Shown here piece after piece: positions 1 through 64,000 of a stretch of 64,000 bases of DNA (position 1 is the stretch's first letter; each line of letters opens with the position of its first letter). A program made the position numbers and the translations under genes. The DNA lies in contig NZ_CP026994.1 of NCBI RefSeq assembly GCF_013407165.1, forward strand, positions 248,001 through 312,000. The letters run 5' to 3'. Source of the DNA: Nitrosopumilus oxyclinae. Its GTDB lineage: Archaea; Thermoproteota; Nitrososphaeria; Nitrososphaerales; Nitrosopumilaceae. The notes below the pieces were generated by a model. The model did not search any database. It was given only the letters and a program-made list of their open reading frames with translations, and had not been told where the DNA came from.

Positions 1-356
1 CAACAATTCTTGGAGGAACCCCTGTTGATTTCAATGATGTTTTAATAGGATTTGATAAATACGACATTATTTTTGTTGCAACAACTTGTGATTATTTCTT
101 AATTACATATGATCGAATTCGATTAGTTATGGAAGAAAAGAAAAAAGGTACGCTCATTTTAGATTTATCAGAACCACGAACTGTTGATGAGGGAATTACA
201 GCACTACCTGGAATCAAATTATTGTTCCGAGATCAAATAGCAGAACTTTATGAAGAAAGCGTAAAAGCTAGAGTGGGTATTGTTCCTGCAGTAGAGAAAA
301 TCATAGAAAAAGAACTACCTGTTTTATCTGCTAGAATGAAAAGATTGGACGCTTAA
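1..356 (+). CDS. hemA: Glutamyl-tRNA reductase, C-terminal part (cut by window edge)
   Basis: Reads in frame from base 3. HemA reduces the glutamate on tRNA-Glu to glutamate-1-semialdehyde, the first committed step of tetrapyrrole synthesis (heme, cobalamin). The visible part holds the end of the NADPH-binding domain (IIFVATTC, then LILDLSEPRTVDEG and LPGIKL) and the start of the long spine helix (ARVGIVPAVEKIIEKEL). The frame stops soon after that helix begins, about 80-90 residues earlier than bacterial or Methanopyrus enzymes I recall, so most of the C-terminal dimerisation helices appear absent. The next gene converges and ends 5 nt away, which leaves no room for a frameshifted remainder. 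Confidence 0.85.
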   Translation, partial: TILGGTPVDFNDVLIGFDKYDIIFVATTCDYFLITYDRIRLVMEEKKKGTLILDLSEPRTVDEGITALPGIKLLFRDQIAELYEESVKARVGIVPAVEKIIEKELPVLSARMKRLDA

Positions 357-361
357 ATCTT

Positions 362-529
362 CTATATTCCTTGTTTTCTTAAGAGGAATTGCATAACTGC
401 TTCTTTAGAATAATCTATTCCATGCTCTTCATCTGTGTGTTTTCTAAATTCGTCAATAACTGACTCTGTTTCTCCCTCAGATACAAAATCACACTCAAAC
501 CCATAATCATTACACTTGAGTTTTGTCAT
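362..529 (-). CDS. DUF1059 family small protein
   Basis: A 55-aa protein starting MTKLKCNDYGFECDF, which matches the usual opening of the DUF1059 family (short acidic proteins of unknown function with Cys-x5-Cys near the start and a C-terminal EEHGI-like helix, here EEHGIDYSKE). An upstream in-frame ATG at 550 would add seven residues; I prefer 529 because family members begin just before the KLKC motif. It converges on hemA with a 5-nt gap. No function can be given beyond the family. Confidence 0.75.
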   Translation of the reverse strand: MTKLKCNDYGFECDFVSEGETESVIDEFRKHTDEEHGIDYSKEAVMQFLLRKQGI

Positions 530-633
530 ATCTTTGTGAAAAATTATCAATATAAAAATCCACAGGTAAGTTATTTGAAATGAGTTACATCAGAAATCTC
601 TAAGAGAAAAATTGACTAAAATTAATTGAATTT

Positions 634-1476
634 CTATCCGTATGATTCGAACTTGATACCAAAGCTTCCATCTGGTTTCTTTTCATGCTCAGTAACAAAT
701 CCTTTTGGACCTAGGTGTTCAATTACCCCATCAATTGTTCCTTGATACCCACAAATGTAGATGATGGTATTATCTGGCGTTAATTCTTCTCCTACCATTT
801 CTTCAACAGGTGATAATCCTGATTTTTTATCCGGCTTGAAGAATGATTCAACTCTGCCTACATGACCATTCCAAGATCTATTGAAAAATTCTTTTGGTCT
901 ACTAATTGCTGCTCTATATCGAAAATTCCATTTATCCCTACCTTTTTTCTCACTTTCTAATTCTAAATCTGTTAATAGTCGTTTGTAGCTTAACTCATCG
1001 ACATAACTTGCCCCATGAAGAATAACTACTTCTCGTTTATCATTGGTATCGTGAAAATGCTTTGCAAATGCAATGAATGGTGCTAAACCTGTGCCTCCAC
1101 CTACACAAATTATTCTTCTGTTATCTTTTTGTCCGTTAGGTAACTTGTCACTAATTTGCAATGCAGCTCCAGTTGGATCTCCGAGAGATACTTCATCACC
1201 AACACTTAGATAAAATAATTCAGTAGTTACACGACCTGGAAGTGGTTTTCTTACCCATCTAATTACAAATTCAAAATAATCTCTATTTTCTGCATGTGAT
1301 GCAATAGAATATGCTCTTCTGACAACTTTTTTTTCTGCAGGAATTGGAAGACCTATCGTCAAAAATTGACCTGTCTTGTATTCTGGCATTCCTTTTTCTG
1401 GAACTAATCTGATAATTACCAGATCTTCTTTAAGTAACTCCCTATAGACGACTTTTGCTTTCATCTCAGTTACCAT
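634..1476 (-). CDS. Ferredoxin/flavodoxin-NADP+ reductase family flavoprotein
   Basis: A 280-aa FAD- and NAD(P)H-binding oxidoreductase of the FNR superfamily. The FAD-binding motif RAYSIAS lies at residues 54-60, the pyridine-nucleotide loop GGGTGLAPF at about 126-134, and a C-terminal YICGYQG motif follows, as in bacterial Fpr-type ferredoxin-NADP+ reductases. Such enzymes exchange electrons between NADPH and ferredoxin in the cytoplasm. Ferredoxin matters here because the complex I in this window lacks an NADH module, but a link is inference. The first Met may be residue 1 or residue 5 (MKAKVV). Confidence 0.8.
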   Translation of the reverse strand: MVTEMKAKVVYRELLKEDLVIIRLVPEKGMPEYKTGQFLTIGLPIPAEKKVVRRAYSIASHAENRDYFEFVIRWVRKPLPGRVTTELFYLSVGDEVSLGDPTGAALQISDKLPNGQKDNRRIICVGGGTGLAPFIAFAKHFHDTNDKREVVILHGASYVDELSYKRLLTDLELESEKKGRDKWNFRYRAAISRPKEFFNRSWNGHVGRVESFFKPDKKSGLSPVEEMVGEELTPDNTIIYICGYQGTIDGVIEHLGPKGFVTEHEKKPDGSFGIKFESYG

Positions 1477-1608
1477 ACAAGAAGTTTTTTCCTGACTTTG
1501 GTTAAATATATTTCTCTTAGTATCTAACTTGTGAGATCTATTAGAAACCCAGAAATGTCAATAATTTATCAAACTGTTCATGATTTTTCAATTTTTTATT
1601 CTAAAAAT

Positions 1609-2409
1609 TTAACTATTGATTTGTGACATTATTTCATCAAGAATTTCTTGATTTGCAGCAGCAATGAAAGAAACTCTTGTTTCATAACTTAGATCTGTAT
1701 CAAGTGGATTCAAATTTGCATCTAGTAACATTCCTCCTGCCTCTTTAACAATTACATATCCTGCTGCAATATCTTGAATTCTAATTTTATTTCTTAAATC
1801 AATAAAAATATCCATTAGTCCTCTTGCAAACATTGCCATTTCAAGTGCATTTGCACCAAAATGTCTAGTATGATTATAATTTTCAAAAATTGGATGTAAT
1901 TTATTCATTAATTCAATTGATGAGCCTGATGTGTTAATTCCAACTATTTTGTAGATTGGATCTTTTTTATGAACTTTAATTTGTTTATTGTTATAAAATG
2001 CACCTTTATTTTTAGATGCCCAATACATTTCACCGTTTGAAAGATTTGTAATAACACCATCTGTAATTGAACTAAGCTTATTTTCTGTTGCAAATGCTAA
2101 TGAACTACAGAAAAAAGGAACGCCTCTCACTGCATTTGCAGAACCATCTATTGCATCCATGATGACAAATCCTTTTGGATTTTTAGATAATTCAACTCGT
2201 CCACATTCTTCACCTAATACTATACACTCGAAGTTAATTTCTTTTAGATAATCTAAAACAGTTTTTTCAGCAACAATGTCAATGTTTCTTGAAATATCTC
2301 CACCTGCTCCTACACCAAAATCCCCTGCAGCATCATTTGTCCCTGCAAGATCTTTCACATTTTTATAAATTCGGTTTGAAGCTTCACGAAGAATTTCTAA
2401 TACTTCCAT
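1609..2409 (-). CDS. Inositol monophosphatase / archaeal FBPase-IV family phosphatase
   Basis: A 266-aa Mg-dependent sugar phosphatase. The metal-binding signature is intact: GEEC with Glu near residue 67-68, the DAIDGSANA block at 85-93 (D85, D88), and a C-terminal QDIAAGYVIVKEAGG block in which the usual Trp before Asp is Ile-Gln. Archaeal members often act on both inositol-1-phosphate and fructose-1,6-bisphosphate; the sequence does not tell which. It is divergent from the next gene, with 83 bp between start codons. Confidence 0.85.
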   Translation of the reverse strand: MEVLEILREASNRIYKNVKDLAGTNDAAGDFGVGAGGDISRNIDIVAEKTVLDYLKEINFECIVLGEECGRVELSKNPKGFVIMDAIDGSANAVRGVPFFCSSLAFATENKLSSITDGVITNLSNGEMYWASKNKGAFYNNKQIKVHKKDPIYKIVGINTSGSSIELMNKLHPIFENYNHTRHFGANALEMAMFARGLMDIFIDLRNKIRIQDIAAGYVIVKEAGGMLLDANLNPLDTDLSYETRVSFIAAANQEILDEIMSQINS

Positions 2410-2463
2410 GTTGGCAATCTAGTCGCTCGTAATTTAAGTGAAGAAAAAATTTAGTTTGAAAGC

Positions 2464-2471
2464 ATAAATAA
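2464..2471 (+). promoter_or_regulatory. Predicted TATA box for the 2493 gene
   Basis: CATAAATAAC lies with its centre about 26 nt before the GTG at 2493. This is the spacing seen at the tRNA genes of this window, so the transcript probably begins close to the start codon (leaderless), which supports the GTG. Confidence 0.45.
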
Positions 2472-2492
2472 CAATAAAAAAGCTTAACGTTT

Positions 2493-3608
2493 GTGAGCGG
2501 CAAAGATCAATCTGTAATTAGTAAAGAATCTTTGATGAGTACTAAACCTGGAAAGCAGATTATAAAACAAGCTTTGTTCAAGTCTAAAGGTTACAAATTA
2601 TTTAACAAATACAAAGAAGAAACTGAAAATCAATTCCCAAACTTTGCAGAAAGATTTGCTAAAGGATTATTACATGAGATACAATCTGACACAAATCCAA
2701 ATGCCACACAACAGGCATTTGGAAATGAAGTAGGTTCTACTGAAATTATACTAAATGCATCTGAAATTGAGCCTATTAAGTCAAAATTAGATAGTATTGA
2801 AGTAATGCAAGATAGAGTCAATCGAATTTTAAATTCAAATTTTGTAAAAATGACTTTCCCTGTTTTTAATGGATTATTTGATGCAGCAGCAGAATATTCT
2901 GGAAGAGAAGATTCTAAATTAAAACAAGATATGGTTGAAGGGCATATTCTTGCAATTGATCTAAGTGAACCTATGGATAGAATCGTAGACAAAGATGAAG
3001 ATTTAGAATTTCTTGATGATTACAAACTAATGAATCCATATATTTTGAAATTGGCTAGGGATAAAATTTCAAAAGGTGGTGAACAAGTTTTAAAAGAATT
3101 TGAGGCAGGTTTTGAAGATGCAAGAATTGGACAATATTTAGATGAAAAATTAAAATCAAAACCGACTGAAATTACTGAAGAAGAGATGACTCTATCTTAC
3201 AAAAAATATCGTGCAGTTATGGGAACTGCTGGAAGAAACATGGCTTTAGCAGAAAGACCACTGGGAGAAATTTTCTATTTAGGTATGGCAAGAGCTGCTG
3301 AAGGTGTTGGATGTGGAAATGAAATTGAAGATTCAATTAAGAATGGGTTTGTAAAAATACCTTCATGGCCACTTTACTATTCATTATTGGCAAATGATGT
3401 AAAGAAAGGATTTGAAGTTACTTTAGAAAAAAGTAATCTGTATTTACAAGATGCAAGACTTACACTTGAATTACTACCTGATAATTTCTCTCATAAAGAA
3501 TTTTTAGAATTCTTATTTTTGACAGTTGAACACTACAATCAATATTGGTATAATAAATTACAAAAGGCTAACAAATGGTCAGAGTATCAATCTAAACTTC
3601 CCAAGTGA
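2493..3608 (+). CDS. Uncharacterised protein coupled to RfcL
   Basis: A 371-aa soluble, helix-rich, acidic protein beginning with GTG. I do not recognise the family. Visible features are a charged N-terminus, no signal peptide, no membrane segment, no nucleotide-binding loop, and a conserved-looking centre with YRAVMGTAGRNMALAERP and GMARAAEGVGCG. Its stop codon overlaps the earliest possible start of the clamp-loader large subunit gene, so the two are probably co-transcribed and translationally coupled. That context hints at DNA replication or repair, but this is inference only. Confidence 0.75.
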   Translation: MSGKDQSVISKESLMSTKPGKQIIKQALFKSKGYKLFNKYKEETENQFPNFAERFAKGLLHEIQSDTNPNATQQAFGNEVGSTEIILNASEIEPIKSKLDSIEVMQDRVNRILNSNFVKMTFPVFNGLFDAAAEYSGREDSKLKQDMVEGHILAIDLSEPMDRIVDKDEDLEFLDDYKLMNPYILKLARDKISKGGEQVLKEFEAGFEDARIGQYLDEKLKSKPTEITEEEMTLSYKKYRAVMGTAGRNMALAERPLGEIFYLGMARAAEGVGCGNEIEDSIKNGFVKIPSWPLYYSLLANDVKKGFEVTLEKSNLYLQDARLTLELLPDNFSHKEFLEFLFLTVEHYNQYWYNKLQKANKWSEYQSKLPK

Positions 3609-3616
3609 TTACATTG

Positions 3617-4774
3617 ATGTGGTCTGAAAAATACCGACCTCAGATAATTTCTGATATGGTTGGAAATGAAGAAGCCCGGGCAGCAATAACTGAATGGTTT
3701 GTAAAATGGAAAAAAGGCACAAAGCCATTACTTTTAGTTGGTCCTCCTGGAATTGGAAAAACTACCATTGCATATCTTGTTGCTAAACAATTCGGTTATG
3801 ATATGATTGGACTTAATGCCAGTGATGTTAGAAGTAAATCAAGAATAAATGAAATTCTCATGCCTGTTTTAGGAAATGTGAGTGTTTTGGGAACTCCGAT
3901 GATTTTTGTGGATGAAGTAGATGGTATTCATGGTAGAAGTGATTATGGTGGAGCATCTGCACTAGTTGATATTTTAAAAGAACCTACGGTCCCAATTGTT
4001 CTTGCTGCAAACAGTGATGATTCTGATAAAATGAAAAGTATCAAAAAAGTTGTAAAAACAATTCAATTTAAAAAAATTCCTCCTCGATTATTGAGAGTGT
4101 ATCTTGAAAATATTTTGAAAAAACAAAGTGCAAAACTTAGTCCTGGTTCATTAATCAAAGTGATTGATAAATCTAAAGGTGATGTTCGTTCAATGATTAA
4201 TCTTACACAGTCTTTAGTAACTGGATTCAATCCTCAAACTGATCAATCTTTTGAAAGTGTTAATGTGGAAGATGGGGTAAATGCTTTCTTTAAAGCAAAT
4301 TCAATTGAAGAAGCTCGTAGTGTTCTTTATTCTATGCAAATTGATCCACGGGAAAAAATTAATGCATTCTATTCTAGTATTATTACTAGTGAATTAGATT
4401 CCAAAACTCTTGCAAAATATTTAGAAATAATATCTACTGCAGATATGCTTTTTGGAAGAATAATGAAAACTCAAAATTGGAGATTACTTAGATATCTGAA
4501 TGATACTTTGATTAAATTATATCAAAATGATGATAGAATAAGATATTCTAAATACAATTTATCGTGGCCTTTACTAAATAGAATTCGTTGGGATGGTGCA
4601 AAAATAAAGTCACTATCAAATGTTATGGCAAGAAAATTACATTTATCTTCTAGTTCTTTTGTAACTTTATGTTTGCCATATGTTTTATTTTGTATCAAAA
4701 ATAAAACTCTAGAATTGGAATTGGAAGAAACATTTGGAGATATTATTGAAAAGGAGATTGAACTAATAAAATGA
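3617..4774 (+). CDS. rfcL: Replication factor C large subunit (clamp loader)
   Basis: An AAA+ ATPase of about 385 aa that with RfcS opens the PCNA clamp on DNA. It opens MWSEKYRP, as family members do; Walker A is GPPGIGKTT, Walker B is IFVDEVDG, and a sensor-1 region (LAANSDD) follows. I chose ATG 3617 because it gives the family N-terminus; an in-frame GTG at 3605 overlaps the upstream stop. It is somewhat short for archaeal RfcL (often 400-500 aa) and lacks an obvious C-terminal PCNA-interacting tail. Confidence 0.93.
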   Translation: MWSEKYRPQIISDMVGNEEARAAITEWFVKWKKGTKPLLLVGPPGIGKTTIAYLVAKQFGYDMIGLNASDVRSKSRINEILMPVLGNVSVLGTPMIFVDEVDGIHGRSDYGGASALVDILKEPTVPIVLAANSDDSDKMKSIKKVVKTIQFKKIPPRLLRVYLENILKKQSAKLSPGSLIKVIDKSKGDVRSMINLTQSLVTGFNPQTDQSFESVNVEDGVNAFFKANSIEEARSVLYSMQIDPREKINAFYSSIITSELDSKTLAKYLEIISTADMLFGRIMKTQNWRLLRYLNDTLIKLYQNDDRIRYSKYNLSWPLLNRIRWDGAKIKSLSNVMARKLHLSSSSFVTLCLPYVLFCIKNKTLELELEETFGDIIEKEIELIK

Positions 4775-5082
4775 GTTGGAGAAAAATCCCCATGAAATTT
4801 CCTGGAACTTGTATCGTTTGTAATGAAAAAATCCCTGTCAATGAAATTGGGTTATGGGCAAAAGGCTTGGGTGTTAAACATGAAAAATGTGCCCAAACTA
4901 ACGAATTACAATGTATAGTATGTGGGGGACCAGCTGGTTGTTCTCAATGTGAATTCCAAGAAATTTGTGATTTACCAAATGTCTCTCAATTGTGCATATG
5001 TAAGAAATGTAGTGAAGAAAAAGATGCTTTTAGCTCTTATCAAAAATCGGTAAACAAGAAATTTTTACTTCTAAACTCCTGA
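4771..5082 (+). CDS. Cys-rich putative zinc-binding protein
   Basis: A 103-aa protein with many Cys pairs: CIVC at about 14-17, a KHEKC pair, CIVCGGPAGCSQC around 48-60, and a CICKKC motif towards the C-terminus. This spacing suggests two or three treble-clef or ribbon zinc sites. It overlaps the end of rfcL by 4 nt and is probably the third gene of that operon. I know of no assigned function; a role with DNA or in a replication complex is inferred from position alone. Confidence 0.7.
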   Translation: MSWRKIPMKFPGTCIVCNEKIPVNEIGLWAKGLGVKHEKCAQTNELQCIVCGGPAGCSQCEFQEICDLPNVSQLCICKKCSEEKDAFSSYQKSVNKKFLLLNS

Positions 5083-5150
5083 AACTCTAAAAAAAACAAT
5101 GATCTTTGAATTTTTGTAAAAATTCTATATCTAAATTATCTCAAATTAAA

Positions 5151-5158
5151 TTAATATA
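5151..5158 (+). promoter_or_regulatory. Predicted TATA box of the acyl-CoA carboxylase operon
   Basis: TTAATATA in an A+T-rich stretch lies about 30 nt before the GTG at 5184. The 101-bp gap from the previous gene holds nothing else I can identify. Confidence 0.4.
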
Positions 5159-5183
5159 GGAAACCTTCATGCTTTAGAATACT

Positions 5184-6731
5184 GTGCATTCTGAAAAGAT
5201 TGAAGAATACTCTAAAAAGAATAATGCAGCATCACAAGGCGGAGGCCAAGATCGAATCAAGGCTCAACATGACAAGGGCAAATTAACTGCTCGTGAAAGA
5301 ATTAATCTCTTACTTGATGAAGGTACTTTTACTGAAATTGATCCATTAACCACACATCATTATCACGAATATGATATGCAGAAAAAGAAATTCTTCACTG
5401 ATGGTGTTGTTGGAGGTTATGGAAATGTACATGGAAGACAAATCTTTGTTTTTGCATATGATTTCACTGTACTTGGTGGAACACTTAGTCAGATGGGAGC
5501 TAAAAAAATCTGTAAACTAATGGATCATGCTGTTCAAACAGGTTGTCCAATAATTGGTATTATGGATTCTGGTGGAGCCAGAATTCAAGAAGGAATAATG
5601 AGTCTTGATGGATTTGCAGATATCTTTTATCATAATCAACTAGCTTCAGGAGTAATTCCACAAATTACTGCAAGTATTGGTCCATCTGCAGGTGGTTCTG
5701 TATATTCTCCAGCAATGACTGACTTTGTAATTATGGTTGAAAAAGTAGGAACAATGTTTGTTACAGGTCCAGATGTTGTCAAGACTGTATTAGGTGAGGA
5801 AATTTCATTTGATGATCTTGGCGGTGCAATGACTCATGGTTCAAAAAGTGGTGTTGCACATTTTGTAGCACAAAATGAATACGAGTGCATGGATTATATC
5901 AAAAAACTAATTTCATATTTACCTCAAAATAATACTGAAGCACCACCAAAAATTGAAACAGATGATGATCCAAATAGAATGGATCATAATTTGATCAATA
6001 TCATTCCGGAAAATCCTTTACAACCATATGATATGAAAGAAATCATTAACTCGATTGTTGACAATCATGAGTTCTTTGAAGTACATGAATTATTTGCTGC
6101 AAATATTGTAGTTGGTTTTGGACGAATGAATGGTAAGACTGTTGGTATTGTTGCAAATCAACCTATTGTTCTTGCAGGTGCACTTGACATTGATTCATCA
6201 AATAAAGCAGCACGTTTCATTCGATTTTGTGATTCCTTCAATGTTCCAATCATTACTTTAGTGGACACTCCTGGATACATGCCAGGTTCTAATCAAGAAC
6301 ATAATGGTATCATCCGACATGGTAGCAAGTTACTTTATGCATACTGTGAAGCAACTGTTCCAAGAATTACTTTAGTTATTGGAAAGGCATATGGTGGTGC
6401 ATACATTGCAATGGGAAGTAAAAATCTTAGAACTGACATTAATTATGCATGGCCTACTGCTAGATGCGCTGTTTTGGGTGGAGAGGCTGCTGTAAAAATA
6501 ATGTATAGAAAAGATCTTTCTGAGGCTGAAGATGCTGAGGCACTAAAAAAACAATTAATTGATGAATTTGCAGAAAAATTTGAAAATCCATATGTTGCAG
6601 CATCTCATGGAACTGTAGATAATGTAATTGATCCTGCTGAAACAAGGCCTATGTTGATTAAAGCACTTGAAATGTTAGAAAATAAAAGAGTAAAACAATT
6701 ACCAAGAAAACATGGGAATATTAATTTGTGA
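5184..6731 (+). CDS. pccB: Acetyl-/propionyl-CoA carboxylase, carboxyltransferase subunit
   Basis: A 515-aa carboxyltransferase of the PccB/AccD5 family, with two crotonase-like halves. Family blocks are clear: KLTARERINLLLD near residue 32, the GGSVYSPA block after IGPSAG in the first half, and DTPGYMPGSNQE followed by KAYGGAYIAMGS in the second. It moves a carboxyl group from biotin to acetyl-CoA or propionyl-CoA. In thaumarchaea this enzyme is the bifunctional carboxylase of the 3-hydroxypropionate/4-hydroxybutyrate cycle. It starts at GTG and is followed after 6 nt by the biotin carboxylase gene. Confidence 0.95.
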   Translation: MHSEKIEEYSKKNNAASQGGGQDRIKAQHDKGKLTARERINLLLDEGTFTEIDPLTTHHYHEYDMQKKKFFTDGVVGGYGNVHGRQIFVFAYDFTVLGGTLSQMGAKKICKLMDHAVQTGCPIIGIMDSGGARIQEGIMSLDGFADIFYHNQLASGVIPQITASIGPSAGGSVYSPAMTDFVIMVEKVGTMFVTGPDVVKTVLGEEISFDDLGGAMTHGSKSGVAHFVAQNEYECMDYIKKLISYLPQNNTEAPPKIETDDDPNRMDHNLINIIPENPLQPYDMKEIINSIVDNHEFFEVHELFAANIVVGFGRMNGKTVGIVANQPIVLAGALDIDSSNKAARFIRFCDSFNVPIITLVDTPGYMPGSNQEHNGIIRHGSKLLYAYCEATVPRITLVIGKAYGGAYIAMGSKNLRTDINYAWPTARCAVLGGEAAVKIMYRKDLSEAEDAEALKKQLIDEFAEKFENPYVAASHGTVDNVIDPAETRPMLIKALEMLENKRVKQLPRKHGNINL

Positions 6732-6737
6732 TTAGAT

Positions 6738-8225
6738 ATGATTGAAAAAGTACTTATCGCAAACAGAGGAGAAATAGCTTTACGTGTAATTAGAACATGT
6801 AAGAGACTGGGAATTAAGACTGTTGCAGTTTATTCTGATGAAGATTATGACTCTTTACATGTGAAACAAGCAACTGAGGCTTATCATATTGGAGAAGCAT
6901 CTCCTGCAAAATCTTATCTCAATCAAGAAAAAATCCTTGAAGTTATTTTGTCTTCAGGAGCTGATGCAATTCATCCGGGATATGGATTTCTTTCTGAAAA
7001 TTCTGATTTTGCAACTACTTGTGAAAAAAATAACATAAACTTTATTGGACCATCAGGAAAATCCATGGATCTTTGTGGTGATAAAATGCAATGCAAAGCT
7101 GCAATGCTTAAAGCCAAAGTACCAACAGTTCCTGGAAGTCCAGGACTTGTAAAAGATGTAGAAGAGGCATTGAAAATTGCAAATGATATTGATTATCCTG
7201 TAATGTTGAAATCAGTTTATGGTGGTGGAGGTCGTGGAATTAGAATTGTTACAAATGACAACGAATTACGTGAAGGTTTTGAAACTGTTACAAGTGAATC
7301 TATTTCTGCTGTAGGAAAATCTGCTATAATTGTTGAAAAATTCCTCGAAAAAACAAGACACATTGAATATCAAATGTGTAGAGACAAACATGGTAATGCT
7401 GTTCATATTTTTGAAAGAGAGTGTTCAATTCAGAGAAGAAACCAAAAACTAATTGAACAAACACCTTCTCCTGTAGTTGATCAAGAAACACGAGATAGAG
7501 TAGGTGAATTAGTTGTAAAAGCCTCAGAAGCAGTTGATTATACTAATTTAGGAACTGCTGAATTCTTAAGAGCAGATAATGGCGAATTTTACTTTATTGA
7601 AATTAATGCTAGGTTGCAAGTAGAACATCCTATTTCTGAGATGGTTTCTGGATTGGATTTTGTTAAACTTCAAATAGATATTGCAAATGGTGAACCACTA
7701 CCATTCAAACAAAAAGATCTCAAAATGAATGGTTATGCAATTGAATGTAGAATTAATGCTGAAGACACATTCTTGGACTTTGCTCCTTCAACAGGACCAG
7801 TCCCAGATGTAACAATTCCATCTGGACCTAGTGTGAGATGTGATACTTATTTGTATCCTGGATGTACAGTATCTCCATTTTATGACTCTCTTATGGCTAA
7901 ACTTTGTACATGGGGACAAACTTTTGATGAATCAAGAACTCGTATGCTTACGGCTCTAAATGATTTTTACATCCAAGGTGTAGAAACATCTATCCCTCTT
8001 TACAAGACAATTTTGAATTCAGAAGAATACAAAAAAGGTGATCTATCTACTGACTTTTTGAAACGTTATGGTATGATTGATAAATTAACTGAAGATCTAA
8101 AGAAAGAAAAAGTTGAGAAGAGTGAAGCTGCTATTGCTGCAGCAATTGTTCATTCTGAATTCTTTAAAAGTAGAATACAAAAAAACTCTTCTTCTAGTTC
8201 AAACTGGAAATACAAGTTGGATTGA
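6738..8225 (+). CDS. accC: Acyl-CoA carboxylase, biotin carboxylase subunit
   Basis: A 495-aa ATP-grasp enzyme that uses ATP and bicarbonate to carboxylate biotin on the carrier protein. It opens EKVLIANRGEIALRVIRT and carries HPGYGFLSEN, the glycine-rich ATP loop KSVYGGGGRGIRI, the RECSIQRRNQK catalytic strand and EINARLQVEHP. The C-terminus carries an extra 50 charged, Ala- and Ser-rich residues beyond the usual core. It is the middle gene of a three-gene operon, which ends with the carrier at 8232. Confidence 0.95.
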   Translation: MIEKVLIANRGEIALRVIRTCKRLGIKTVAVYSDEDYDSLHVKQATEAYHIGEASPAKSYLNQEKILEVILSSGADAIHPGYGFLSENSDFATTCEKNNINFIGPSGKSMDLCGDKMQCKAAMLKAKVPTVPGSPGLVKDVEEALKIANDIDYPVMLKSVYGGGGRGIRIVTNDNELREGFETVTSESISAVGKSAIIVEKFLEKTRHIEYQMCRDKHGNAVHIFERECSIQRRNQKLIEQTPSPVVDQETRDRVGELVVKASEAVDYTNLGTAEFLRADNGEFYFIEINARLQVEHPISEMVSGLDFVKLQIDIANGEPLPFKQKDLKMNGYAIECRINAEDTFLDFAPSTGPVPDVTIPSGPSVRCDTYLYPGCTVSPFYDSLMAKLCTWGQTFDESRTRMLTALNDFYIQGVETSIPLYKTILNSEEYKKGDLSTDFLKRYGMIDKLTEDLKKEKVEKSEAAIAAAIVHSEFFKSRIQKNSSSSSNWKYKLD

Positions 8226-8231
8226 TGATAA

Positions 8232-8744
8232 ATGGATTATAAAATTACAGACATTGAAAAATCATTTGAAGGAAAGATTGTTGAAAATCTTGGTAATAAT
8301 GACTATGTGATTAAAATTAATGATGATGAACATAAATTAAAAATTATTAATATGAATTCATCTGGAATTGAATTCATTCTAGATCAAAAATATCACAAGG
8401 CCAAATATTTAGAACAATCAACTAACGAAATGAATATTGTTGTTGATAATATCCCAATTGTAATTAATCGACACACTCACTTTGATGAAGTAGTTTACAA
8501 ACACTCTGGTGGTGCAGGTGCAGGTAATGAACAATTGGCTTTGAAGAGTCAAATTCCAGGCAAAGTTGTATCTATTGCAATTGCAGAAGGAGATTCTGTA
8601 AAGAAGGGAGATGTCGTTTGTACTTTAGAATCAATGAAAATGCAAGTTTCTGTCAAAGCACACAAAGATGGAGTTGTAAAAGCAATTAAAGTTAAAGAAG
8701 CTGCAACTGTTGCTAAAGGCGATGTTGTTGCAGAAATAGAATAG
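8232..8744 (+). CDS. accB: Acyl-CoA carboxylase, biotin carboxyl carrier protein
   Basis: A 170-aa protein with a C-terminal biotinyl domain. The ESMKMQ motif places the biotinylated lysine at K136. The N-terminal 90 residues resemble the extra domain seen in archaeal and actinobacterial carriers. With the two upstream genes it forms a complete biotin-dependent acyl-CoA carboxylase. A T-rich stretch after the stop separates it from the convergent peroxiredoxin by only 5 nt. Confidence 0.93.
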   Translation: MDYKITDIEKSFEGKIVENLGNNDYVIKINDDEHKLKIINMNSSGIEFILDQKYHKAKYLEQSTNEMNIVVDNIPIVINRHTHFDEVVYKHSGGAGAGNEQLALKSQIPGKVVSIAIAEGDSVKKGDVVCTLESMKMQVSVKAHKDGVVKAIKVKEAATVAKGDVVAEIE

Positions 8745-8749
8745 ATTTT

Positions 8750-9214
8750 TTATTTTAAGAAATTTTTAATTTCTTCATAGTTTGGTTCTTTTAATGGATC
8801 TTCTGAAACCCATTTGTAACCAATTTTTCCATCTTCATTGATAATGAAAACTGAACGCTTTGCAGCATTGTAATCTTTAATGTGAAGTAAATCAGGCATC
8901 AAAATATCGTAATCTCGAATTGTTTTACTGGTATAATCTGCTAATAATGGAAAGTTAAAGTTGTTTTTTTCTGCAAAAGCCTTGTTTGCAAATGGACCGT
9001 CATTACTAATTGCTATGACTTTAGCTCCTAAATTTGAAATTTCTTTCCAAGAATCTCTAAATGAACAAAGTTCAACTTCACATACAGGAGAACTTGCTGC
9101 AACTATGAATGATAATACTATTTTTCCGCCTTTAAATTCATCCAAATTCCTCATTTTTAATTCGGTGTCTGCAAGTTCAAAACCTGGAGCGATGTCTCCT
9201 ACATTTAATGTCAT
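8750..9214 (-). CDS. Peroxiredoxin (AhpC/TSA family)
   Basis: A 154-aa thioredoxin-fold peroxidase that reduces hydrogen peroxide or organic peroxides. The peroxidatic cysteine is in SSPVCEVELCSFRDSW at about residues 41-56, with a second Cys five residues on, as in archaeal and Bcp-like peroxiredoxins. The later NEDGKIGYKW strand fits the fold. The usual Pro-x3-Thr before the active Cys is replaced by an Ala-Ser-Ser-Pro context, so the exact subclass is unsure. Confidence 0.85.
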   Translation of the reverse strand: MTLNVGDIAPGFELADTELKMRNLDEFKGGKIVLSFIVAASSPVCEVELCSFRDSWKEISNLGAKVIAISNDGPFANKAFAEKNNFNFPLLADYTSKTIRDYDILMPDLLHIKDYNAAKRSVFIINEDGKIGYKWVSEDPLKEPNYEEIKNFLK

Positions 9215-9295
9215 GATCGCAATTTGACGTTATCCTATTAAGTTCTTTTCAAAAATAATTTTTTTCAAAAATTGATCTCAAAAACGAAACATACC

Positions 9296-9304
9296 TTTTT
9301 ATAC
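9296..9304 (+). promoter_or_regulatory. Predicted promoter of the nuo operon
   Basis: A BRE-like CGAAACATACC is followed directly by TTTTTATAC. The TATA centre is about 28 nt before the TTG start of nuoA, so the message probably starts within a few bases of that codon. Confidence 0.55.
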
Positions 9305-9327
9305 AAAAATTGGAGTGAAAAGCTAAA

Positions 9328-9702
9328 TTGGTCGGGGAATTAGCGGGCAATTATAGTACCGTTGTATTGATGTTTGGCTTTGCCGTAGTAGCAATGGCTC
9401 CAGCTTTAATTATTTCAAGAATGATTTCTCCACGAAAGAGAAGTAATCCAGTAAAATTCCTCCCAATGGAATGTGGACAAGTTCCAACAGGTGAAGGTAG
9501 AACTCATTTCATGATGCAGTATTACCCGTATATTCTGATGTTTGTAGTATTTGATGTGATGGCAATTTTCTTGTATGCATGGGGTAGTGCACTATTGGAA
9601 ATTCCAAAGATGGCAACTTTGCCGATGATGGGATTTTTAGCTATTATGTTTGGAGCAATGGCATTTGCTTTGTATCAATCTGGGAGACGAAGAATATGGT
9701 AG
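9328..9702 (+). CDS. nuoA: Complex I subunit NuoA
   Basis: A 124-aa membrane subunit with three predicted helices. The family signature NPVKFLPMECGQVPTGEGR and MQYYPYILMFVVFDVMAIFLYAW are both intact. It begins at TTG, supported by the strong TATA box 28 nt upstream. It is the first gene of an 11-gene operon that encodes a proton-pumping complex I without the NADH-oxidising NuoEFG module. Confidence 0.92.
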   Translation: MVGELAGNYSTVVLMFGFAVVAMAPALIISRMISPRKRSNPVKFLPMECGQVPTGEGRTHFMMQYYPYILMFVVFDVMAIFLYAWGSALLEIPKMATLPMMGFLAIMFGAMAFALYQSGRRRIW

Positions 9703-9703
9703 T

Positions 9704-9714
9704 TTTTTATATAA
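9704..9714 (+). promoter_or_regulatory. Possible internal promoter before nuoB
   Basis: A perfect-looking archaeal TATA element, TTTTTTATATAAA, lies in the 40-nt gap between nuoA and nuoB, centred about 33 nt before the nuoB TTG. It could start an extra transcript for nuoB onwards. A GAGG about 15 nt before the TTG could be a weak ribosome site. Confidence 0.35.
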
Positions 9715-9742
9715 ATTGTATTTACGAGGATAAGGGATAAAA

Positions 9743-10267
9743 TTGCTTAAAGATTTAGTTACACCAGAAAACGCAAATGTCTTTATCGGAAAGTTAGGAG
9801 ACATTTTAGAAAAAGCAATTGATAAACCATTGGGCTATGCCATTAACTGGGGTAGAATTTGGTCACTCTGGCCTGTTCACATTGAAACAGCTTGTTGCAG
9901 TGTAGAATTTGGTGCAGCATCAAGTCCACGATATGATGTTGAAAGATTTGGTATCATTGAAGCATTTGGTTCACTAAGACAATGTGATCTTGTAGTTGTA
10001 CAAGGAACCATTACAAGAAAAATGGCACCACGTCTCAGATTAGTTTATGATCAAATGCCAGAACCAAAGTATGTAATTGCTATGGGAGCTTGTGCAATTA
10101 CTGGAGGTTTGTATTTTGATTCATACAATGTACTTCCAGGAATTGATGGAGTTATTCCAGTTGATGTCTATGTTCCAGGTTGCCCACCTAGACCTGAAAC
10201 TCTTATCCAAGGATGTATGTTATTGCAAGAAAAAATTAAGAGAATGAAGGCTAGGAAGTTTGTATAA
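9743..10267 (+). CDS. nuoB: Complex I subunit NuoB (N2 iron-sulfur cluster)
   Basis: A 174-aa peripheral-arm subunit that holds the last 4Fe-4S cluster (N2) before quinone. The four cysteine ligands are visible: the adjacent pair in ETACCSVEF, one in AMGACAITGG and one in YVPGCPPRPE. It begins at TTG, 40 nt after nuoA, and its stop overlaps the nuoC start by one base (TAATG). Confidence 0.95.
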   Translation: MLKDLVTPENANVFIGKLGDILEKAIDKPLGYAINWGRIWSLWPVHIETACCSVEFGAASSPRYDVERFGIIEAFGSLRQCDLVVVQGTITRKMAPRLRLVYDQMPEPKYVIAMGACAITGGLYFDSYNVLPGIDGVIPVDVYVPGCPPRPETLIQGCMLLQEKIKRMKARKFV

Positions 10268-10863
10268 TGAGTACTGAAACAGAAAATCCTCCTACAGATG
10301 CTAAGCCTGAAGTTAAATCACCTCCACCAAAACCTGCACCAAAGAAACCCGAAGCAGCACCTGTAGAGTTACCAGCATTTGAAAAAAGTATTTCAGATAA
10401 AATAGTTGAAAAATTTGGAGATAAAATAGAAGTTGGATTTGTAAAAGAAGATAGAGTGAGAATTAATGTTGGAAAAGAAAATGTTCATGATGTTGCTGAA
10501 TTCATTCGTGATGCTCTAAACTATGATCACGTTGAATCTGTTTCAGGCGTTGATTACCCTCAAGATAATGAAATTGAAGTAGTTTATCATATTGGCTCTT
10601 ACACTGACTCTTCTTTAGCCAGACAAATTCTAGTCTTAGCTACTAGGGCTCCTAGAGAAACTAACCCAATCCCTGGAAATGATGCAACTCGTCTTCCAAC
10701 TCTTAGAGATATATTTTACAGTGTAGAATTTCATGAAAGAGAAGTTTTTGAAATGTTTGGAGTTTTCTTTGAAGGACATCCTGATAATAGACGATTACTT
10801 TTGCCAGAAGATTGGGCAGACTTACCTCCACTTCGAAAGGACTTTGCAATAAAAGGTAGATAG
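10267..10863 (+). CDS. nuoC: Complex I subunit NuoC
   Basis: A 198-aa 30-kDa-type subunit. The family block REVFEMFGVFFEGHPDNRRLLLPEDW is present near the C-terminus. The first 38 residues form a Pro/Lys/Ala-rich extension that looks disordered and is not part of the NuoC fold. NuoC and NuoD are separate genes here, not fused as in E. coli. Confidence 0.93.
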   Translation: MSTETENPPTDAKPEVKSPPPKPAPKKPEAAPVELPAFEKSISDKIVEKFGDKIEVGFVKEDRVRINVGKENVHDVAEFIRDALNYDHVESVSGVDYPQDNEIEVVYHIGSYTDSSLARQILVLATRAPRETNPIPGNDATRLPTLRDIFYSVEFHEREVFEMFGVFFEGHPDNRRLLLPEDWADLPPLRKDFAIKGR

Positions 10864-10865
10864 AG

Positions 10866-12002
10866 ATGACTTTTATTTTACCTCCTGGATTAGCACTCCA
10901 AAAAGTTGACGAGAGAATAATGACTCTCAATGTTGGACCACAACATCCAGGTTCAGGTCACATGAGAATTATTGTTCAAATTGATGGCGATTACATTGTT
11001 GGATGTGATCCAGATCCAGGGTATGTACATCGTGGTGAGGAAAAGATGGCTGAATATAGAAACTACATTACAAATATTCCTCACTTAGAAAGACCTGTAA
11101 TTCATGATTCATGTAATGTACTTTATCCATATGTTTTGGGAGCAGAAGAATTACTTGGAATCGAAGTTCCAGAACGGGCAAAATATGTTAGAGTAATTGC
11201 ATCTGAATTAAACCGATGTATCTACATCATGTACTGGCTTGCAATTTATGGAATCTTTTTGGGTCACTCTACAATGTTTATGTGGCCCGCAGGAGATCGT
11301 GAACTCTTAATTGATCTTATGGAAAAAATGACTGGTGCTAGAGTAACACATGCACATTTTGTTCCAGGTGGAGTTAGAAATGATTTACCACCAAACTTTG
11401 AAGATGTCTGTTTACGACAAGTAAACTATTTTGAAAAACGTATCAAAGAATATGCAGCAATCTTTTATGATAACCCTATTCTCATTGCAAGAACTAGAGA
11501 TACTGGTGTTTTATCAAAACAGGATGCAATTCGATATGGAACAACCGGCTCTGTACTTCGAGCCAGTGGTGTTGATTATGATCTTAGAGTAAAGGAACCA
11601 TATGATGTCTATGATGAATTAGATGTTCATACCAACGTAATGAAAGAAGGTGATTCTTATGCAAGATCTAAAATTCCATGGCTTGACATGTTAGAAAGTT
11701 GTAATATTATTAGACAAGCATTACAAAAAATGCCAAAGTCAGGCTCAGTTAGAGTAAAACTAAAACCAAATCCAAAAACCAAAGGACTTGAATCTGTTTA
11801 CAAGCGTGTAGAGTCTGGTAGAGGCTCTTTAGGTTGCTATATTGTATCTGATGCTAAAGCAGAACCATACAGAGTAAAGTTGAGTGTCCCATCTTTTAGA
11901 AATCTGATTGCATTACCAAATCTTCTCAAAGGAGAAAAACTAGGTAACATGCCATCAGTTTATTGGAGTCTAAATTATTGGCCAGTGGAGGCAGACCGAT
12001 AA
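10866..12002 (+). CDS. nuoD: Complex I subunit NuoD (49-kDa)
   Basis: A 378-aa peripheral subunit that shapes the quinone pocket with NuoB. It shows LNVGPQHPGSGHMR near residue 20, YVHRGEEKMAE, and a C-terminal CYIVSDAKAEPYRVKLSVPSFRNL block. The nickel-binding Cys pairs of related hydrogenases are absent, which marks it as complex I rather than a hydrogenase. It starts 3 nt after nuoC. Confidence 0.95.
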   Translation: MTFILPPGLALQKVDERIMTLNVGPQHPGSGHMRIIVQIDGDYIVGCDPDPGYVHRGEEKMAEYRNYITNIPHLERPVIHDSCNVLYPYVLGAEELLGIEVPERAKYVRVIASELNRCIYIMYWLAIYGIFLGHSTMFMWPAGDRELLIDLMEKMTGARVTHAHFVPGGVRNDLPPNFEDVCLRQVNYFEKRIKEYAAIFYDNPILIARTRDTGVLSKQDAIRYGTTGSVLRASGVDYDLRVKEPYDVYDELDVHTNVMKEGDSYARSKIPWLDMLESCNIIRQALQKMPKSGSVRVKLKPNPKTKGLESVYKRVESGRGSLGCYIVSDAKAEPYRVKLSVPSFRNLIALPNLLKGEKLGNMPSVYWSLNYWPVEADR

Positions 12003-13301
12003 ATGTCAGTTATTGCACCAAATTTCAAACTAAGTGAGTTTGTAAAATCATTACTTGATAATATATTTTGGATAATACTAATTGTTGTCTTAGTTGGTCT
12101 TCCAGCAATTATGATGATCCTGTTTGTAATTGAGATGCCAGTAATTGATGGTGAGTTACTTACTCCATTCCTTGCATTTACTTGGATGGCGGATCCGACA
12201 CGTATACTTCCTGTTGTTAAAGCATTCATGTCAACTGATATCTTTAGAGTAATGGCATTTCCTGGATTTGGATTTGCAGCATTATTAGCTGCTGCTACAA
12301 TCTTTGTTGAAAGAAAAATGCTTGCAAAATTACAATTAAGAGTTGGTCCATTCTATTGTGGAAAGTTTGAAGGTATCTTACAATTAATGGGTGATGGTTT
12401 AAAATTAATCTCAAAAGAAATTATTATTCCAGCAAAAGCTGACAAACCAATTTTCTGGGCAGCACCAGTACTCTTTGTAGCTACAGCTGCCGCATTTGTC
12501 GCATTCATTCCTGTAGCTCCTGGTTGGGTGGTTGCTGATGTAGAGATGGGCTTACTTGGTGTTTTTGCCGTTATTGGATTCTTCCCAATCATTACAATTC
12601 TTTCTGCATGGTCTGCAAATAGTAAATTCCCATTCATTGGTGGTATCAGGGCTTTATTCCAAATGGTCTCATTTGAAATTCCATTAATTCTATCTTTGTT
12701 GGGTGTGGTGATGTTAACTGGATCTCTTAATCTCTCTGAAATTGCTGCAAGTCAATCTAGTTTCCCATGGATTGTATTTTTACCAGTTGGAGCTATCGTA
12801 TTCTTTATCACAATGCTTGCAGAATTAGAAAGAATACCATTTGATTTGCCAGAGGCTGAAAGTGAAATCGTCGCTGGATGGCTAACTGAGTTATCTGGAA
12901 TGATGTATGGACTTGTCCAATTAGGAACATATCTGAAACTTTATGCGTTTGCAGGTCTGTTTGTAGTACTTTTCCTTGGTGGCTGGAATGGCCCAATGGT
13001 GGTACCTCCATTCCCAGAAGAACTTCTTACCGGAATTGAAATGGGCCCTGTCACTGTAGGTCCATTCCCTGGATTGCCATTATTTGATCAAGAAATGCTT
13101 AATGGCACACTTTGGTTTGTTCTAAAAACTGTTGGTGTCATCTTTTTCATATTATTACCAAGAGGTGTTTTCCCAAGAATTAGAGTTGATATGTTATTGA
13201 GTCTTGGATGGAGCAAATTAATTGGGCTAGCTTTCGTTAACATCTTTATTGCACTTGGATTGCTTTACGCTGGAGTGCTAGGACCAGGAGGATTACAATA
13301 A
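12003..13301 (+). CDS. nuoH: Complex I subunit NuoH
   Basis: A 432-aa membrane subunit that links the quinone site to the pump arm. Family blocks: KLQLRVGPFYCGKFEGILQ, GLKLISKE, and AELERIPFDLPEAESEIVAGW. It is about 100 residues longer than E. coli NuoH, owing to an N-terminal extra helix region (residues 1-75) and a loop around 325-360. It starts immediately after the nuoD stop. Confidence 0.95.
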   Translation: MSVIAPNFKLSEFVKSLLDNIFWIILIVVLVGLPAIMMILFVIEMPVIDGELLTPFLAFTWMADPTRILPVVKAFMSTDIFRVMAFPGFGFAALLAAATIFVERKMLAKLQLRVGPFYCGKFEGILQLMGDGLKLISKEIIIPAKADKPIFWAAPVLFVATAAAFVAFIPVAPGWVVADVEMGLLGVFAVIGFFPIITILSAWSANSKFPFIGGIRALFQMVSFEIPLILSLLGVVMLTGSLNLSEIAASQSSFPWIVFLPVGAIVFFITMLAELERIPFDLPEAESEIVAGWLTELSGMMYGLVQLGTYLKLYAFAGLFVVLFLGGWNGPMVVPPFPEELLTGIEMGPVTVGPFPGLPLFDQEMLNGTLWFVLKTVGVIFFILLPRGVFPRIRVDMLLSLGWSKLIGLAFVNIFIALGLLYAGVLGPGGLQ

Positions 13302-13798
13302 TGGGAACTGCAACTGGTATTATTCGTGCATTAAATTCTGGAATTAAACATATTGCAACCAAGAGATTCACTCTTCGTTATCCTGAAGAAAAACTAAAGT
13401 TTGTAGGTGACGGTTATCAGTTTGATCCATCTACAGGTGTTGGTATTGCAGGACTCAAAGGACGTCATATGCTATTCCATGATCATTGTACTGGATGTCA
13501 ATTATGTTCAATTGCATGTGAAGGTGTTGCAGAAGCTATTGCAATGGTAAAAGTCCCAGAAGAACAAAAACAAAATAAAAAATCAATCATGCCACAAATT
13601 GATTATGGAAAATGTGTTTTTTGTGGTCTTTGTGTTGATGCATGTCCATTTTATGCACTTTACATGACAAATGATTATGAATTATCTTCATTTTCAAAAG
13701 AAGGTCTAATCTATACTCCTGCTCAATTACAAGTCAAACCATATGTTGCACAAGACAGTGAAATACAAATTTCTGATAGAGGTGCAACACATGGCTGA
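13301..13798 (+). CDS. nuoI: Complex I subunit NuoI (two 4Fe-4S clusters)
   Basis: A 165-aa ferredoxin-like subunit. It has two cluster motifs: CTGCQLCSIACE and CVFCGLCVDACP. The first lacks the usual Pro after its fourth Cys (Glu instead). It carries electrons along the peripheral arm to NuoB. Since NuoEFG are missing, NuoI is a likely docking point for ferredoxin, as proposed for other 11-subunit complexes. Its start overlaps the nuoH stop. Confidence 0.94.
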   Translation: MGTATGIIRALNSGIKHIATKRFTLRYPEEKLKFVGDGYQFDPSTGVGIAGLKGRHMLFHDHCTGCQLCSIACEGVAEAIAMVKVPEEQKQNKKSIMPQIDYGKCVFCGLCVDACPFYALYMTNDYELSSFSKEGLIYTPAQLQVKPYVAQDSEIQISDRGATHG

Positions 13799-14303
13799 TG
13801 CCGCATTTCTTGCATTAACTGTAATTACAATTGGTTCTGCCATTGCAGCACTTGAAATGAGATCATTGATTTATGGTTCCATTGCTTTGATGGGAACTTT
13901 AGGTGGTATTGCAGGATTCTTTTTCTTACTTGATGCACCATTTGTTGCATTATTCCAAATAGCAGTTTACGTAGGCTCTATTGCTGTTCTAATTTTATTT
14001 ACTGTGATGTTAGTAAAAAGAGAATTAATCTTCAAAAAAATTGAGGATAAAAGAAGAAAATTTGCAGGAATTGGTTTGATGCTAATAATTATGGTTTCAT
14101 TAGGTGCGGTGTTCTTAGATTCTGGAATCAAAACAATAACTACTGATGAACCTGCTCCAGACTTTAGAGATATTGGAATTGACTTTGTAACTTACTACTG
14201 GCCAGCATTAATCTTGATGGGATTACTTCTTGCAGGATCTGTAACTGGTGCATTAGTTTTAGCAAAACGAGAGGATGTGGAGAATGACCAGCGAGCTAAT
14301 TGA
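13791..14303 (+). CDS. nuoJ: Complex I subunit NuoJ
   Basis: A 170-aa membrane subunit with five predicted helices and the block APFVALFQIAVYVGSIAVLILFTVML. I place the start at ATG 13791 (MADAAF), 8 nt inside the end of nuoI; a longer frame from 13743 would add 16 charged residues that do not fit the family. Confidence 0.92.
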   Translation: MADAAFLALTVITIGSAIAALEMRSLIYGSIALMGTLGGIAGFFFLLDAPFVALFQIAVYVGSIAVLILFTVMLVKRELIFKKIEDKRRKFAGIGLMLIIMVSLGAVFLDSGIKTITTDEPAPDFRDIGIDFVTYYWPALILMGLLLAGSVTGALVLAKREDVENDQRAN

Positions 14304-14589
14304 TTTTACTTTAGTATCTGTTGCCTTACTTGGCATAGGAATCTATGGTCTTGCAGTAAAACGTAATTTTATTCGAATGCTTTTTGCAGTTGAAATTATT
14401 ATCAATGCCGCAAACTTGAACATTGTTGCATTTGGTAGATTCTTACCACATAGTGGTGGTCAAACTATGGCATTATTTTCAATTGCAATTGCTGCAGCAG
14501 AAGTGGCAGTGGGATTATCGTTAATCATCGTAGCTTATCGTATGTATCAAAATGTCGATATTGCAGACTTTAGGAGCTTGAAGGGATAA
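14284..14589 (+). CDS. nuoK: Complex I subunit NuoK
   Basis: A 101-aa three-helix antiporter-like subunit. It shows LLGIGIYGLAVKRNFIRML and a second-helix glutamate in FAVEIIINAANLN, which matches the conserved proton-channel Glu of NuoK. The chosen ATG gives MTSELIDFT and overlaps nuoJ by 20 nt. Confidence 0.93.
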   Translation: MTSELIDFTLVSVALLGIGIYGLAVKRNFIRMLFAVEIIINAANLNIVAFGRFLPHSGGQTMALFSIAIAAAEVAVGLSLIIVAYRMYQNVDIADFRSLKG

Positions 14590-16142
14590 TGGAATACGCA
14601 TTATTACAGGCAGTTTTCTTACCGTTACTTTTATCTCCAGTAGCATATATTCTTGGAAGAAAAGTAGGACCTACCCCTGCAATGTGGTTTACATTTGCAA
14701 TTCTGTTATACACTACAATTCTTGTAATCAATGCAGCACTTTCTGGAACAGTAGAGGAACACTATCCATGGACTGAACAATTTGGAGAATTTGGTTTCTT
14801 GTTAGATGGATTGGCATCACCATTTGCAATACTGATTTATGTTTTATCTACAATATTGGCAATTTATTCAAAACCATACATGATTCATAAATTCCACGAA
14901 CAATTTGAAGAAGAAAAGAAAATTGTTTCATCTGCTGGTGGTCAAACATCTATCATTGAATCATCTTCTCTTACAAATTATGTGAATGCTAAATCTGGAC
15001 TTTACTTTGCACTATATCTTGTATTTGCAATGGGTATGCTTGGAACTGTTCTTTCAACTAATCTAATTGAATTTTATGTATTCTTTGAGGTTATGTTAAT
15101 TCCAGGTTTCTTCTTAGTTGCACTTTGGGGTGATGGACCAAGAAGAAAGATTGGTTTAATGTTCTTATTTTGGACTCATGCTGGTGCAGTAGTTTTACTA
15201 TTAGGATTTTTGATGATTGGTCTTTCCATTGGCAGTTTTGATTTTGCAGATATCAATGAATCAGAAATCCCTGAAGATATTCTCATGTTATCTGCAGTTG
15301 CAATTTCAATAGGCCTTGGTGTAAAACTGGCAGTCTTTATGTTCCATATCTGGCTTCCATATGTTCACGGTTCTGCACCTACACCAATCAGTGCATTATT
15401 GTCCCCTGCCATGATTGGAATTGGTGCTTATGGTATTTTCAGATTAATTGTAGAATTTTTGCCTTCAACATTTGCAGATCTTGCAATATGGTTCCATATC
15501 TGGGGTCTTGTTACAATGATTTACGGTGGTGCCATGGCACTGATGCAAGATGATTTGAAACGCATGCTTGCATATTCTAGTATTAGTCAGATGGGTTACA
15601 TCCTATTTGGTATTGGTTCAATATCTGTACTTGGTCTTGCAGGTGCTGAGATGATGTATGTAACACACGCCATTGGTAAAGGAATTCTCTTCATGATGGC
15701 TGGAATTATTATTGTTAAAGTTGGAACTAGAAGTATCTCTAAACTTGGAGGATTAGCAGGAAAAATGCCAATCACTGCAGTATGTGCAGTTATTGGTGCA
15801 TTAACAATTATGGGTGTTCCACCAACAAGCGGTTTCATGGGAGAGTGGATTCTATTTTTCGGTGCTTTAGAGACTGCCATTGAAGAGGGTTCAACACTTA
15901 GAGCAGTAACATTTGGTCTAGGACTAGTTGCAACAGCTCTTACAATGTCTTACATGTTGTGGATGCTAAAACGCGTATTCTTTGGAAAGACTCCAGAACA
16001 TCTTGAACATGTTAAAGAAGGAAGTTGGTATATGACAGCACCAATGATGGTGTTGGCAGGATTTTCAATTGTGGTTGGAATTTATCCAGATATTTTCTTG
16101 AAGACAATAATTCCATACATGAATGGAGTGTTGGGAGTTTAG
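14589..16142 (+). CDS. nuoM: Complex I subunit NuoM (antiporter-like)
   Basis: A 517-aa membrane subunit with about 14 helices, homologous to Mrp antiporters. Clear blocks are FFEVMLIPGFFLVALWG, HIWLPYVHGSAPTPISALLSPAMIGIGAYG and LKRMLAYSSISQMGYI. Conserved Glu and Lys residues for proton transfer are present within these. It overlaps the nuoK stop by one base. The order here is M before L, as in several archaeal operons. Confidence 0.95.
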   Translation: MEYALLQAVFLPLLLSPVAYILGRKVGPTPAMWFTFAILLYTTILVINAALSGTVEEHYPWTEQFGEFGFLLDGLASPFAILIYVLSTILAIYSKPYMIHKFHEQFEEEKKIVSSAGGQTSIIESSSLTNYVNAKSGLYFALYLVFAMGMLGTVLSTNLIEFYVFFEVMLIPGFFLVALWGDGPRRKIGLMFLFWTHAGAVVLLLGFLMIGLSIGSFDFADINESEIPEDILMLSAVAISIGLGVKLAVFMFHIWLPYVHGSAPTPISALLSPAMIGIGAYGIFRLIVEFLPSTFADLAIWFHIWGLVTMIYGGAMALMQDDLKRMLAYSSISQMGYILFGIGSISVLGLAGAEMMYVTHAIGKGILFMMAGIIIVKVGTRSISKLGGLAGKMPITAVCAVIGALTIMGVPPTSGFMGEWILFFGALETAIEEGSTLRAVTFGLGLVATALTMSYMLWMLKRVFFGKTPEHLEHVKEGSWYMTAPMMVLAGFSIVVGIYPDIFLKTIIPYMNGVLGV

Positions 16143-16145
16143 ATT

Positions 16146-18224
16146 ATGGCAACAGAAGCTTTAGGATTACCATTTGAAGTTGGAGCCGCAAGTGCTTGGT
16201 TAGTTTGGATTTTACCATTTGTAGCAGCAATGATTATTCCGGGAGTTGGTAAACTATCAAAACATGCAACTGGTTATGTTGCAGTAGCATTTGCTTTGAT
16301 GAGTGCATTATCTGCAGCATCACTTCTTCCAATGGCTTTGGAGGCACACGAAATCCATGATCAGATAATGTGGATTGAGGCAATTGGTCTCAAAGCTGGA
16401 GTTTTGGCAGATCCACTTTCAATAATAATGGCAAATGTGGTTAGTTGGATTTCATTCCTCATTATGATTTACAGTACCGGATACATGAAAGGTGACAAAG
16501 ACATTACAAGATTTTGGTTTTGGATGTTGTTCTTTATTGGTTCAATGCAGTTAATTGTACTATCTGATAACTTGTTACAAGTATTCTTTGGATGGGAAGG
16601 TGTAGGACTTGCATCATATGCTTTGATTAGCTTTTGGTATCGTGATAAAAAGAAGGATCATGTCGGTGTTGAAGGTAGAACTGTTCTTGGTATGTTAGAT
16701 TACTATGCTCCAACTCATGCAGGAATGAAGGCATTCATCATGACAAAAGTTGGTGATGTAATGATGATTGCTGGTATGCTTTTGATATTCTTGTTTGCTG
16801 GCACTTTTGGCTTTAAGGAATTAATGGGTGAAACTCAATGGGCAACTAATATGGCTGCTCAGGGACTATTAGTCCCTGCATTTGTTTTATTATTTGGAGG
16901 TGCCATAGGAAAATCAGCTCAATTCCCACTAAACGAGTGGTTGTTAGAAGCAATGACTGGTCCTACTGCAGTTTCTGCATTAATTCACGCAGCAACTATG
17001 GTTAAAGCAGGTGTTTTCTTGGTGGCAAGAATTGGTCCACTTGTTTTTGCATTAGGTGCTGCAGGAATTATGGCTGATCAATTCTTTGAGATAATTGCCT
17101 GGGTTGGTGCAATTACTGCATTATTACTTGCAACACAAGGTATGGTGAATAATGAAATAAAGAAAGTTCTTGCATATTCTACTGGTTCTCAAATTGGTTA
17201 TATGATGATGGCATTAGGTGTTGCAGGATTGTCTCATCAATATGTTGATGGTTATACTGCAGGATTTTTCCATTTAATTTCTCATGCAATGTTCAAGGCT
17301 TCATTGTTCATGGCAGCCGGTTCTTTGTTACATATTGTTGGCTCTAGATTCATGAGCGATATGGGTGGTTTAAGAAAACAAATGAAGAAAACTTATGTGT
17401 TCATGTGGGCTGCCGGTCTTGGTTTAATGGGTGCACCATTTATCACAACAGGTTTCTGGAGTAAGGATGCAATCTTTGCTGCAGTCTATACATCTGGAAA
17501 TGAATGGGCAATGCCATTATACATTATCGCTGTTCTAACTGCTGTTATCACTGCATTTTATACAACAAGAATGATTGGACTAGTCTTCTTTGGAAAGAAG
17601 AGTAAACACATTGAAAAAATGGAGGAAGAAGGACATCATATTCATGAAGCACCAATGTCAATGTGGATTCCATATGGAATTCTTGCAGTACTCACAATTG
17701 GAATTGGTTTGATTGGATTATCTGCTGAAGAAGGACTTCATCACTTGTTCACTGATTACTTGGAACACTCATTTGGTATTCACTCAGCACATGTAGCAAA
17801 TGAAGCATCAATTTTACCTGAATTCTTGCAAGGACTTAATCCAGTTGCACTTGGTTCATCCTTGGTAGCGTTTGCTACAGGAATTGGTCTAGGTTACATA
17901 TTTTATATTGGAAGATGGGTAGATCCTGTGAAATTTGTCAATTCAAATATTGTCTTCTATGCAATTCACAAACTTTTCTTAAACAGATGGTATCTTAACG
18001 CAATGGTATACTGGTGCTTTGTTGTAGCCCCTCTATGGCTTGCAAGAGGAGTTTTCCGATACTTTGAAAAGACAGCTATCGATTACGGTATGAATGCTGG
18101 AGTCCAAAAAGCAGTTGGATGGAGCGCTAAAGTCGTTCAAGGAACGCAAACTGGTGTCTCACAATCATATCTATTCGTATTTGGAGCAGGATTACTATTC
18201 GTAGTCCTGATATTATTGATATAG
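16146..18224 (+). CDS. nuoL: Complex I subunit NuoL (antiporter-like, lateral helix)
   Basis: A 692-aa subunit at the far end of the membrane arm. It carries LLQVFFGWEGVGLASYALISFWY, SAQFPLNEWLLEAMTGPTAVSALIHAATMVKAGV and KKVLAYSTGSQIGYMM, all NuoL hallmarks. The C-terminal 200 residues hold the long lateral helix and final membrane anchor. It follows nuoM by 3 nt. Confidence 0.95.
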   Translation: MATEALGLPFEVGAASAWLVWILPFVAAMIIPGVGKLSKHATGYVAVAFALMSALSAASLLPMALEAHEIHDQIMWIEAIGLKAGVLADPLSIIMANVVSWISFLIMIYSTGYMKGDKDITRFWFWMLFFIGSMQLIVLSDNLLQVFFGWEGVGLASYALISFWYRDKKKDHVGVEGRTVLGMLDYYAPTHAGMKAFIMTKVGDVMMIAGMLLIFLFAGTFGFKELMGETQWATNMAAQGLLVPAFVLLFGGAIGKSAQFPLNEWLLEAMTGPTAVSALIHAATMVKAGVFLVARIGPLVFALGAAGIMADQFFEIIAWVGAITALLLATQGMVNNEIKKVLAYSTGSQIGYMMMALGVAGLSHQYVDGYTAGFFHLISHAMFKASLFMAAGSLLHIVGSRFMSDMGGLRKQMKKTYVFMWAAGLGLMGAPFITTGFWSKDAIFAAVYTSGNEWAMPLYIIAVLTAVITAFYTTRMIGLVFFGKKSKHIEKMEEEGHHIHEAPMSMWIPYGILAVLTIGIGLIGLSAEEGLHHLFTDYLEHSFGIHSAHVANEASILPEFLQGLNPVALGSSLVAFATGIGLGYIFYIGRWVDPVKFVNSNIVFYAIHKLFLNRWYLNAMVYWCFVVAPLWLARGVFRYFEKTAIDYGMNAGVQKAVGWSAKVVQGTQTGVSQSYLFVFGAGLLFVVLILLI

Positions 18225-18237
18225 GAGAGATGATGAA

Positions 18238-19722
18238 ATGTTAGAAATTACTTCAACTCCATTGGTATTAATTGCAATTTTGGGAACTGTCGGAATTCTT
18301 TTGCCAATAATCAGCATTGCAAGAAAAGAACAAGGCTCAAATTCATTTTATGCAGTAATTGCATTTGCAGCATTAATTGTATCTATGGGATATGTTGGAT
18401 ACCAATTTTATGCCGAAAACATTGCATCATCTGCACTATTTTCTGAAGATGTAATTGTTGATGATGCATTTGGTGGATTCTTTGCAATTGCAATGCTTAT
18501 TGTTGCTATTTTCACAACTGTTGGTTCTTTCAATTATATGCGAAAGCATAACTCACCAGCAGTTTACTATTCACTAATTTTACTGGCAACAATTGGTATG
18601 GTTCTAGTTGCATATTCTACTGATTTGATAATGTTATTTGTTGCATGGGAGCTGATGAGTATTCCAACATACATCTTAGTTGGATATATGAAAAAGAATC
18701 CAAGTTCCAATGAAGCCGCTCTAAAATATTTCCTCTTTGGTGCACTGTCCTCTGCAATCATAGTTTACGGAATTTCAATTTCTTATGGATTAACTGGTTC
18801 TACAAATATTGGAGAAGTAATTCAAGGTTATTCTACACTTGATCCTTCCATGCTGCCACTTGCATTACTTTCAGTTGGAATGTTTATTGCAGGATTTGGA
18901 TTCAAAATGGGACTTGTACCTTTTCATCAATGGCTTCCAGATACCTATGAGGGTGCTCCACCAACTATTACTGCACTCTTAGCTGCTGCAACCAAAAAAG
19001 CGGGCTTTGCTGCAACGATTAGAATTGTTGTTCTTGGAATGGTTGTTTTGAATCTTGATTGGACTTTAGCTCTTGGAATTATTGCAGTGATGACAATGAC
19101 TATTGGAAATGTTGCTGCAATTATGCAAAAGAACATTTCAAGAATGTTGGCATATTCTAGTATTGCACATGCAGGATACATTTTGATAGGACTTGCTGTA
19201 GCACCTCATAGTTCACTTGGTTTACAAGGTTCTTTGTATCAAATTATGAATCATGCAGTAATGAAAGGTGCTGCATTTATTGCAGTTACAGGTATTATTA
19301 CAACACTTGCAGTCACACATATTGATAAATTGAAGGGACTTGGAAGACGAATGCCTATCACTGCACTAGGATTAGTTATTGCATTATTTGCTTTAGCAGG
19401 AATTCCTCCACTTTCAGGATTCTGGAGTAAATTGATGTTGTTTGGTAGTGCTTTAGATGCTAGTTCTGTAATATGGTGGGCACCATGGCTTGCAATTGCA
19501 GGTGTCCTTAACAGTGCATTATCACTTGCTTACTATGGTTGGATTACAAGAAAGATGTACTTTGAAGGAGAAACCGAAAAGAGAGTTGCAGAACCAAAAT
19601 CCATTATTGCTGTAATGATATTTTCAACAATCTTCTTGGTAGGATTTGGTGTATATCCAGAACCATTAATTAAATTTGTAGAGTTTGCAACTCCAGTAAT
19701 TAGTTTAGGTTTTATGCCTTAA
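18238..19722 (+). CDS. nuoN: Complex I subunit NuoN (antiporter-like)
   Basis: A 494-aa subunit and the last gene of the operon. Blocks: FVAWELMSIPTYILVGYMKKN, HQWLPDTYEGAPPTITALLAAATKKAGFA and ISRMLAYSSIAHAGYILIG. A GGAGA sequence 7-14 nt before the ATG could act as a ribosome site. Its last 11 nt overlap the convergent prenyl synthase gene. Confidence 0.95.
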   Translation: MLEITSTPLVLIAILGTVGILLPIISIARKEQGSNSFYAVIAFAALIVSMGYVGYQFYAENIASSALFSEDVIVDDAFGGFFAIAMLIVAIFTTVGSFNYMRKHNSPAVYYSLILLATIGMVLVAYSTDLIMLFVAWELMSIPTYILVGYMKKNPSSNEAALKYFLFGALSSAIIVYGISISYGLTGSTNIGEVIQGYSTLDPSMLPLALLSVGMFIAGFGFKMGLVPFHQWLPDTYEGAPPTITALLAAATKKAGFAATIRIVVLGMVVLNLDWTLALGIIAVMTMTIGNVAAIMQKNISRMLAYSSIAHAGYILIGLAVAPHSSLGLQGSLYQIMNHAVMKGAAFIAVTGIITTLAVTHIDKLKGLGRRMPITALGLVIALFALAGIPPLSGFWSKLMLFGSALDASSVIWWAPWLAIAGVLNSALSLAYYGWITRKMYFEGETEKRVAEPKSIIAVMIFSTIFLVGFGVYPEPLIKFVEFATPVISLGFMP

Positions 19723-20590
19723 ACGAAGTAAATTTAATTAAATTATCTAAATTAATTTTAGCATCGCTATCTGGAATTTTTCTTAATGCGGTTCTTGCTT
19801 TTTCTGAATACTCTTTTAACATTTCTTCCATTTTGTTAAAGACGTCTCTTGGATCAGAACTTTTTTTGATTAACAAATTGAATAACTTGTCCTCATTTTT
19901 CCAATCTAACAAATCATCTCTAATTTGATATGCAATTCCAAGATTTTTACCATATTCAGTTAATGCTTCAATTTGTTCTTCAGTTCCATTTGCAATAATT
20001 CCACCAATTCTTGCTGCAACTTGAAATGCAACTGCAGTTTTGTATTCAATTACTTTTAGATAATCATCAAATGTAACATCCTCACTAGTTTCTAATCTAC
20101 CTTCAATCATTTCTCCTTCACTCATTAGCATGGCAGTGGTAGCCAAATCTTTTGTAATTCTAGCATTGTCTAATCTAGATGATATTGCAAGAATTAATCC
20201 TAAAACAAAATCTCCAGTTAGTACGCTTGTGTTATACCCATATTTTATGTGGAATGGCTCTTTTTGCCTTCTCATTGTTTCATTATCGATAATATCATCA
20301 TGGATAATGGATTCCATATGAAGAAATTCAACAGCACATGATGCTGAAAGTACATTTTCATCAATTTTACCTACACTCTCTGCGGCTAAATTCAAAATTA
20401 TGGGCCTAATTCGTTTTCCTCCTTCTAGGGAATATTTTAGAGGCTCAATGAACTCTGATTCGGAATAGATTCCTAATTCATTTTCTAAAGCCTGATTAAT
20501 TCGCTGAATATACTTTCCATAAGTTTCAAGTAGAGGATTTATCTCGATATTTTTCCTGTCCAAGATGGCCTGATCAAAAAACTTTACCAT
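19712..20590 (-). CDS. Polyprenyl diphosphate synthase (first of two)
   Basis: A 292-aa trans-isoprenyl diphosphate synthase that joins isopentenyl units to an allylic diphosphate. The first Asp-rich motif is DDIID (in IIHDDIIDNETMRR) and the second is in YQIRDDLLDW. The GGKRIRP block is also present. A second paralogue sits in the isoprenoid cluster at 41194. This one probably makes a different chain length, such as the side chain of a quinone or another polyprenol, but chain length cannot be read from sequence by eye. Confidence 0.88.
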   Translation of the reverse strand: MVKFFDQAILDRKNIEINPLLETYGKYIQRINQALENELGIYSESEFIEPLKYSLEGGKRIRPIILNLAAESVGKIDENVLSASCAVEFLHMESIIHDDIIDNETMRRQKEPFHIKYGYNTSVLTGDFVLGLILAISSRLDNARITKDLATTAMLMSEGEMIEGRLETSEDVTFDDYLKVIEYKTAVAFQVAARIGGIIANGTEEQIEALTEYGKNLGIAYQIRDDLLDWKNEDKLFNLLIKKSSDPRDVFNKMEEMLKEYSEKARTALRKIPDSDAKINLDNLIKFTSFKA

Positions 20591-20604
20591 ACGTAAATAA
20601 ATCT

Positions 20605-20683
20605 TGGTGCTCCAGCCGGGATTTGAACCCGGGATCTTTGCCTTGAAAGGGCAAAATGCTTGACCGGTCTACACCACTGGAAC
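20605..20683 (-). tRNA. tRNA-Glu (TTC)
   Basis: A 76-nt cloverleaf plus encoded CCA on the minus strand. The acceptor pairs GTTCCAG with CTGGAGC (one G-T pair), the D arm has the archaeal tRNA-Glu pattern TGGTGTAGACCGGTCAAGC, the anticodon loop is CTTTCAA (anticodon TTC) on a TTGCC/GGCAA stem, and the T arm is CCGGG-TTCAAAT-CCCGG. The discriminator is A and CCA follows in the genome. No intron. Confidence 0.95.
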
Positions 20684-20705
20684 CCATGAAAATTATTTTT
20701 TATGA

Positions 20706-20742
20706 CCATAAAATCTTTTGTAAACAACAAAGATTTTTTTAT
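20706..20742. promoter_or_regulatory. Back-to-back promoters of tRNA-Glu and the CADD-like gene
   Basis: An inverted repeat pairs AAAATCTTT (20710-20718) with AAAGATTTT (20729-20737). Each arm read outwards is a BRE-plus-TATA element: AAAGATTTTATGG towards tRNA-Glu, about 27 nt from its 5' end, and AAAGATTTTTTTATTGG towards the 20764 ATG, about 26 nt from it. Confidence 0.45.
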
Positions 20743-20763
20743 TGGCTCTCGTGGAGATGTATC

Positions 20764-21396
20764 ATGAACATAATTAAGAAAATTGACGAAATGATTGAAG
20801 AAAGAAGTTTACTAAAACACCCATTTTACCAAATGTGGTCTGATGGAAAATTAACCCAGGAATCTTTGGCAGGTTATTCTAAAGAATATTTCCAACTTGT
20901 AAAAGCAGTCCCATCCTTTATGACTCCGATAATTGAAAAATCTTCTGAAGCAGTAGTTGGCGAATTAGTTGAAAACCAGCAAGAAGAATCTGATCATATT
21001 AAACCATGGATTGCCTTTGCTGGCGAACTAGGAATATCCAAAGATGAATTAATTTCATATTCTGGAACTGACAAAACACAAAAAGCTGTATCTGATTTGA
21101 ATCAACTTATGGATACTTTTGATGGAGGAGCATGTGCAATGTATGCCTTTGAAAAAGAAATCCCAAAAATCAGTCAGACAAAACTTGATGGATTGTCTGA
21201 ATTTTATGGGATGACTAGTAATGAAGCTACAGAATACTTCAAACTTCACACCGAAGCTGACGTTAGACATGCCGCATCTTGGAGAAATATTTTGGAGAGA
21301 TCCTCAATTGATTCTAGTGTTTTGATTGAAATTGCAGATAAATCAATTTCAGCACAAAACTTGTTGCTTGATAGCTGCTACGAAGAATACTGCTAA
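20764..21396 (+). CDS. CADD-like diiron oxygenase family protein, predicted pABA synthase
   Basis: A 210-aa heme-oxygenase-fold protein of the TenA/PqqC superfamily. It resembles Chlamydia CADD much more than TenA: HPFYQMW at 19-25 carries the Tyr equivalent to CADD Y27, E130 lies in YAFEKEIPKI, and the metal triad H162/D166/H169 lies in HTEADVRHA; H78 is another ligand candidate. The first Glu ligand cannot be placed safely (E70, E74 or E75). CADD makes p-aminobenzoate from its own tyrosine; assigning that role here is inference from these residues. The start at 20764 fits the TATA box; a longer frame from 20656 runs across tRNA-Glu. Confidence 0.8.
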   Translation: MNIIKKIDEMIEERSLLKHPFYQMWSDGKLTQESLAGYSKEYFQLVKAVPSFMTPIIEKSSEAVVGELVENQQEESDHIKPWIAFAGELGISKDELISYSGTDKTQKAVSDLNQLMDTFDGGACAMYAFEKEIPKISQTKLDGLSEFYGMTSNEATEYFKLHTEADVRHAASWRNILERSSIDSSVLIEIADKSISAQNLLLDSCYEEYC

Positions 21397-21405
21397 TCTC
21401 ATAAC

Positions 21406-21414
21406 ATTTTAAAC
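21406..21414 (+). promoter_or_regulatory. TATA box of the CAT tRNA
   Basis: ATTTTAAAC centred near 21410, 26-28 nt before the first tRNA base. Confidence 0.45.
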
Positions 21415-21437
21415 CTGAGAAAAAATTCCTTTGCTTA

Positions 21438-21511
21438 GGGCCCGTAACTCAGCTTGGTAGAGTAACCGGCTCATAACCGGTGAGCCAAGGGATCGAAGCC
21501 CTTCGGGCCCA
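21438..21511 (+). tRNA. tRNA with CAT anticodon (elongator Met or Ile2)
   Basis: A 74-nt cloverleaf. The acceptor GGGCCCG pairs perfectly with CGGGCCC, the D stem is ACTC/GAGT, and the anticodon stem ACCGG/CCGGT holds the loop CTCATAA. The first pair is G-C and the anticodon stem lacks three G-C pairs of the GGG/CCC type, so it is not an archaeal initiator. Elongator Met and agmatidine-modified Ile2 tRNAs share this anticodon and cannot be told apart here. The T loop reads ATCGAAG, with A rather than T at position 54. CCA is not encoded. Confidence 0.92.
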
Positions 21512-21523
21512 TTATTTCCATTA

Positions 21524-21533
21524 GTTTTAAAAT
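21524..21533 (+). promoter_or_regulatory. Predicted TATA box for the C/D guide RNA candidate
   Basis: GTTTTAAAAT centred near 21528 predicts transcription from about 21554, exactly where the short inverted ends of the RNA candidate begin. Confidence 0.4.
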
Positions 21534-21553
21534 GAGCGAATTAAAAATTATCT

Positions 21554-21617
21554 GGCCGCAATGAAGAATCAGAGTTATATCTGAATTGATGATTGGAAGG
21601 CATTTGACTGAGCAGCC
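21554..21617 (+). ncRNA. Candidate C/D box guide sRNA
   Basis: In order: terminal TGGC/GCCA-type flank, C box ATGAAGA (21561-21567, one mismatch to RTGATGA), a 13-nt spacer, D' box CTGA (21581-21584), C' box TTGATGA (21586-21592), a 15-nt spacer and D box CTGA (21608-21611), then the 3' flank. This layout is that of archaeal dual-guide sRNAs, which direct 2'-O-methylation of rRNA or tRNA through L7Ae, Nop5 and fibrillarin. A TATA box sits 26 nt upstream of the predicted 5' end, and no reading frame covers the stretch. Targets were not searched. Confidence 0.5.
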
Positions 21618-21622
21618 AAAAC

Positions 21623-22228
21623 TCATTTGTTGATTTGTTTTTTTACCTTTTCTAAGATGTTTGCATCAATTAGATTTTGATCAAACAAAGCCTCTGTAAT
21701 TTGTAAAATATTTAGAATTGAGTGTATTTTAACTCCTAATTCTAACAATGCTTCATCAGCCCCCTCCATCCGATTTACAATCACATATGCATCTTTTACT
21801 GTGATGTTTACTTCTTTCAAAGACTTGATGGCATTAACTACTGAACCCCCCGTGGTTGCAACATCATCGATCATTACAACTTTCATGTTATCGTGAATTT
21901 TCCCTTCGACTGATTTTGATGTTCCATAATCTTTTGGCTTGCTTCTTACATAGATTAACGGTTTTACGGTTTCAATTGCCAATGCTGATGCAATTACTAG
22001 ACCTCCTGTAGGTACTGACACAATTGAATCAAAATTATCTAATCCAATATCTTGCCCAATCTCATTTTCAAGATATTTCACCATTTTTCTAAATTCAATA
22101 GGATAACTTGGGACTAATCTCAAATCTACATAATACGAACTCTTTTTTCCACTGGCTAATGTAAAGTCACCAAATTTTATGATGCCATTTTGATGCAAAA
22201 AGGTTGCAAACTCTTTTACAAATTCCAT
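21623..22228 (-). CDS. pyrE: Orotate phosphoribosyltransferase
   Basis: A 201-aa type I phosphoribosyltransferase that joins orotate to PRPP in pyrimidine synthesis. The PRPP-binding motif VVMIDDVATTGGSVVNAI is intact at about 117-134, and the YVDLRLVPSYP block and FGDFTLASGKKSSYYVD opening fit PyrE. It is divergent from the gene at 22279, with about 50 bp between them. Confidence 0.92.
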   Translation of the reverse strand: MEFVKEFATFLHQNGIIKFGDFTLASGKKSSYYVDLRLVPSYPIEFRKMVKYLENEIGQDIGLDNFDSIVSVPTGGLVIASALAIETVKPLIYVRSKPKDYGTSKSVEGKIHDNMKVVMIDDVATTGGSVVNAIKSLKEVNITVKDAYVIVNRMEGADEALLELGVKIHSILNILQITEALFDQNLIDANILEKVKKQINK

Positions 22229-22278
22229 ACAAAAGTTAACTACACTTGATTTATTTTGTTTTGTATTTAGAGATAATT

Positions 22279-23361
22279 ATGCCTGAAATTTGGTTAAATT
22301 ATGGAATTACTGATGTTGTTTTAGATATAAAGGCAGAAAATCTGGAGCAAAAAATTGATTCTGAGGGGAAAATTTTAGATGATTCGGTGATCAATGAAAA
22401 ATTAAACACTCTTGATTTGTCAAAACCAATGGAACTTGTCGTACTGCATAATTCTAAATCTATTCTAAAATTAATCTCTGCGTTGTTTACATTATGCGAG
22501 CAAAAATCTAAACCGTTTCCAAAAATACTAACTGATAAAAAAATTCTAAATTTAGTAAAATCTGGATTGCCTGAAGGAAGTTCAATTAATGAATTTGATG
22601 ATCTGGGCATTTCAAATTCAAATCTAGTATTCATGGGTGAGATGGAATTCAATGGATTATTTGGATATGAGACTATTTCCACACGTCTTATCAAAAAGTT
22701 TGGTCAAGAATCGATGCTTTCTGCATATGCCAAAAGACAAGGCAATCTTCCTACACCTGGACAATATCCTGAAAGTTTAACTGAAGCCAAAAAATTTGCA
22801 GACAATTTTGAAATTCAAGGAATAGAGATAGTTGCAAATTCTGAAGGGATTGTTGATTTCTCAATAGGACATCCTTCAGAAACTATTGCGTCAACAAAAA
22901 TTTTGGAATCAAATTCTATCAAAGATGTGGGTCAACATAAAACAATGGTGATCAGCACTGGAAAAGATGCAAGTAATGATAATCTTGGAAATTCATTTTC
23001 TTCACTTTGGAATTGCTCTAACGCAATTAAAAAAGATGGTCTTGCTATTTTAGTTGCTGAATGTAAAGGTGGTTTAGGTAATGATGCCCTTCAGCAATAC
23101 ATTGAAGATAGATTGACTATAGAGCAGCTTCGAAATCCTACAAAATACATTGATGGAATGGAAAATTTATTGTTTCTTTCAGAAATACAAAAGAATTTTC
23201 AAATTGGATTGGTTTCAATTTTACCTGAATTTTATGCCAAGAAATTAAATTTGATTTCTATGCAGGGAATAAAATATTCTATGGATTATATTTTGAAAAC
23301 TCAAGGACCTCGTCAAAAAGTTGCAGTAGTTACTGACGGTGCAAGATTGTTGTTAAGGTAG
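22279..23361 (+). CDS. LarA-like (DUF2088) protein, function unclear
   Basis: A 360-aa protein. The opening IWLNYGITDVVLDIKAENL and the late block AIKKDGLAILVAECKGGLGN resemble the N-terminal strand and the C-terminal domain of LarA nickel-pincer racemases. The central LarA motif with SDxTRPTP and the catalytic His pair were not found, so a true lactate racemase is unlikely. ATG 22279 (MPEIW) is preferred over a TTG at 22246. Its last 9 nt overlap the convergent protease gene. Confidence 0.5.
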   Translation: MPEIWLNYGITDVVLDIKAENLEQKIDSEGKILDDSVINEKLNTLDLSKPMELVVLHNSKSILKLISALFTLCEQKSKPFPKILTDKKILNLVKSGLPEGSSINEFDDLGISNSNLVFMGEMEFNGLFGYETISTRLIKKFGQESMLSAYAKRQGNLPTPGQYPESLTEAKKFADNFEIQGIEIVANSEGIVDFSIGHPSETIASTKILESNSIKDVGQHKTMVISTGKDASNDNLGNSFSSLWNCSNAIKKDGLAILVAECKGGLGNDALQQYIEDRLTIEQLRNPTKYIDGMENLLFLSEIQKNFQIGLVSILPEFYAKKLNLISMQGIKYSMDYILKTQGPRQKVAVVTDGARLLLR

Positions 23362-24462
23362 CAAACCTGACAAAAATTCTGTTGGAAGAGGTGCGCATAA
23401 AACTGCTAATACGATAATTCCTAGATATGCAAGTTTTCTATTTCTTGATAAAGGTGAGACATCATCTAACGGGGATGCGCTAGGATTCCTTGAACTCATG
23501 AACAAAATTAAAAGTGCCATTAACCAATAATTTAACAAAACAAGAATTGCCATACTTCCATATGTTGCATATTTGTGAAGTTTAACTCCAAGTAATGTTC
23601 TTGCCATATGCCCTCCGTCTAATTGCCATGCTGGTAATAAATTCAAAAATGTAATTAAGAAACCAATCCATGCTGCAAACATTACTGGTGTCATGATTAC
23701 TTCATGTCCTGATCCTCCCTTACCAAATAATGCTAAACTAGCAGTCATCAATAATGGCTCTCCTTGATTCCATTCAATCAATCTAGATTCTTCAAATAAG
23801 CCTGCAGCAATTTCAGGATCTAAAACTGGAGCAGTATATGCACCATAAATTGAAACTATTATGGCAATAACCAATCCTGCAATTGGGCCTGCAATAGCAA
23901 CATCGAATAAAATTTCTCGATTAATTGTTAATCCTTTTGACTGAATAAATGCCCCAAAAGTTGGAATTCCAATAATTGGGAGTCCTGGAATGAAATACGG
24001 CCAGGTTGTTTTTAGACCGTGTGCTTTTGCAGCAATAATATGACCAAGCTCATGAATTCCTAAAATCCCTAGCAATGACAATGTATACACTGCTGCCATT
24101 TCTAATGGATCTCCAATTTCTATTATAGAATTTGTACCTGATGTCCTATAGTATCCATCTACCATTACAAATGAAATAACAATCACAAACAATATTCTTG
24201 GAGTCCATGATGTACTCATCCATCTTCTCTGTTTCTTTGGGGGGAATTTTTGAATGATAACATATAGTCCTCCCTCTTCCATTTTTTCTAATTTGCATAC
24301 GTATCTCATATCTTCTAATTTCCTTGCTAATCCTTCAAATTTTGACTTGAAATTCATATCTTCAATTTTAAATTCTAATGAAAATTCAGTTTTAGTGAAA
24401 TCACTGACCTGAAATATGGAGTTAACTAATGAAATAATATCTTCTTGTGAAGGATCCTCCAT
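23353..24462 (-). CDS. Site-2 protease family (M50) membrane metalloprotease
   Basis: A 369-aa integral membrane zinc protease. The zinc motif HELGH is at 137-141, and the third-ligand motif LLPAWQLDGGH is near 274-284. About 80 soluble residues precede the first membrane helix, and six or more helices follow. Such enzymes cut substrates within the membrane, often anti-sigma-like or envelope-stress regulators; the archaeal substrate is unknown. Confidence 0.88.
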   Translation of the reverse strand: MEDPSQEDIISLVNSIFQVSDFTKTEFSLEFKIEDMNFKSKFEGLARKLEDMRYVCKLEKMEEGGLYVIIQKFPPKKQRRWMSTSWTPRILFVIVISFVMVDGYYRTSGTNSIIEIGDPLEMAAVYTLSLLGILGIHELGHIIAAKAHGLKTTWPYFIPGLPIIGIPTFGAFIQSKGLTINREILFDVAIAGPIAGLVIAIIVSIYGAYTAPVLDPEIAAGLFEESRLIEWNQGEPLLMTASLALFGKGGSGHEVIMTPVMFAAWIGFLITFLNLLPAWQLDGGHMARTLLGVKLHKYATYGSMAILVLLNYWLMALLILFMSSRNPSASPLDDVSPLSRNRKLAYLGIIVLAVLCAPLPTEFLSGLLP

Positions 24463-24535
24463 CTAATTAACATGAATTTTTCCATTAAATGGTCTTTTGG
24501 TTTAAAATTAAATATTGATAAAACTATACCCCATC

Positions 24536-25045
24536 ATGCAAGTAATCCTAAGACAGTTAGGGGATTGTAATATTAGGAGAGCTGGACCAAGCGATCTAAT
24601 TTCTGTTATGGAAATTAATCTAAAAACTCTACCTGAACATTATTCAGATTATTTCTATGAAAGTTTACTTGCTGAGTTACCTGAGGCTTTCATTATTGCT
24701 GAAATCGGTGGAAAACATGTTGGATACATAATGTGTAAAACAGAATTTGGTTTTTCAAATTTTAAGAAATTAGGTTTTGTTAAAAAAGGGCATGTTGTAT
24801 CTATTGCAGTAGTTGAAGAACATCGAAGAAAAGGAATAGGAAAAGCACTAGTCGAAGAATCTGTCAATGGTGTAAAGTTAAGAAAATGTGATGAATTCTA
24901 TTTAGAAGTAAGATGTAGTAATACTGATGCTGTCAGGTTATATGAAAAAATGGGATTTGCAATTAGACAACAATTAAACGCCTATTATCGAGATGGCGAG
25001 GATGCGTACCTTATGGCAATTGAATTAGTTCAAACCAATAAATAA
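24536..25045 (+). CDS. N-terminal protein acetyltransferase, RimI/Ard1-like GNAT
   Basis: A 169-aa GNAT acetyltransferase. The acetyl-CoA loop is HRRKGIGKAL at about 103-112 after VVSIAVVEE, and LEVRCSNTDAVRLYEKMGF is the usual C-terminal block. LKTLPEHYSDYFYESLL resembles archaeal Ard1, which acetylates protein N-termini. ATG 24536 is preferred over a TTG at 24515 because it gives the usual short lead before the NIRRAGPSDL strand. Confidence 0.82.
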   Translation: MQVILRQLGDCNIRRAGPSDLISVMEINLKTLPEHYSDYFYESLLAELPEAFIIAEIGGKHVGYIMCKTEFGFSNFKKLGFVKKGHVVSIAVVEEHRRKGIGKALVEESVNGVKLRKCDEFYLEVRCSNTDAVRLYEKMGFAIRQQLNAYYRDGEDAYLMAIELVQTNK

Positions 25046-25065
25046 CTCACAAAAAATTCTTCGCC

Positions 25066-25284
25066 ATGGACAAACGAAAAGGAATGGGTGTTACAATTTT
25101 TGTTTTATGTATTGGTAGTTTTTTCCTTTATGCATATTTGTTAATGCTCTCTGAATGGAGTCCTATTGTACTACAACTATCTGTTTTAATGATTGCAGGT
25201 GGAATTTTAGGAGTAATTGCTTGGATTGGATATGTGATGGCGACAACTAAACCTTCACCTGCTTCTATTACTTCTGAAGATTAA
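25066..25284 (+). CDS. Small two-helix membrane protein
   Basis: A 72-aa protein with two hydrophobic segments at about residues 8-28 and 35-58, a Lys/Arg-rich N-terminus (MDKRKG) and a polar Ser/Thr-rich tail. It starts 20 nt after the acetyltransferase and ends 1 nt before the convergent methyltransferase. Function unknown. Confidence 0.6.
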   Translation: MDKRKGMGVTIFVLCIGSFFLYAYLLMLSEWSPIVLQLSVLMIAGGILGVIAWIGYVMATTKPSPASITSED

Positions 25285-25285
25285 G

Positions 25286-26122
25286 TTATTTAGAAATTTT
25301 AACATCCACAACTGTTTGATAATATCTTGGACCAACAGCTCTGACAATTTTTGAATGTAGTATTTCAGATTTTACTGGAGTGACTTGGAGATAATGTTCT
25401 TCTGAAAGTTTTCCTGCATCTGTTTTTTTATCTGCATGAATATGTGAATAATAATGAATGATGCCTCCATCTTTGGTTGTATCAATTGCTGATTGTAAAA
25501 ATTCATCTGATCTTTCAGGTAACAACATCAATGTTCTATCTGATTTATCTATCGATTGCTCTTTGATGATTTCTGATGCATCACCATTAATTGAAATTAC
25601 ATTTCCTAAAAGCTTGTTTAACTCAATATTTGTCTCACATAATTTTGAAGCAATTGGGTTGATATCGAGACTATACACTGTGCACTTTTTCTTCTTTGCA
25701 GCCATTATTGAAAACATCCCAATCCCTGCAAACATGTTAGTCACCACCTCCCCATTTTGAATCAAATTAGCAATTCTCTCCCTTTCTGTAGACAATCTGG
25801 GAGAAAAAAATGCCTTTTCAACATCTACTGTGAATCTACATCCAAACTCCTTGTATTCTGTTTCTGTATTGTCTTCTCCTGCAAGAATTTCTAAATCTCT
25901 TGTTCGAAAATCTCCACTCACAGCAGAAGATTGATAGAATACACTTCTTACAATTTTTACATCATCTAACAATGCCTTTCCAATGATCTTCTTTTTTGAG
26001 AGGAGTGAATCTGGAATTCTAACAATAATTATTTCACCTATCTGATCAAAAGCAGAAATTAATTCATCACTTTCTTTTTCTGTAAGCACATTTTCTAATG
26101 CTTTTTTTAACATTCGAGTCAA
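25286..26122 (-). CDS. trm5: tRNA (guanine37-N1)-methyltransferase, Trm5 family
   Basis: A 278-aa class I SAM-dependent methyltransferase. The block VEKAFFSPRLSTERERIA and the SAM loop NMFAGIGMFSIMAAKK with YSLDINPIA are characteristic of Trm5/Taw2. The later LLPERSDEFL corresponds to the family's L-P-x-S/R-x-x-FL catalytic region. Trm5 methylates G37 next to the anticodon; in archaea Taw2 is a near paralogue, so the exact activity is not certain. It overlaps the start-side neighbour ABCE1 by 4 nt and is probably co-transcribed with it. Confidence 0.82.
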   Translation of the reverse strand: MTRMLKKALENVLTEKESDELISAFDQIGEIIIVRIPDSLLSKKKIIGKALLDDVKIVRSVFYQSSAVSGDFRTRDLEILAGEDNTETEYKEFGCRFTVDVEKAFFSPRLSTERERIANLIQNGEVVTNMFAGIGMFSIMAAKKKKCTVYSLDINPIASKLCETNIELNKLLGNVISINGDASEIIKEQSIDKSDRTLMLLPERSDEFLQSAIDTTKDGGIIHYYSHIHADKKTDAGKLSEEHYLQVTPVKSEILHSKIVRAVGPRYYQTVVDVKISK

Positions 26123-27906
26123 TGCTTGTAGTAGAAATTTCCACTTGTTTTTTGATCTTTATCTAATCTACTTTCTAATTTATTTACACGAGGTCTTAGA
26201 CTTTTCTCGTCTCTTCTAAATGACATGTCTAATGATTTGAGAAATCTATTCATTGCATCAGGCTTTGGCATTGGTGATGTTGCAATCCCTGAAGAGCCTG
26301 ATTCTCCTTCAAATATTATCATTGAATCTGAAACTAAATCCATTAATTGTAAATCGTGATCAATAATAATCGCAGACTTGCCAAACGAGCGTACAAATTT
26401 TTGTAAAAATTTTGCTACGGCGATTCTATCCTCTACATCTAAAAATGCTGAAGGTTCATCTAATGCATACAAATCAACTTTTTGCAGTAGACATGATGCA
26501 ACTGCCACTTTTTGCAATTCTCCTCCAGAAAGTTTTTGGATAGATTTATTGTATAATTTTTTTATCTTTAATGGATCTAGAATTTGTTCTTCTTCCATAC
26601 TTCCTTCAACTTGACCTCCGTTTGCTTGATCTAATACTGACATAACTTCTACATCAAGATCATTTTGGAGATATTGTGGCTTGTATGCTATCTTGATTTT
26701 TTTGCTAATACTACCAGAATCTGGTTTTTCAACTCCTGCAATCATTTTCATTAGAGTTGTTTTACCAAGTGCATTCGCTCCCATTATTCCTAAAACCTCT
26801 CCTTTTCTTACTCTTCCAGGCTCAATCGTTACTGAAAATGATGGATATTTTTTCTCTAGTTTTGGATATGTGAGAATATCACTTCCTTCTTGAAAAATAT
26901 CTGTTGATGAAGATGATACATCAAAAGAAAATTTCTTATCTCTAAATCTCACATTTTCATTTGGTAGATACCCATCAAGAAAAACATTGATTCCAACTTT
27001 GGTAGATAAGATACCTGAAACAATTCCATATGCTGTAGGTTCTCCATATAACACTTCGATATAGTCACTTAGAAAATCTAACAATGTTAAATCATGTTCT
27101 ACCACCATTACACTTTTTCCAATTTTAGCTAAATTTTGTATTACTCTTGCTACACCAGTTCTTTGGAAAACATCGTTGTATGAAGATGGTTCGTCAAAAA
27201 AGTAAAATTCTGTATCTTTTGATGCTGCTGTTGCAACTGCAATTCTTTGTAATTCACCACCACTTAGTTCTTTCAAACTTTGTTCCATTGAGTTTTCTAA
27301 CCCTAACGTTTTGATTAGTTCTCTTGATACTCCCCGTTCATCATATTTGTCTAGTAATTCTTTTCCTGTTCCATCAAATGCTTCGGCAATGTGATGGACT
27401 TGTTGTGGTTTAATAGAAGCTCGAATTTGTTTTTGTTCAATCTTTTCAAAATGTTGTTTAAGTTCTGTTCCGCTGTAATGTTTTAAAACCTCATCCCATT
27501 CAGGTGGATTTTCATATCTACCTAAATTTGGTTTAAGATTTCCTGATAGGATGTTGACTACTGTACTTTTCCCCATTCCATTTCTTCCCAAAAGTCCTAC
27601 AACTTCACCTTTTTTTGGAGTAGGTAATTTGTAAAGTCGAAATGAGTTCATCCCGTATTGATGAATTTTATCAGTAGCTAGTTCACTTGCTAAGTTGACG
27701 ATTGTTATGGCATCAAAAGGACACACTTTGACACAAATCCCGCATCCATTACAAATGTCCTCATCAATCTGAGCCTTTTTTGATTCTTCGTTAATAGTAA
27801 CACATTCTGCGCCAGATTTATTGACTGGACAATATTTTATGCATTCTAAACCGCATTTTTGTGGCTGACAAAGATCTTGATCTAAAACCGCTACTCTGTG
27901 AGTCAT
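26119..27906 (-). CDS. ABCE1/Rli1 ribosome-recycling ATPase
   Basis: A 595-aa soluble twin ABC ATPase with an N-terminal pair of 4Fe-4S motifs (cluster Cys in CQPQKCGLECIKYCP and CNGCGICVKVCPF). Walker A loops are GRNGMGKST and GANALGKTT, both signature motifs (LSGGELQR and LSGGELQK) are present, and so is the hinge. It splits ribosomes after termination. I chose ATG 27906 (MTHRVAVLDQDLC), the family's normal start; a frame open back to 28011 would run into 5S rRNA. Confidence 0.95.
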   Translation of the reverse strand: MTHRVAVLDQDLCQPQKCGLECIKYCPVNKSGAECVTINEESKKAQIDEDICNGCGICVKVCPFDAITIVNLASELATDKIHQYGMNSFRLYKLPTPKKGEVVGLLGRNGMGKSTVVNILSGNLKPNLGRYENPPEWDEVLKHYSGTELKQHFEKIEQKQIRASIKPQQVHHIAEAFDGTGKELLDKYDERGVSRELIKTLGLENSMEQSLKELSGGELQRIAVATAASKDTEFYFFDEPSSYNDVFQRTGVARVIQNLAKIGKSVMVVEHDLTLLDFLSDYIEVLYGEPTAYGIVSGILSTKVGINVFLDGYLPNENVRFRDKKFSFDVSSSSTDIFQEGSDILTYPKLEKKYPSFSVTIEPGRVRKGEVLGIMGANALGKTTLMKMIAGVEKPDSGSISKKIKIAYKPQYLQNDLDVEVMSVLDQANGGQVEGSMEEEQILDPLKIKKLYNKSIQKLSGGELQKVAVASCLLQKVDLYALDEPSAFLDVEDRIAVAKFLQKFVRSFGKSAIIIDHDLQLMDLVSDSMIIFEGESGSSGIATSPMPKPDAMNRFLKSLDMSFRRDEKSLRPRVNKLESRLDKDQKTSGNFYYKH

Positions 27907-27930
27907 GTTGTAATCCGGTATTTTCTTTGC

Positions 27931-27938
27931 TTTATACC
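27931..27938 (-). promoter_or_regulatory. Predicted TATA box of ABCE1
   Basis: Read on the minus strand GGTATAAAGC lies about 28 nt before the ATG at 27906. This supports the short start and a leaderless message. Confidence 0.5.
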
Positions 27939-28002
27939 TATTTTGAGCATTTTTTAAAATTGGCGTTACGTTAATAGATGAGAATTTGACATCAAATTTC
28001 AA

Positions 28003-28115
28003 GCCGGCCATAGCGTTAGGGTGCGACCCAATCCCGTTCCGAACTTGGAAGTCAAACCTAATGTCGCTGTTGTGCTACTAAGATGCGAGAGCTCTTGGGA
28101 AGCAACAGTGCTGGC
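28003..28115 (+). rRNA. 5S ribosomal RNA
   Basis: The 5' end GCCGGC pairs with the 3' end GCTGGC, and the conserved loop CCCGTTCCGAACTTGGAAG is intact, followed by the TACT and GCGAGAGCTCTTGGGAA helix. At about 113 nt it is a little shorter than most archaeal 5S genes, so the true ends may extend a few bases. It stands alone with no 16S or 23S gene in the window, and lies head-to-head with ABCE1. Confidence 0.92.
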
Positions 28116-28142
28116 ATTTTCTACTTTTCAATCAATCTTTTA

Positions 28143-28177
28143 ATATTGAATTAATTGGGTTGATGTGAATTCAATAT
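28143..28177. repeat. 10-bp inverted repeat over the start of the 42-aa zinc finger gene
   Basis: ATATTGAATT (28143-28152) and AATTCAATAT (28168-28177) are perfect inverse copies around a 15-nt loop. The right arm covers the first bases of the ATG at 28176 and the left arm abuts a TATA-like TTTTAATA. It could be an operator or an RNA hairpin hiding the start codon. Confidence 0.5.
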
Positions 28178-28304
28178 GCCAAATTGTTCTGTTTGTGGAG
28201 AAACATGTGATAATGATATCAGATTGCTAAATCATATGATGGAGAAACATGGCTGGAGAAATCCAAATGTTGGCACACCTGATAGAAACAGTAGAGGATA
28301 CTAA
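28176..28304 (+). CDS. 42-aa C2H2 zinc finger protein
   Basis: A very short gene, MPNCSVCGET at the start and ending NSRGY. The ligands C4, C7, H20 and H25 give C-x2-C-x12-H-x4-H, the canonical C2H2 spacing, with hydrophobics in between (IRLLNHMMEKHGW). It may bind DNA or RNA or act as a partner-binding finger. It ends 2 nt before the convergent aminopeptidase gene. Small single-finger proteins of this type are common in archaea but few have known roles. Confidence 0.65.
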   Translation: MPNCSVCGETCDNDIRLLNHMMEKHGWRNPNVGTPDRNSRGY

Positions 28305-28306
28305 TT

Positions 28307-29776
28307 CTATAAGTTTTGTAAATAATCTAAAATTAATCTCACTCCAAAACCTGTCGCACCTTTTGGATTGTATGATTTTTCTTTTGTGGCTGTTTGTGTC
28401 CATGCAACTCCTGCAATGTCAATATGTGTCCATGGGGTTTTTTCAATTGCATTTTTTAAAAATGCAGCTGCTGTAATAGTTCCAGCTGCTCTTCCGATTC
28501 CAATATTTTTCATATCTGCAACATCTGATTTTATCATATCCATATAGTCTTGATTCAATGGTAATTCCCAGACTTCTTCAGTTGTTCTTTTAGAAGACTC
28601 GTTGATCTTCTTTGTTAGTTTTTCATCATTTGATACAATTGCTGCGACATTGGTTCCAAGTGCTACAATACATGCACCTGTAAGCGTAGCAAAATCAATA
28701 ATTGCCTTTGGAGAATAGTGTTTTTCTCCATACGATAGTGCATCAGCTAAAATTAATCTTCCTTCTGCATCTGTATTTAGAATTTCAGCTGTTTTTCCAC
28801 TGTATAATTTTATAATGTCTCCTGGTCTGTATGACTCTCCACCTGGCATATTTTCAACTGATGGAATAATACCTACAACATTGATTGGTAGTTTTAATTC
28901 TGAAATGGATTTCATGATTCCTAATACTGTACATCCACCACACTTGTCGAATTTCATTTCATCCATTGCTGCTCCTGGTTTTAATGAAATACCGCCTGTA
29001 TCAAATGTCACTGCTTTTCCTACAAGGACAATTGGTTTGTCATTTTTTCTACCACGATTATGTTCTAGAATAATTAATTTTGGTTGATTGTTACTTCCTT
29101 GACCTACTGCTGAAATACCACCGAATCCTTTTTTCTTTAATTCAGGTTCTGAAATGATATTACATTTCATTTTATTTTTCTTTGACATAATTTTTGCAAA
29201 GTTTGCTAATGTTGTAGGGGTACATTCGTTTGGAGGTAAATTGGCAATACTTTTGGTAAATATCGCACCGTTTGCAACAATCTCAGATATTTTGACAGCT
29301 TTTGTAATTTTATCTGATTTTGAAACAATGATGGTAAGATTTGGAGAAGTTTCAATTTTTTCCGTCTTGAATTTTTCAAATTTGTAAAGAGCCATTTTTG
29401 TACCTTCGATGATTTGAGATACTGCAGAAATTGGGTCTGTTACAAAACTTGGGGGTGATATGATTGAAAATTCTGATAATTTCAACTCTCTTGCTTTTTG
29501 AGCAATTTTTCCTGAGACAAATCTAATGGTATCTTTCGATAGATTCTCTTTTTTTCCTATACCTGCAAGTAGGATTCTTTGTATGGGTTTTCCAGGTATT
29601 GGAACGATACTGAATTTTCCTAATTTTCCTTCCATATCTTTTAGAGATTGATTAATTGCCGATGTAGTTTTACTGTCAAATTTTGGTAATCCTAAAACTT
29701 TGTTAGAATTTTCTAATACAAATCCACATAGAAGACTCGTTCTCTTTTTAGCGGAACTTTCAGTTTTAATCTTCAT
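28307..29776 (-). CDS. pepA: Leucyl aminopeptidase (M17 family)
   Basis: A 489-aa cytosolic two-metal aminopeptidase. The signature NTDAEGRLILADAL is present, as are KAVTFDTGGISLKP and KFDKCGG with the metal-binding Lys and Asp residues. M17 enzymes trim N-terminal residues from peptides as hexamers. The N-terminal non-catalytic domain (residues 1-160) is complete. Confidence 0.93.
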   Translation of the reverse strand: MKIKTESSAKKRTSLLCGFVLENSNKVLGLPKFDSKTTSAINQSLKDMEGKLGKFSIVPIPGKPIQRILLAGIGKKENLSKDTIRFVSGKIAQKARELKLSEFSIISPPSFVTDPISAVSQIIEGTKMALYKFEKFKTEKIETSPNLTIIVSKSDKITKAVKISEIVANGAIFTKSIANLPPNECTPTTLANFAKIMSKKNKMKCNIISEPELKKKGFGGISAVGQGSNNQPKLIILEHNRGRKNDKPIVLVGKAVTFDTGGISLKPGAAMDEMKFDKCGGCTVLGIMKSISELKLPINVVGIIPSVENMPGGESYRPGDIIKLYSGKTAEILNTDAEGRLILADALSYGEKHYSPKAIIDFATLTGACIVALGTNVAAIVSNDEKLTKKINESSKRTTEEVWELPLNQDYMDMIKSDVADMKNIGIGRAAGTITAAAFLKNAIEKTPWTHIDIAGVAWTQTATKEKSYNPKGATGFGVRLILDYLQNL

Positions 29777-29813
29777 ATTGAAATTCTCTTTTTTAAAGTA
29801 TTATTTAGATTTA

Positions 29814-30191
29814 CTATAGATCTATTATCTTACTTCTGGTAATCAGACTTGCAGATCTTACAAATACAGCTTTAACTGTTTTACAATCTTGTTGGCATTC
29901 ATCATTAATTTTAGACATTGGTGATTTTCTTGTTTTTTTAGATAAAATTGATTTTATTAATGGAAGTAAACCTGCTCTTCCTCCATATGCTCGTTTTTGA
30001 TTGATAAACCAAAACATTTCTAATGCTGATTCATCCAAAACACTTTTCCTAATTTTTTCTCCAAATTCTGAATAATGTCCTACCATTGTTATTTTACCTC
30101 TGGCAAAAAAATTAACTGCATTAGCAAATTTCATGCATAAATAACACTGATTATCAAATAATACAATTGGAATATTTTCATTAATTTCCAT
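29814..30191 (-). CDS. DUF393 (DCC family) thiol-disulfide-like protein
   Basis: A 125-aa protein with VLFDNQCYLCMKFANAVNFFA near the start, the DxxCxxC pattern that names the DCC/DUF393 family, and a later RAYGGRAGLLPLI block similar to the family's SxAxL region. The family is predicted to have a thioredoxin-like fold; the substrate is unknown. Confidence 0.75.
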   Translation of the reverse strand: MEINENIPIVLFDNQCYLCMKFANAVNFFARGKITMVGHYSEFGEKIRKSVLDESALEMFWFINQKRAYGGRAGLLPLIKSILSKKTRKSPMSKINDECQQDCKTVKAVFVRSASLITRSKIIDL

Positions 30192-30258
30192 GATATTCTA
30201 GAGTAACGATCAAATTAAAATTTTACAAACTTAATACCTGAATTTTATTTTGATTATT

Positions 30259-30825
30259 ATGACATTAATTGTAGATGATCCTGATTCTAGTCGTACTAAA
30301 ACTGGGGAATTCCCTTGTGTATCATGCCATACTGATTGTTGTAAAGAATATGTGATATTTGTAAATGCTCATGATGTTTACAGACTATCAACTGGATTGG
30401 GAATGGCTCCTAAAAAATTCTTAGAGATTTATGGTGCAAAAGATTATTCTCTTGGAATTCAGGTGGAAGAAGGTCTAATTGATCTTGCCTTGAAACAAAA
30501 CAAAGGCGGATGTGAATTTCTTGAAGAAACTAAAGATGTCTTTAGATGTACAGTAAATGATTTCAAGCCAGGAGTGTGCAAATCATATCCGTTTTCAATG
30601 AAAAATGGAAAATTAATTCAAATGAGCAATATAATGTGCCCTGTAGATTGGGATCTTGCAGAATTTGAGAAAATGATGGTAAGTCATCTTAAAAAAGATG
30701 AATCTGAGTGGAAGTTCTATGATGAAATTGTTAAGGAGTGGAATGTAAAGCATGGAACAAAAAAGTCATTAGCTGCATTTTTGAAATTTATGTTAGAAAA
30801 AGTAGAACTCTCTTTGACATCTTAA
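30259..30825 (+). CDS. YkgJ-type cysteine cluster protein
   Basis: A 188-aa protein with the spaced Cys set of the YkgJ/Fe-S-oxidoreductase-like family: PCVSCHTDCCKEY near residue 18, GGCEF in the middle, then FRCTVNDFKPGVCKSYPF and a later MCPVDW. These residues probably bind zinc or an iron-sulfur cluster. The reaction is unknown. ATG 30259 is preferred over a TTG at 30250. Confidence 0.75.
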   Translation: MTLIVDDPDSSRTKTGEFPCVSCHTDCCKEYVIFVNAHDVYRLSTGLGMAPKKFLEIYGAKDYSLGIQVEEGLIDLALKQNKGGCEFLEETKDVFRCTVNDFKPGVCKSYPFSMKNGKLIQMSNIMCPVDWDLAEFEKMMVSHLKKDESEWKFYDEIVKEWNVKHGTKKSLAAFLKFMLEKVELSLTS

Positions 30826-30885
30826 TTGTATTATGATCCCTATCTCTTTGAAGTTTTGGGATGAGTGGTTTTCTTTAGAAGTAGA

Positions 30886-30894
30886 TTTTTATTC
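30886..30894 (+). promoter_or_regulatory. Predicted TATA box of the pentose phosphate operon
   Basis: TTTTTATTC is centred about 28 nt before the second in-frame ATG at 30918 and about 19 nt before the first at 30909, so a leaderless message would favour 30918. Confidence 0.4.
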
Positions 30895-30908
30895 AATTTA
30901 TCAGGATA

Positions 30909-32585
30909 ATGTTGCAGATGGGGCTTAACTATTACCAAATTAAGAAAAATATTCTTCGAGCTCGTAAATTAGTAATTAGAGGAACTAATGCTGCAGGATC
31001 TGGTCATCCTGGCGGTTCATTTTCTATGGCCGAAATTTTAGGATGTTTATTTAACAAACATTTGAAATTTGATCCTGACAATCCTCAATGGGATGATAGA
31101 GATCGATTAGTTTTGTCAAAAGGACATGCTGCTCCTGGATTGTTTTCTAATATGGCAGTTGCAGGGTATTTCCCAGAATCTGAAATTGACACACTTCGAA
31201 AATTTGGTAGTAAACTGCAAGGACATCCAGATCTAAAATGTCCTGGAGTAGAATTTTGTGGAGGTTCTCTAGGCACAGGATTGTCGTATTCTATTGGAAT
31301 TGCACTTGCAGCAAAAATTGATTCCAAAAACCATCATGTCTATACTATCATTGGAGATGGAGAGTCTGATGAAGGACAAGTTTGGGAAGCTGCAATGACT
31401 GCTTCAAAATATAAAGTTGATAATCTCACAGCATTTCTTGATAGAAATTTCATTCAACAGGATTCATACACTGAAAAAATTATGCCACTGGATGAAAATT
31501 TAGAAGGTTCAGAAATTTCTGAAATGTGGAAAGATGCATCACGTTGGAAAACTGGTGATAAATGGAGATCATTTGGTTGGAATGTAATTGAAATTGATGG
31601 ACATCGCGTTGAACAAATTGATGCTGCTATTATGAAAGCCAATGCTACAAAAGGAGTTCCCACTATAATCATCTCAAGAACAATTAAAGGAAAATCTATT
31701 GAACACATGGAAGATAATCCACAATGGCATGGCAAAGCCCCAGACTCTGATGTTGTTCCAATAATTAATCTTGAATTGGATTCACAATTTATGATTGCAC
31801 CATCCATTATTGCTGGAGATATGACAAATTTAGAAAATGAAATTAAGCGATGTGTTACTGGTAGAGCAGATTACATTCATCTTGATGTGATGGATGGCCA
31901 ATTTGTTCCAACAAAAACATTTGATCATAATAAAATAAAAGAACTAAGGCCTCTTACAGTAATTCCATTTGACACTCACTTGATGATTACTGAACCTGTA
32001 AAATATGTGAAAGACTATGTTGATGCTGGTAGTGATATTATCACTGTTCATGCTGAAGTGACTGATGAATCTAGTTTTGGAGAAATTCATGATGTATTAA
32101 GACAAAATCAGGTAGGTGTGGGTTTATCAATAAACCCTGACACAGAATTACCTGAATGGTCTTACAAATTTTTGCAATCTCTTGATCAACTAATAGTGAT
32201 GTCTGTAGTCCCTGGGAAATCTGGTCAAAAATACATTGAAGAAACCCATGAAAAAATGACAAGATTGAATTCTATTTTAAAACAACATAATTTTTCAGGC
32301 TATATTGAGGCTGATGGGGGGGTTAATCTTGAAAATATTGGCTCAGTATTTTCTGATGGCGCACGCGCTTTTGTTGGAGGTGGTGCAATCATTGGTCAAC
32401 GAGATGTTCGAGCTGCAATTAGAGATTTTAGAAATGAAGTTTTAAAATCAAGAAGATATGAACTACTTGCAAAAGCAAATGAACTTGGTGGAAGTGACTT
32501 GGTAAACAAATGGATTGGATTACATGTAATTGGTGAAAAACAAGAACAAATTAAAAAAATTGCACAGGAGGCCGGATTCATTTGA
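30909..32585 (+). CDS. Transketolase N-terminal half fused to ribulose-phosphate 3-epimerase
   Basis: One 558-aa frame with two enzymes. Residues 1-290 are the thiamine-diphosphate domain of transketolase: GSGHPGGSFSMAE, SKGHAAPGL, IGDGESDEGQVWEAA and a cofactor-binding Asn region. From residue 295 (MIAPSIIAGDM) it is a TIM-barrel ribulose-5-phosphate epimerase with DYIHLDVMDGQFVP, HLMITEP, VMSVVPGKSGQKY and EADGGV. About 45 charged helical residues follow. The partner transketolase half is the next gene, overlapping by 4 nt. The start may be 30918 (MGLNYY). Confidence 0.9.
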   Translation: MLQMGLNYYQIKKNILRARKLVIRGTNAAGSGHPGGSFSMAEILGCLFNKHLKFDPDNPQWDDRDRLVLSKGHAAPGLFSNMAVAGYFPESEIDTLRKFGSKLQGHPDLKCPGVEFCGGSLGTGLSYSIGIALAAKIDSKNHHVYTIIGDGESDEGQVWEAAMTASKYKVDNLTAFLDRNFIQQDSYTEKIMPLDENLEGSEISEMWKDASRWKTGDKWRSFGWNVIEIDGHRVEQIDAAIMKANATKGVPTIIISRTIKGKSIEHMEDNPQWHGKAPDSDVVPIINLELDSQFMIAPSIIAGDMTNLENEIKRCVTGRADYIHLDVMDGQFVPTKTFDHNKIKELRPLTVIPFDTHLMITEPVKYVKDYVDAGSDIITVHAEVTDESSFGEIHDVLRQNQVGVGLSINPDTELPEWSYKFLQSLDQLIVMSVVPGKSGQKYIEETHEKMTRLNSILKQHNFSGYIEADGGVNLENIGSVFSDGARAFVGGGAIIGQRDVRAAIRDFRNEVLKSRRYELLAKANELGGSDLVNKWIGLHVIGEKQEQIKKIAQEAGFI

Positions 32586-33556
32586 ATGAACCAATAATGA
32601 CTGACATGCGTTCAGAATATTCTAAATCTTTAATTCAATTAGGAAAAGAAAATCCTAACGTTGTTGTTTTAGGTGCAGATACAACTGATTCATTAAAAAC
32701 TTCAGGGTTTGGTAACGAATTTCCAAATCGATTTTTTAATGTAGGTATTGCTGAAGCTAATCTAGTTACAATGTCTGCAGGATTAGCCGCTTCTGGAAAA
32801 ATTTCTTTTGCAAGTACTTATGCGATATTTTTACCTGGTAGGGCAGTTGATCAAATTAGAAATAATGTTGCATATCCATCACCTCCAGGAAAAAAAGGCC
32901 TTAATGTAAAATTAGTTACATCCCATGGTGGTTTGTCAGTAGGTCCTGATGGAGGTTCACATCAAACTATTGAAGACATTGCTATAATGAGAGTTATCCC
33001 CAATTTCCGAGTTTTTATTCCTGCTGACACTGTAGCCGTCTCAAAACTAACTCAATTAATGGCTAGAGAATATGGTCCATTTTACATGAGGATGGCAAGA
33101 TCAAAAACACCTCTTGTCCATTCTGATTCTCAAGAATTTCAAATTGGAAAAGGAATTACGTTAAGGGATGGTTCTGATTGCACTATCGCAGCATGCGGTA
33201 TTACAGTTAGGATGGCTTTAGAAACTGCTGAATCATTACAACAAGAAGGAATCTCTTGTAGAGTTTTAGATATGTTTTCGATCAAACCAATTGACCATGA
33301 ACTTTTAGAAAAAGCAGCAAGAGAAACTGGATGTATTGTAACAACTGAAGAACATAATATTATTGGTGGAATGGGTTCAGCAGTAGCAGAATCTGTTTCA
33401 GAATCTTATCCAGTACCTATCAAAAGAATTGGAGCCCAGGATATGTTTGGTGAATCTGCACGTGATAATGAAGTTCCATTACTCTTGGAGAAACATGGAA
33501 TAACATCTTTTAATATGGCAAAACAAGTTAAAGAAATTAGGAGTAAAAAATTATGA
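32582..33556 (+). CDS. Transketolase, C-terminal subunit
   Basis: A 324-aa protein holding the pyrimidine-binding and C-terminal domains of transketolase. RFFNVGIAEANLVTMSAGLAASG carries the catalytic Glu, followed by VTSHGGLSVGPDGGSHQ and the C-terminal TTEEHNIIGGMGSAVAE block. With the TktN half of the upstream fusion it should make an active enzyme that moves two-carbon units between sugar phosphates. It overlaps the upstream gene by 4 nt and the downstream gene by 4 nt. Confidence 0.93.
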   Translation: MNEPIMTDMRSEYSKSLIQLGKENPNVVVLGADTTDSLKTSGFGNEFPNRFFNVGIAEANLVTMSAGLAASGKISFASTYAIFLPGRAVDQIRNNVAYPSPPGKKGLNVKLVTSHGGLSVGPDGGSHQTIEDIAIMRVIPNFRVFIPADTVAVSKLTQLMAREYGPFYMRMARSKTPLVHSDSQEFQIGKGITLRDGSDCTIAACGITVRMALETAESLQQEGISCRVLDMFSIKPIDHELLEKAARETGCIVTTEEHNIIGGMGSAVAESVSESYPVPIKRIGAQDMFGESARDNEVPLLLEKHGITSFNMAKQVKEIRSKKL

Positions 33557-34218
33557 AAATTTTTCTTGATACTGCTAATCTTGAAGCCATAAGAAAATTC
33601 AATGACATGGGTTTGTTAGATGGAATAACAACTAATCCATCACTCATGTTCAAGGAAGGTGGTAATCCAAAAGATGCTATGGAGGAAATTACAAAAATTA
33701 TCAAAGGTGATGTTAGTTTAGAAGTTGTCAGTATTGAATATTCTGGAATGATGGAAGAAGGTAAACGTCTTCGTCAATATGGAGACAACGTTGTTGTTAA
33801 AGTTCCTATGACTCCTGATGGTCTAAAAGCTTGTAAATCATTTTCATCTGAAGGAATTCCTGTTAATGTTACGCTAATCTTTTCTGCAAATCAAGCTTTA
33901 CTGGCTGCAAAAGCTGGAGCAAAATATGTTAGTCCATTCATTGGAAGATTAGATGACATTGGTCAAGATGGAATGAAATTGATTCAAGAAATTAAAGAAA
34001 TTTTCTCAAATTATAATTTTGGAACTCAAATTCTTGTTGCAAGTGTTCGTCATCCAGTACATGTAGTTGATGCAGCAAAAATTGGTGCAGATGTTGTCAC
34101 ATTACCTCCTGCTGTATTAGATAAAATGATGTTGCATCCATTAACAAAAATTGGATTGGATAATTTTCTTGCAGATTGGGACAAGCTAAAGTCTGGAAAT
34201 CCTGATATCAAAATTTAG
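33553..34218 (+). CDS. tal: Transaldolase (TalC/MipB type)
   Basis: A 221-aa small transaldolase of the fructose-6-phosphate-aldolase-like class. It opens MKIFLDTANLEAIRKF and contains GITTNPSLM, the Schiff-base Lys in VVVKVPMTPDGL (about residue 85), and ILVASVRHPVHV. It completes a three-gene non-oxidative pentose phosphate operon. Confidence 0.93.
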   Translation: MKIFLDTANLEAIRKFNDMGLLDGITTNPSLMFKEGGNPKDAMEEITKIIKGDVSLEVVSIEYSGMMEEGKRLRQYGDNVVVKVPMTPDGLKACKSFSSEGIPVNVTLIFSANQALLAAKAGAKYVSPFIGRLDDIGQDGMKLIQEIKEIFSNYNFGTQILVASVRHPVHVVDAAKIGADVVTLPPAVLDKMMLHPLTKIGLDNFLADWDKLKSGNPDIKI

Positions 34219-34254
34219 GTATCATTAAAAAATAAAGTTATAAAAATTAAAAAT

Positions 34255-34533
34255 TTAGGATTTATCTGAGCCTTTGTTTGTACTTTTTCTAGAACTAGTT
34301 CCTCTACCTGTACTTCTAGTCATTCCTTCAGTAGAAGGTCTTGCTTTTGGATCAGGCATATCTCCTAGTTTTCTTGAACCAGTTCCACGACCAGTGTGAA
34401 CCATTCTACCTGCTGTTGCTTTTTTTCTTGCTTCTTGGATCTTTCTGAATTCATCTCCAGACCATTTTGAAGCATCTTCATCAACTTCGATGGTTCCTGT
34501 GCCTCTACCAGTTCTAATTCTGATTTTCCCCAT
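34255..34533 (-). CDS. Basic TGRGT-repeat protein
   Basis: A 92-aa Lys/Arg/Gly/Ser/Thr-rich protein with no predicted membrane segment. The motif TGRGT occurs three times: RTGRGTGTIEV at about residue 8, HTGRGTGSRKL near 47 and STGRGTSSRKS near 76, each in a basic, probably disordered context; an acidic helix (about residues 18-38) lies between the first two. This suggests nucleic-acid or ribosome binding in the manner of RG-rich tails, but no family is recognised. It converges on the transaldolase gene with a 36-nt gap. Confidence 0.65.
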   Translation of the reverse strand: MGKIRIRTGRGTGTIEVDEDASKWSGDEFRKIQEARKKATAGRMVHTGRGTGSRKLGDMPDPKARPSTEGMTRSTGRGTSSRKSTNKGSDKS

Positions 34534-34600
34534 AATTTAGATTAAATTATCTTGTATTTATCTAAGCTTATTTTGTATGGGTAGATCTTAATTTTTTATT

Positions 34601-35623
34601 TTAATTACTAATCCAACCCCATTTTTTGAAATATGTGAACATCATGATCGCAGGTACCGCTGACGCAATAATTACTAGTATGAAAGTTGTAAATGGCCCT
34701 AAAAACATTGAATTACTTCCAATCCCACCTGGCAAGTCAACATTCATTCCATAAAATGTCCCAATCACTGTTGATGGAATTGCTAATGTGAAAATTATTG
34801 TTAATACTGCAAGAACCTTATTTGTTTTTTCATTACTTAACACAAAATCTGTGTCTTTGTAAATTTCCATGGTTTCTCTAGATTCTTCTAATGTTTCGAT
34901 AACTTTGTCAATGTGATCTATTACGTCATCATAGAATAATGTAAGTTCATCATCTTGACTATCTGGAAATCGTTTAACCTGTTTTGCTATTTCAAGTACA
35001 AATCTCTTTAATGGATTTGCTATTCTTCTTAATCTATTAATTTCTCTTCTAAGTAATGCTATGCTTCTAGCTACTGGTTTTGATTCATCAAAAACTCTAT
35101 CTTCAATATCATCTAGATTTGCAATAATTTTCCTTGATGTGTGTAAAAGGTCATCTACTAACACATCTAAGATCTCGTGTAGTAGTAATCCTGATGATTT
35201 TCCTAACAATCTATCTTTTCTTTGTTGATCAACATTTGTTTTACAAATATCTGCCAGTTCTACAAGTGGTTTAAGATCTCCTTGATGAACTGTTATCAGG
35301 AAATCTTTTCCTACAAATATTGACAATTGACTATTTTTTGATATTCCTGTTTTTTGTGCTAATGGTGGAAAATGAAGAATTACAAAGAAATGATCGTCAT
35401 AACTATCTAGTTTTGGAAGCTCAAATTTAGTCATACAATCTTCTACGTTCAATGCGTTGAAATTGTATTTTTCAGCTAATTTTTCAACATCGTTTCTATC
35501 TGGATTTTGTAAATCAATCCATACGAATTTTTCTCCCTGGATGGTTTCTATCTTATTTTCAATAGGTGTGTCTACTGATTTTTTGTTTGAACGTAGCCTG
35601 TTTGTAATGAAACCCTTTCTCAT
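34601..35623 (-). CDS. corA: CorA family magnesium/cobalt transporter
   Basis: A 340-aa protein with a large cytosolic N-terminal domain and two C-terminal membrane helices. The pore signature YGMNVDLPG lies between the helices. It should conduct Mg2+ (or Co2+) into the cell as a pentamer. The length and the final KKWGW basic tail match archaeal CorA. Confidence 0.92.
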   Translation of the reverse strand: MRKGFITNRLRSNKKSVDTPIENKIETIQGEKFVWIDLQNPDRNDVEKLAEKYNFNALNVEDCMTKFELPKLDSYDDHFFVILHFPPLAQKTGISKNSQLSIFVGKDFLITVHQGDLKPLVELADICKTNVDQQRKDRLLGKSSGLLLHEILDVLVDDLLHTSRKIIANLDDIEDRVFDESKPVARSIALLRREINRLRRIANPLKRFVLEIAKQVKRFPDSQDDELTLFYDDVIDHIDKVIETLEESRETMEIYKDTDFVLSNEKTNKVLAVLTIIFTLAIPSTVIGTFYGMNVDLPGGIGSNSMFLGPFTTFILVIIASAVPAIMMFTYFKKWGWISN

Positions 35624-35715
35624 GTCGAAAAATACCCTGATACTACAAATTTAAAGCGATCGCTAAAATGGAACTGAAATTATTTTTGAATTTGAGGCTA
35701 ATCTAATTTAGATAT

Positions 35716-35799
35716 TCATTGTACCCATGGGAGAAAATAATTTGTACCTACCCAAACAAGTCCAATGGATATTGCCATTGCAATCCACCATTTTCGCAT
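35716..35799 (-). CDS. Possible 27-aa single-helix membrane protein
   Basis: The minus strand reads MRKWWIAMAISIGLVWVGTN followed by YFLPWVQ and a stop: a short positive N-terminus, one hydrophobic segment of about 18 residues and an aromatic end, the usual design of tiny membrane proteins. It lies in an otherwise empty 270-nt gap between corA and tRNA-His. Only the composition supports it. Confidence 0.4.
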   Translation of the reverse strand: MRKWWIAMAISIGLVWVGTNYFLPWVQ

Positions 35800-35893
35800 A
35801 CATAGAATTTAACCTAGTCAATAATAAATCTACAGCCTAATTTCCAACATGATCTTAAAGATTATTACTGGTTGAACAAGTTTCTTTTTTTGT

Positions 35894-35966
35894 GGCCCTC
35901 GTAGTACAGTGGTTAGTATAGAGGATTGTGGATCCTCGGACAGGAGTTCGATTCCCCTCGAGGGCC
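35894..35966 (+). tRNA. tRNA-His (GTG), G-1 encoded
   Basis: Acceptor GCCCTCG pairs with CGAGGGC, and the preceding G (35894) faces the discriminator C, so the extra G-1 of tRNA-His is genome-encoded. The anticodon stem GAGGA/TCCTC holds loop TTGTGGA (anticodon GTG), and the T loop is TTCGATT. No intron and no CCA. Confidence 0.94.
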
Positions 35967-35976
35967 TTTTTATTTT
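35967..35976 (+). terminator. T-run terminator after tRNA-His
   Basis: TTTTTATTTT follows the last tRNA base directly, as expected for archaeal intrinsic termination. It reaches the 3' end of the convergent gene at 35975. Confidence 0.45.
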
Positions 35977-36322
35977 AAAAAATACCGAACTTGCTAGATT
36001 CCATCTCTTCTTTGATGGCTAGTTTGAATCTAGGAGATTTACTCTCGACATTTTTTGTTAACCATGTTAAAAACTTCTTTTCTTTTCCCTTACCCCTAAT
36101 TTTATCAAAATCGGCGCCCATCATTTCTATTAGCTTTTCTACTAATGTTCTATTGATACTTAATACAAAAAAATGCCATCCGAATGCAAATTCTGAATCT
36201 GTCATCACAAAATCATCTTGTCCATGAACCATTTCTTCTAAAAGCGATAGTTGGTGTGTTAATGCTTTACTAGTTTTATCATAATCTACTGCTGAAACAT
36301 TAATGTTGATTCTTCCTTCCAT
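35975..36322 (-). CDS. Conserved-looking hypothetical protein
   Basis: A 115-aa soluble protein from MEGRININV, with a predicted strand, a helical middle (ALTHQLSLLEEM), an aromatic block EFAFGWHFFVLSINRTLVEKL and a basic end. No family recognised. ATG 36322 is preferred over one at 36343 because the extra residues are hydrophobic and out of character. Confidence 0.55.
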   Translation of the reverse strand: MEGRININVSAVDYDKTSKALTHQLSLLEEMVHGQDDFVMTDSEFAFGWHFFVLSINRTLVEKLIEMMGADFDKIRGKGKEKKFLTWLTKNVESKSPRFKLAIKEEMESSKFGIF

Positions 36323-36362
36323 GTTATATTCAAGTAAAAACAAAATAAAAGGATTACACAGA

Positions 36363-37124
36363 TTATTCTTTTAATAGATATTCAAAATCAATATCAAAAT
36401 GCATTTTCATGATATTGATGTATGTTTGAATGGATTCTGGAATTTCTTCTCCACATGCCACTCCTAGTTTTTTTGCATTAATCCAAATTACTAATGTTTG
36501 AATAATAGTCAAAAATCGATCATTTTTAATTTCTGGAGAGCCTATTGATTTTGTATATCGTTCAGCAAATTCCCATGCTGTGATAAAATCAACGCATTTT
36601 ACCCCAAAAATTGATAACAATTGTTCTTGCATGTTTTTTGCTTTTTTGAAAGGAGCTTTATTGATAATATATGGAAAATCTACTTTATCTGGAAGGCATT
36701 CTGGTAGTGGCCCCCAAATTGTAATTATTTTTGTATTTTCTTTAAGATTTTCAAATTTCTTCATCATTTCATTAATGATTTTTTCATCTGAAAACCAAAA
36801 TAAAATCACTGATGCATCAGACAAAATTGAATCTTCTATGTTTTGACAAATTAAATCTGCTTTGATATTTTTTTCTGCAAGATTTTTTTTTGCTTGGTTT
36901 ATTTTCTCAGAGTTATTATCAATACCAACTGCTTTTTTAACACCAAATTCATTTACAGCAAGTTCAATCCCTTTCTCATTCCCACATCCTAAATGATAAA
37001 AAATATCGTCTTTACCTAAATTTACAAATTTAAAAATTTCACAAAATGATTTTTCTGGTAATTGAACATCCTCACCACTGAGTAAATTTTCAGGTAAAGT
37101 TTCTAAATATTCTTCAATTTTCAT
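36363..37124 (-). CDS. SAM-dependent methyltransferase-like protein
   Basis: A 253-aa protein. The N-terminal half has the class I methyltransferase opening DDIFYHLGCGNEKGIELAV and AVGIDNNSEKINQAKKN, similar to archaeal aKMT/DOT1-like lysine methyltransferases. After the acidic QNIEDSI strand, however, the usual catalytic loop is replaced by ILFWFSDEKI. The C-terminal 90 residues form an additional helical region not seen in aKMT. Substrate unknown. Confidence 0.65.
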   Translation of the reverse strand: MKIEEYLETLPENLLSGEDVQLPEKSFCEIFKFVNLGKDDIFYHLGCGNEKGIELAVNEFGVKKAVGIDNNSEKINQAKKNLAEKNIKADLICQNIEDSILSDASVILFWFSDEKIINEMMKKFENLKENTKIITIWGPLPECLPDKVDFPYIINKAPFKKAKNMQEQLLSIFGVKCVDFITAWEFAERYTKSIGSPEIKNDRFLTIIQTLVIWINAKKLGVACGEEIPESIQTYINIMKMHFDIDFEYLLKE

Positions 37125-37149
37125 TATGGTTGATACAATGTACGAGAAT

Positions 37150-37419
37150 TTATTCTCTTATGCTTTCTAATTTTGAAACTGCTTGCCATAATTGAGTTCT
37201 AACGTATGAAGGCATGTTAGGATCTTGTGTTACATCATCTAATAGGCTGATAGTATTTGCTGCCCTGACAGATAGTGAATTTTCAGGATTTTTCAAATCT
37301 ACTATTAAATCTGTAATGGATTTCTTGATTGTTTTTGGAGTTGAGTTGCTAGAAGTAATTTGTTCTAATGTTTCAATTGCTCCTTTCATAGATTCTTTAT
37401 TTTGAGAGTCGTCAGCCAT
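37150..37419 (-). CDS. UPF0147 family protein
   Basis: An 89-aa all-helical protein with SVRAANTISLLDDVTQDPNMPSYVRTQLWQAVSKLE, the conserved core of UPF0147, a family found across archaea with no known function. It lies between two minus-strand genes and may share a transcript with the methyltransferase-like gene. Confidence 0.85.
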   Translation of the reverse strand: MADDSQNKESMKGAIETLEQITSSNSTPKTIKKSITDLIVDLKNPENSLSVRAANTISLLDDVTQDPNMPSYVRTQLWQAVSKLESIRE

Positions 37420-37454
37420 TTTTACACCTATTGTTAAAAATTAGAAGAATATAG

Positions 37455-37763
37455 TTATATCTCTACAAAGACATTGTCTGATTCTACGACAACATTGTAT
37501 GATGTTAAATCTCTAATTTTTGCTGGGAATTTCATTAATTTACCAGTTTTACAATCAAATTCTGCTGCATGCCATCCACAAGTAATTGTACAACCATCTA
37601 ATTTCCCTTCAGATAGACTAGAGCCTGAATGAGTACATGAGTCATCTGTAGCACAATATTCTCCATCAATGTTTGCAACGAGGATATCTCTACCATCAAT
37701 AGATGCTTTGATCATTTTTCCAGGTGGTATATCTGATGTTTTACCGGCAATAATTTTTCCCAT
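37455..37763 (-). CDS. Rieske-type 2Fe-2S ferredoxin
   Basis: A 102-aa soluble Rieske protein. The cluster ligands are C43-x-H45 (in DDSCTHSG) and C62-x2-H65 (in TCGWHAAEFD), with the expected 16-residue gap. It has no membrane anchor and lacks the disulfide Cys pair of bc1-type Rieske subunits, so it resembles the ferredoxins of oxygenases or nitrite reductase NirD. The partner is unknown. Confidence 0.9.
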   Translation of the reverse strand: MGKIIAGKTSDIPPGKMIKASIDGRDILVANIDGEYCATDDSCTHSGSSLSEGKLDGCTITCGWHAAEFDCKTGKLMKFPAKIRDLTSYNVVVESDNVFVEI

Positions 37764-37802
37764 TGAAGTTTTTATCTAATTATTCTTAATAATTTTTTGT
37801 AT

Positions 37803-38591
37803 ATGACAAAATTGAGAATTAGAGAAGCAAATGATTCAGATAAAACACATGTTTTGAAATTTTGTAAAAATACTTTTTCATGGGGAGATTATGTGGAGTA
37901 TGTTTGGAATTATTGGATATCTGAAGGTCATCTATTCTTAGCAGAAAAACTAGATCCTGTTGGAATTTGTCATGCCTTTTATTCTGATGATCAAGTTTGG
38001 ATTGAAGGAATCAGAATTAAGCCGAATTCTCGACGCCAAAATATTGCATCTGAACTAGTAAAACATGCAGAAATCACAGGTTTAGAGAAAAATCTATCTT
38101 TTTCATTTATGTTGATAGATACAGAAAATCCAATATCCATTTCCATGGCTCAATCTCTAAACTATAAAATTTTTCAAACATGGAATTTTTACACTATTGA
38201 ACCAAAAAATAACCCAAATCATAATGTCACTTTTGGTAAATCTGTCAATTCTAAATCACATTCTCATTATGTAAAATCTTGGAGGTGGCTTCCAATTGAT
38301 GATAAAATATTGGAATCATTTTATAAACAAAATAGAATTGTTAATTCTTCAATTGATGATAAAAACTCCATTGCAATAATTACTGAATCTGAGCATTTTG
38401 ATAGAACGTTGATCGTTACTCTATTCTCAAATTCAGATGAATCTACTTGTGAAATTCTTTCATTTTTACAAAACTTTGGTTGGGAAAAAAACTATGAACG
38501 TATTCAAATTTTAACTAGAGAAAAATTACCATCTTTTGATACCTTGGAATCTAAAATATCCTTTCATTTAATGAAGAAATCTTTAGTTTAA
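37803..38591 (+). CDS. GNAT family acetyltransferase
   Basis: A 262-aa protein. The first 150 residues are a GNAT domain: KLRIREANDSDKTHVLKF, then GIRIKPNSRRQNIASELVKH, a degenerate form of the R/Q-x-x-G-x-G/A acetyl-CoA loop (N replaces the first G). The C-terminal 110 residues are a separate region with no recognised family. Substrate unknown. Its stop overlaps the convergent FAH gene by 4 nt. Confidence 0.72.
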   Translation: MTKLRIREANDSDKTHVLKFCKNTFSWGDYVEYVWNYWISEGHLFLAEKLDPVGICHAFYSDDQVWIEGIRIKPNSRRQNIASELVKHAEITGLEKNLSFSFMLIDTENPISISMAQSLNYKIFQTWNFYTIEPKNNPNHNVTFGKSVNSKSHSHYVKSWRWLPIDDKILESFYKQNRIVNSSIDDKNSIAIITESEHFDRTLIVTLFSNSDESTCEILSFLQNFGWEKNYERIQILTREKLPSFDTLESKISFHLMKKSLV

Positions 38592-39457
38592 TTTGATTTA
38601 ACAACTTTAATTGTATTGTTTAAAATCCCTAAACTCTCTATCTCCATTTCAACCTTATCTCCGTCTTTTAGAAACACTGCATTTGGTTTGTTTAACATAA
38701 CTCCAGCTGGTGTTCCAGTGGAGATGATATCTCCTTTTTCTAATGTCATAACTTTGGAAATTTTTGAAACAATTTCTGGGATTTTGATAAACATATTACT
38801 TGATGAGGAATTTTGTCTCAATTCTCCGTTAATTTTAGTTGTCATTTTTAGATTTTGAGGATCTTTGATTTCATCTTTTGTTGTAATCCATGGTCCACAA
38901 GGTGCAAATGAATCAAAACTTTTCCCTCTTGTGAATTGCTTGTCTTTGAATTGAATATCCCTTGCTGAAACATCATTGAAAACCATATATCCAAATATTG
39001 AATCAAATGCATCATCTACGCTTACATTTTTACAATTTTTACCAATAATCATAGCTAATTCAACCTCATAATCTAATTGTGTAACAAAGTCTGGACATAC
39101 AATATCTGAATTTGTACCATTTAATGCAGTTCTAGGTTTTATAACAAGTGCAGGATCTTCGGGTGCTTGTAGTCCTTGTTCTTTTGCATGATCTACATAA
39201 TTGAATGCTAAACAAATTATCTTGTTCGGATTAGGAATCGGCGGTAATAATTTGTATTTTGAAATATTTTCTCCATATGGTAAATCTTTAATTTTATTTT
39301 TAATCTCATCATACCATCCATCAAAAAGAAAATCTTTGACATTTTGAGGAATTGGGACGCCTGTCAGATAGGTGATCTCATCTTTCGTGGATACTTTATC
39401 TCCATTAACAAAACCATATGTTTCATTATTTTGATATGATAATCGTGCTATTTTCAT
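38588..39457 (-). CDS. Fumarylacetoacetate hydrolase family protein
   Basis: A 289-aa enzyme of the FAH superfamily. KIICLAFNYVDHAKEQG, the metal ligands in DYEVELAMIIGK, and FNDVSARDIQ with GKSFDSFAPCGPW are all clear, as is the C-terminal STGTPAGVM. Members hydrolyse or isomerise 2-oxo acids, for example in aromatic breakdown, or act as oxaloacetate tautomerase-like enzymes; substrate cannot be told. Confidence 0.88.
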   Translation of the reverse strand: MKIARLSYQNNETYGFVNGDKVSTKDEITYLTGVPIPQNVKDFLFDGWYDEIKNKIKDLPYGENISKYKLLPPIPNPNKIICLAFNYVDHAKEQGLQAPEDPALVIKPRTALNGTNSDIVCPDFVTQLDYEVELAMIIGKNCKNVSVDDAFDSIFGYMVFNDVSARDIQFKDKQFTRGKSFDSFAPCGPWITTKDEIKDPQNLKMTTKINGELRQNSSSSNMFIKIPEIVSKISKVMTLEKGDIISTGTPAGVMLNKPNAVFLKDGDKVEMEIESLGILNNTIKVVKSN

Positions 39458-39463
39458 ATTAAA

Positions 39464-41173
39464 TCACTTGTGGGTAAAAATTGCTTGATTTTGAGAATCT
39501 TTTCTGCAATATCCAAATCTAACAAATTGTATTTCTTCTCCTTCTTTTAATTGTAGATAATGTGGTTCTGTAAAGACATCTAATTCCTCTAAACTGTCTT
39601 CATTAAATTCATCACCATTAAACAATGTTTTTGGAATTATCATCTTTATCTCATGTCCAGTTTTTTGTGGTACCCATTGAATTTTTGGTACATCTTTTGT
39701 ATTTTCATTTTCAATAAATTCTCCTTCAAATTCTATTCCTTGTTTTGTAATGAGAATATTCCCTAAACCCAATAAACGGATTTGTGATCCTTCTTTGATT
39801 GTTTGCGCATCTTCTCCTGAAATGTAAAAATTCCCATCTATCTCGATTGTTCTTTTTCCCATATTATTTATTGGATGATTTGGAATTTCAACAGAAGATA
39901 TAGGTAAATTTTTCACTGAAAGTTTTTTTGCATTACTTACCATGAATAGTCTAATGCTATTTGGATCCACAAATTTTCTGTTAAATGCCTCTAGTGCATC
40001 AAATGGTGCAAGAGTATTTGCCTTGGTCAATCCTAATGACATGATGAATTTCCTAATTGCTTCTGGTTTGATTCCTCTTTTTCGTAATCCTTCTAAGGTT
40101 GGAAGCCTTGGATCATCATACCATGTAACTTTCCCTTCTTCAATGAGCGGTTTGATGATTCTTTTTGATATTGGCATTCCTTTGAATTCCAATCTTGAGA
40201 AAAACCCTTGGGCTGGTTTTCTCATGTTTAGTGCATCTAAAATTGCATCAATTAGCTCTTTTCTGAGTTCAAATTCTTTCGAACGATAGGCATGAGTTAC
40301 ACCATCAATGCTATCTTCTATTGCAACTGCCATATCGTAACTTGGCCAAATTCTATATTTTTCTCCTAAAGTGTAATGTTTCCCTTCAATAATTCTAAAC
40401 AAGACAGGATCTCGCATGACTGCATTATCTGCTTCCATATTTCCACGGAATCGAACTATGGCATCTCCTGGTTTGAATTTATTATTCATCTTTTTCCAAT
40501 TTTTATTGTTTTTTTCTATATCTTCTCTACTACACTTGCATGCTTTTCTCTCTCTTCTGTTTTTACTGATATCTTCTCTTTTACAAGTACAAACGTATGC
40601 TTTTCCTAATTTAATTAATTCAATTCCTTTTTCATAAAATAATTCCATGTCGTCTGATGTATTTTTTACTTTGTCGAATTCAATCCCTAACCATTCTAAT
40701 CCTACTTTGATAGCTGCATGATATTCCATTCTTTCAGCTTCTGGATTTGTATCATCCATTCTTAGAATAAATTTTCCTCCATACATTTTGGCATATTCTG
40801 AATTAATGATAGCTGCTTTTGCATGTCCAATGTGTGGATATCCGTTTGGTTCTGGAGGAAACCTTGTGATCACTTTTCCTTGCTCTGCATCTTTTAATTC
40901 TGGAAGACCTTCTCTCTCTTCAATTTTTTCTTTTGGGATTAAAATTTCTGGAAAATTTTCTTTAATTTCAATTTCTTGTTCTTCTAAAGATAACTGATTC
41001 ACTGTTGATACTATTTCAGAAATATGCCCTGAAATTTCTTTTACTTTACTTCTAAATTCTGGTTTTGTTCCGAGAATTTTTCCTAAAATTATTTTATCTC
41101 TAGTTTCTCCTCCATGCTCAAAAGCATTTTGAAGTGCCATTTTTTTAATTTCTTTTTTTAATTCTTCATTCAT
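39464..41173 (-). CDS. gltX: Glutamyl-tRNA synthetase (archaeal type)
   Basis: A 569-aa class I synthetase. The RFPPEPNGYPHIGHAKAA block holds the HIGH motif, FILRMDDTNPEAE follows, and PISKRIIKPL is the KMSKR equivalent. The archaeal C-terminal beta-barrel domains are present. A Cys-rich insert (CTCKRE ... CKCSRE, around residues 195-220) could bind zinc. I call GluRS rather than GlnRS because archaea usually make Gln-tRNA by amidation. Last gene of the rpoN-to-gltX cluster. Confidence 0.92.
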   Translation of the reverse strand: MNEELKKEIKKMALQNAFEHGGETRDKIILGKILGTKPEFRSKVKEISGHISEIVSTVNQLSLEEQEIEIKENFPEILIPKEKIEEREGLPELKDAEQGKVITRFPPEPNGYPHIGHAKAAIINSEYAKMYGGKFILRMDDTNPEAERMEYHAAIKVGLEWLGIEFDKVKNTSDDMELFYEKGIELIKLGKAYVCTCKREDISKNRRERKACKCSREDIEKNNKNWKKMNNKFKPGDAIVRFRGNMEADNAVMRDPVLFRIIEGKHYTLGEKYRIWPSYDMAVAIEDSIDGVTHAYRSKEFELRKELIDAILDALNMRKPAQGFFSRLEFKGMPISKRIIKPLIEEGKVTWYDDPRLPTLEGLRKRGIKPEAIRKFIMSLGLTKANTLAPFDALEAFNRKFVDPNSIRLFMVSNAKKLSVKNLPISSVEIPNHPINNMGKRTIEIDGNFYISGEDAQTIKEGSQIRLLGLGNILITKQGIEFEGEFIENENTKDVPKIQWVPQKTGHEIKMIIPKTLFNGDEFNEDSLEELDVFTEPHYLQLKEGEEIQFVRFGYCRKDSQNQAIFTHK

Positions 41174-41193
41174 GATGGTTTTTACCTTTACAA

Positions 41194-42174
41194 CTACACA
41201 CTTCGTTTTACTACGAAATCTAACAATGAAATTAATTCAGTTTTTGCAGATCCTGAATAACTTTTTAGTGATTTTTTTGCCATTTCAGCGTATTTTAGAG
41301 CCTGTTTCCTTACACTTTGCTCTATCCCCAAAGATCTAATGACTTCTACTGCTTTATTCAGATCTTTCTTTGATACTTTTGAATTCCCAAATGCTTTTAG
41401 AATTATCTTTTTATCATTACCTTTTGATAATTTTATTGCCATGAGAATTGGAAGTGATTTCTTTCCTTCTCTCAAATCATTTCCTACTGGTTTTTTTGTT
41501 ATCTTAGGATCTCCCATAACACCGATAAGATCATCAGTTATTTGAAAAGCAATTCCTAAATTTCTTCCAAATGATGAGAGATTTGAGATGTCTTTTGCTT
41601 TATTTGTAGCACAAATAGCCCCCATTGCACAAGATACATCAAACAAAGCTGCAGTTTTCTTACCAATCATTGTAATGTATTCTGCTTGTGAAGGAATTTT
41701 TCTCTCTTCGGCCATTTTTACATCTAGTAATTGTCCTTCACAGATATCAACACAAGCTTTTGCAAGTCTGGATACTAGTTGTGTTGTAGCGATAGGAGAT
41801 AATTTTGAATCAGTAATGATTTGAAATGCTTTTGAAAATAAAACATCCCCTGCAAGAATTGCAATTGGCATGCCAAATTTTTTATGAACCGTTGGAACTC
41901 CATGACGCATTTCATCATTATCCATAATATCATCATGAACTAATGAAAAATTATGTACCATCTCCACTGCACTTGCAGCAGGCATTGCAGTGGAAACTTT
42001 ACCTTTTAAAATTTGACAACTCCTAATTACCATATATGGCCTTAGTCTTTTTCCACCATTAACAATTAGATGCCCTGCTGCATCATAGAGTTTTTTAGGA
42101 TTTCCTTTTAATTTTGAATTTAGATATTTGTTTACTATTTTTGCATTTTGTTCCATTTGTTTAGTTTTATTCAT
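41194..42174 (-). CDS. Polyprenyl diphosphate synthase, probable GGPP synthase
   Basis: A 326-aa trans-isoprenyl synthase. The first Asp motif lies in FSLVHDDIMDND and the second in FQITDDLIGV; the GGKRLRPYMV block opens the fold. It sits directly after isopentenyl isomerase in a mevalonate cluster, so it probably makes geranylgeranyl diphosphate for membrane ether lipids. The 5' end overlaps idi by 8 nt. Confidence 0.9.
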   Translation of the reverse strand: MNKTKQMEQNAKIVNKYLNSKLKGNPKKLYDAAGHLIVNGGKRLRPYMVIRSCQILKGKVSTAMPAASAVEMVHNFSLVHDDIMDNDEMRHGVPTVHKKFGMPIAILAGDVLFSKAFQIITDSKLSPIATTQLVSRLAKACVDICEGQLLDVKMAEERKIPSQAEYITMIGKKTAALFDVSCAMGAICATNKAKDISNLSSFGRNLGIAFQITDDLIGVMGDPKITKKPVGNDLREGKKSLPILMAIKLSKGNDKKIILKAFGNSKVSKKDLNKAVEVIRSLGIEQSVRKQALKYAEMAKKSLKSYSGSAKTELISLLDFVVKRSV

Positions 42175-42811
42175 TTACTAATCTCCATTTGTCATTTGGT
42201 AGATGAATTTTAATTGCTTTTTGCAATTCATCATGCACATCACTGTTCATCCATGTAGATAAGATATTTGCATGTTTTTCGAGCATGGATTTATCAGATT
42301 TTTCTAATAATTCTAATGCAATAAGCATCCATGGGCAATAGATTTGTGGATTTTCTTTTAATTCTACAATTAGTTCTTTAGAAGAAATTCGTTTTATCTC
42401 ATCAATTTCCCCTTCAATTTCTTTTAATTCAATGGACTTGTCAATTATGCCAATTAATGTTCCACATATTTCATTTTCAGATCCTACGTCTTTGTATGGA
42501 ACATGATATTCAAATTTATGTAAATAATCTAATGCTCCTTCAATTCCTAATTCTTCAGGCATTCTTCTCTCTCCTGATGAAACATAAGTTTCTGATTCTC
42601 TTGGATGGCTTGCAAATGTTCCATCCCAATCATTAGGCCATAACATTTTCTCTTTGGCTCTTCTTGTGAGTACTAGTCTGCCATTTTCATCAAACAATAA
42701 TGCAGTAAATGCTCGATGAAGTTTTCCATTTGGTAAATGGCACTTTACTTTTTCTTCTTTTCCTATTGGATTATCATTTTCATCAACTAAAATTACAAAT
42801 TCTTCAGACAT
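42167..42811 (-). CDS. idi: Isopentenyl-diphosphate delta-isomerase, type I
   Basis: A 214-aa Nudix-like isomerase. KLHRAFTALLFD, the Cys-replaced WDGTFASHPRESETY block (Ala-Ser where the active Cys is usual) and RRMPEELGIEGAL are present; the later GSENEICGTLIG block carries the catalytic Glu. It starts at ATG 42811 (MSEEFVI), overlapping ipk by 8 nt. Type I enzymes are unusual among archaea, most of which use the type II flavoenzyme. Confidence 0.88.
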   Translation of the reverse strand: MSEEFVILVDENDNPIGKEEKVKCHLPNGKLHRAFTALLFDENGRLVLTRRAKEKMLWPNDWDGTFASHPRESETYVSSGERRMPEELGIEGALDYLHKFEYHVPYKDVGSENEICGTLIGIIDKSIELKEIEGEIDEIKRISSKELIVELKENPQIYCPWMLIALELLEKSDKSMLEKHANILSTWMNSDVHDELQKAIKIHLPNDKWRLVNE

Positions 42812-43556
42812 TTCTTTTACCTCTAAACAGCGTTCCTTCAAATGTCTTATTTTTAACCCCTTTCACAATTCTTTCAGGTTTGTTACCATTTACAAAGAAA
42901 ACATTCATTCCCATCTTTGCAATTCTTGATGCTTCTTCAACTTTTCTAGTCATCCCACCTGTAACATCCATTTTATTTTCAGAAATAGATGGACGTTCAC
43001 CTTGTAATTCATAAATTAGTTTCTTTGATTTTAAATCCGAATACAATCCATCCTCATTTAGTGCAAAAATGCATAGTCTAGGTTTTAGAATTTTTGCAAG
43101 ATGAGTCATAATTTTATCTCCAGATAAAATGTATGTTTTATTCTGACCAAACCATAGTGCATCTCCATATGTGACTGGAATCAAGCCTGATTTTGCGATT
43201 TTTTCAATCTCTTTGATTTTTTTAGTAATTGGTTTGTTTCCCGACATAAAATCAGTTGGAGGTAAACAGTATGGATTTAATTTATTTTTTATTAATGAAT
43301 CTAGAATTATTTTATTCAATTCAATCATTGAATTTTTAACAATTGCTACTCCTTTTGGATTGTATTTTTTTTCTTTTGTATGCATATCGTATTTTACAGA
43401 CCAATAATGTCCGTATGATCCTCCTCCATGAACAATAATTATCGGCTCATCAATTTTTCTCAAACTTTTAGATAGATTTTCAATTGTTTTTTTCCTTGGA
43501 GATAATGGTTTTTCTTTATTGGTAATAATTGATCCACCTAATTTTATTAGAATCAT
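42804..43556 (-). CDS. ipk: Isopentenyl phosphate kinase
   Basis: A 250-aa amino-acid-kinase-fold enzyme that turns isopentenyl phosphate into the diphosphate, the last step of the modified archaeal mevalonate pathway. It opens MILIKLGGSIIT with K5, and the catalytic His is H50 in HGGGSYGH. VTGGMTRKVEEA near the end is also typical. It lies between mvk and idi. Confidence 0.92.
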   Translation of the reverse strand: MILIKLGGSIITNKEKPLSPRKKTIENLSKSLRKIDEPIIIVHGGGSYGHYWSVKYDMHTKEKKYNPKGVAIVKNSMIELNKIILDSLIKNKLNPYCLPPTDFMSGNKPITKKIKEIEKIAKSGLIPVTYGDALWFGQNKTYILSGDKIMTHLAKILKPRLCIFALNEDGLYSDLKSKKLIYELQGERPSISENKMDVTGGMTRKVEEASRIAKMGMNVFFVNGNKPERIVKGVKNKTFEGTLFRGKRNV

Positions 43557-43579
43557 GTTTTTCAGAATTATCTGATCAA

Positions 43580-44521
43580 TTAAAAAGTATCCAGACCCTT
43601 AAAATCAATTTTTACTGAAAAACAATCATAATTCTTATCTTTGAATTGGTTAATTGTCTGTTTGAGATTTGATTCATCTGTAAGAGCATAGATGCATCCT
43701 CCTCCTCCTGCACCAGTAATTTTTGCACCAAATGATTCAGTTTGACCTATTTGGATCATTTCTCTTAATTTCTCATTTGAAATTCCTATTGTTTCTAAAT
43801 ATTCTTGATTTTCTTTAATTTTAGTTCCTAATTTTTTGATGTCATTTTCTTTTAATAATTCTAAAACATCTTCTACCAATTTTGATTCCTTTTTACATAA
43901 TGAAGAAAATCCCGCCTCGTCATTTTCTTTAAATTCTCTTACATCTTCCACTATTGATTCTGTGGAATGTTCGATGTTTGAATTAGCAATTACTAGATGA
44001 AAATTAGGCTCAGATTCTATTTTATGAAATCCATTTTCCTTATCATAATTCATAATTCCACCATATGTACAAACTGTACAATCAGCTCCTGATGTATTTT
44101 TAAAAATTGTTTTTTCAGCTTCTATTGCTAGTGTGAGAATCTCTTCTTTTGATGTTTTCCTAAATAATCTTGAAATTGCTGCGGCTCCTGCAACACAACA
44201 TGCAGATGATGAACCTAGACCAACCCCTAATGGAATATCTGATTCAACAATGATTTCAATTCCTGTGTTTTCATTCTTTAACATTTTATCTGCCAAATAG
44301 TAAAATGGTTTTAATGGTGAATTAATTTCAGAAATTAATTTTCCCGTTTCTAATTCTAAATTTCCGATATTTGATTTAATGGAAATTTTTTTCCCTTCAA
44401 TTTTTTCAGCAGTTACCGTAATTCTTTTGTTAATTGCACAGAGAATTGCTTTAACTCCATACACAACAAAATGTTCTCCAAAGAGAATTACTTTTCCTGG
44501 AGCAGAAGCTTTGGATTTCAA
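43580..44521 (-). CDS. mvk: Mevalonate kinase
   Basis: A 313-aa GHMP kinase. SAPGKVILFGEHFVVYG opens it, the ATP loop is PLGVGLGSSSACCVA and the C-terminal motif is KITGAGGGGCIYAL, all as in archaeal mevalonate kinase. It phosphorylates mevalonate in isoprenoid synthesis. It is followed after 23 nt by ipk, so the cluster encodes both ends of the alternative pathway. Confidence 0.93.
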   Translation of the reverse strand: MKSKASAPGKVILFGEHFVVYGVKAILCAINKRITVTAEKIEGKKISIKSNIGNLELETGKLISEINSPLKPFYYLADKMLKNENTGIEIIVESDIPLGVGLGSSSACCVAGAAAISRLFRKTSKEEILTLAIEAEKTIFKNTSGADCTVCTYGGIMNYDKENGFHKIESEPNFHLVIANSNIEHSTESIVEDVREFKENDEAGFSSLCKKESKLVEDVLELLKENDIKKLGTKIKENQEYLETIGISNEKLREMIQIGQTESFGAKITGAGGGGCIYALTDESNLKQTINQFKDKNYDCFSVKIDFKGLDTF

Positions 44522-44538
44522 TTAAACATTCTAAAATT

Positions 44539-45168
44539 CTAAAAATCGTCGATTTCTTCTTCGGTGATCTTTGTTTCAAAATCGTCGATATCTTCTTTCA
44601 TTGGTTCATTTTCTTTTAATTCTCCTCTTTCGATTAAGACCTGACGAACCAATAACCAGTAAACTGTTGCTAGAGCTTTTCTTCCTCTGTTGTTTGCTGG
44701 AATAATTACATCCAAATTAGATGTGATGTTGTCTGTGTTTGCAATTCCGATAATTGGAATACCTGCATTGGTTGCTTCAATGATTGCTTGTTCATCTACT
44801 TGAGGATCTGAAATTAAAACTAATTTTGGTTCAATGTAATATGGTAATGATGGATTTGTTAATGTTCCTGGCATGAATCTATTTAGTAATTTTTTAGCAC
44901 CTAAACTTTCACAAAATTTTTCAATTGGTGTTTCTGCATATTGTCTACCTGAGCATACTATGAGATTTTCAGCACCTAATCTATTGATGAATTTTGCTGC
45001 TGTTTGAATTTTTTCTAGTGTGATGTCTAAATCGAGCATGTATAGGCCTTCAGGACTTGCTTTTGTGATGAATGGTTTCATAAATTTGGTCTTAACTTGA
45101 GTGCCTACTCTAATTCCAGTGGCTAAAACCTTCTTTTTGATGTCAGTTGGTTCAGTTTGTTGGCTCAT
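44539..45168 (-). CDS. rps2: Ribosomal protein uS2
   Basis: A 209-aa archaeal S2. ENLIVCSGRQYAETPIEKF, MPGTLTNPSLPYYIEPKLVLISDPQVDEQAI and IPIIGIANTDN are conserved blocks. The C-terminal tail is acidic (EDIDDFETKITEEEIDDF), in which DDF occurs twice. It sits between eno and mvk, a common archaeal order. Confidence 0.95.
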   Translation of the reverse strand: MSQQTEPTDIKKKVLATGIRVGTQVKTKFMKPFITKASPEGLYMLDLDITLEKIQTAAKFINRLGAENLIVCSGRQYAETPIEKFCESLGAKKLLNRFMPGTLTNPSLPYYIEPKLVLISDPQVDEQAIIEATNAGIPIIGIANTDNITSNLDVIIPANNRGRKALATVYWLLVRQVLIERGELKENEPMKEDIDDFETKITEEEIDDF

Positions 45169-45175
45169 GACGATT

Positions 45176-46414
45176 TTAAATCTCTGCCATACCGCGTATT
45201 AAATCATGCTCTGATAGTCGTAACAATTCATTGAGTTTTGCTACTCTTTCTCCTCCTACAATGCCCACTTTGAGCATTTTTGACTTTGTAGCAAGACCAA
45301 TGTGGGATATTTGCGAATCTGTAGATTCTCCAGATCTATGTGATGTGATTAATTTGATATTGTTTTGAGTAGCTTCATCAGCAAATTCCAATGCATCAAA
45401 AAGACTTCCTGCTTGATTAACTTTTAAAATTGCAGCATTACATGATTTTACCTCAATGGCTTTTTTTAGAATATCTTTGTTTGTCACAGTTAAGTCATCT
45501 CCTGTAACTAGTGTGTTGGGGAATTTTTTTGTCAATTCTGACATGTCTTCGAATGCCTCTTCATGAACTGCATCCTCAGCATAAATTAATTTAAATTTCT
45601 CAATAATATCTGCTGCAAAATCAATCTGCTCTCCAGTTGAATTTTCAAATCCTGCTCTGTCATAAAGATACTTGCCTTTTTCTTCATTCCATTGTGTTGA
45701 TGATGCAAAGTCAACTCCTAAAGATACTTCTTTTCCTAAAGTAAATCCTAAATTCTCACATGCTTTAGCAGAAATTTCTAATGCTTTTTGATTTTCTAAT
45801 TTTGGTGCCCAACCACCTTCATCACCTCTTCCGTTTGTAAAACTAGAGTCTTCTTTTTCTAATACCTTACGCAATTCTTTATGAACTGATAAATTAGTTT
45901 CAATTGCATTTTCAATGGTTTTTGAGCCTGTTGCACAAATTAATATTTCTTGAATATCTGGTGTTCCAGGACCTGCATGTGCTCCTCCTCCCAAAATATT
46001 TCCTAATGGAAATGGAAACTTGAATGAAGATTCTGGGGATAGAATTCTAAACAATGGTTCTCCAGATGCTTTTGCTGCTGAATCCATTGAAGCGATTGTT
46101 ACTGCAAACGCCAACCCTCCTCCTATTACTGAATAATTTGAAGTTCCATCTAATCCTTTTAGAACATCATGAATTGCTTTAAGATCTGATGATTCTAATC
46201 CAATAAATTTTTGAGAGTTGTCTCTAAGTATTTTGAGACTTTGCTCAGGGTTTTCATTTGGAAAACTAACTGCTTCATATTTTCCTACACTGGCACCTGA
46301 TGGAGCGCATACTCTTCCTAGAAATTTGTTATCTGATTTAACATCGACTTCAATTGTTTTACTACCTCTGCTATTGTATAGAATACGTCCTTCAATTGAG
46401 GATATTTTAGCCAA
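45176..46414 (-). CDS. eno: Enolase
   Basis: A 412-aa glycolytic/gluconeogenic enzyme that interconverts 2-phosphoglycerate and phosphoenolpyruvate. SIEGRILYNSRGSKTIEVDV, GASVGKYEA, GDDLTVTN, LKVNQAGSL (catalytic Lys) and SHRSGESTDSQISHIGLA are all present. It lies between rpoN and rps2, as in many archaea. Confidence 0.96.
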   Translation of the reverse strand: MAKISSIEGRILYNSRGSKTIEVDVKSDNKFLGRVCAPSGASVGKYEAVSFPNENPEQSLKILRDNSQKFIGLESSDLKAIHDVLKGLDGTSNYSVIGGGLAFAVTIASMDSAAKASGEPLFRILSPESSFKFPFPLGNILGGGAHAGPGTPDIQEILICATGSKTIENAIETNLSVHKELRKVLEKEDSSFTNGRGDEGGWAPKLENQKALEISAKACENLGFTLGKEVSLGVDFASSTQWNEEKGKYLYDRAGFENSTGEQIDFAADIIEKFKLIYAEDAVHEEAFEDMSELTKKFPNTLVTGDDLTVTNKDILKKAIEVKSCNAAILKVNQAGSLFDALEFADEATQNNIKLITSHRSGESTDSQISHIGLATKSKMLKVGIVGGERVAKLNELLRLSEHDLIRGMAEI

Positions 46415-46415
46415 G

Positions 46416-46652
46416 TTATTCTAACTCAGATTGAACTTCTTGTTTTCTTCTCTGAATTGCTTCATAAAATGGAATTACTTGTTGTATTGTTTCTACAGTG
46501 GTCAAAAGCATTCTTCTACAACAATATCTTTCAACGCCTAAAGAATCAAGAGTTTTTGTAGGATCTTCTCCTGCTTTAATTTTATTTTGATAATCTTCAA
46601 ATTTATCAGCAATTAATTTTCCACACGTTAAACATCTAACAGGAATTAACAC
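46416..46652 (-). CDS. rpoN: RNA polymerase subunit N (Rpb10)
   Basis: A 78-aa zinc-binding core subunit of archaeal RNA polymerase. The opening (M)LIPVRCLTCGKLI and GVERYCCRRMLL give the CxxC...CC zinc site. I chose GTG 46652 because the family starts just before IPVRC; a TTG at 46670 would add six residues. It is the first gene of the large minus-strand cluster and divergent from tRNA-Leu. Confidence 0.95.
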   Translation of the reverse strand: MLIPVRCLTCGKLIADKFEDYQNKIKAGEDPTKTLDSLGVERYCCRRMLLTTVETIQQVIPFYEAIQRRKQEVQSELE

Positions 46653-46673
46653 GAACGAAAAAGTAACCAAGGA

Positions 46674-46681
46674 TTATAAAA
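46674..46681 (+). promoter_or_regulatory. TATA box of tRNA-Leu
   Basis: TTATAAAA is centred 26 nt before the first base of tRNA-Leu. Confidence 0.5.
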
Positions 46682-46702
46682 ACCATGCAAGAAAATTCCT
46701 TT

Positions 46703-46787
46703 GCGGATGTCGCCCAGCCTGGCCAAAGGCGCTAGCTTGAGGGGCTAGTCTCTCAGGAGTTCGTGGGTTCAAATCCCATCATCCGCA
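46703..46787 (+). tRNA. tRNA-Leu (GAG)
   Basis: An 85-nt class II cloverleaf. Acceptor GCGGATG pairs with CATCCGC; anticodon stem CTAGC/GCTAG holds loop TTGAGGG (anticodon GAG). The long variable arm (TCTCTCAGGAGT region) and T loop TTCAAAT are typical of archaeal leucine tRNAs. Discriminator A, no CCA, no intron. Confidence 0.94.
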
Positions 46788-46802
46788 CCTCTTTGTTTCT
46801 GA

Positions 46803-47417
46803 TTATTTCTCTAGTTTCTTTAAAATTTTGATTAATTCTGTTCGTCTTTTTTCTTCTGTAATTACTGATCTGACGTCATCTACTAGAATTCTATTTACAT
46901 CAATTTTTCTTCTAGCTTCTTTTACTACTTTATCGTACATTGAAAAAGTGTACAGCTGAAGATACAAGTTCTCCATTGTTTCAAAAATCCTAGTTGCCTC
47001 ATCAATGTCGTCAATTCTAATTTTATCAAAAACTTGTCTTTTTAATTCTCCTACACAATCCAGTAATCCTAAAACATATGATTCTGGCATTACTGCTAAT
47101 TTTTTATCTGAAGGAATTTCTTTTTTTTCAACAATTGCAATCAAACATGCAGCCTCTACAAATTCTTGCTCTGGAGTTATGAGGTATCTCCTTAATCCAC
47201 CAGTTGCTTTTTTCTTATATTTTTTTAATAATGTATCAGCTTGTTTTAGGTTATTTTTTCCTGTAACCAAATCTCCTTTATGGACTGCGATAATTGATTT
47301 ACTGCATAGGATGATGATTTCTCTAGTATTTTTTAGTAAAAATTCTCTGGCATCTTGAACTGTTTCTAAATTTTTTGCAATTTTATTTAATGATGGTTTT
47401 ACATTTTTTAATGTCAT
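46803..47417 (-). CDS. Translin family protein
   Basis: A 204-aa helical protein. QEFVEAACLIAIVEKKEIP and ESYVLGLLDCVGELKRQVFDKIR, followed by ATRIFETMENLYLQLYTFSMYD, are the conserved translin core, including an acidic triad region that could support nuclease activity as in archaeal translin. It probably binds single-stranded RNA or DNA as an octamer. The 3' end lies 15 nt from tRNA-Leu. Confidence 0.88.
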   Translation of the reverse strand: MTLKNVKPSLNKIAKNLETVQDAREFLLKNTREIIILCSKSIIAVHKGDLVTGKNNLKQADTLLKKYKKKATGGLRRYLITPEQEFVEAACLIAIVEKKEIPSDKKLAVMPESYVLGLLDCVGELKRQVFDKIRIDDIDEATRIFETMENLYLQLYTFSMYDKVVKEARRKIDVNRILVDDVRSVITEEKRRTELIKILKKLEK

Positions 47418-47481
47418 GCTTACAAATATTTTAAAACTAGGATAAAGCCGTTTGCTAAACTCTTATTTTGGATATAATTTC

Positions 47482-48135
47482 ATGAATGATATGGAAATTA
47501 CAGTTGATCAAATGTATAATATTGAAAATAAAGGACATGAGATGGGATTTTTGAAAAAATTTATGATGGAAAATGCAGGAGCAGCAGCAGTTAGACGTTT
47601 ACTTGAAAAAATAGATGTTGAATCAAAAAATATTCTAATTTTTGCTGGATTGGGAAATAATGGTGGAGATGGTCTGGTAATGGCAAGGCATCTTGCAGGA
47701 TATAATGCCAAAGTTACAGTAATGCTTCTGGGCAGTCCTGAGAAAATTAAAACTGAAGAGAGTAATTGGAATTGGTCAATTTTACAGAAAATGTCATCTG
47801 TAAAATTAATGTCAGGTGATTCTTTTGAATTTAATTTTAAACCTGATGTAATAATTGATGGAATTTTGGGCACTGGGATATCTGGAGATATTCGAGAGCC
47901 ATATGCTTCAGCAATTAATTTTATCAACGAAGCAAATTGTTACAAATTTGCAGTTGACGTTCCATCTGGTTTGGATCCTCAAACTGGAGAAACTGCAAAT
48001 ATTTACGCAAAATCTGATATGACAGTTACTTTTCATAAAATGAAACAAGGAATTCCTAAACGGAAAGATTTGACTGGTGAATTGTATGCAGAAAAAATTG
48101 GAATTCCACCTGAAGCTGAGGTGGGAATTCTATGA
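47482..48135 (+). CDS. nnrE: NAD(P)H-hydrate epimerase domain protein
   Basis: A 217-aa YjeF-N-type protein. MEITVDQMYNIENKGHEMG, the dinucleotide loop AGLGNNGGDGLVMARHL, and VIIDGILGTGISGDIREPY with VDVPSGLDPQTGE are family hallmarks. It repairs the damaged (R) form of hydrated NAD(P)H. The dehydratase domain that is often fused in archaea is absent here. Its 3' end overlaps the next gene by 4 nt. Confidence 0.9.
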   Translation: MNDMEITVDQMYNIENKGHEMGFLKKFMMENAGAAAVRRLLEKIDVESKNILIFAGLGNNGGDGLVMARHLAGYNAKVTVMLLGSPEKIKTEESNWNWSILQKMSSVKLMSGDSFEFNFKPDVIIDGILGTGISGDIREPYASAINFINEANCYKFAVDVPSGLDPQTGETANIYAKSDMTVTFHKMKQGIPKRKDLTGELYAEKIGIPPEAEVGIL

Positions 48136-48740
48136 AAGTACACCAAATTCAAGTCGGAAATATGCAGAATTTTTCCTACATTGTTGAAGATGAAGATACT
48201 AGTGAAGCAATCATAATTGATCCTTCATGGGATTTAATTGAATTAGAAATGGTAATTAAAAAAAATAATCTGAAAATTAAATACATTGTAAACACCCATC
48301 ATCATTTTGATCATACGTTGGGAAATGAAGCAATGGCTGAATCTACCAAAGCACCAATTATCCAACATGAGTCTTCAGAATTAAAACATGAAATTACTGT
48401 AAAGGATGGAGATTTTATTGAATTTGGAAATTCCAAATTAAAAGTACTACACACTCCAGGTCATTCTCCAGATAGTATTTGCCTTGTGGGTGATGGAAAA
48501 ATTTTTTCTGGTGATACATTATTTGTAGGAAATTGTGGTAGAATTGATTTACCTGGAGGTAGTGCAAAAGATCTCTATCATAGTCTATTTGATGTATTGC
48601 ACAAATTAGATGAAAATCTAGTCATGTATTCTGGGCATAATTATGGTGGTTCTGAAATTTCAACCTTGGGACAAGAGAAAATCACTAATCATGTAATGCA
48701 AAAAAGAACTGAACAGCAGTTTCTTGATATGATGGGTTAG
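48132..48740 (+). CDS. Metallo-beta-lactamase fold hydrolase (glyoxalase II-like)
   Basis: A 202-aa hydrolase. The metal motif THHHFDHTLG is at about residues 56-65, with TPGHSPDSIC, SGDTLF and SGHNYGG supplying the other ligands. The pattern matches hydroxyacylglutathione hydrolase-like enzymes, but archaea lack glutathione in general, so the natural thioester is unknown. It overlaps nnrE and precedes the CobT-like gene by 8 nt. Confidence 0.88.
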   Translation: MKVHQIQVGNMQNFSYIVEDEDTSEAIIIDPSWDLIELEMVIKKNNLKIKYIVNTHHHFDHTLGNEAMAESTKAPIIQHESSELKHEITVKDGDFIEFGNSKLKVLHTPGHSPDSICLVGDGKIFSGDTLFVGNCGRIDLPGGSAKDLYHSLFDVLHKLDENLVMYSGHNYGGSEISTLGQEKITNHVMQKRTEQQFLDMMG

Positions 48741-48748
48741 GAGTTAAA

Positions 48749-49813
48749 ATGGAAAATTTTGAACTATTTGGAAATATAGAACAAGGGAAAAATTTCATTG
48801 AATCAATGAAATCTAAACGATTTCTTTTTTCTTTTGTAATTTCTTATACTGAAACTTGTGAAATTCCTGGGATTACATTTGCAGGTGCTGACAAAGATTC
48901 AATTCAGTTTACTCCTCCTGCAGATGCTGAATATCTTCATTATGGGTATTGTAAAACCATTGATAAAATCCCAATGACTCCTGATGGAAAACCTACTCCT
49001 GGATTATTAACTAAAACTGCATTAGAGTCAGCTAGTATCCCTCACTTGACAATTAATGCTGGAAGTAAAATTTCTCCACAACTTCCATTCATTGACACTG
49101 GTATGCCTTTTGGAAAAAATATTTCAACTGAGGATGCAATGACTGATTCACAAGTGTCTCATGCTGTTGATTATGGCAGAATTGTGGGACGAAGTATGGC
49201 ATCACTTACTGATTGTTTGATTATTGGTGAAAGTATTCCTGGTGGAACCACTACTGCTCTTGCTGTTCTAAAAGCATTGGGTTATGATGCTAAAGTCAGT
49301 TCCAGTATTCCAGATAATCCAGTTGAATTAAAAAATCAAATTGTTAAATCTGCACTTGAAAGAATAGATTCTGATCATCCATACAGTATTGTAGCTAAAG
49401 TGGGTGATCCGATGATTCCATTTGTTGCAGGAATGCTAAGTTCTGCATCTAGTGTATCTAATGTGATGTTGGCAGGAGGAACTCAGATGGCTGCAGTTTT
49501 AGCATTTGCAGCAAAAATTGGTTTTAATGAGGAAAACACTGCAATTGGAACTACTTCGTACATTACTGGTGATGAGAGTGCAAATTTTACTAGCCTTGTA
49601 TCTAAAATTGCTGATATTCCGGCAATCTCTGTTAATCCCGGTTTGGAAAATTCAAAACATACTGGTTTGAAAGCATTTTCAGAAGGATTTGCAAAAGAAG
49701 GTGTGGGTGCTGGTGGTAGTATAATCTCTTCAATGATTAAAACTGGAAATGATTCTACAAAATTTTTAGAAATTGCAGAAAAAGAATATCATAGATTGTT
49801 TACTTCACTGTAA
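48749..49813 (+). CDS. cobT: CobT-like nicotinate-nucleotide phosphoribosyltransferase
   Basis: A 354-aa member of the archaeal CobT-like family. SHAVDYGRIVGRSMASLTDCLIIGESIPGGTTTALAVLKALGY and VMLAGGTQMAAVLAFA are the key blocks. CobT activates the lower base of cobalamin. Thaumarchaea make true cobalamin, so this fits; direct activity is inferred. The last 14 nt overlap convergent glmS. Confidence 0.87.
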   Translation: MENFELFGNIEQGKNFIESMKSKRFLFSFVISYTETCEIPGITFAGADKDSIQFTPPADAEYLHYGYCKTIDKIPMTPDGKPTPGLLTKTALESASIPHLTINAGSKISPQLPFIDTGMPFGKNISTEDAMTDSQVSHAVDYGRIVGRSMASLTDCLIIGESIPGGTTTALAVLKALGYDAKVSSSIPDNPVELKNQIVKSALERIDSDHPYSIVAKVGDPMIPFVAGMLSSASSVSNVMLAGGTQMAAVLAFAAKIGFNEENTAIGTTSYITGDESANFTSLVSKIADIPAISVNPGLENSKHTGLKAFSEGFAKEGVGAGGSIISSMIKTGNDSTKFLEIAEKEYHRLFTSL

Positions 49814-51560
49814 CTGATTTTGCAAGATTTCTAGGATAATCCGGATCTGTATCTTTTTCAAGTGCTGCGTAATATGATAAAAATTGAATTGGAATAATTT
49901 CTGATATTGGATATAGTACTTGATCTATTTTTGGCATTTCAATCCAATAATCATACACATCACTTTCGATATCTGAAACTCCGATAATTTTTGCTCCGCG
50001 AGCTTTAATCTCTCTTGCACTGGTTAATGTATCTGAATATGTAGAATCATTTGGATTTATTATAATTACAAATACACTTGAATCCATCAATGCAAGAGGT
50101 CCATGTTTTAATTCTCCACCTGGAATCCCTTCAGCATGAATGTATGTCAATTCCTTTAATTTCAAAGCTGCCTCTTTTGCAATTGGATAATTAATTCCCC
50201 TTCCTAGTACATAGATGTCTGAAACATCTTTGATCACTTTTGCAATTTTTTGAATCTTTACTGGGTTTTCTAATATTTTAACAATTGATTCTGCAAACTT
50301 TTCAAAATTAATTGTTATTTTATTGTCAGTTAATTTTTGTACTATTTTGTAGAGTATCACTAATTGAGATGTGAAACTTTTTGTAGCAGCTACTCCTATC
50401 TCAGGTCCACAATTCATTCCAATTACTATATCTGCTTCTCGAGCAAGTGAAGATGTCATTAAATTTACTATGGCGATGATTTTACAATTTGCTTTCTTTC
50501 CAATTTTTACTGCATCTAAAACATCTGCACTTTCTCCACTTTGAGATATAGCGATGATGATGGCATTTTCTTCTATAGTCTCAGGTGCAAATTGGAGTTC
50601 ACTTGACATTATTGGCTCTGCTTTAATCTTGGCATATTTTGAAAAGATTTGCTTTGCAATTAGTGCTGAATTATAGCTGGTTCCGCTTCCTGTAACATAG
50701 ATGTTTTTTGCATGTTTGATATGATCTGCTGCCTTTTCTATCGCTTCTTCTGTTTTCTCTCCAGCTCTTAGTATGGTTTCGTGTTGTTCGTAAATTTCTT
50801 TTAATGTGAAATGTGCATAATCTCCTTTGTATGCATCTCCAAATTCTTTAGATACTTTAGTAATTCCATATTTTGCATGTTCTCCTTGAAAATCTAAAAT
50901 TTGAAATTTGTTTTCCTCCAAAATTACAAAATTTCCATTTTCTAAATAAATCGCATCGTCTGTAAATTCAATAAAACCTAGAACATCACTTGATAGAAAG
51001 AAATCATCTTGTCCTACTCCTATAATTAATGGTTCATGAAATCGTGCAGCAGCCATTTGACCATTTTCAAACATTGCAACAAATGCATAATGACCTTTAA
51101 TTTCTGAAACTGTTTTCAAAATTGTTTTTTTAACATCGTTTGTTTCTTCATAGTGTTTCTGAAGTAAGTTTGCTATAATCTCACTATCTGTTTCACTTTT
51201 GAAGTTATATCCTTCCTCTTCTAATTGTTTTTTTAGCTCTTCAAAATTCTCTATGATTCCATTATGCACAATTGCAATTTTTCCTGAATTACTTGGATGT
51301 GGATGTGCATTAAACTCTGTTACTTTTCCGTGAGTTGCCCATCTGGTATGTCCAATGCCTATTTTTCCTGGAAGTGAATCTAACTGAATCTTTGAATTAA
51401 CTTCATTAACTTTTCCAACTCCTTTTTTTAATTCAATTTGGTTATTTGATTCAGTTGCTACCCCTACACTGTCGTATCCGCGATACTCCATTCTTTTTAA
51501 TCCCTTGACAATGATTGGTGCTGCGCCCTCCTTTCCGTAATAACCGATAATTGAACACAT
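49800..51560 (-). CDS. glmS: Glutamine-fructose-6-phosphate aminotransferase
   Basis: A 586-aa two-domain enzyme that makes glucosamine-6-phosphate, the entry to amino sugars for glycans. The N-terminal nucleophile Cys directly follows Met (MCSIIGYYG), RMEYRGYDSVG and HTRWATHG belong to the glutaminase, and two SIS domains follow (VTGSGTSYNSALIAK, AISQSGESADVL, and ELKHGPLALMD). Complete length. Confidence 0.95.
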   Translation of the reverse strand: MCSIIGYYGKEGAAPIIVKGLKRMEYRGYDSVGVATESNNQIELKKGVGKVNEVNSKIQLDSLPGKIGIGHTRWATHGKVTEFNAHPHPSNSGKIAIVHNGIIENFEELKKQLEEEGYNFKSETDSEIIANLLQKHYEETNDVKKTILKTVSEIKGHYAFVAMFENGQMAAARFHEPLIIGVGQDDFFLSSDVLGFIEFTDDAIYLENGNFVILEENKFQILDFQGEHAKYGITKVSKEFGDAYKGDYAHFTLKEIYEQHETILRAGEKTEEAIEKAADHIKHAKNIYVTGSGTSYNSALIAKQIFSKYAKIKAEPIMSSELQFAPETIEENAIIIAISQSGESADVLDAVKIGKKANCKIIAIVNLMTSSLAREADIVIGMNCGPEIGVAATKSFTSQLVILYKIVQKLTDNKITINFEKFAESIVKILENPVKIQKIAKVIKDVSDIYVLGRGINYPIAKEAALKLKELTYIHAEGIPGGELKHGPLALMDSSVFVIIINPNDSTYSDTLTSAREIKARGAKIIGVSDIESDVYDYWIEMPKIDQVLYPISEIIPIQFLSYYAALEKDTDPDYPRNLAKSVTVK

Positions 51561-51612
51561 TATGATTCTCTTTGATAATTGGGGTTATTTACTGATAAGC
51601 CTATTTTTTCGA

Positions 51613-52269
51613 TTATTCAGTTGAAGAACTTTTATCTTTTGGGGCTTCAGTTGCAGGAGCCTCAGTTGCAGGAGCCTCAGTTGCAGGAGCCTCAGTTGCA
51701 GGAGCCTCAGTTGCAGGAGCCTCAGTTGTTTCTTCTTCTGTTGCTACTACTTTTGGTTCTTCTTTCTTTGTTTTTTCTAACATTTCAGGAATCTTTGATT
51801 CTGGTGTAAAATGAACACTGTCTTCTTCCTCAACTGTTACCGTGTATGATGGAATATCGACTTTTCTTTCACCAATCATTATGTGACCATGAATTACTGC
51901 TTGTCTTGCTTGATATGGTGTTTTAAATCCAAGTTTATTTGAAACGATAGTTTGTAATCTTCGTGAAAGTAAATCTGTTGCATTTAGGTTAAGCACATCA
52001 TCTAATGATGAATCACTACTTACAAGTCCAATTCTTATGAGAGAATTCATTAAGATTGGTTCTTTTTCTGCTCTTACTTCTTGTCTTAATGAAAGCAATG
52101 ATCTAGCTTGTTTTCTTACACGTGCTAATTCTGTATGTGCTTTCCATAATTCTCTTTTAGTTCTTAATCCAAAAGTTCCAAGAGTTTTTAGCTCCTCCAT
52201 TTTTAATTCATAATTAAGAGGTCGTTTTGGTTTTTTCCATACTTTACGTGAATATTTAGGATCTCCCAT
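51613..52269 (-). CDS. rps4: Ribosomal protein uS4 with an ATEAP-repeat tail
   Basis: A 218-aa S4. The S4 RNA-binding domain is clear (LLSRRLQTIVSNKLGFKTPYQARQAVIHGHIMIGERKVDIPSYTV). From about residue 178 the protein ends in a low-complexity acidic tail made of ATEAP repeats, encoded by five perfect 15-bp tandem copies, then a charged KDKSSSTE end. Known archaeal S4 proteins usually end near residue 180. It follows rps13 by 9 nt. Confidence 0.95.
   Translation of the reverse strand: MGDPKYSRKVWKKPKRPLNYELKMEELKTLGTFGLRTKRELWKAHTELARVRKQARSLLSLRQEVRAEKEPILMNSLIRIGLVSSDSSLDDVLNLNATDLLSRRLQTIVSNKLGFKTPYQARQAVIHGHIMIGERKVDIPSYTVTVEEEDSVHFTPESKIPEMLEKTKKEEPKVVATEEETTEAPATEAPATEAPATEAPATEAPATEAPKDKSSSTE
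51651..51725. repeat. 15-bp tandem repeat, five perfect copies (in rps4)
   Basis: The unit TTGCAGGAGCCTCAG begins at 51651, 51666, 51681, 51696 and 51711 with no mismatch. Read on the minus strand it codes for Ala-Thr-Glu-Ala-Pro. Perfect identity at synonymous sites implies recent slippage or unequal exchange. Confidence 0.95.
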
Positions 52270-52278
52270 TCAAAACAC

Positions 52279-52869
52279 CTATTCTTTTTTCTCCTTTGCT
52301 GGAGCTGCTGCTGGTGTTTCTGCTGCTGGAGCTGCTGCACCTTCTGCTGCTGGAGCTGCTGCACCTTCTGCTGTTGGAGCTGCTGGAGCTCCTGCACCAC
52401 CTTTCTTGACTGGAGCTGCCAATCCACCTTTAGCGACACCAACTGCTCCGCCTTTTCTACCTGAAGTTCTAGTTCTCTGTCCTCTAACTTTTAGACCACT
52501 TAGATGACGATAACCTCTCCAACTTGCAGCAATTCTTTCTCTTTCAATATCATTTCTTAATGTAAATGGAATATCTGATGTTAACAAATGTAAATCTGCA
52601 CCAGTTTCAATATCTTTTCTTCTGTTAAGGAACCAGATTGGAATATTACTTCCAATAGGATCTGTAATTACTTTTTCAATTGCTTGAACATTTTCATCTG
52701 TAAGATTACCGATATTGGAATTTGGATTAATTTTTAGAGTATCAAGAATAGCTGTTGCAAACATAAAGCCAAGACCCTTAATTTGGGTTAATCCGATAAC
52801 CATCTTCTTTTCTCCACGGATATCGTTTCCTACAATTCTGACAATGTGTCTGTATTCTTGTGCGCTCAA
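52279..52869 (-). CDS. rps13: Ribosomal protein uS13 with an Ala/Pro-rich tail
   Basis: A 196-aa S13. [49 protein letters not shown] and related blocks are conserved. The last 45 residues form a tail with repeats of AAPAAEG-type units and a KEKKE end. It starts at TTG 52869; a TATA-like TTTTTATC on the minus strand lies about 30 nt upstream. With S4 it forms the start of a conserved ribosomal protein operon. Confidence 0.95.
52319..52366. repeat. 24-bp tandem repeat, two perfect copies (in rps13)
   Basis: The unit occupies 52319-52342 and 52343-52366 and begins TCTGCTGCTGGAGCTG; a third, imperfect copy follows. It encodes the Ala-rich tail of S13. Confidence 0.85.
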
Positions 52870-52994
52870 GTATTCAAAAATTCACAGAATCCCCGATAAA
52901 AACCATGCTAGGCATCAAATTACATGATTTTTCAAATAAGGCTTTATTGAGATTTTAAGATGGTGCCTAACACTGATATCTATTTTGAATTTAA

Positions 52995-53147
52995 TTATCT
53001 AAAATCCTCATCACTAGTCCAATCACTGCCTTGGACATTCCACAAATTGCATTTACAGCATTTTTTGACTCCTCTTTGAGCGTCAATATCTACACAAAAA
53101 CAGTGAATTCCCTTCCCTGAGGGATCCTTACTACAGAGTTTTTGCAT
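52995..53147 (-). CDS. 50-aa Cys-rich protein
   Basis: A short minus-strand gene, MQKLCSKDPSGKGIHCFCVD to WTSDEDFR. Cysteines at 5, 16, 18, 30, 31 and 33 form C-x10-C-x-C-x11-CC-x-C, a likely metal (zinc) ribbon, with an acidic C-terminus. It fills the region between rps13 and the winged-helix gene. No family recognised. Confidence 0.6.
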   Translation of the reverse strand: MQKLCSKDPSGKGIHCFCVDIDAQRGVKKCCKCNLWNVQGSDWTSDEDFR

Positions 53148-53231
53148 GATTTTCTGAGATTTTATTTCTTAATTATCTTATTGGAAGAATCAATTCAAAA
53201 AGTTATTACTTTGAAAATTTTGTATTTTATT

Positions 53232-53543
53232 ATGAATGATACATTTGATCGAGAAAAAATTGTTGAATGTATGTTTGATCCAACAACTTCGACAATTTTA
53301 GCTGAACTTGAGGATGGCTCAAAAGAATGCTCTTTTTTGGCCGAACAATCATCTGTTTCTGAAACTGAAGTTCTTGAAAGACTCTCATATTTGATTGAAC
53401 ATGGATTTATTTTAAAAAATTCTGATTATGGAAAATGTATGCTAACTGCAAATTCGGAAAAACTCACAAGTATTATTGAAGATGGTGATAACTTTGATGC
53501 AACTATTAGCGGATTAGAAAAAATGGATAGTTATCTAAACTGA
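53232..53543 (+). CDS. Winged helix-turn-helix domain protein
   Basis: A 103-aa protein. STILAELEDGSKECSFLAEQSSVSETEVLERLSYLIEHGFI fits an ArsR/MarR-like winged helix, and KNSDYGKCMLTANSEKL could be the wing. The Cys residues do not form an obvious metal site. It is probably a transcription regulator, perhaps of neighbours. ATG 53232 is chosen since the upstream frame is hydrophobic and overlaps the divergent 50-aa gene. The last 9 nt overlap the convergent gene. Confidence 0.65.
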   Translation: MNDTFDREKIVECMFDPTTSTILAELEDGSKECSFLAEQSSVSETEVLERLSYLIEHGFILKNSDYGKCMLTANSEKLTSIIEDGDNFDATISGLEKMDSYLN

Positions 53544-54041
53544 TTTTTTTCTATTTTTTATCTCAATTATTCCCATAGTGACCAGTCCTACCATTCCTAT
53601 GATGAGAATACTTAAGGAAATTACAGATAAGATGAATTTTTTATTTGCATCTGGTAATGAGCCAATTGCACCTGTAACATAAATTTCATCTTCATTAGAA
53701 CTTTGAATAATTAGTTGATAAGTTCCAGATTCAAGCACATCAAATTCTTTTTCAATTGTTTCTTCATTTACTTTTTGAGAAATAATTTCTATATTTGAGG
53801 GGTCTAAAATTATTGCAGTAATTGTATTTTCTTTGAATTCCATTATTTGAACCGCAAAAATTCCTACGGGTGAAATTTCTTTGTCTAGATCAACTGAAAC
53901 TGTAACTGTGTCCACTGAACTCACTTTCCCATTTCCTTGATTGATTCCTTCCAATGTTGTTTGATTTTCAACTATTGATACTACTAGCCCTGTTACAATT
54001 AATAATCCAAAAATTACAATAATTAATCCTGATTTTTGCAC
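53535..54041 (-). CDS. Two-helix membrane-anchored extracytoplasmic protein
   Basis: A 168-aa protein with an N-terminal hydrophobic segment (about 5-24), a roughly 110-residue outside domain rich in beta strands (EFDVLESGTYQLIIQSS looks like a jelly-roll or GOLD-like end), and a C-terminal helix (about 136-159) with a basic KNRKKSV tail. Function unknown. A TATA-like GTTTAAAC lies 26 nt before its start. Confidence 0.6.
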   Translation of the reverse strand: MQKSGLIIVIFGLLIVTGLVVSIVENQTTLEGINQGNGKVSSVDTVTVSVDLDKEISPVGIFAVQIMEFKENTITAIILDPSNIEIISQKVNEETIEKEFDVLESGTYQLIIQSSNEDEIYVTGAIGSLPDANKKFILSVISLSILIIGMVGLVTMGIIEIKNRKKSV

Positions 54042-54100
54042 AGATTAAGGCAGATTATCTTTAGTTTAAACCTAATTTTTCACAAATATTTATCTTAAAA

Positions 54101-54131
54101 TAAAAAAGTTAGATCAGGCTAAAAAAGTTAG
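54101..54131. repeat. Direct repeat upstream of the multicopper oxidase promoter
   Basis: TAAAAAAGTTAG occurs at 54101-54112 and again, identically, at 54120-54131, with start-to-start spacing of 19 bp. It is just upstream of the TATA box of the oxidase gene. Confidence 0.6.
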
Positions 54132-54142
54132 CTTAGGGCAAC

Positions 54143-54150
54143 TTTATATT
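54143..54150 (+). promoter_or_regulatory. Predicted TATA box of the multicopper oxidase-ZIP operon
   Basis: TTTATATT, about 18-20 nt before ATG 54164 and 11 bp downstream of the second direct repeat copy. The spacing to the ATG is shorter than at other genes, so transcription may start at or slightly after it, or an AT-rich element a little upstream is used. Confidence 0.4.
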
Positions 54151-54163
54151 ATTGTTATTTATC

Positions 54164-55234
54164 ATGAATTTGTTAATGAAAATAAAATCTCGTTCTGGTA
54201 TCATGATGATGTCTATGTTTGTAATTATTGCAGTATCTGCTCTATTTGTTGCTCTTCCTGAAGGAATCAATGCTCAACAGGAAGATAAGGTCTTTGTCAC
54301 CCATAGTGGTGCTGTGGTCAAAACCACAGGAGAAATACTAGATCCTCTATACACCAGTGCAACTGTAGAATTTGATCCGATGGAGTATCTGCGGGATTTC
54401 AACTATGGGCGAGTCTCCCAACTTGCTGATGGTACTACACTAAGAGAATATACCCTTGTTGCTCGAGATGATGAAATTATGGAGGTATCTCCTGGAATAT
54501 TTTATAATGTATGGTCCTATAATGGAACAGTTCCTGGACCTACAATTAGAGCAACTGAAGGTGATATTGTAAGAATCAAGTTCATTAACCATGGAGAAAA
54601 AGAACACACTATACATTTTCATGGAATTCATCCTGCTGGAATGGACGGTGTCTTTGAACCTGTAGGTGGAAATGGCGGACAATTTGTTTATGAGTTTGAA
54701 GCTGGTCCTGTTGGAGTCCATCCTTATCACTGCCATGTGATGCCTTTAGAAGAACACATTGTACATGGCCTATATGGTGTCTTTATAGTAGATCCAAAAG
54801 AAAAACGTCCTGCTGCTGATGAGATGGTGATGGTTCTAAACGGTTTGGACACTGATTTTGATACTGAAAATAATTTCTATGCTGCAAATACAATTCCATT
54901 TTATTATCAACACCATCCAATTCAGATTAACACTAACGAATTAATTCGAATTTATGTAGTCAACATGGTAGAATTTGATCCAATAAATAATTTTCACTTA
55001 CATGGAAATTTGTACAAATATTATCCAACTGGAACTGACATTGTACCATCATTTTATACTGATATGATTACTTTGTCTCAAACAGAGCGAGGAATAATGG
55101 AATTTGAATACAAGTATCCGGGAAAATATTTGTTTCATGCACACAAAGTTGAGTTTTCAGAAAAAGGCTGGGTTGGAATATTCATGGTAAATGAAAACAA
55201 AGAAGGTATAGAGTCTGAAGGATATGGAAGTTAG
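54164..55234 (+). CDS. Two-domain multicopper oxidase
   Basis: A 356-aa secreted copper protein with an N-terminal signal (basic KIKSR then hydrophobic segment at about 11-30, with cleavage near INAQQ). Cupredoxin domain 1 holds HFHG (151-154) and HPYHCH (H189-C190-H191) plus HIVHG; domain 2 holds NNFHLHGN and YLFHAHKVEF. Type 1 copper ligands are in domain 1 and trinuclear ligands span both, as in two-domain oxidases and unlike CuNIR. Such proteins could oxidise metals or take part in ammonia oxidation; the substrate is unknown. It overlaps the ZIP gene by 11 nt. Confidence 0.88.
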   Translation: MNLLMKIKSRSGIMMMSMFVIIAVSALFVALPEGINAQQEDKVFVTHSGAVVKTTGEILDPLYTSATVEFDPMEYLRDFNYGRVSQLADGTTLREYTLVARDDEIMEVSPGIFYNVWSYNGTVPGPTIRATEGDIVRIKFINHGEKEHTIHFHGIHPAGMDGVFEPVGGNGGQFVYEFEAGPVGVHPYHCHVMPLEEHIVHGLYGVFIVDPKEKRPAADEMVMVLNGLDTDFDTENNFYAANTIPFYYQHHPIQINTNELIRIYVVNMVEFDPINNFHLHGNLYKYYPTGTDIVPSFYTDMITLSQTERGIMEFEYKYPGKYLFHAHKVEFSEKGWVGIFMVNENKEGIESEGYGS

Positions 55235-56402
55235 TAACAAGTCCTCGAAAGTGAAACTGATTGCAAGTGGTGTAATTCCATTTGTGTTTTTAATCCTCCT
55301 GGTTGCATACATTTTTGGACCTGGATCTGAATTATTGGATTTGGGTGTTCCATTACCTGAAATATCTATGGAAAAAGTTGATTTCCTAAATTCTGAAATT
55401 CAAGTTACTGTTAGAAACACTGGTCCTATACCTGTTGAAATTGCAATGGCTGACATCAATGATAGAATACAACCTGCAGCAGTTGAACCTGATAGATATT
55501 TAGAACGATATGAGACAGCTCTTGTTCGAATTCCTTTTGAATGGAATGAGGCAGAACCCTATAGGATTGGATTAACAATTGAGGATGGAACTAGATTTGA
55601 AAAAGAGATTGAAGCCGCAGCTCCTGCATTAGAACCAAGCTTTGAGCTTTTAGGATTTTTTGCAATAATTGGAACTTATGTTGGAATAATTCCAGTAATG
55701 ATTGGTTTGCTTTGGTTGCCATTTATCAGAAGAATTAGCAGACAAAAATACCATTTCTTTTTGGCACTAACTGCTGGACTATTATTATTTTTAGGAATTG
55801 ATTCTATTGAAGAAGCATTAGAGGTTTCAAATGAAAGTCTTTCAGGTAGCTTTAACGGAGTATTACTTGTTGCAACTGTTTTGATATTATCATTCCTTGG
55901 ATTGTATTATACTGGTGAAAAATTAGTAAGTAGAGCAAAATCATCTAGGATAACAAAGCCTGTTGCAATTGCACTGATGATATCAATTGGTATTGGTCTT
56001 CATAACTTTGGTGAAGGGCTTGCAATAGGAGCTGCTGTAGGTCTTGGATCTATTGCCTTTAGTACATTTTTGATTATAGGTTTTGCACTGCATAATACAA
56101 CTGAAGGTATTGCAATAGCTGCACCATTGTCTAGAGAGAAAAAAGTGATTGGAAAACTCGTTGCCATGGGATTAATTGCTGGAGCTCCTGCTATTTTTGG
56201 TGCATGGATAGGTGGATTTGTTTATTCTCCATTTACATCAGTGGTATTTTTGGCAATTGGAGCAGGGGCAATATTTCAAGTCATTCTCACAATTCTAAAG
56301 TGGATTCGAGAACAGGGAGACAAAAATCTATCAAGCGCTGCAGTTGCTTCTGGTTTTGCAATTGGAATGGTCATCATGTATCTGACTAGTATCTTGGTCT
56401 AA
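55224..56402 (+). CDS. ZIP family metal transporter with extracytoplasmic domain
   Basis: A 392-aa protein. After an N-terminal membrane helix (13-31) comes an outside beta domain (about 45-135), then about eight helices. ZIP metal motifs are HNFGEG (H260, E264) and HNTTEG (H290, E294). ZIP proteins import divalent metals such as Zn, Fe or Mn. The outside domain is uncommon in bacterial ZIPs. The 11-nt overlap with the copper oxidase suggests coupled translation and a joint role. It ends 4 nt inside the convergent CDF gene. Confidence 0.87.
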   Translation: MEVSNKSSKVKLIASGVIPFVFLILLVAYIFGPGSELLDLGVPLPEISMEKVDFLNSEIQVTVRNTGPIPVEIAMADINDRIQPAAVEPDRYLERYETALVRIPFEWNEAEPYRIGLTIEDGTRFEKEIEAAAPALEPSFELLGFFAIIGTYVGIIPVMIGLLWLPFIRRISRQKYHFFLALTAGLLLFLGIDSIEEALEVSNESLSGSFNGVLLVATVLILSFLGLYYTGEKLVSRAKSSRITKPVAIALMISIGIGLHNFGEGLAIGAAVGLGSIAFSTFLIIGFALHNTTEGIAIAAPLSREKKVIGKLVAMGLIAGAPAIFGAWIGGFVYSPFTSVVFLAIGAGAIFQVILTILKWIREQGDKNLSSAAVASGFAIGMVIMYLTSILV

Positions 56403-57751
56403 ATTGGTTCAGGATGTATTGTAATTACTGAATTATCAATTTCTGTTCTAATGATGTGTTCAATCTCTGTTGTCAAATCATGAACTTTTTCAATTGACAA
56501 ATCTTTGTTAAATGAACAGTCGATATCTATTTTGAGAATATTCTCAAATTTTAAAGATACAATTCTACCAATTTTCTTAATATCTGGATATTTTTCCAAT
56601 ATAGTTTTAATTTTTTCTTCAGTTTCAACATCTTCGATATTGATATTTTCTGGAACAGTAATGAATGGCTCTAGATGGATTGTAACATGTTCGATTTCTG
56701 AAATTTGTTCTTGAATTTTTTGTTCAATTATTTCTGAAATTTTATGAGCTGAGGATAAATCAATCCCTCTTTCTACCATCACGTGTAAATTTGAATATAT
56801 TTTGCCCTTTGTCTTATGGGTGGTAACATTATGAACCCCTTTAACACCATCTACATTCTTTGCAATGTCTGAGATTTTTGCATCTAGTGGGACATCTTTC
56901 CAATTTGGTTCAAAATGAATCGTAGGTGATGCATTAGGGATTTTATTTTTTATATTCCTTTCAACACTGTCACTAATTTCATGAGCCTTATCAAAACTGG
57001 TATCTCCTCTTAGGGCGATTGTTATATCTGCAAAAATTGTATCTCCTGATCTTCTCATGAGGATTGATCCTGTATCAACTACACCATCAGTTGACATTGA
57101 AATTTCTTTGACTTTTTTTACAAGTTCTGGTGATATAACATCCGTCAAATCCAATGCTGTTTTGTATATTAATTTCACACTTAGTACTGCCAGTAAAATC
57201 CCTAGGATTAATGCTGCAACAAAATCTCCAAAGTACAAACCATATGATACTAAAATAATTCCTATAATTGCAACTACTGTGGAACCTAGATCCATGAATG
57301 CATGATAAAAATCTGCTTTCAAGGTAGCGCCGCCAATTTTTTTAATAGATCTTCTTAAGATGATGATTCTGAAAAAGTCAATTCCGATTGTGTAAAGGCC
57401 ACCAATTATTGCAAATAATCCTGGTAAAACACTTGGAGGTGGACTCTGTAATCTGTTGATTGATTCGTAAATGAAAAAACATGCAATTAGAAAAATTGCT
57501 ATTCCTCCAATTAATCCTCCAAGTGATTCTATCTTTCCATGGCCATACGTATGTTCAGCATCTGGAGGTTTAATTGCCCACCTTGCTGCTAAAAGTAAAA
57601 CTAGTGTTACCACACTATCTAGTAAAGCATGAATGCTGTCGGTAATGAGGGCAAGACTGTTTGAAATTAGTCCAAAAATTAATTCAACTACAAATGCTGA
57701 AAATATGGCTAAAAGTGAAATCTGTAAAACTTTGGTTCTTTGAACAAACAT
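56399..57751 (-). CDS. CDF metal exporter with three tandem cytosolic domains
   Basis: A 450-aa cation diffusion facilitator. Six membrane helices are followed by the cytosolic part. Metal-site residues are H41-x3-D45 (DSIHALLD) and H150-x3-D154 (HAFMD); HTYGHGKIE follows TM2. The usual CDF has one C-terminal ferredoxin-like domain (about 75-90 aa). Here three homologous copies occur at about 209-283, 291-363 and 376-450, each ending in IH-x-EP. It should export Zn, Fe, Mn or similar. Its convergent partner is the ZIP importer. Confidence 0.9.
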   Translation of the reverse strand: MFVQRTKVLQISLLAIFSAFVVELIFGLISNSLALITDSIHALLDSVVTLVLLLAARWAIKPPDAEHTYGHGKIESLGGLIGGIAIFLIACFFIYESINRLQSPPPSVLPGLFAIIGGLYTIGIDFFRIIILRRSIKKIGGATLKADFYHAFMDLGSTVVAIIGIILVSYGLYFGDFVAALILGILLAVLSVKLIYKTALDLTDVISPELVKKVKEISMSTDGVVDTGSILMRRSGDTIFADITIALRGDTSFDKAHEISDSVERNIKNKIPNASPTIHFEPNWKDVPLDAKISDIAKNVDGVKGVHNVTTHKTKGKIYSNLHVMVERGIDLSSAHKISEIIEQKIQEQISEIEHVTIHLEPFITVPENINIEDVETEEKIKTILEKYPDIKKIGRIVSLKFENILKIDIDCSFNKDLSIEKVHDLTTEIEHIIRTEIDNSVITIHPEPI

Positions 57752-57846
57752 TTTCCTTATTTTTGATATTTTGAATCATGTATTACCGTTTTCTAAGAAG
57801 CATTCCTACGACAACGTTATTTGTGATAAAATTGGCTTGTAGGATC

Positions 57847-60800
57847 GTGTTGGACTTGAAATATTTTGCTTTAGTGGCAACTTTCTCAATTTTACTGATT
57901 ATTCCTCAAATTGATGCTGAAGCATCAAGTAATCCAAATCTATTTGTTTCTGCTGAGAATTCACAATTTGACAATTCTTTTTCTGGTTCAATGGTAGTTG
58001 AAGTAATAGTAATTGATCCAAATCTGTCTAATACAGACCAGGGTAAAGGCGAACCTGATGTAACAATTAATGGAAAATCATTACGAATGACTCAGGCAAC
58101 TGATGGTAGCTGGTACGCATATTTTGCCAATGTGGATAAGGCAAAACAAGCAGATTCGACTGTAGGACTTGCAGGAGAGGGATTAGATTTTGGAGTATTT
58201 TGTAGTAGGAATACTTTATCGTCTATAGTAGGAATTTCTTTATCTGAAACAGATGGCTTTGCAATACCTCGCGCTGCAACTGGTTCAACTAATGGGAACA
58301 CTTCCTTTTCTGACTGTACTGCATCTCCAACTGGAGCTGTGTTGAACAATGTAGTTCGTAATGCAAAGTCAATAAACACAAATCCAAATGTTCCCTCAGG
58401 ACAAATTGGATTAAATACAAACGCTTGGCCTTTAATTCAACTTTATTCATTTAATGAAGTTATCATCCAATACAATCCTGCTGGTTCACCACAAATGGTT
58501 TCATTAGAATATGATGAAAGTCAAAACATTTCTATGAATATTGATAGAGTTCTTTATCCAAAGAACGCAGAGGTTTTCTTAACCATTAATGATTTTCAAT
58601 TAAATCAAGATCCAACCGATGAAGATTCATGGACTTTTGATGTTGGAAATACACCATCAACATTCTATCAAGCATTTGATGAAAATGGACAAAATGCTGC
58701 AAATGGGTGGATTGGATTAGTTGATTTAATCCCTAATCTTTCAAAGATTGGGTTTGAAGATAATGGAAAACTATCTGTTAATCTAAACTCTGTAATTGAA
58801 TTACAATCAAATGATGAACAACCAACTACAAGTGTATCTGATGGAACAACAACATATGTGGAAATCATTACTTTAGTTGAAGATGGTCCTAATTCTGGAA
58901 TCTTTGACACTGCAGATAATAATGATCAATCTATTTTAGGAATTTTAGATAGTGCCCCAAGAGGACAAACAGGTTCTATTACATATAACAAAAATTCAAT
59001 TTCAGTTCTTACAGGTTCTTCATCAGCTTCTGTCTCTTTGGAAAATCCTACATTGACTATTGAAACTGATTCTCAATCATTAAATCCAGGTAGTAAAATT
59101 CCAGTAATTTTAGTAGATCCTGATCAAAATATCAATTCTGATGCTCGTGATCATCTTGATGTTTTTCGTTCAACTGCCATTATTCCATCAATAACTATTG
59201 GAAACCCTGTAACTTTTCAAAATGCTCAAGATGTTCAATTTCATTCATCCTCACCTATTCTTGTAGGCGGTGATGATTCCAATTCGTCTGTGCCTGACAC
59301 TAATTCTGACAGGCTCGTTATAGATTCATCAAATGTGGCAAATGGCACATATGAAATGATTTCAATGAATCTAGGAGTTTCGGCATCTTCTTTGTCATCT
59401 ATCTTACTTGATGTTTCAAATTCAAATACAGATGGAACTAATTGGATAAATTATGATTTAAGATCTTTTGAAAATGATTATGGGATCACTGATTTTAGTG
59501 ACACCTCTTTCACTCTTTCTTTTGGAACTTTAGGTACGTCTTCAATTGCCATAATTGATGCTGGTGATATTTCATCATCCCAGGGTTTTATTCAAATTGA
59601 TGATTCTGACATTGCAAATATTTCTAATGAAAGTGGAATGGTATTTCTTGTAATTGATTTTGATTCAACTGGGTCTGGTGATACTTTGACTATTTCTAGT
59701 GAAGAAAATAAACAACCAATAGTATTTGATTTCTTTTCATTTGGGATTAAAAATTCAAAAGATGTGAATAATTCTATATATCGTTTTGAATTGGAAGAAA
59801 CATCTGATAATTCCTCTACTTTTGATGGAACTATGGAGTATTCTGTAGCAAACCAATTAAATATTTTTGATCCTGTTTTTATTGAAACTATTCAACCAAT
59901 AGATGATCAAATAAAATTCATTGTTACTGATAGACTGATTAATGACAAGGGTATTTTTATTTCATATTCTGATCTTGATGCTACTGGAGTTTTCACAACA
60001 ACTTCTTCACAATCTAATATACAAACTACTGCCGGAATGATTTCTTCAGATTCTAAATCTTATAGATTTGGCCAGCCAGTAACGTTGACATTAAATGATC
60101 CTGATCTTAATTTGAAAAATGATTTAGTTGATATCTATTTTGTTATTGATGATCCCAATTCTCCAAACGTTGACACTGTTGGGAAAAATGGAATTACTTT
60201 ACTTGAAGTTTTGATCAAAGATATTCGTTACAAACGTTGCACTGTAGACGGTGTAAGTTATGGCGGTTTGGGCGCTACTGGTTTTACTCTTGTAGAAACT
60301 GGACCTAGTACTGGAATTTTTAACGGGGTCTTCAAAATGCCTTCAAAAATATGTAATAAATCTGGAACTGCCATAATTTCTTCAGCAGGTGGTAGTCTTG
60401 ATGCAAAATATTACGATTCTCGAGATAATTTTGGAAATGCCAATGTTTTTAGTTTGTTGCGAGCACCTCCGACATCATATCCTACCTCCGCACAACTCAG
60501 CACATATGAAATAGTAAAACCAACTGCAGGACAAATTGAAGAAATTCTTCTTTCAGGCAAAGTTGATACTTCTAGAAGAGGAATTCCTTTGGATGTAATA
60601 ATCACAACTCCTGATGGACAAACTCAAAATTTTGGTGCAACTTTATCTAGTGCGGGAAGTTTCAAATCTATAATTTCCATTAATGAAAATACCTTATCTG
60701 GTGTTTATAAAATTAATTTGTTTCATAATAATTCACTTGTAAAATCTCTGTCGTTTGTAGTTTCTAATCCACCAATTCCTGATTGGATCAAAAACAATGC

Positions 60801-61035
60801 AAAATGGTGGTCATCTGATTCTGTTTCAGATTCAGAATTTATTGACGGACTTGAATACCTTATTGAAAAAGGTCTAATCATTGTCAATACTGATTCTAAA
60901 CTTTCTATTTCTGATCAGTTGATTCCTGATTGGATCAAAAACAATGCAAAATGGTGGGCAGATGGGGAAATATCCGATGATGACTTTGTAAAATCAATTC
61001 AATTCTTGGTCAAAAAAGGTATTATTCGAATATAA
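57847..61035 (+). CDS. Large secreted S-layer-like protein with WIKNNAxWW domains
   Basis: A 1062-aa protein from GTG 57847 that starts with a signal peptide (LKYFALVATFSILLIIPQIDA then EASS). An earlier ATG at 57778 would leave only 26 bp to the divergent exporter gene and delay the signal. The body has Ig-like repeats: three [LV]-x-DPD/N-x-N motifs near the starts of domains, and GPNSGIF/GPSTGIF motifs typical of thaumarchaeal cell-surface proteins. Residues near the N-terminus (SAENSQFDNSFSG) resemble S-layer proteins as I recall them. Two C-terminal IPDWIKNNAKWW domains end it. Probably an S-layer paralogue or surface protein. Confidence 0.7.
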   Translation: MLDLKYFALVATFSILLIIPQIDAEASSNPNLFVSAENSQFDNSFSGSMVVEVIVIDPNLSNTDQGKGEPDVTINGKSLRMTQATDGSWYAYFANVDKAKQADSTVGLAGEGLDFGVFCSRNTLSSIVGISLSETDGFAIPRAATGSTNGNTSFSDCTASPTGAVLNNVVRNAKSINTNPNVPSGQIGLNTNAWPLIQLYSFNEVIIQYNPAGSPQMVSLEYDESQNISMNIDRVLYPKNAEVFLTINDFQLNQDPTDEDSWTFDVGNTPSTFYQAFDENGQNAANGWIGLVDLIPNLSKIGFEDNGKLSVNLNSVIELQSNDEQPTTSVSDGTTTYVEIITLVEDGPNSGIFDTADNNDQSILGILDSAPRGQTGSITYNKNSISVLTGSSSASVSLENPTLTIETDSQSLNPGSKIPVILVDPDQNINSDARDHLDVFRSTAIIPSITIGNPVTFQNAQDVQFHSSSPILVGGDDSNSSVPDTNSDRLVIDSSNVANGTYEMISMNLGVSASSLSSILLDVSNSNTDGTNWINYDLRSFENDYGITDFSDTSFTLSFGTLGTSSIAIIDAGDISSSQGFIQIDDSDIANISNESGMVFLVIDFDSTGSGDTLTISSEENKQPIVFDFFSFGIKNSKDVNNSIYRFELEETSDNSSTFDGTMEYSVANQLNIFDPVFIETIQPIDDQIKFIVTDRLINDKGIFISYSDLDATGVFTTTSSQSNIQTTAGMISSDSKSYRFGQPVTLTLNDPDLNLKNDLVDIYFVIDDPNSPNVDTVGKNGITLLEVLIKDIRYKRCTVDGVSYGGLGATGFTLVETGPSTGIFNGVFKMPSKICNKSGTAIISSAGGSLDAKYYDSRDNFGNANVFSLLRAPPTSYPTSAQLSTYEIVKPTAGQIEEILLSGKVDTSRRGIPLDVIITTPDGQTQNFGATLSSAGSFKSIISINENTLSGVYKINLFHNNSLVKSLSFVVSNPPIPDWIKNNAKWWSSDSVSDSEFIDGLEYLIEKGLIIVNTDSKLSISDQLIPDWIKNNAKWWADGEISDDDFVKSIQFLVKKGIIRI
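60775..60957. repeat. Duplicated WIKNNAxWW coding segment
   Basis: A perfect 36-bp match, beginning ATTCCTGATTGGATCAAAAA, lies at 60775-60810 and 60922-60957, the start of two tandem C-terminal domains. Confidence 0.85.
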
Positions 61036-61089
61036 TATGGTCAATATTTCTTTCATTGAAAACATAAATACCTCAATTCATGAATCAAA

Positions 61090-62064
61090 ATGAAAATGAA
61101 GCTATCTGGATTCTTAGCATTTGCTTTATTATCTATTTCAATTCTATCTTATGGTGTTAGCGATGTTGCATTTGCAGCAAGTGATCCAAATCCTGCATTA
61201 CCTATATCTACTAATATTGACATTGCTTCAAATGGTGCAACTGTAACAATAACTGGAAGTATCAAAGATTATGATTCTTCATCTGGAAAAGGACTTACAT
61301 TTATCATAACTTCACCTGATAATAATATAGTAGGAATTGGTCAATTGACTCCTAGTTCTGATGGTTCATTTACCAAAAGTATTGTTGCCGGTGGTCCACT
61401 TTGGAAACTGAATGGTGATTATAATTTTGAATTTCATTATGGCGCAGATGATTCTACAGTTGTTGTAAATTATGTTGGTGGAGAGCAAGTTGTTAGTGGT
61501 CAACCAGAACCAGAACCAAAACCAGAACCAAAACCAGAACCAAAACCAGAACCAACACCTGAGCCAGAACCAACACCTGAGCCAGAACCAACACCTGAGC
61601 CTGAGCCAGAACCAACATGTGGGGCTGGAACTCAATTAGTAAATGGAATTTGTCAAGTTGTAAAAACTGAAGAACCAAAAGGTGGTGGTTGCTTAATTGC
61701 TACAGCAGCATATGGAACTGAATTAGCACCACAAGTTCAATTCCTTAGAGAGATTAGGGATAACACTGTAATGAGTACATCATCTGGATCAGCATTTATG
61801 TCTGGATTTAACCAATTATACTATTCATTCTCACCAACAATTGCTGACATGGAAAGAGAAAATCCAATGTTCCAAGAAGCAGTTAGAGCATTTATCACTC
61901 CAATGGTTTCAACATTATCTATAATGACTTTGGCTGAAGATGGTTCAGAAGTTGAAGTTTTAGGACTGGGTATTTCTGTAATTGCTTTGAACTTGGGAAT
62001 GTATATTGCAGCACCAGCATTAATTGGATTCAAAGTTAATCAAATCATTAAATCTAGAAAATAA
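61090..62064 (+). CDS. Secreted protein with Pro-Glu linker and CFI-box-like domain
   Basis: A 324-aa protein. Signal peptide at 1-29 (ends VAFAA), an Ig-like domain (about 30-135), a Pro-Glu-Lys/Thr linker (138-176), a Cys pair (C177, C188), then [10 protein letters not shown] at 201-210. The last is the opening of the CFI-box C-terminal domain, a region frequent in thaumarchaeal surface proteins, which ends here in a hydrophobic segment (about 294-314) and a basic tail. The second ATG (61096) is a possible start. Confidence 0.7.
61503..61616. repeat. Pro-Glu linker repeats in DNA
   Basis: Copies of a 12-bp unit, CCAGAACCAAAA (61507-61552 region), then copies of an 18-bp unit, CCAGAACCAACACCTGAG (from 61547 to about 61600). 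These code for PEPK and PEPTPE. Confidence 0.85.
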
Positions 62065-62111
62065 TCTTATTTCACTCTAGGTTATTATACTTAAACCTCA
62101 TTTGATATTTC

Positions 62112-62435
62112 ATGCATATTGAGTATGAAGAATTTGAATCCATTGAAGATTTTCTAATGTATATGGCATCAGCTGCACCGCCAATGAAAAACACCTTGCC
62201 AATTAATTCTTACAAAGGATATGTGATGTCTTTTATTCCATTAAGTCCTGCTACTGGAGAAACATATCTTATGCTTTATGCAAAGGGTTCACTTGAACCT
62301 GGAATTTATGAATTTGATATAGCATCAAAGTCATTTAAAAAAGTTGAAGCAGTAGAACGAGCAGACAAAGTTTACTTTATTTCTTTAACACCAATAAGAA
62401 ACACTATAGCTGATATTGCTATTGAAAATCTATAG
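62112..62435 (+). CDS. Conserved-looking hypothetical protein
   Basis: A 107-aa protein, predicted beta-rich with no signal or membrane segment: HIEYEEFESIEDFLMYMAS, then SYKGYVMSFIPLS and YLMLYAKGSLEPGIYEFD. Not recognised. It starts 47 nt after the surface-protein gene and its last 6 nt overlap the convergent radical SAM gene. Confidence 0.6.
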   Translation: MHIEYEEFESIEDFLMYMASAAPPMKNTLPINSYKGYVMSFIPLSPATGETYLMLYAKGSLEPGIYEFDIASKSFKKVEAVERADKVYFISLTPIRNTIADIAIENL

Positions 62436-63968
62436 TTTTTTTGTCTGAATTTTAGGAGCAGATACAGATCTACTTCTTGCATATTTGTCGATAATTTGAT
62501 CTGGAGTTCGTCCATTGAACAGATCTTTACATAATCCTCGCAAATATCTCATAATTGCCCATGTACCTGCTTTGAGAATTCCATACATGAATACCTTCAT
62601 TGGTGGACCATATGTCTTGTTTCTAAGAATAATAGGAATGATATCATTGATGACTCGTAAGTTATTCTCCCAACATTTCCAAAATAATGTAAATTGTGCT
62701 TCATTTAGATTTCCAAAGTGCATTGAATTCTTTTCACTAAAGTCTTGGTAAAGTAATGGTGCTACTAATCCTCTGAAATCCATTTCTCTAAAGTCACTCA
62801 TCATATCTATTGTATATTGAACATCATCTGGAGTTTCGTCAGGCCAGCCAATTATGATTGTGGCAGCTGGGAACCAGTGATTTTCATTTAAAATTTTTGC
62901 TCCTTCTCTTACAACACTTCCCCATTCTTCAGGAGCAAATGGTTTCGTTTTTACTCCGAGGTGTTTTTTTACCATTGCTGGTGATACTGTCTCAATCCCA
63001 AGATTAGTTGCAAGCCATCTGCCTGTTTTATCTTGTTCATTAACATGGGAAATTTGCTGCATCAATATAGGATCTGCAGCAACTGCTGAAAATGTCATAT
63101 GTGTGGTTCCAATAAAGTTTGCACCTAATCCTTTGAGCCCTTTCCATAAATCAACAATTGCATCTCTGTTTGGAACAAAGTCTCTATTATCACATCCATA
63201 TAGTAACATTTCATCAGAATGCAACCAAATAGAATCAAATCCGTAATCTAAGTTAGTTTTAGCTTCATGTTGTAATCTCTCTAATGGAAGATCTTTCTTT
63301 GATCTTTTGTTAACATCACAAAAGTCACATCCTCTTCCGCAACCTCTCATTGCTTCAATCAATGAATTGATTGTTGGACCTTCAATAACTGGGATGTTTT
63401 CAAGATTTCTTACAAAACAATGCATTAGTTCTGGGGCATCATTTTTTTCCAAATCTTGGAACAAGTCTACTGCTAGCTCATCTGCTTCTCCAACAACAAC
63501 GGTATCAATTCCATGTATTTTCATTCTATCTGACTTTGCTAATTCCCATGCCCCGTTGCCTCCTACTACAACTTTGAAATCATATTTCTTTTTTAATTGA
63601 ATAATACTTGCACACATTTTTTTAAATTTCATTGCAACATAGGATAATTTTTCTGGAGACATGGTGGTAGTAACTGGTGCCATTCCTAATGGATCCATTA
63701 CGTTAATTCCAACAACTTTGGTATCTGGTCCAATTGATTTACTTAGCATTTCTGGGTGTGCCATGAATACATCTTCTCTTTTGTATCCGCCTTGAATCAA
63801 GGAACTCTCAATTCTTCTTAATCCTACTTGAGCAACTTTTACCTCTCCTGTTATTGGGTCTGTTTCAACTGAAGGACAAAATACTTTATCAAAAACCCAT
63901 TCTGGTAGAACCTCATATGGTCCACATGCAATAAATCCATAAAGAAAATTTCCTCTATAATTTGTCAT
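62430..63968 (-). CDS. B12-binding radical SAM enzyme
   Basis: A 512-aa protein. The N-terminal half (about 1-190) fits a cobalamin-binding-like domain (VVGINVMDPLG, VVVGGNGAWE, VVVGEADE). The 4Fe-4S motif C210-x3-C214-x2-C217 (RGCGRGCDFCDVN) begins the radical SAM barrel, followed by DSIWLHSDE and a GIETVSPAMVKKHLGVK region. Such enzymes perform methylations or C-C bond formation, including ring formation in archaeal tetraether lipids (Grs proteins). That assignment is a hypothesis. The 32 bp after its start to the window edge show nothing. Confidence 0.85.
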   Translation of the reverse strand: MTNYRGNFLYGFIACGPYEVLPEWVFDKVFCPSVETDPITGEVKVAQVGLRRIESSLIQGGYKREDVFMAHPEMLSKSIGPDTKVVGINVMDPLGMAPVTTTMSPEKLSYVAMKFKKMCASIIQLKKKYDFKVVVGGNGAWELAKSDRMKIHGIDTVVVGEADELAVDLFQDLEKNDAPELMHCFVRNLENIPVIEGPTINSLIEAMRGCGRGCDFCDVNKRSKKDLPLERLQHEAKTNLDYGFDSIWLHSDEMLLYGCDNRDFVPNRDAIVDLWKGLKGLGANFIGTTHMTFSAVAADPILMQQISHVNEQDKTGRWLATNLGIETVSPAMVKKHLGVKTKPFAPEEWGSVVREGAKILNENHWFPAATIIIGWPDETPDDVQYTIDMMSDFREMDFRGLVAPLLYQDFSEKNSMHFGNLNEAQFTLFWKCWENNLRVINDIIPIILRNKTYGPPMKVFMYGILKAGTWAIMRYLRGLCKDLFNGRTPDQIIDKYARSRSVSAPKIQTKKL

Positions 63969-64000
63969 TAAACTACGATCAGCAGTAAGTACAACACGTT

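Follow-up and report, generated by a model that had tools for sequence, protein, structure and literature searches.

A conserved candidate double-guide C/D box RNA of Nitrosopumilus oxyclinae with predicted targets in H69 and H71 of 23S rRNA

The gap between the tRNA-Met(CAT) gene and a convergent open reading frame in the genome of Nitrosopumilus oxyclinae (a single contig of 1.585 Mb) raises the question of whether it encodes a small guide RNA of its own and, if so, which ribosomal sites such an RNA would serve. The locus was analysed within a stretch of 64,000 nucleotides, hereafter the window, in which a sequence-only reading had proposed a C/D box guide RNA with its own promoter between the CAT tRNA and pyrE. 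Both neighbours are found where that reading had placed them (Table 1), and the open reading frame is presumably pyrE, judging from the frame itself. The analysis leaves little doubt that a double-guide C/D box sRNA is encoded here and transcribed from its own promoter. On sequence grounds, it is a real small RNA that is absent from the annotation and occurs throughout this archaeal group.

As shown in Table 1, the boxes can be read directly in the order C-D′-C′-D with spacers of 13 and 15 nt, as had been proposed, and the short terminal complementarity that had been noted corresponds to a covarying stem, which contains one C.A mismatch in the window. The extent given earlier, 21524-21617, contains the RNA, although its coordinates take in the promoter; both guides named there were located, but the second had been given 2 nt too short at its 5′ end. 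The C-D′-C′-D pattern, in either strict or relaxed form, has this locus as its sole match on both strands of the 64 kb, and no match was found in 60 shuffled windows. The locus has the features by which archaeal C/D box RNAs are recognized, namely the ordered boxes C, D′, C′ and D, guides of approximately 10-15 nt, and a terminal stem joining C and D, with box C one base off RUGAUGA. The deviating base, an A at the fifth position, was not counted against function because it is conserved in the genus and could pair with the second base (U) of box D in the k-turn. A T-rich run on the sRNA strand at 21633-21642, just within the 3′ end of the pyrE-like frame, could be the terminator of the sRNA.

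Table 1. Positions in the window of the candidate guide RNA, its parts and its neighbours.
Feature	Position	Strand	Basis or remark
Candidate C/D box guide RNA	21553..21618	+	Estimated mature extent, based on the terminal stem
TATA-like promoter element TTTTAAAA, inside conserved TTAGTTTTAAA	21525..21532	+	Genus conservation and A+T peak in 56 loci
Terminal stem, 5′ half, TGGCCGC	21553..21559	+	Stem covariation
Box C, ATGAAGA (fifth base A, not U)	21561..21567	+	Read directly
D′ guide ATCAGAGTTATAT, 13 nt, core TCAGAGTTA	21568..21580	+	Predicted to pair with 23S 2014-2022 (H69); N+5 = A2015 = E. coli A1912
Box D′, CTGA	21581..21584	+	Read directly
Box C′, TTGATGA	21586..21592	+	Read directly
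D guide TTGGAAGGCATTTGA, 15 nt, pairing part AAGGCATTTG	21593..21607	+	Predicted to pair with 23S 2038-2047 (H71); N+5 = A2041 = E. coli A1938
Box D, CTGA	21608..21611	+	Read directly
Terminal stem, 3′ half, GCAGCCA	21612..21618	+	Stem covariation
tRNA-Met(CAT)	21438-21511		5′ neighbour of the guide RNA
Convergent ORF, read as pyrE	21623-22228		3′ end faces the guide RNA

The search for guide complements in rRNA and tRNA that had been recommended as a check returned a 23S rRNA site for each guide. The guides were scored against the 16S, 23S and 5S rRNAs, the 16S-23S spacer and four tRNAs, and the best match of each lies in the H69-H71 region of 23S rRNA, the two sites being 26 nt apart. The D guide pairs at all 10 of 10 positions of its stretch, whereas the D′ duplex in the window is without Watson-Crick pairs at the three bases adjoining D′. 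Alignment to the E. coli 23S rRNA places the bases given by the N+5 rule at A1912 (D′) and A1938 (D). In the comparison with 16S and 23S rRNA, the guides adjacent to D and D′ are complementary to rRNA and form a Watson-Crick pair at their fifth base. Scores as good as these are reached by 7-9% of random 15-mers for a single guide, while a nearby pair with such scores occurred in 1 of 4000 random genome pairs. Since single-guide matches are common by chance, the case for the targets rests on the pair of guides together with their conservation.

Among the 42 relatives with recovered 23S rRNA, the D core AAGGCATT or a one-base variant of it pairs in 41, the contig of the exception ending early, and the D′ core usually pairs at 8-9 of 9 positions. 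Guide-target covariation was sought in the same 42 relatives, in which, the early-ending contig aside, the targets are invariant. The D-guide base that varies in the genus is the unpaired base adjoining box D, and the D register gives A1938 as the N+5 base in 55 of 55 loci.

For the D′ guide, the site could be either A1912 or A1913. Among 45 parsed loci, the N+5 base is A1913 in 28 and A1912 in 13, including this genus, and the shift from A1913 to A1912 arises from one additional nucleotide that separates the guide core from the D′ box. It is quite conceivable, though not the reading we favour, that the D′ half acts on A1913 with the extra base tolerated, or that it no longer methylates and merely aids folding. 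The majority register among the parsed loci, the missing Watson-Crick pairs next to D′, and the position of yeast Am2256/human Am3739, for which the 25-nt spacing to Am2281/Am3764 points to A1913, all agree with such an interpretation. However, strict counting from the perfect CTGA leads to A1912, the genus conserves the GTTA-NNN-CTGA spacing, and A1912 lies within a predicted methylation hotspot of hyperthermophiles, where Dennis et al. describe dense predicted sites around this base (PMC4644070).

The promoter claimed at TATA-box distance is supported by TTAGTTTTAAA, which is conserved in the genus between tRNA-Met and the guide RNA at promoter distance, and by the base composition upstream of 56 loci with unrelated neighbours. 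In the window, the TATA-like TTTTAAAA lies approximately 26 nt upstream of the RNA, its centre being approximately 25 nt from the stem. Over the 56 loci, the A+T fraction rises to about 0.9 between −27 and −22 relative to the model start, compared to about 0.5-0.6 at nearby positions, and a TATA-like element is found approximately 25 nt upstream at most loci, regardless of the neighbours. This peak at TATA-box distance supports a putative independent promoter. The guide RNA lies 42 nt downstream of tRNA-Met, an order kept in the genus members examined, and tRNA-sRNA fusions have been described in a review (PMC7994747); the RNA could be imagined as processed out of a read-through transcript of tRNA-Met, like some archaeal tRNA-sRNA dicistrons, instead of being the product of an independent gene. 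We regard this as improbable, because the conserved TTAGTTTTAAA stands at promoter distance between the two genes and because none of 30 loci outside the genus has an adjoining tRNA, yet the TATA-like element persists. The neighbouring tRNA-Met is absent at all of these 30 loci, which were retrieved with 1.5 kb flanks, which indicates that the guide RNA is maintained in its own right, independently of the tRNA and pyrE.

The genus-only alignment was too uniform to judge the terminal stem; therefore, a phylum-wide set of 56 loci was taken. Standard pairs occupy 89% of the cells in this set, a value that includes a bias towards pairing as the alignment was fitted to the tested structure. All six stem pairs show changes on both sides, with 52 double-change cells compared to 14.6 in shuffles, and none of 500 shuffles reached 52. 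When the stem partners are shifted by one base, pairing falls to 28-41%.

An absence of the boxes from related genomes, which the sequence-only reading had named as evidence that would speak against it, was not observed; boxes and guides are conserved in the genus, the class and much of the phylum. An 86-bp segment of the locus is present in 84 of 95 genus genomes. A covariance model built for the guide RNA (R1), which was used for the class, phylum and own-genome searches, found it in 266 of 300 class genomes, representing 61 of 69 genera, and in 154 of 300 phylum genomes, nearly always as one copy per genome. In the own genome, the guide RNA scores 98.7 bits against 18.5 bits for the next-best match, and none of the weak matches (13-18 bits) was convincing as a second C/D RNA. 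An alignment of 66 sequences, taken from the genus and close members of the family, shows the stretch from box C through box D and TTAGTTTTAAA to be nearly invariant; the variable parts are the promoter-stem spacer, the D′-C′ loop and the flanks. A few close relatives (G027, G050) gave no match to the guide RNA, which is probably due to fragmented assemblies. A search for both guide cores in named genomes, a set apparently without the relatives, gave two bacterial chance matches only. Box motifs are short and single-guide rRNA matches are frequent by chance, but the idea that other conserved intergenic DNA, such as a regulatory element of tRNA-Met or pyrE, mimics C/D boxes is practically untenable, as it is already refuted by conservation apart from both neighbours, stem covariation and fixed guides, and as the box architecture is expected about 0 times per window.

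The RNA almost certainly directs methylation of two ribosomal adenosines; its expression, sRNP assembly and methylation of the predicted sites are what we infer. By analogy with known archaeal C/D box biochemistry, L7Ae, to our knowledge a ribosomal protein of all archaea, would bind the C/D and C′/D′ motifs, and Nop5 and fibrillarin would then assemble on the RNA. The genes for fibrillarin and the Nop domain protein (Nop5) adjoin in the own genome (C1:1261200-1262982). The two guides would pair with neighbouring 23S stretches in H69 and H71 and thereby position fibrillarin on these sites during ribosome assembly, where it would methylate, at the 2′-OH, the target base opposite the fifth guide nucleotide upstream of D or D′. 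The predicted targets are A1938 (own A2041) for the D guide and A1912 (own A2015) or A1913 for the D′ guide.

The Rfam gathering score was reached by no family, either for the window RNA or for 18 distant relatives. The best match was sR20, with 24 of 44 bits, and the sub-threshold matches were nearly all C/D box RNAs whose boxes aligned with those of this RNA. Membership in the existing Rfam C/D families (sR20, sR11, SNORD15 and others) was rejected, as the scores are below the gathering cut-offs. The closest likeness is to the archaeal C/D sRNAs of the sR families of Sulfolobales, Pyrococcus and Pyrobaculum (PMC4644070, PMC7994747), which share the box order, spacing and length of about 60-65 nt, the k-turn type terminal stem, two guides to nearby rRNA sites, the N+5 rule, and the H69/H71 region, which belongs to the methylation hotspots H68, H69 and H71 of Dennis et al. 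(PMC4644070). In contrast to the fast guide turnover of archaeal C/D sRNAs (reviewed in PMC7994747), the guides here are stable across the class and much of the phylum, and the RNA has a conserved promoter of its own, whereas a TATA-like motif accompanies only about 20% of the studied archaeal C/D genes (PMC7994747). In the text of openly readable papers, no description of such sRNAs was found for either Nitrosopumilus or Nitrososphaera; the additional files of PMC4644070, for instance, may already list crenarchaeal orthologues.

A further likeness concerns the eukaryotic guides. The SNORD15/U15 consensus shares AGGCAUUUGNCUGAG with the D guide and box D, nearly letter-identical and in the same register, and the D guide fits the same adenosine as U15/SNORD15 and snR13, yeast Am2281/human Am3764. 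We take yeast Am2281 to be E. coli A1938, from the shared guide register and the yeast sequence. SNORD15 differs in its far longer model of 146 positions, and the match to it reached 15.5 bits of a gathering score of 75. The sites served by these guides are human Am3764 (U15) and yeast Am2281 (snR13), and 25 nt upstream lie those of U46 and snR63, human Am3739 and yeast Am2256 (PMC8817022, PMC5199042). The D′ guide resembles snR63/U46 in its predicted guiding of 2′-O-methylation in H69, 5′ of the U15/snR13 site. However, snR63/U46 is a separate RNA in eukaryotes, whereas the D′ guide here is the second guide of one RNA, and strict N+5 counting in this lineage gives a site one base further 5′ (A1912).

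Because the rRNA target is invariant, common descent with U15 is indistinguishable from convergence. It is possible, but rather unlikely, that the guide RNA was inherited vertically from the Thermoproteota ancestor or an even older one with a D guide homologous to that of U15/snR13. If this were true, it would join the small number of methylation guides that can be followed from archaea to eukaryotes, against the usual rapid turnover of guides. Guides for methylation in archaea are described as fast evolving and largely specific to single lineages, with rich sets known chiefly from hyperthermophiles; here, a lineage of mainly mesophilic ammonia oxidisers retains one two-guide RNA nearly unchanged across its class and a large part of its phylum. 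RNAs of this kind are familiar, and what stands out in this new member, which lies outside Rfam at the gathering threshold, is the unusual stability of its guides and the depth of its conservation. Compared with an average guide RNA, it is of greater interest for the breadth of its conservation, its separate promoter and the likeness of one guide to U15; the collected set could be used directly to seed a new Rfam family. If the methylation is confirmed, it would be an old ribose methylation at the subunit interface, for which it could be asked whether guide and site were inherited together.

Several minor observations concern the guides and the rRNA of single lineages. In one genus member (L035), a shorter spacer before D′ places the predicted H69 site at A1913 instead of A1912. 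At three distant loci (L170, L171 and L172), a different D′ guide has taken the place of the usual one beside an unchanged D guide, and the new D′ guide of L170 and L172, TACTCCCG, is by eye complementary to CGGGAGTA in the same H69 segment, which appears to be a module swap keeping the target region. An insertion is found in the 23S rRNA of 8 of the 42 relatives with recovered 23S (L212, L214, L215, L217, L218, L220, L221 and L222), at own position ~2027 (E. coli ~1924) exactly between both target sites, with approximately 0.7-1.9 kb between the matched parts. It is probably an archaeal rRNA intron, in which case both guide targets would be neighbours only after splicing. A single 5S rRNA gene lies in the window at 28000-28119, far from the 16S-23S operon (C1:623744-628361).
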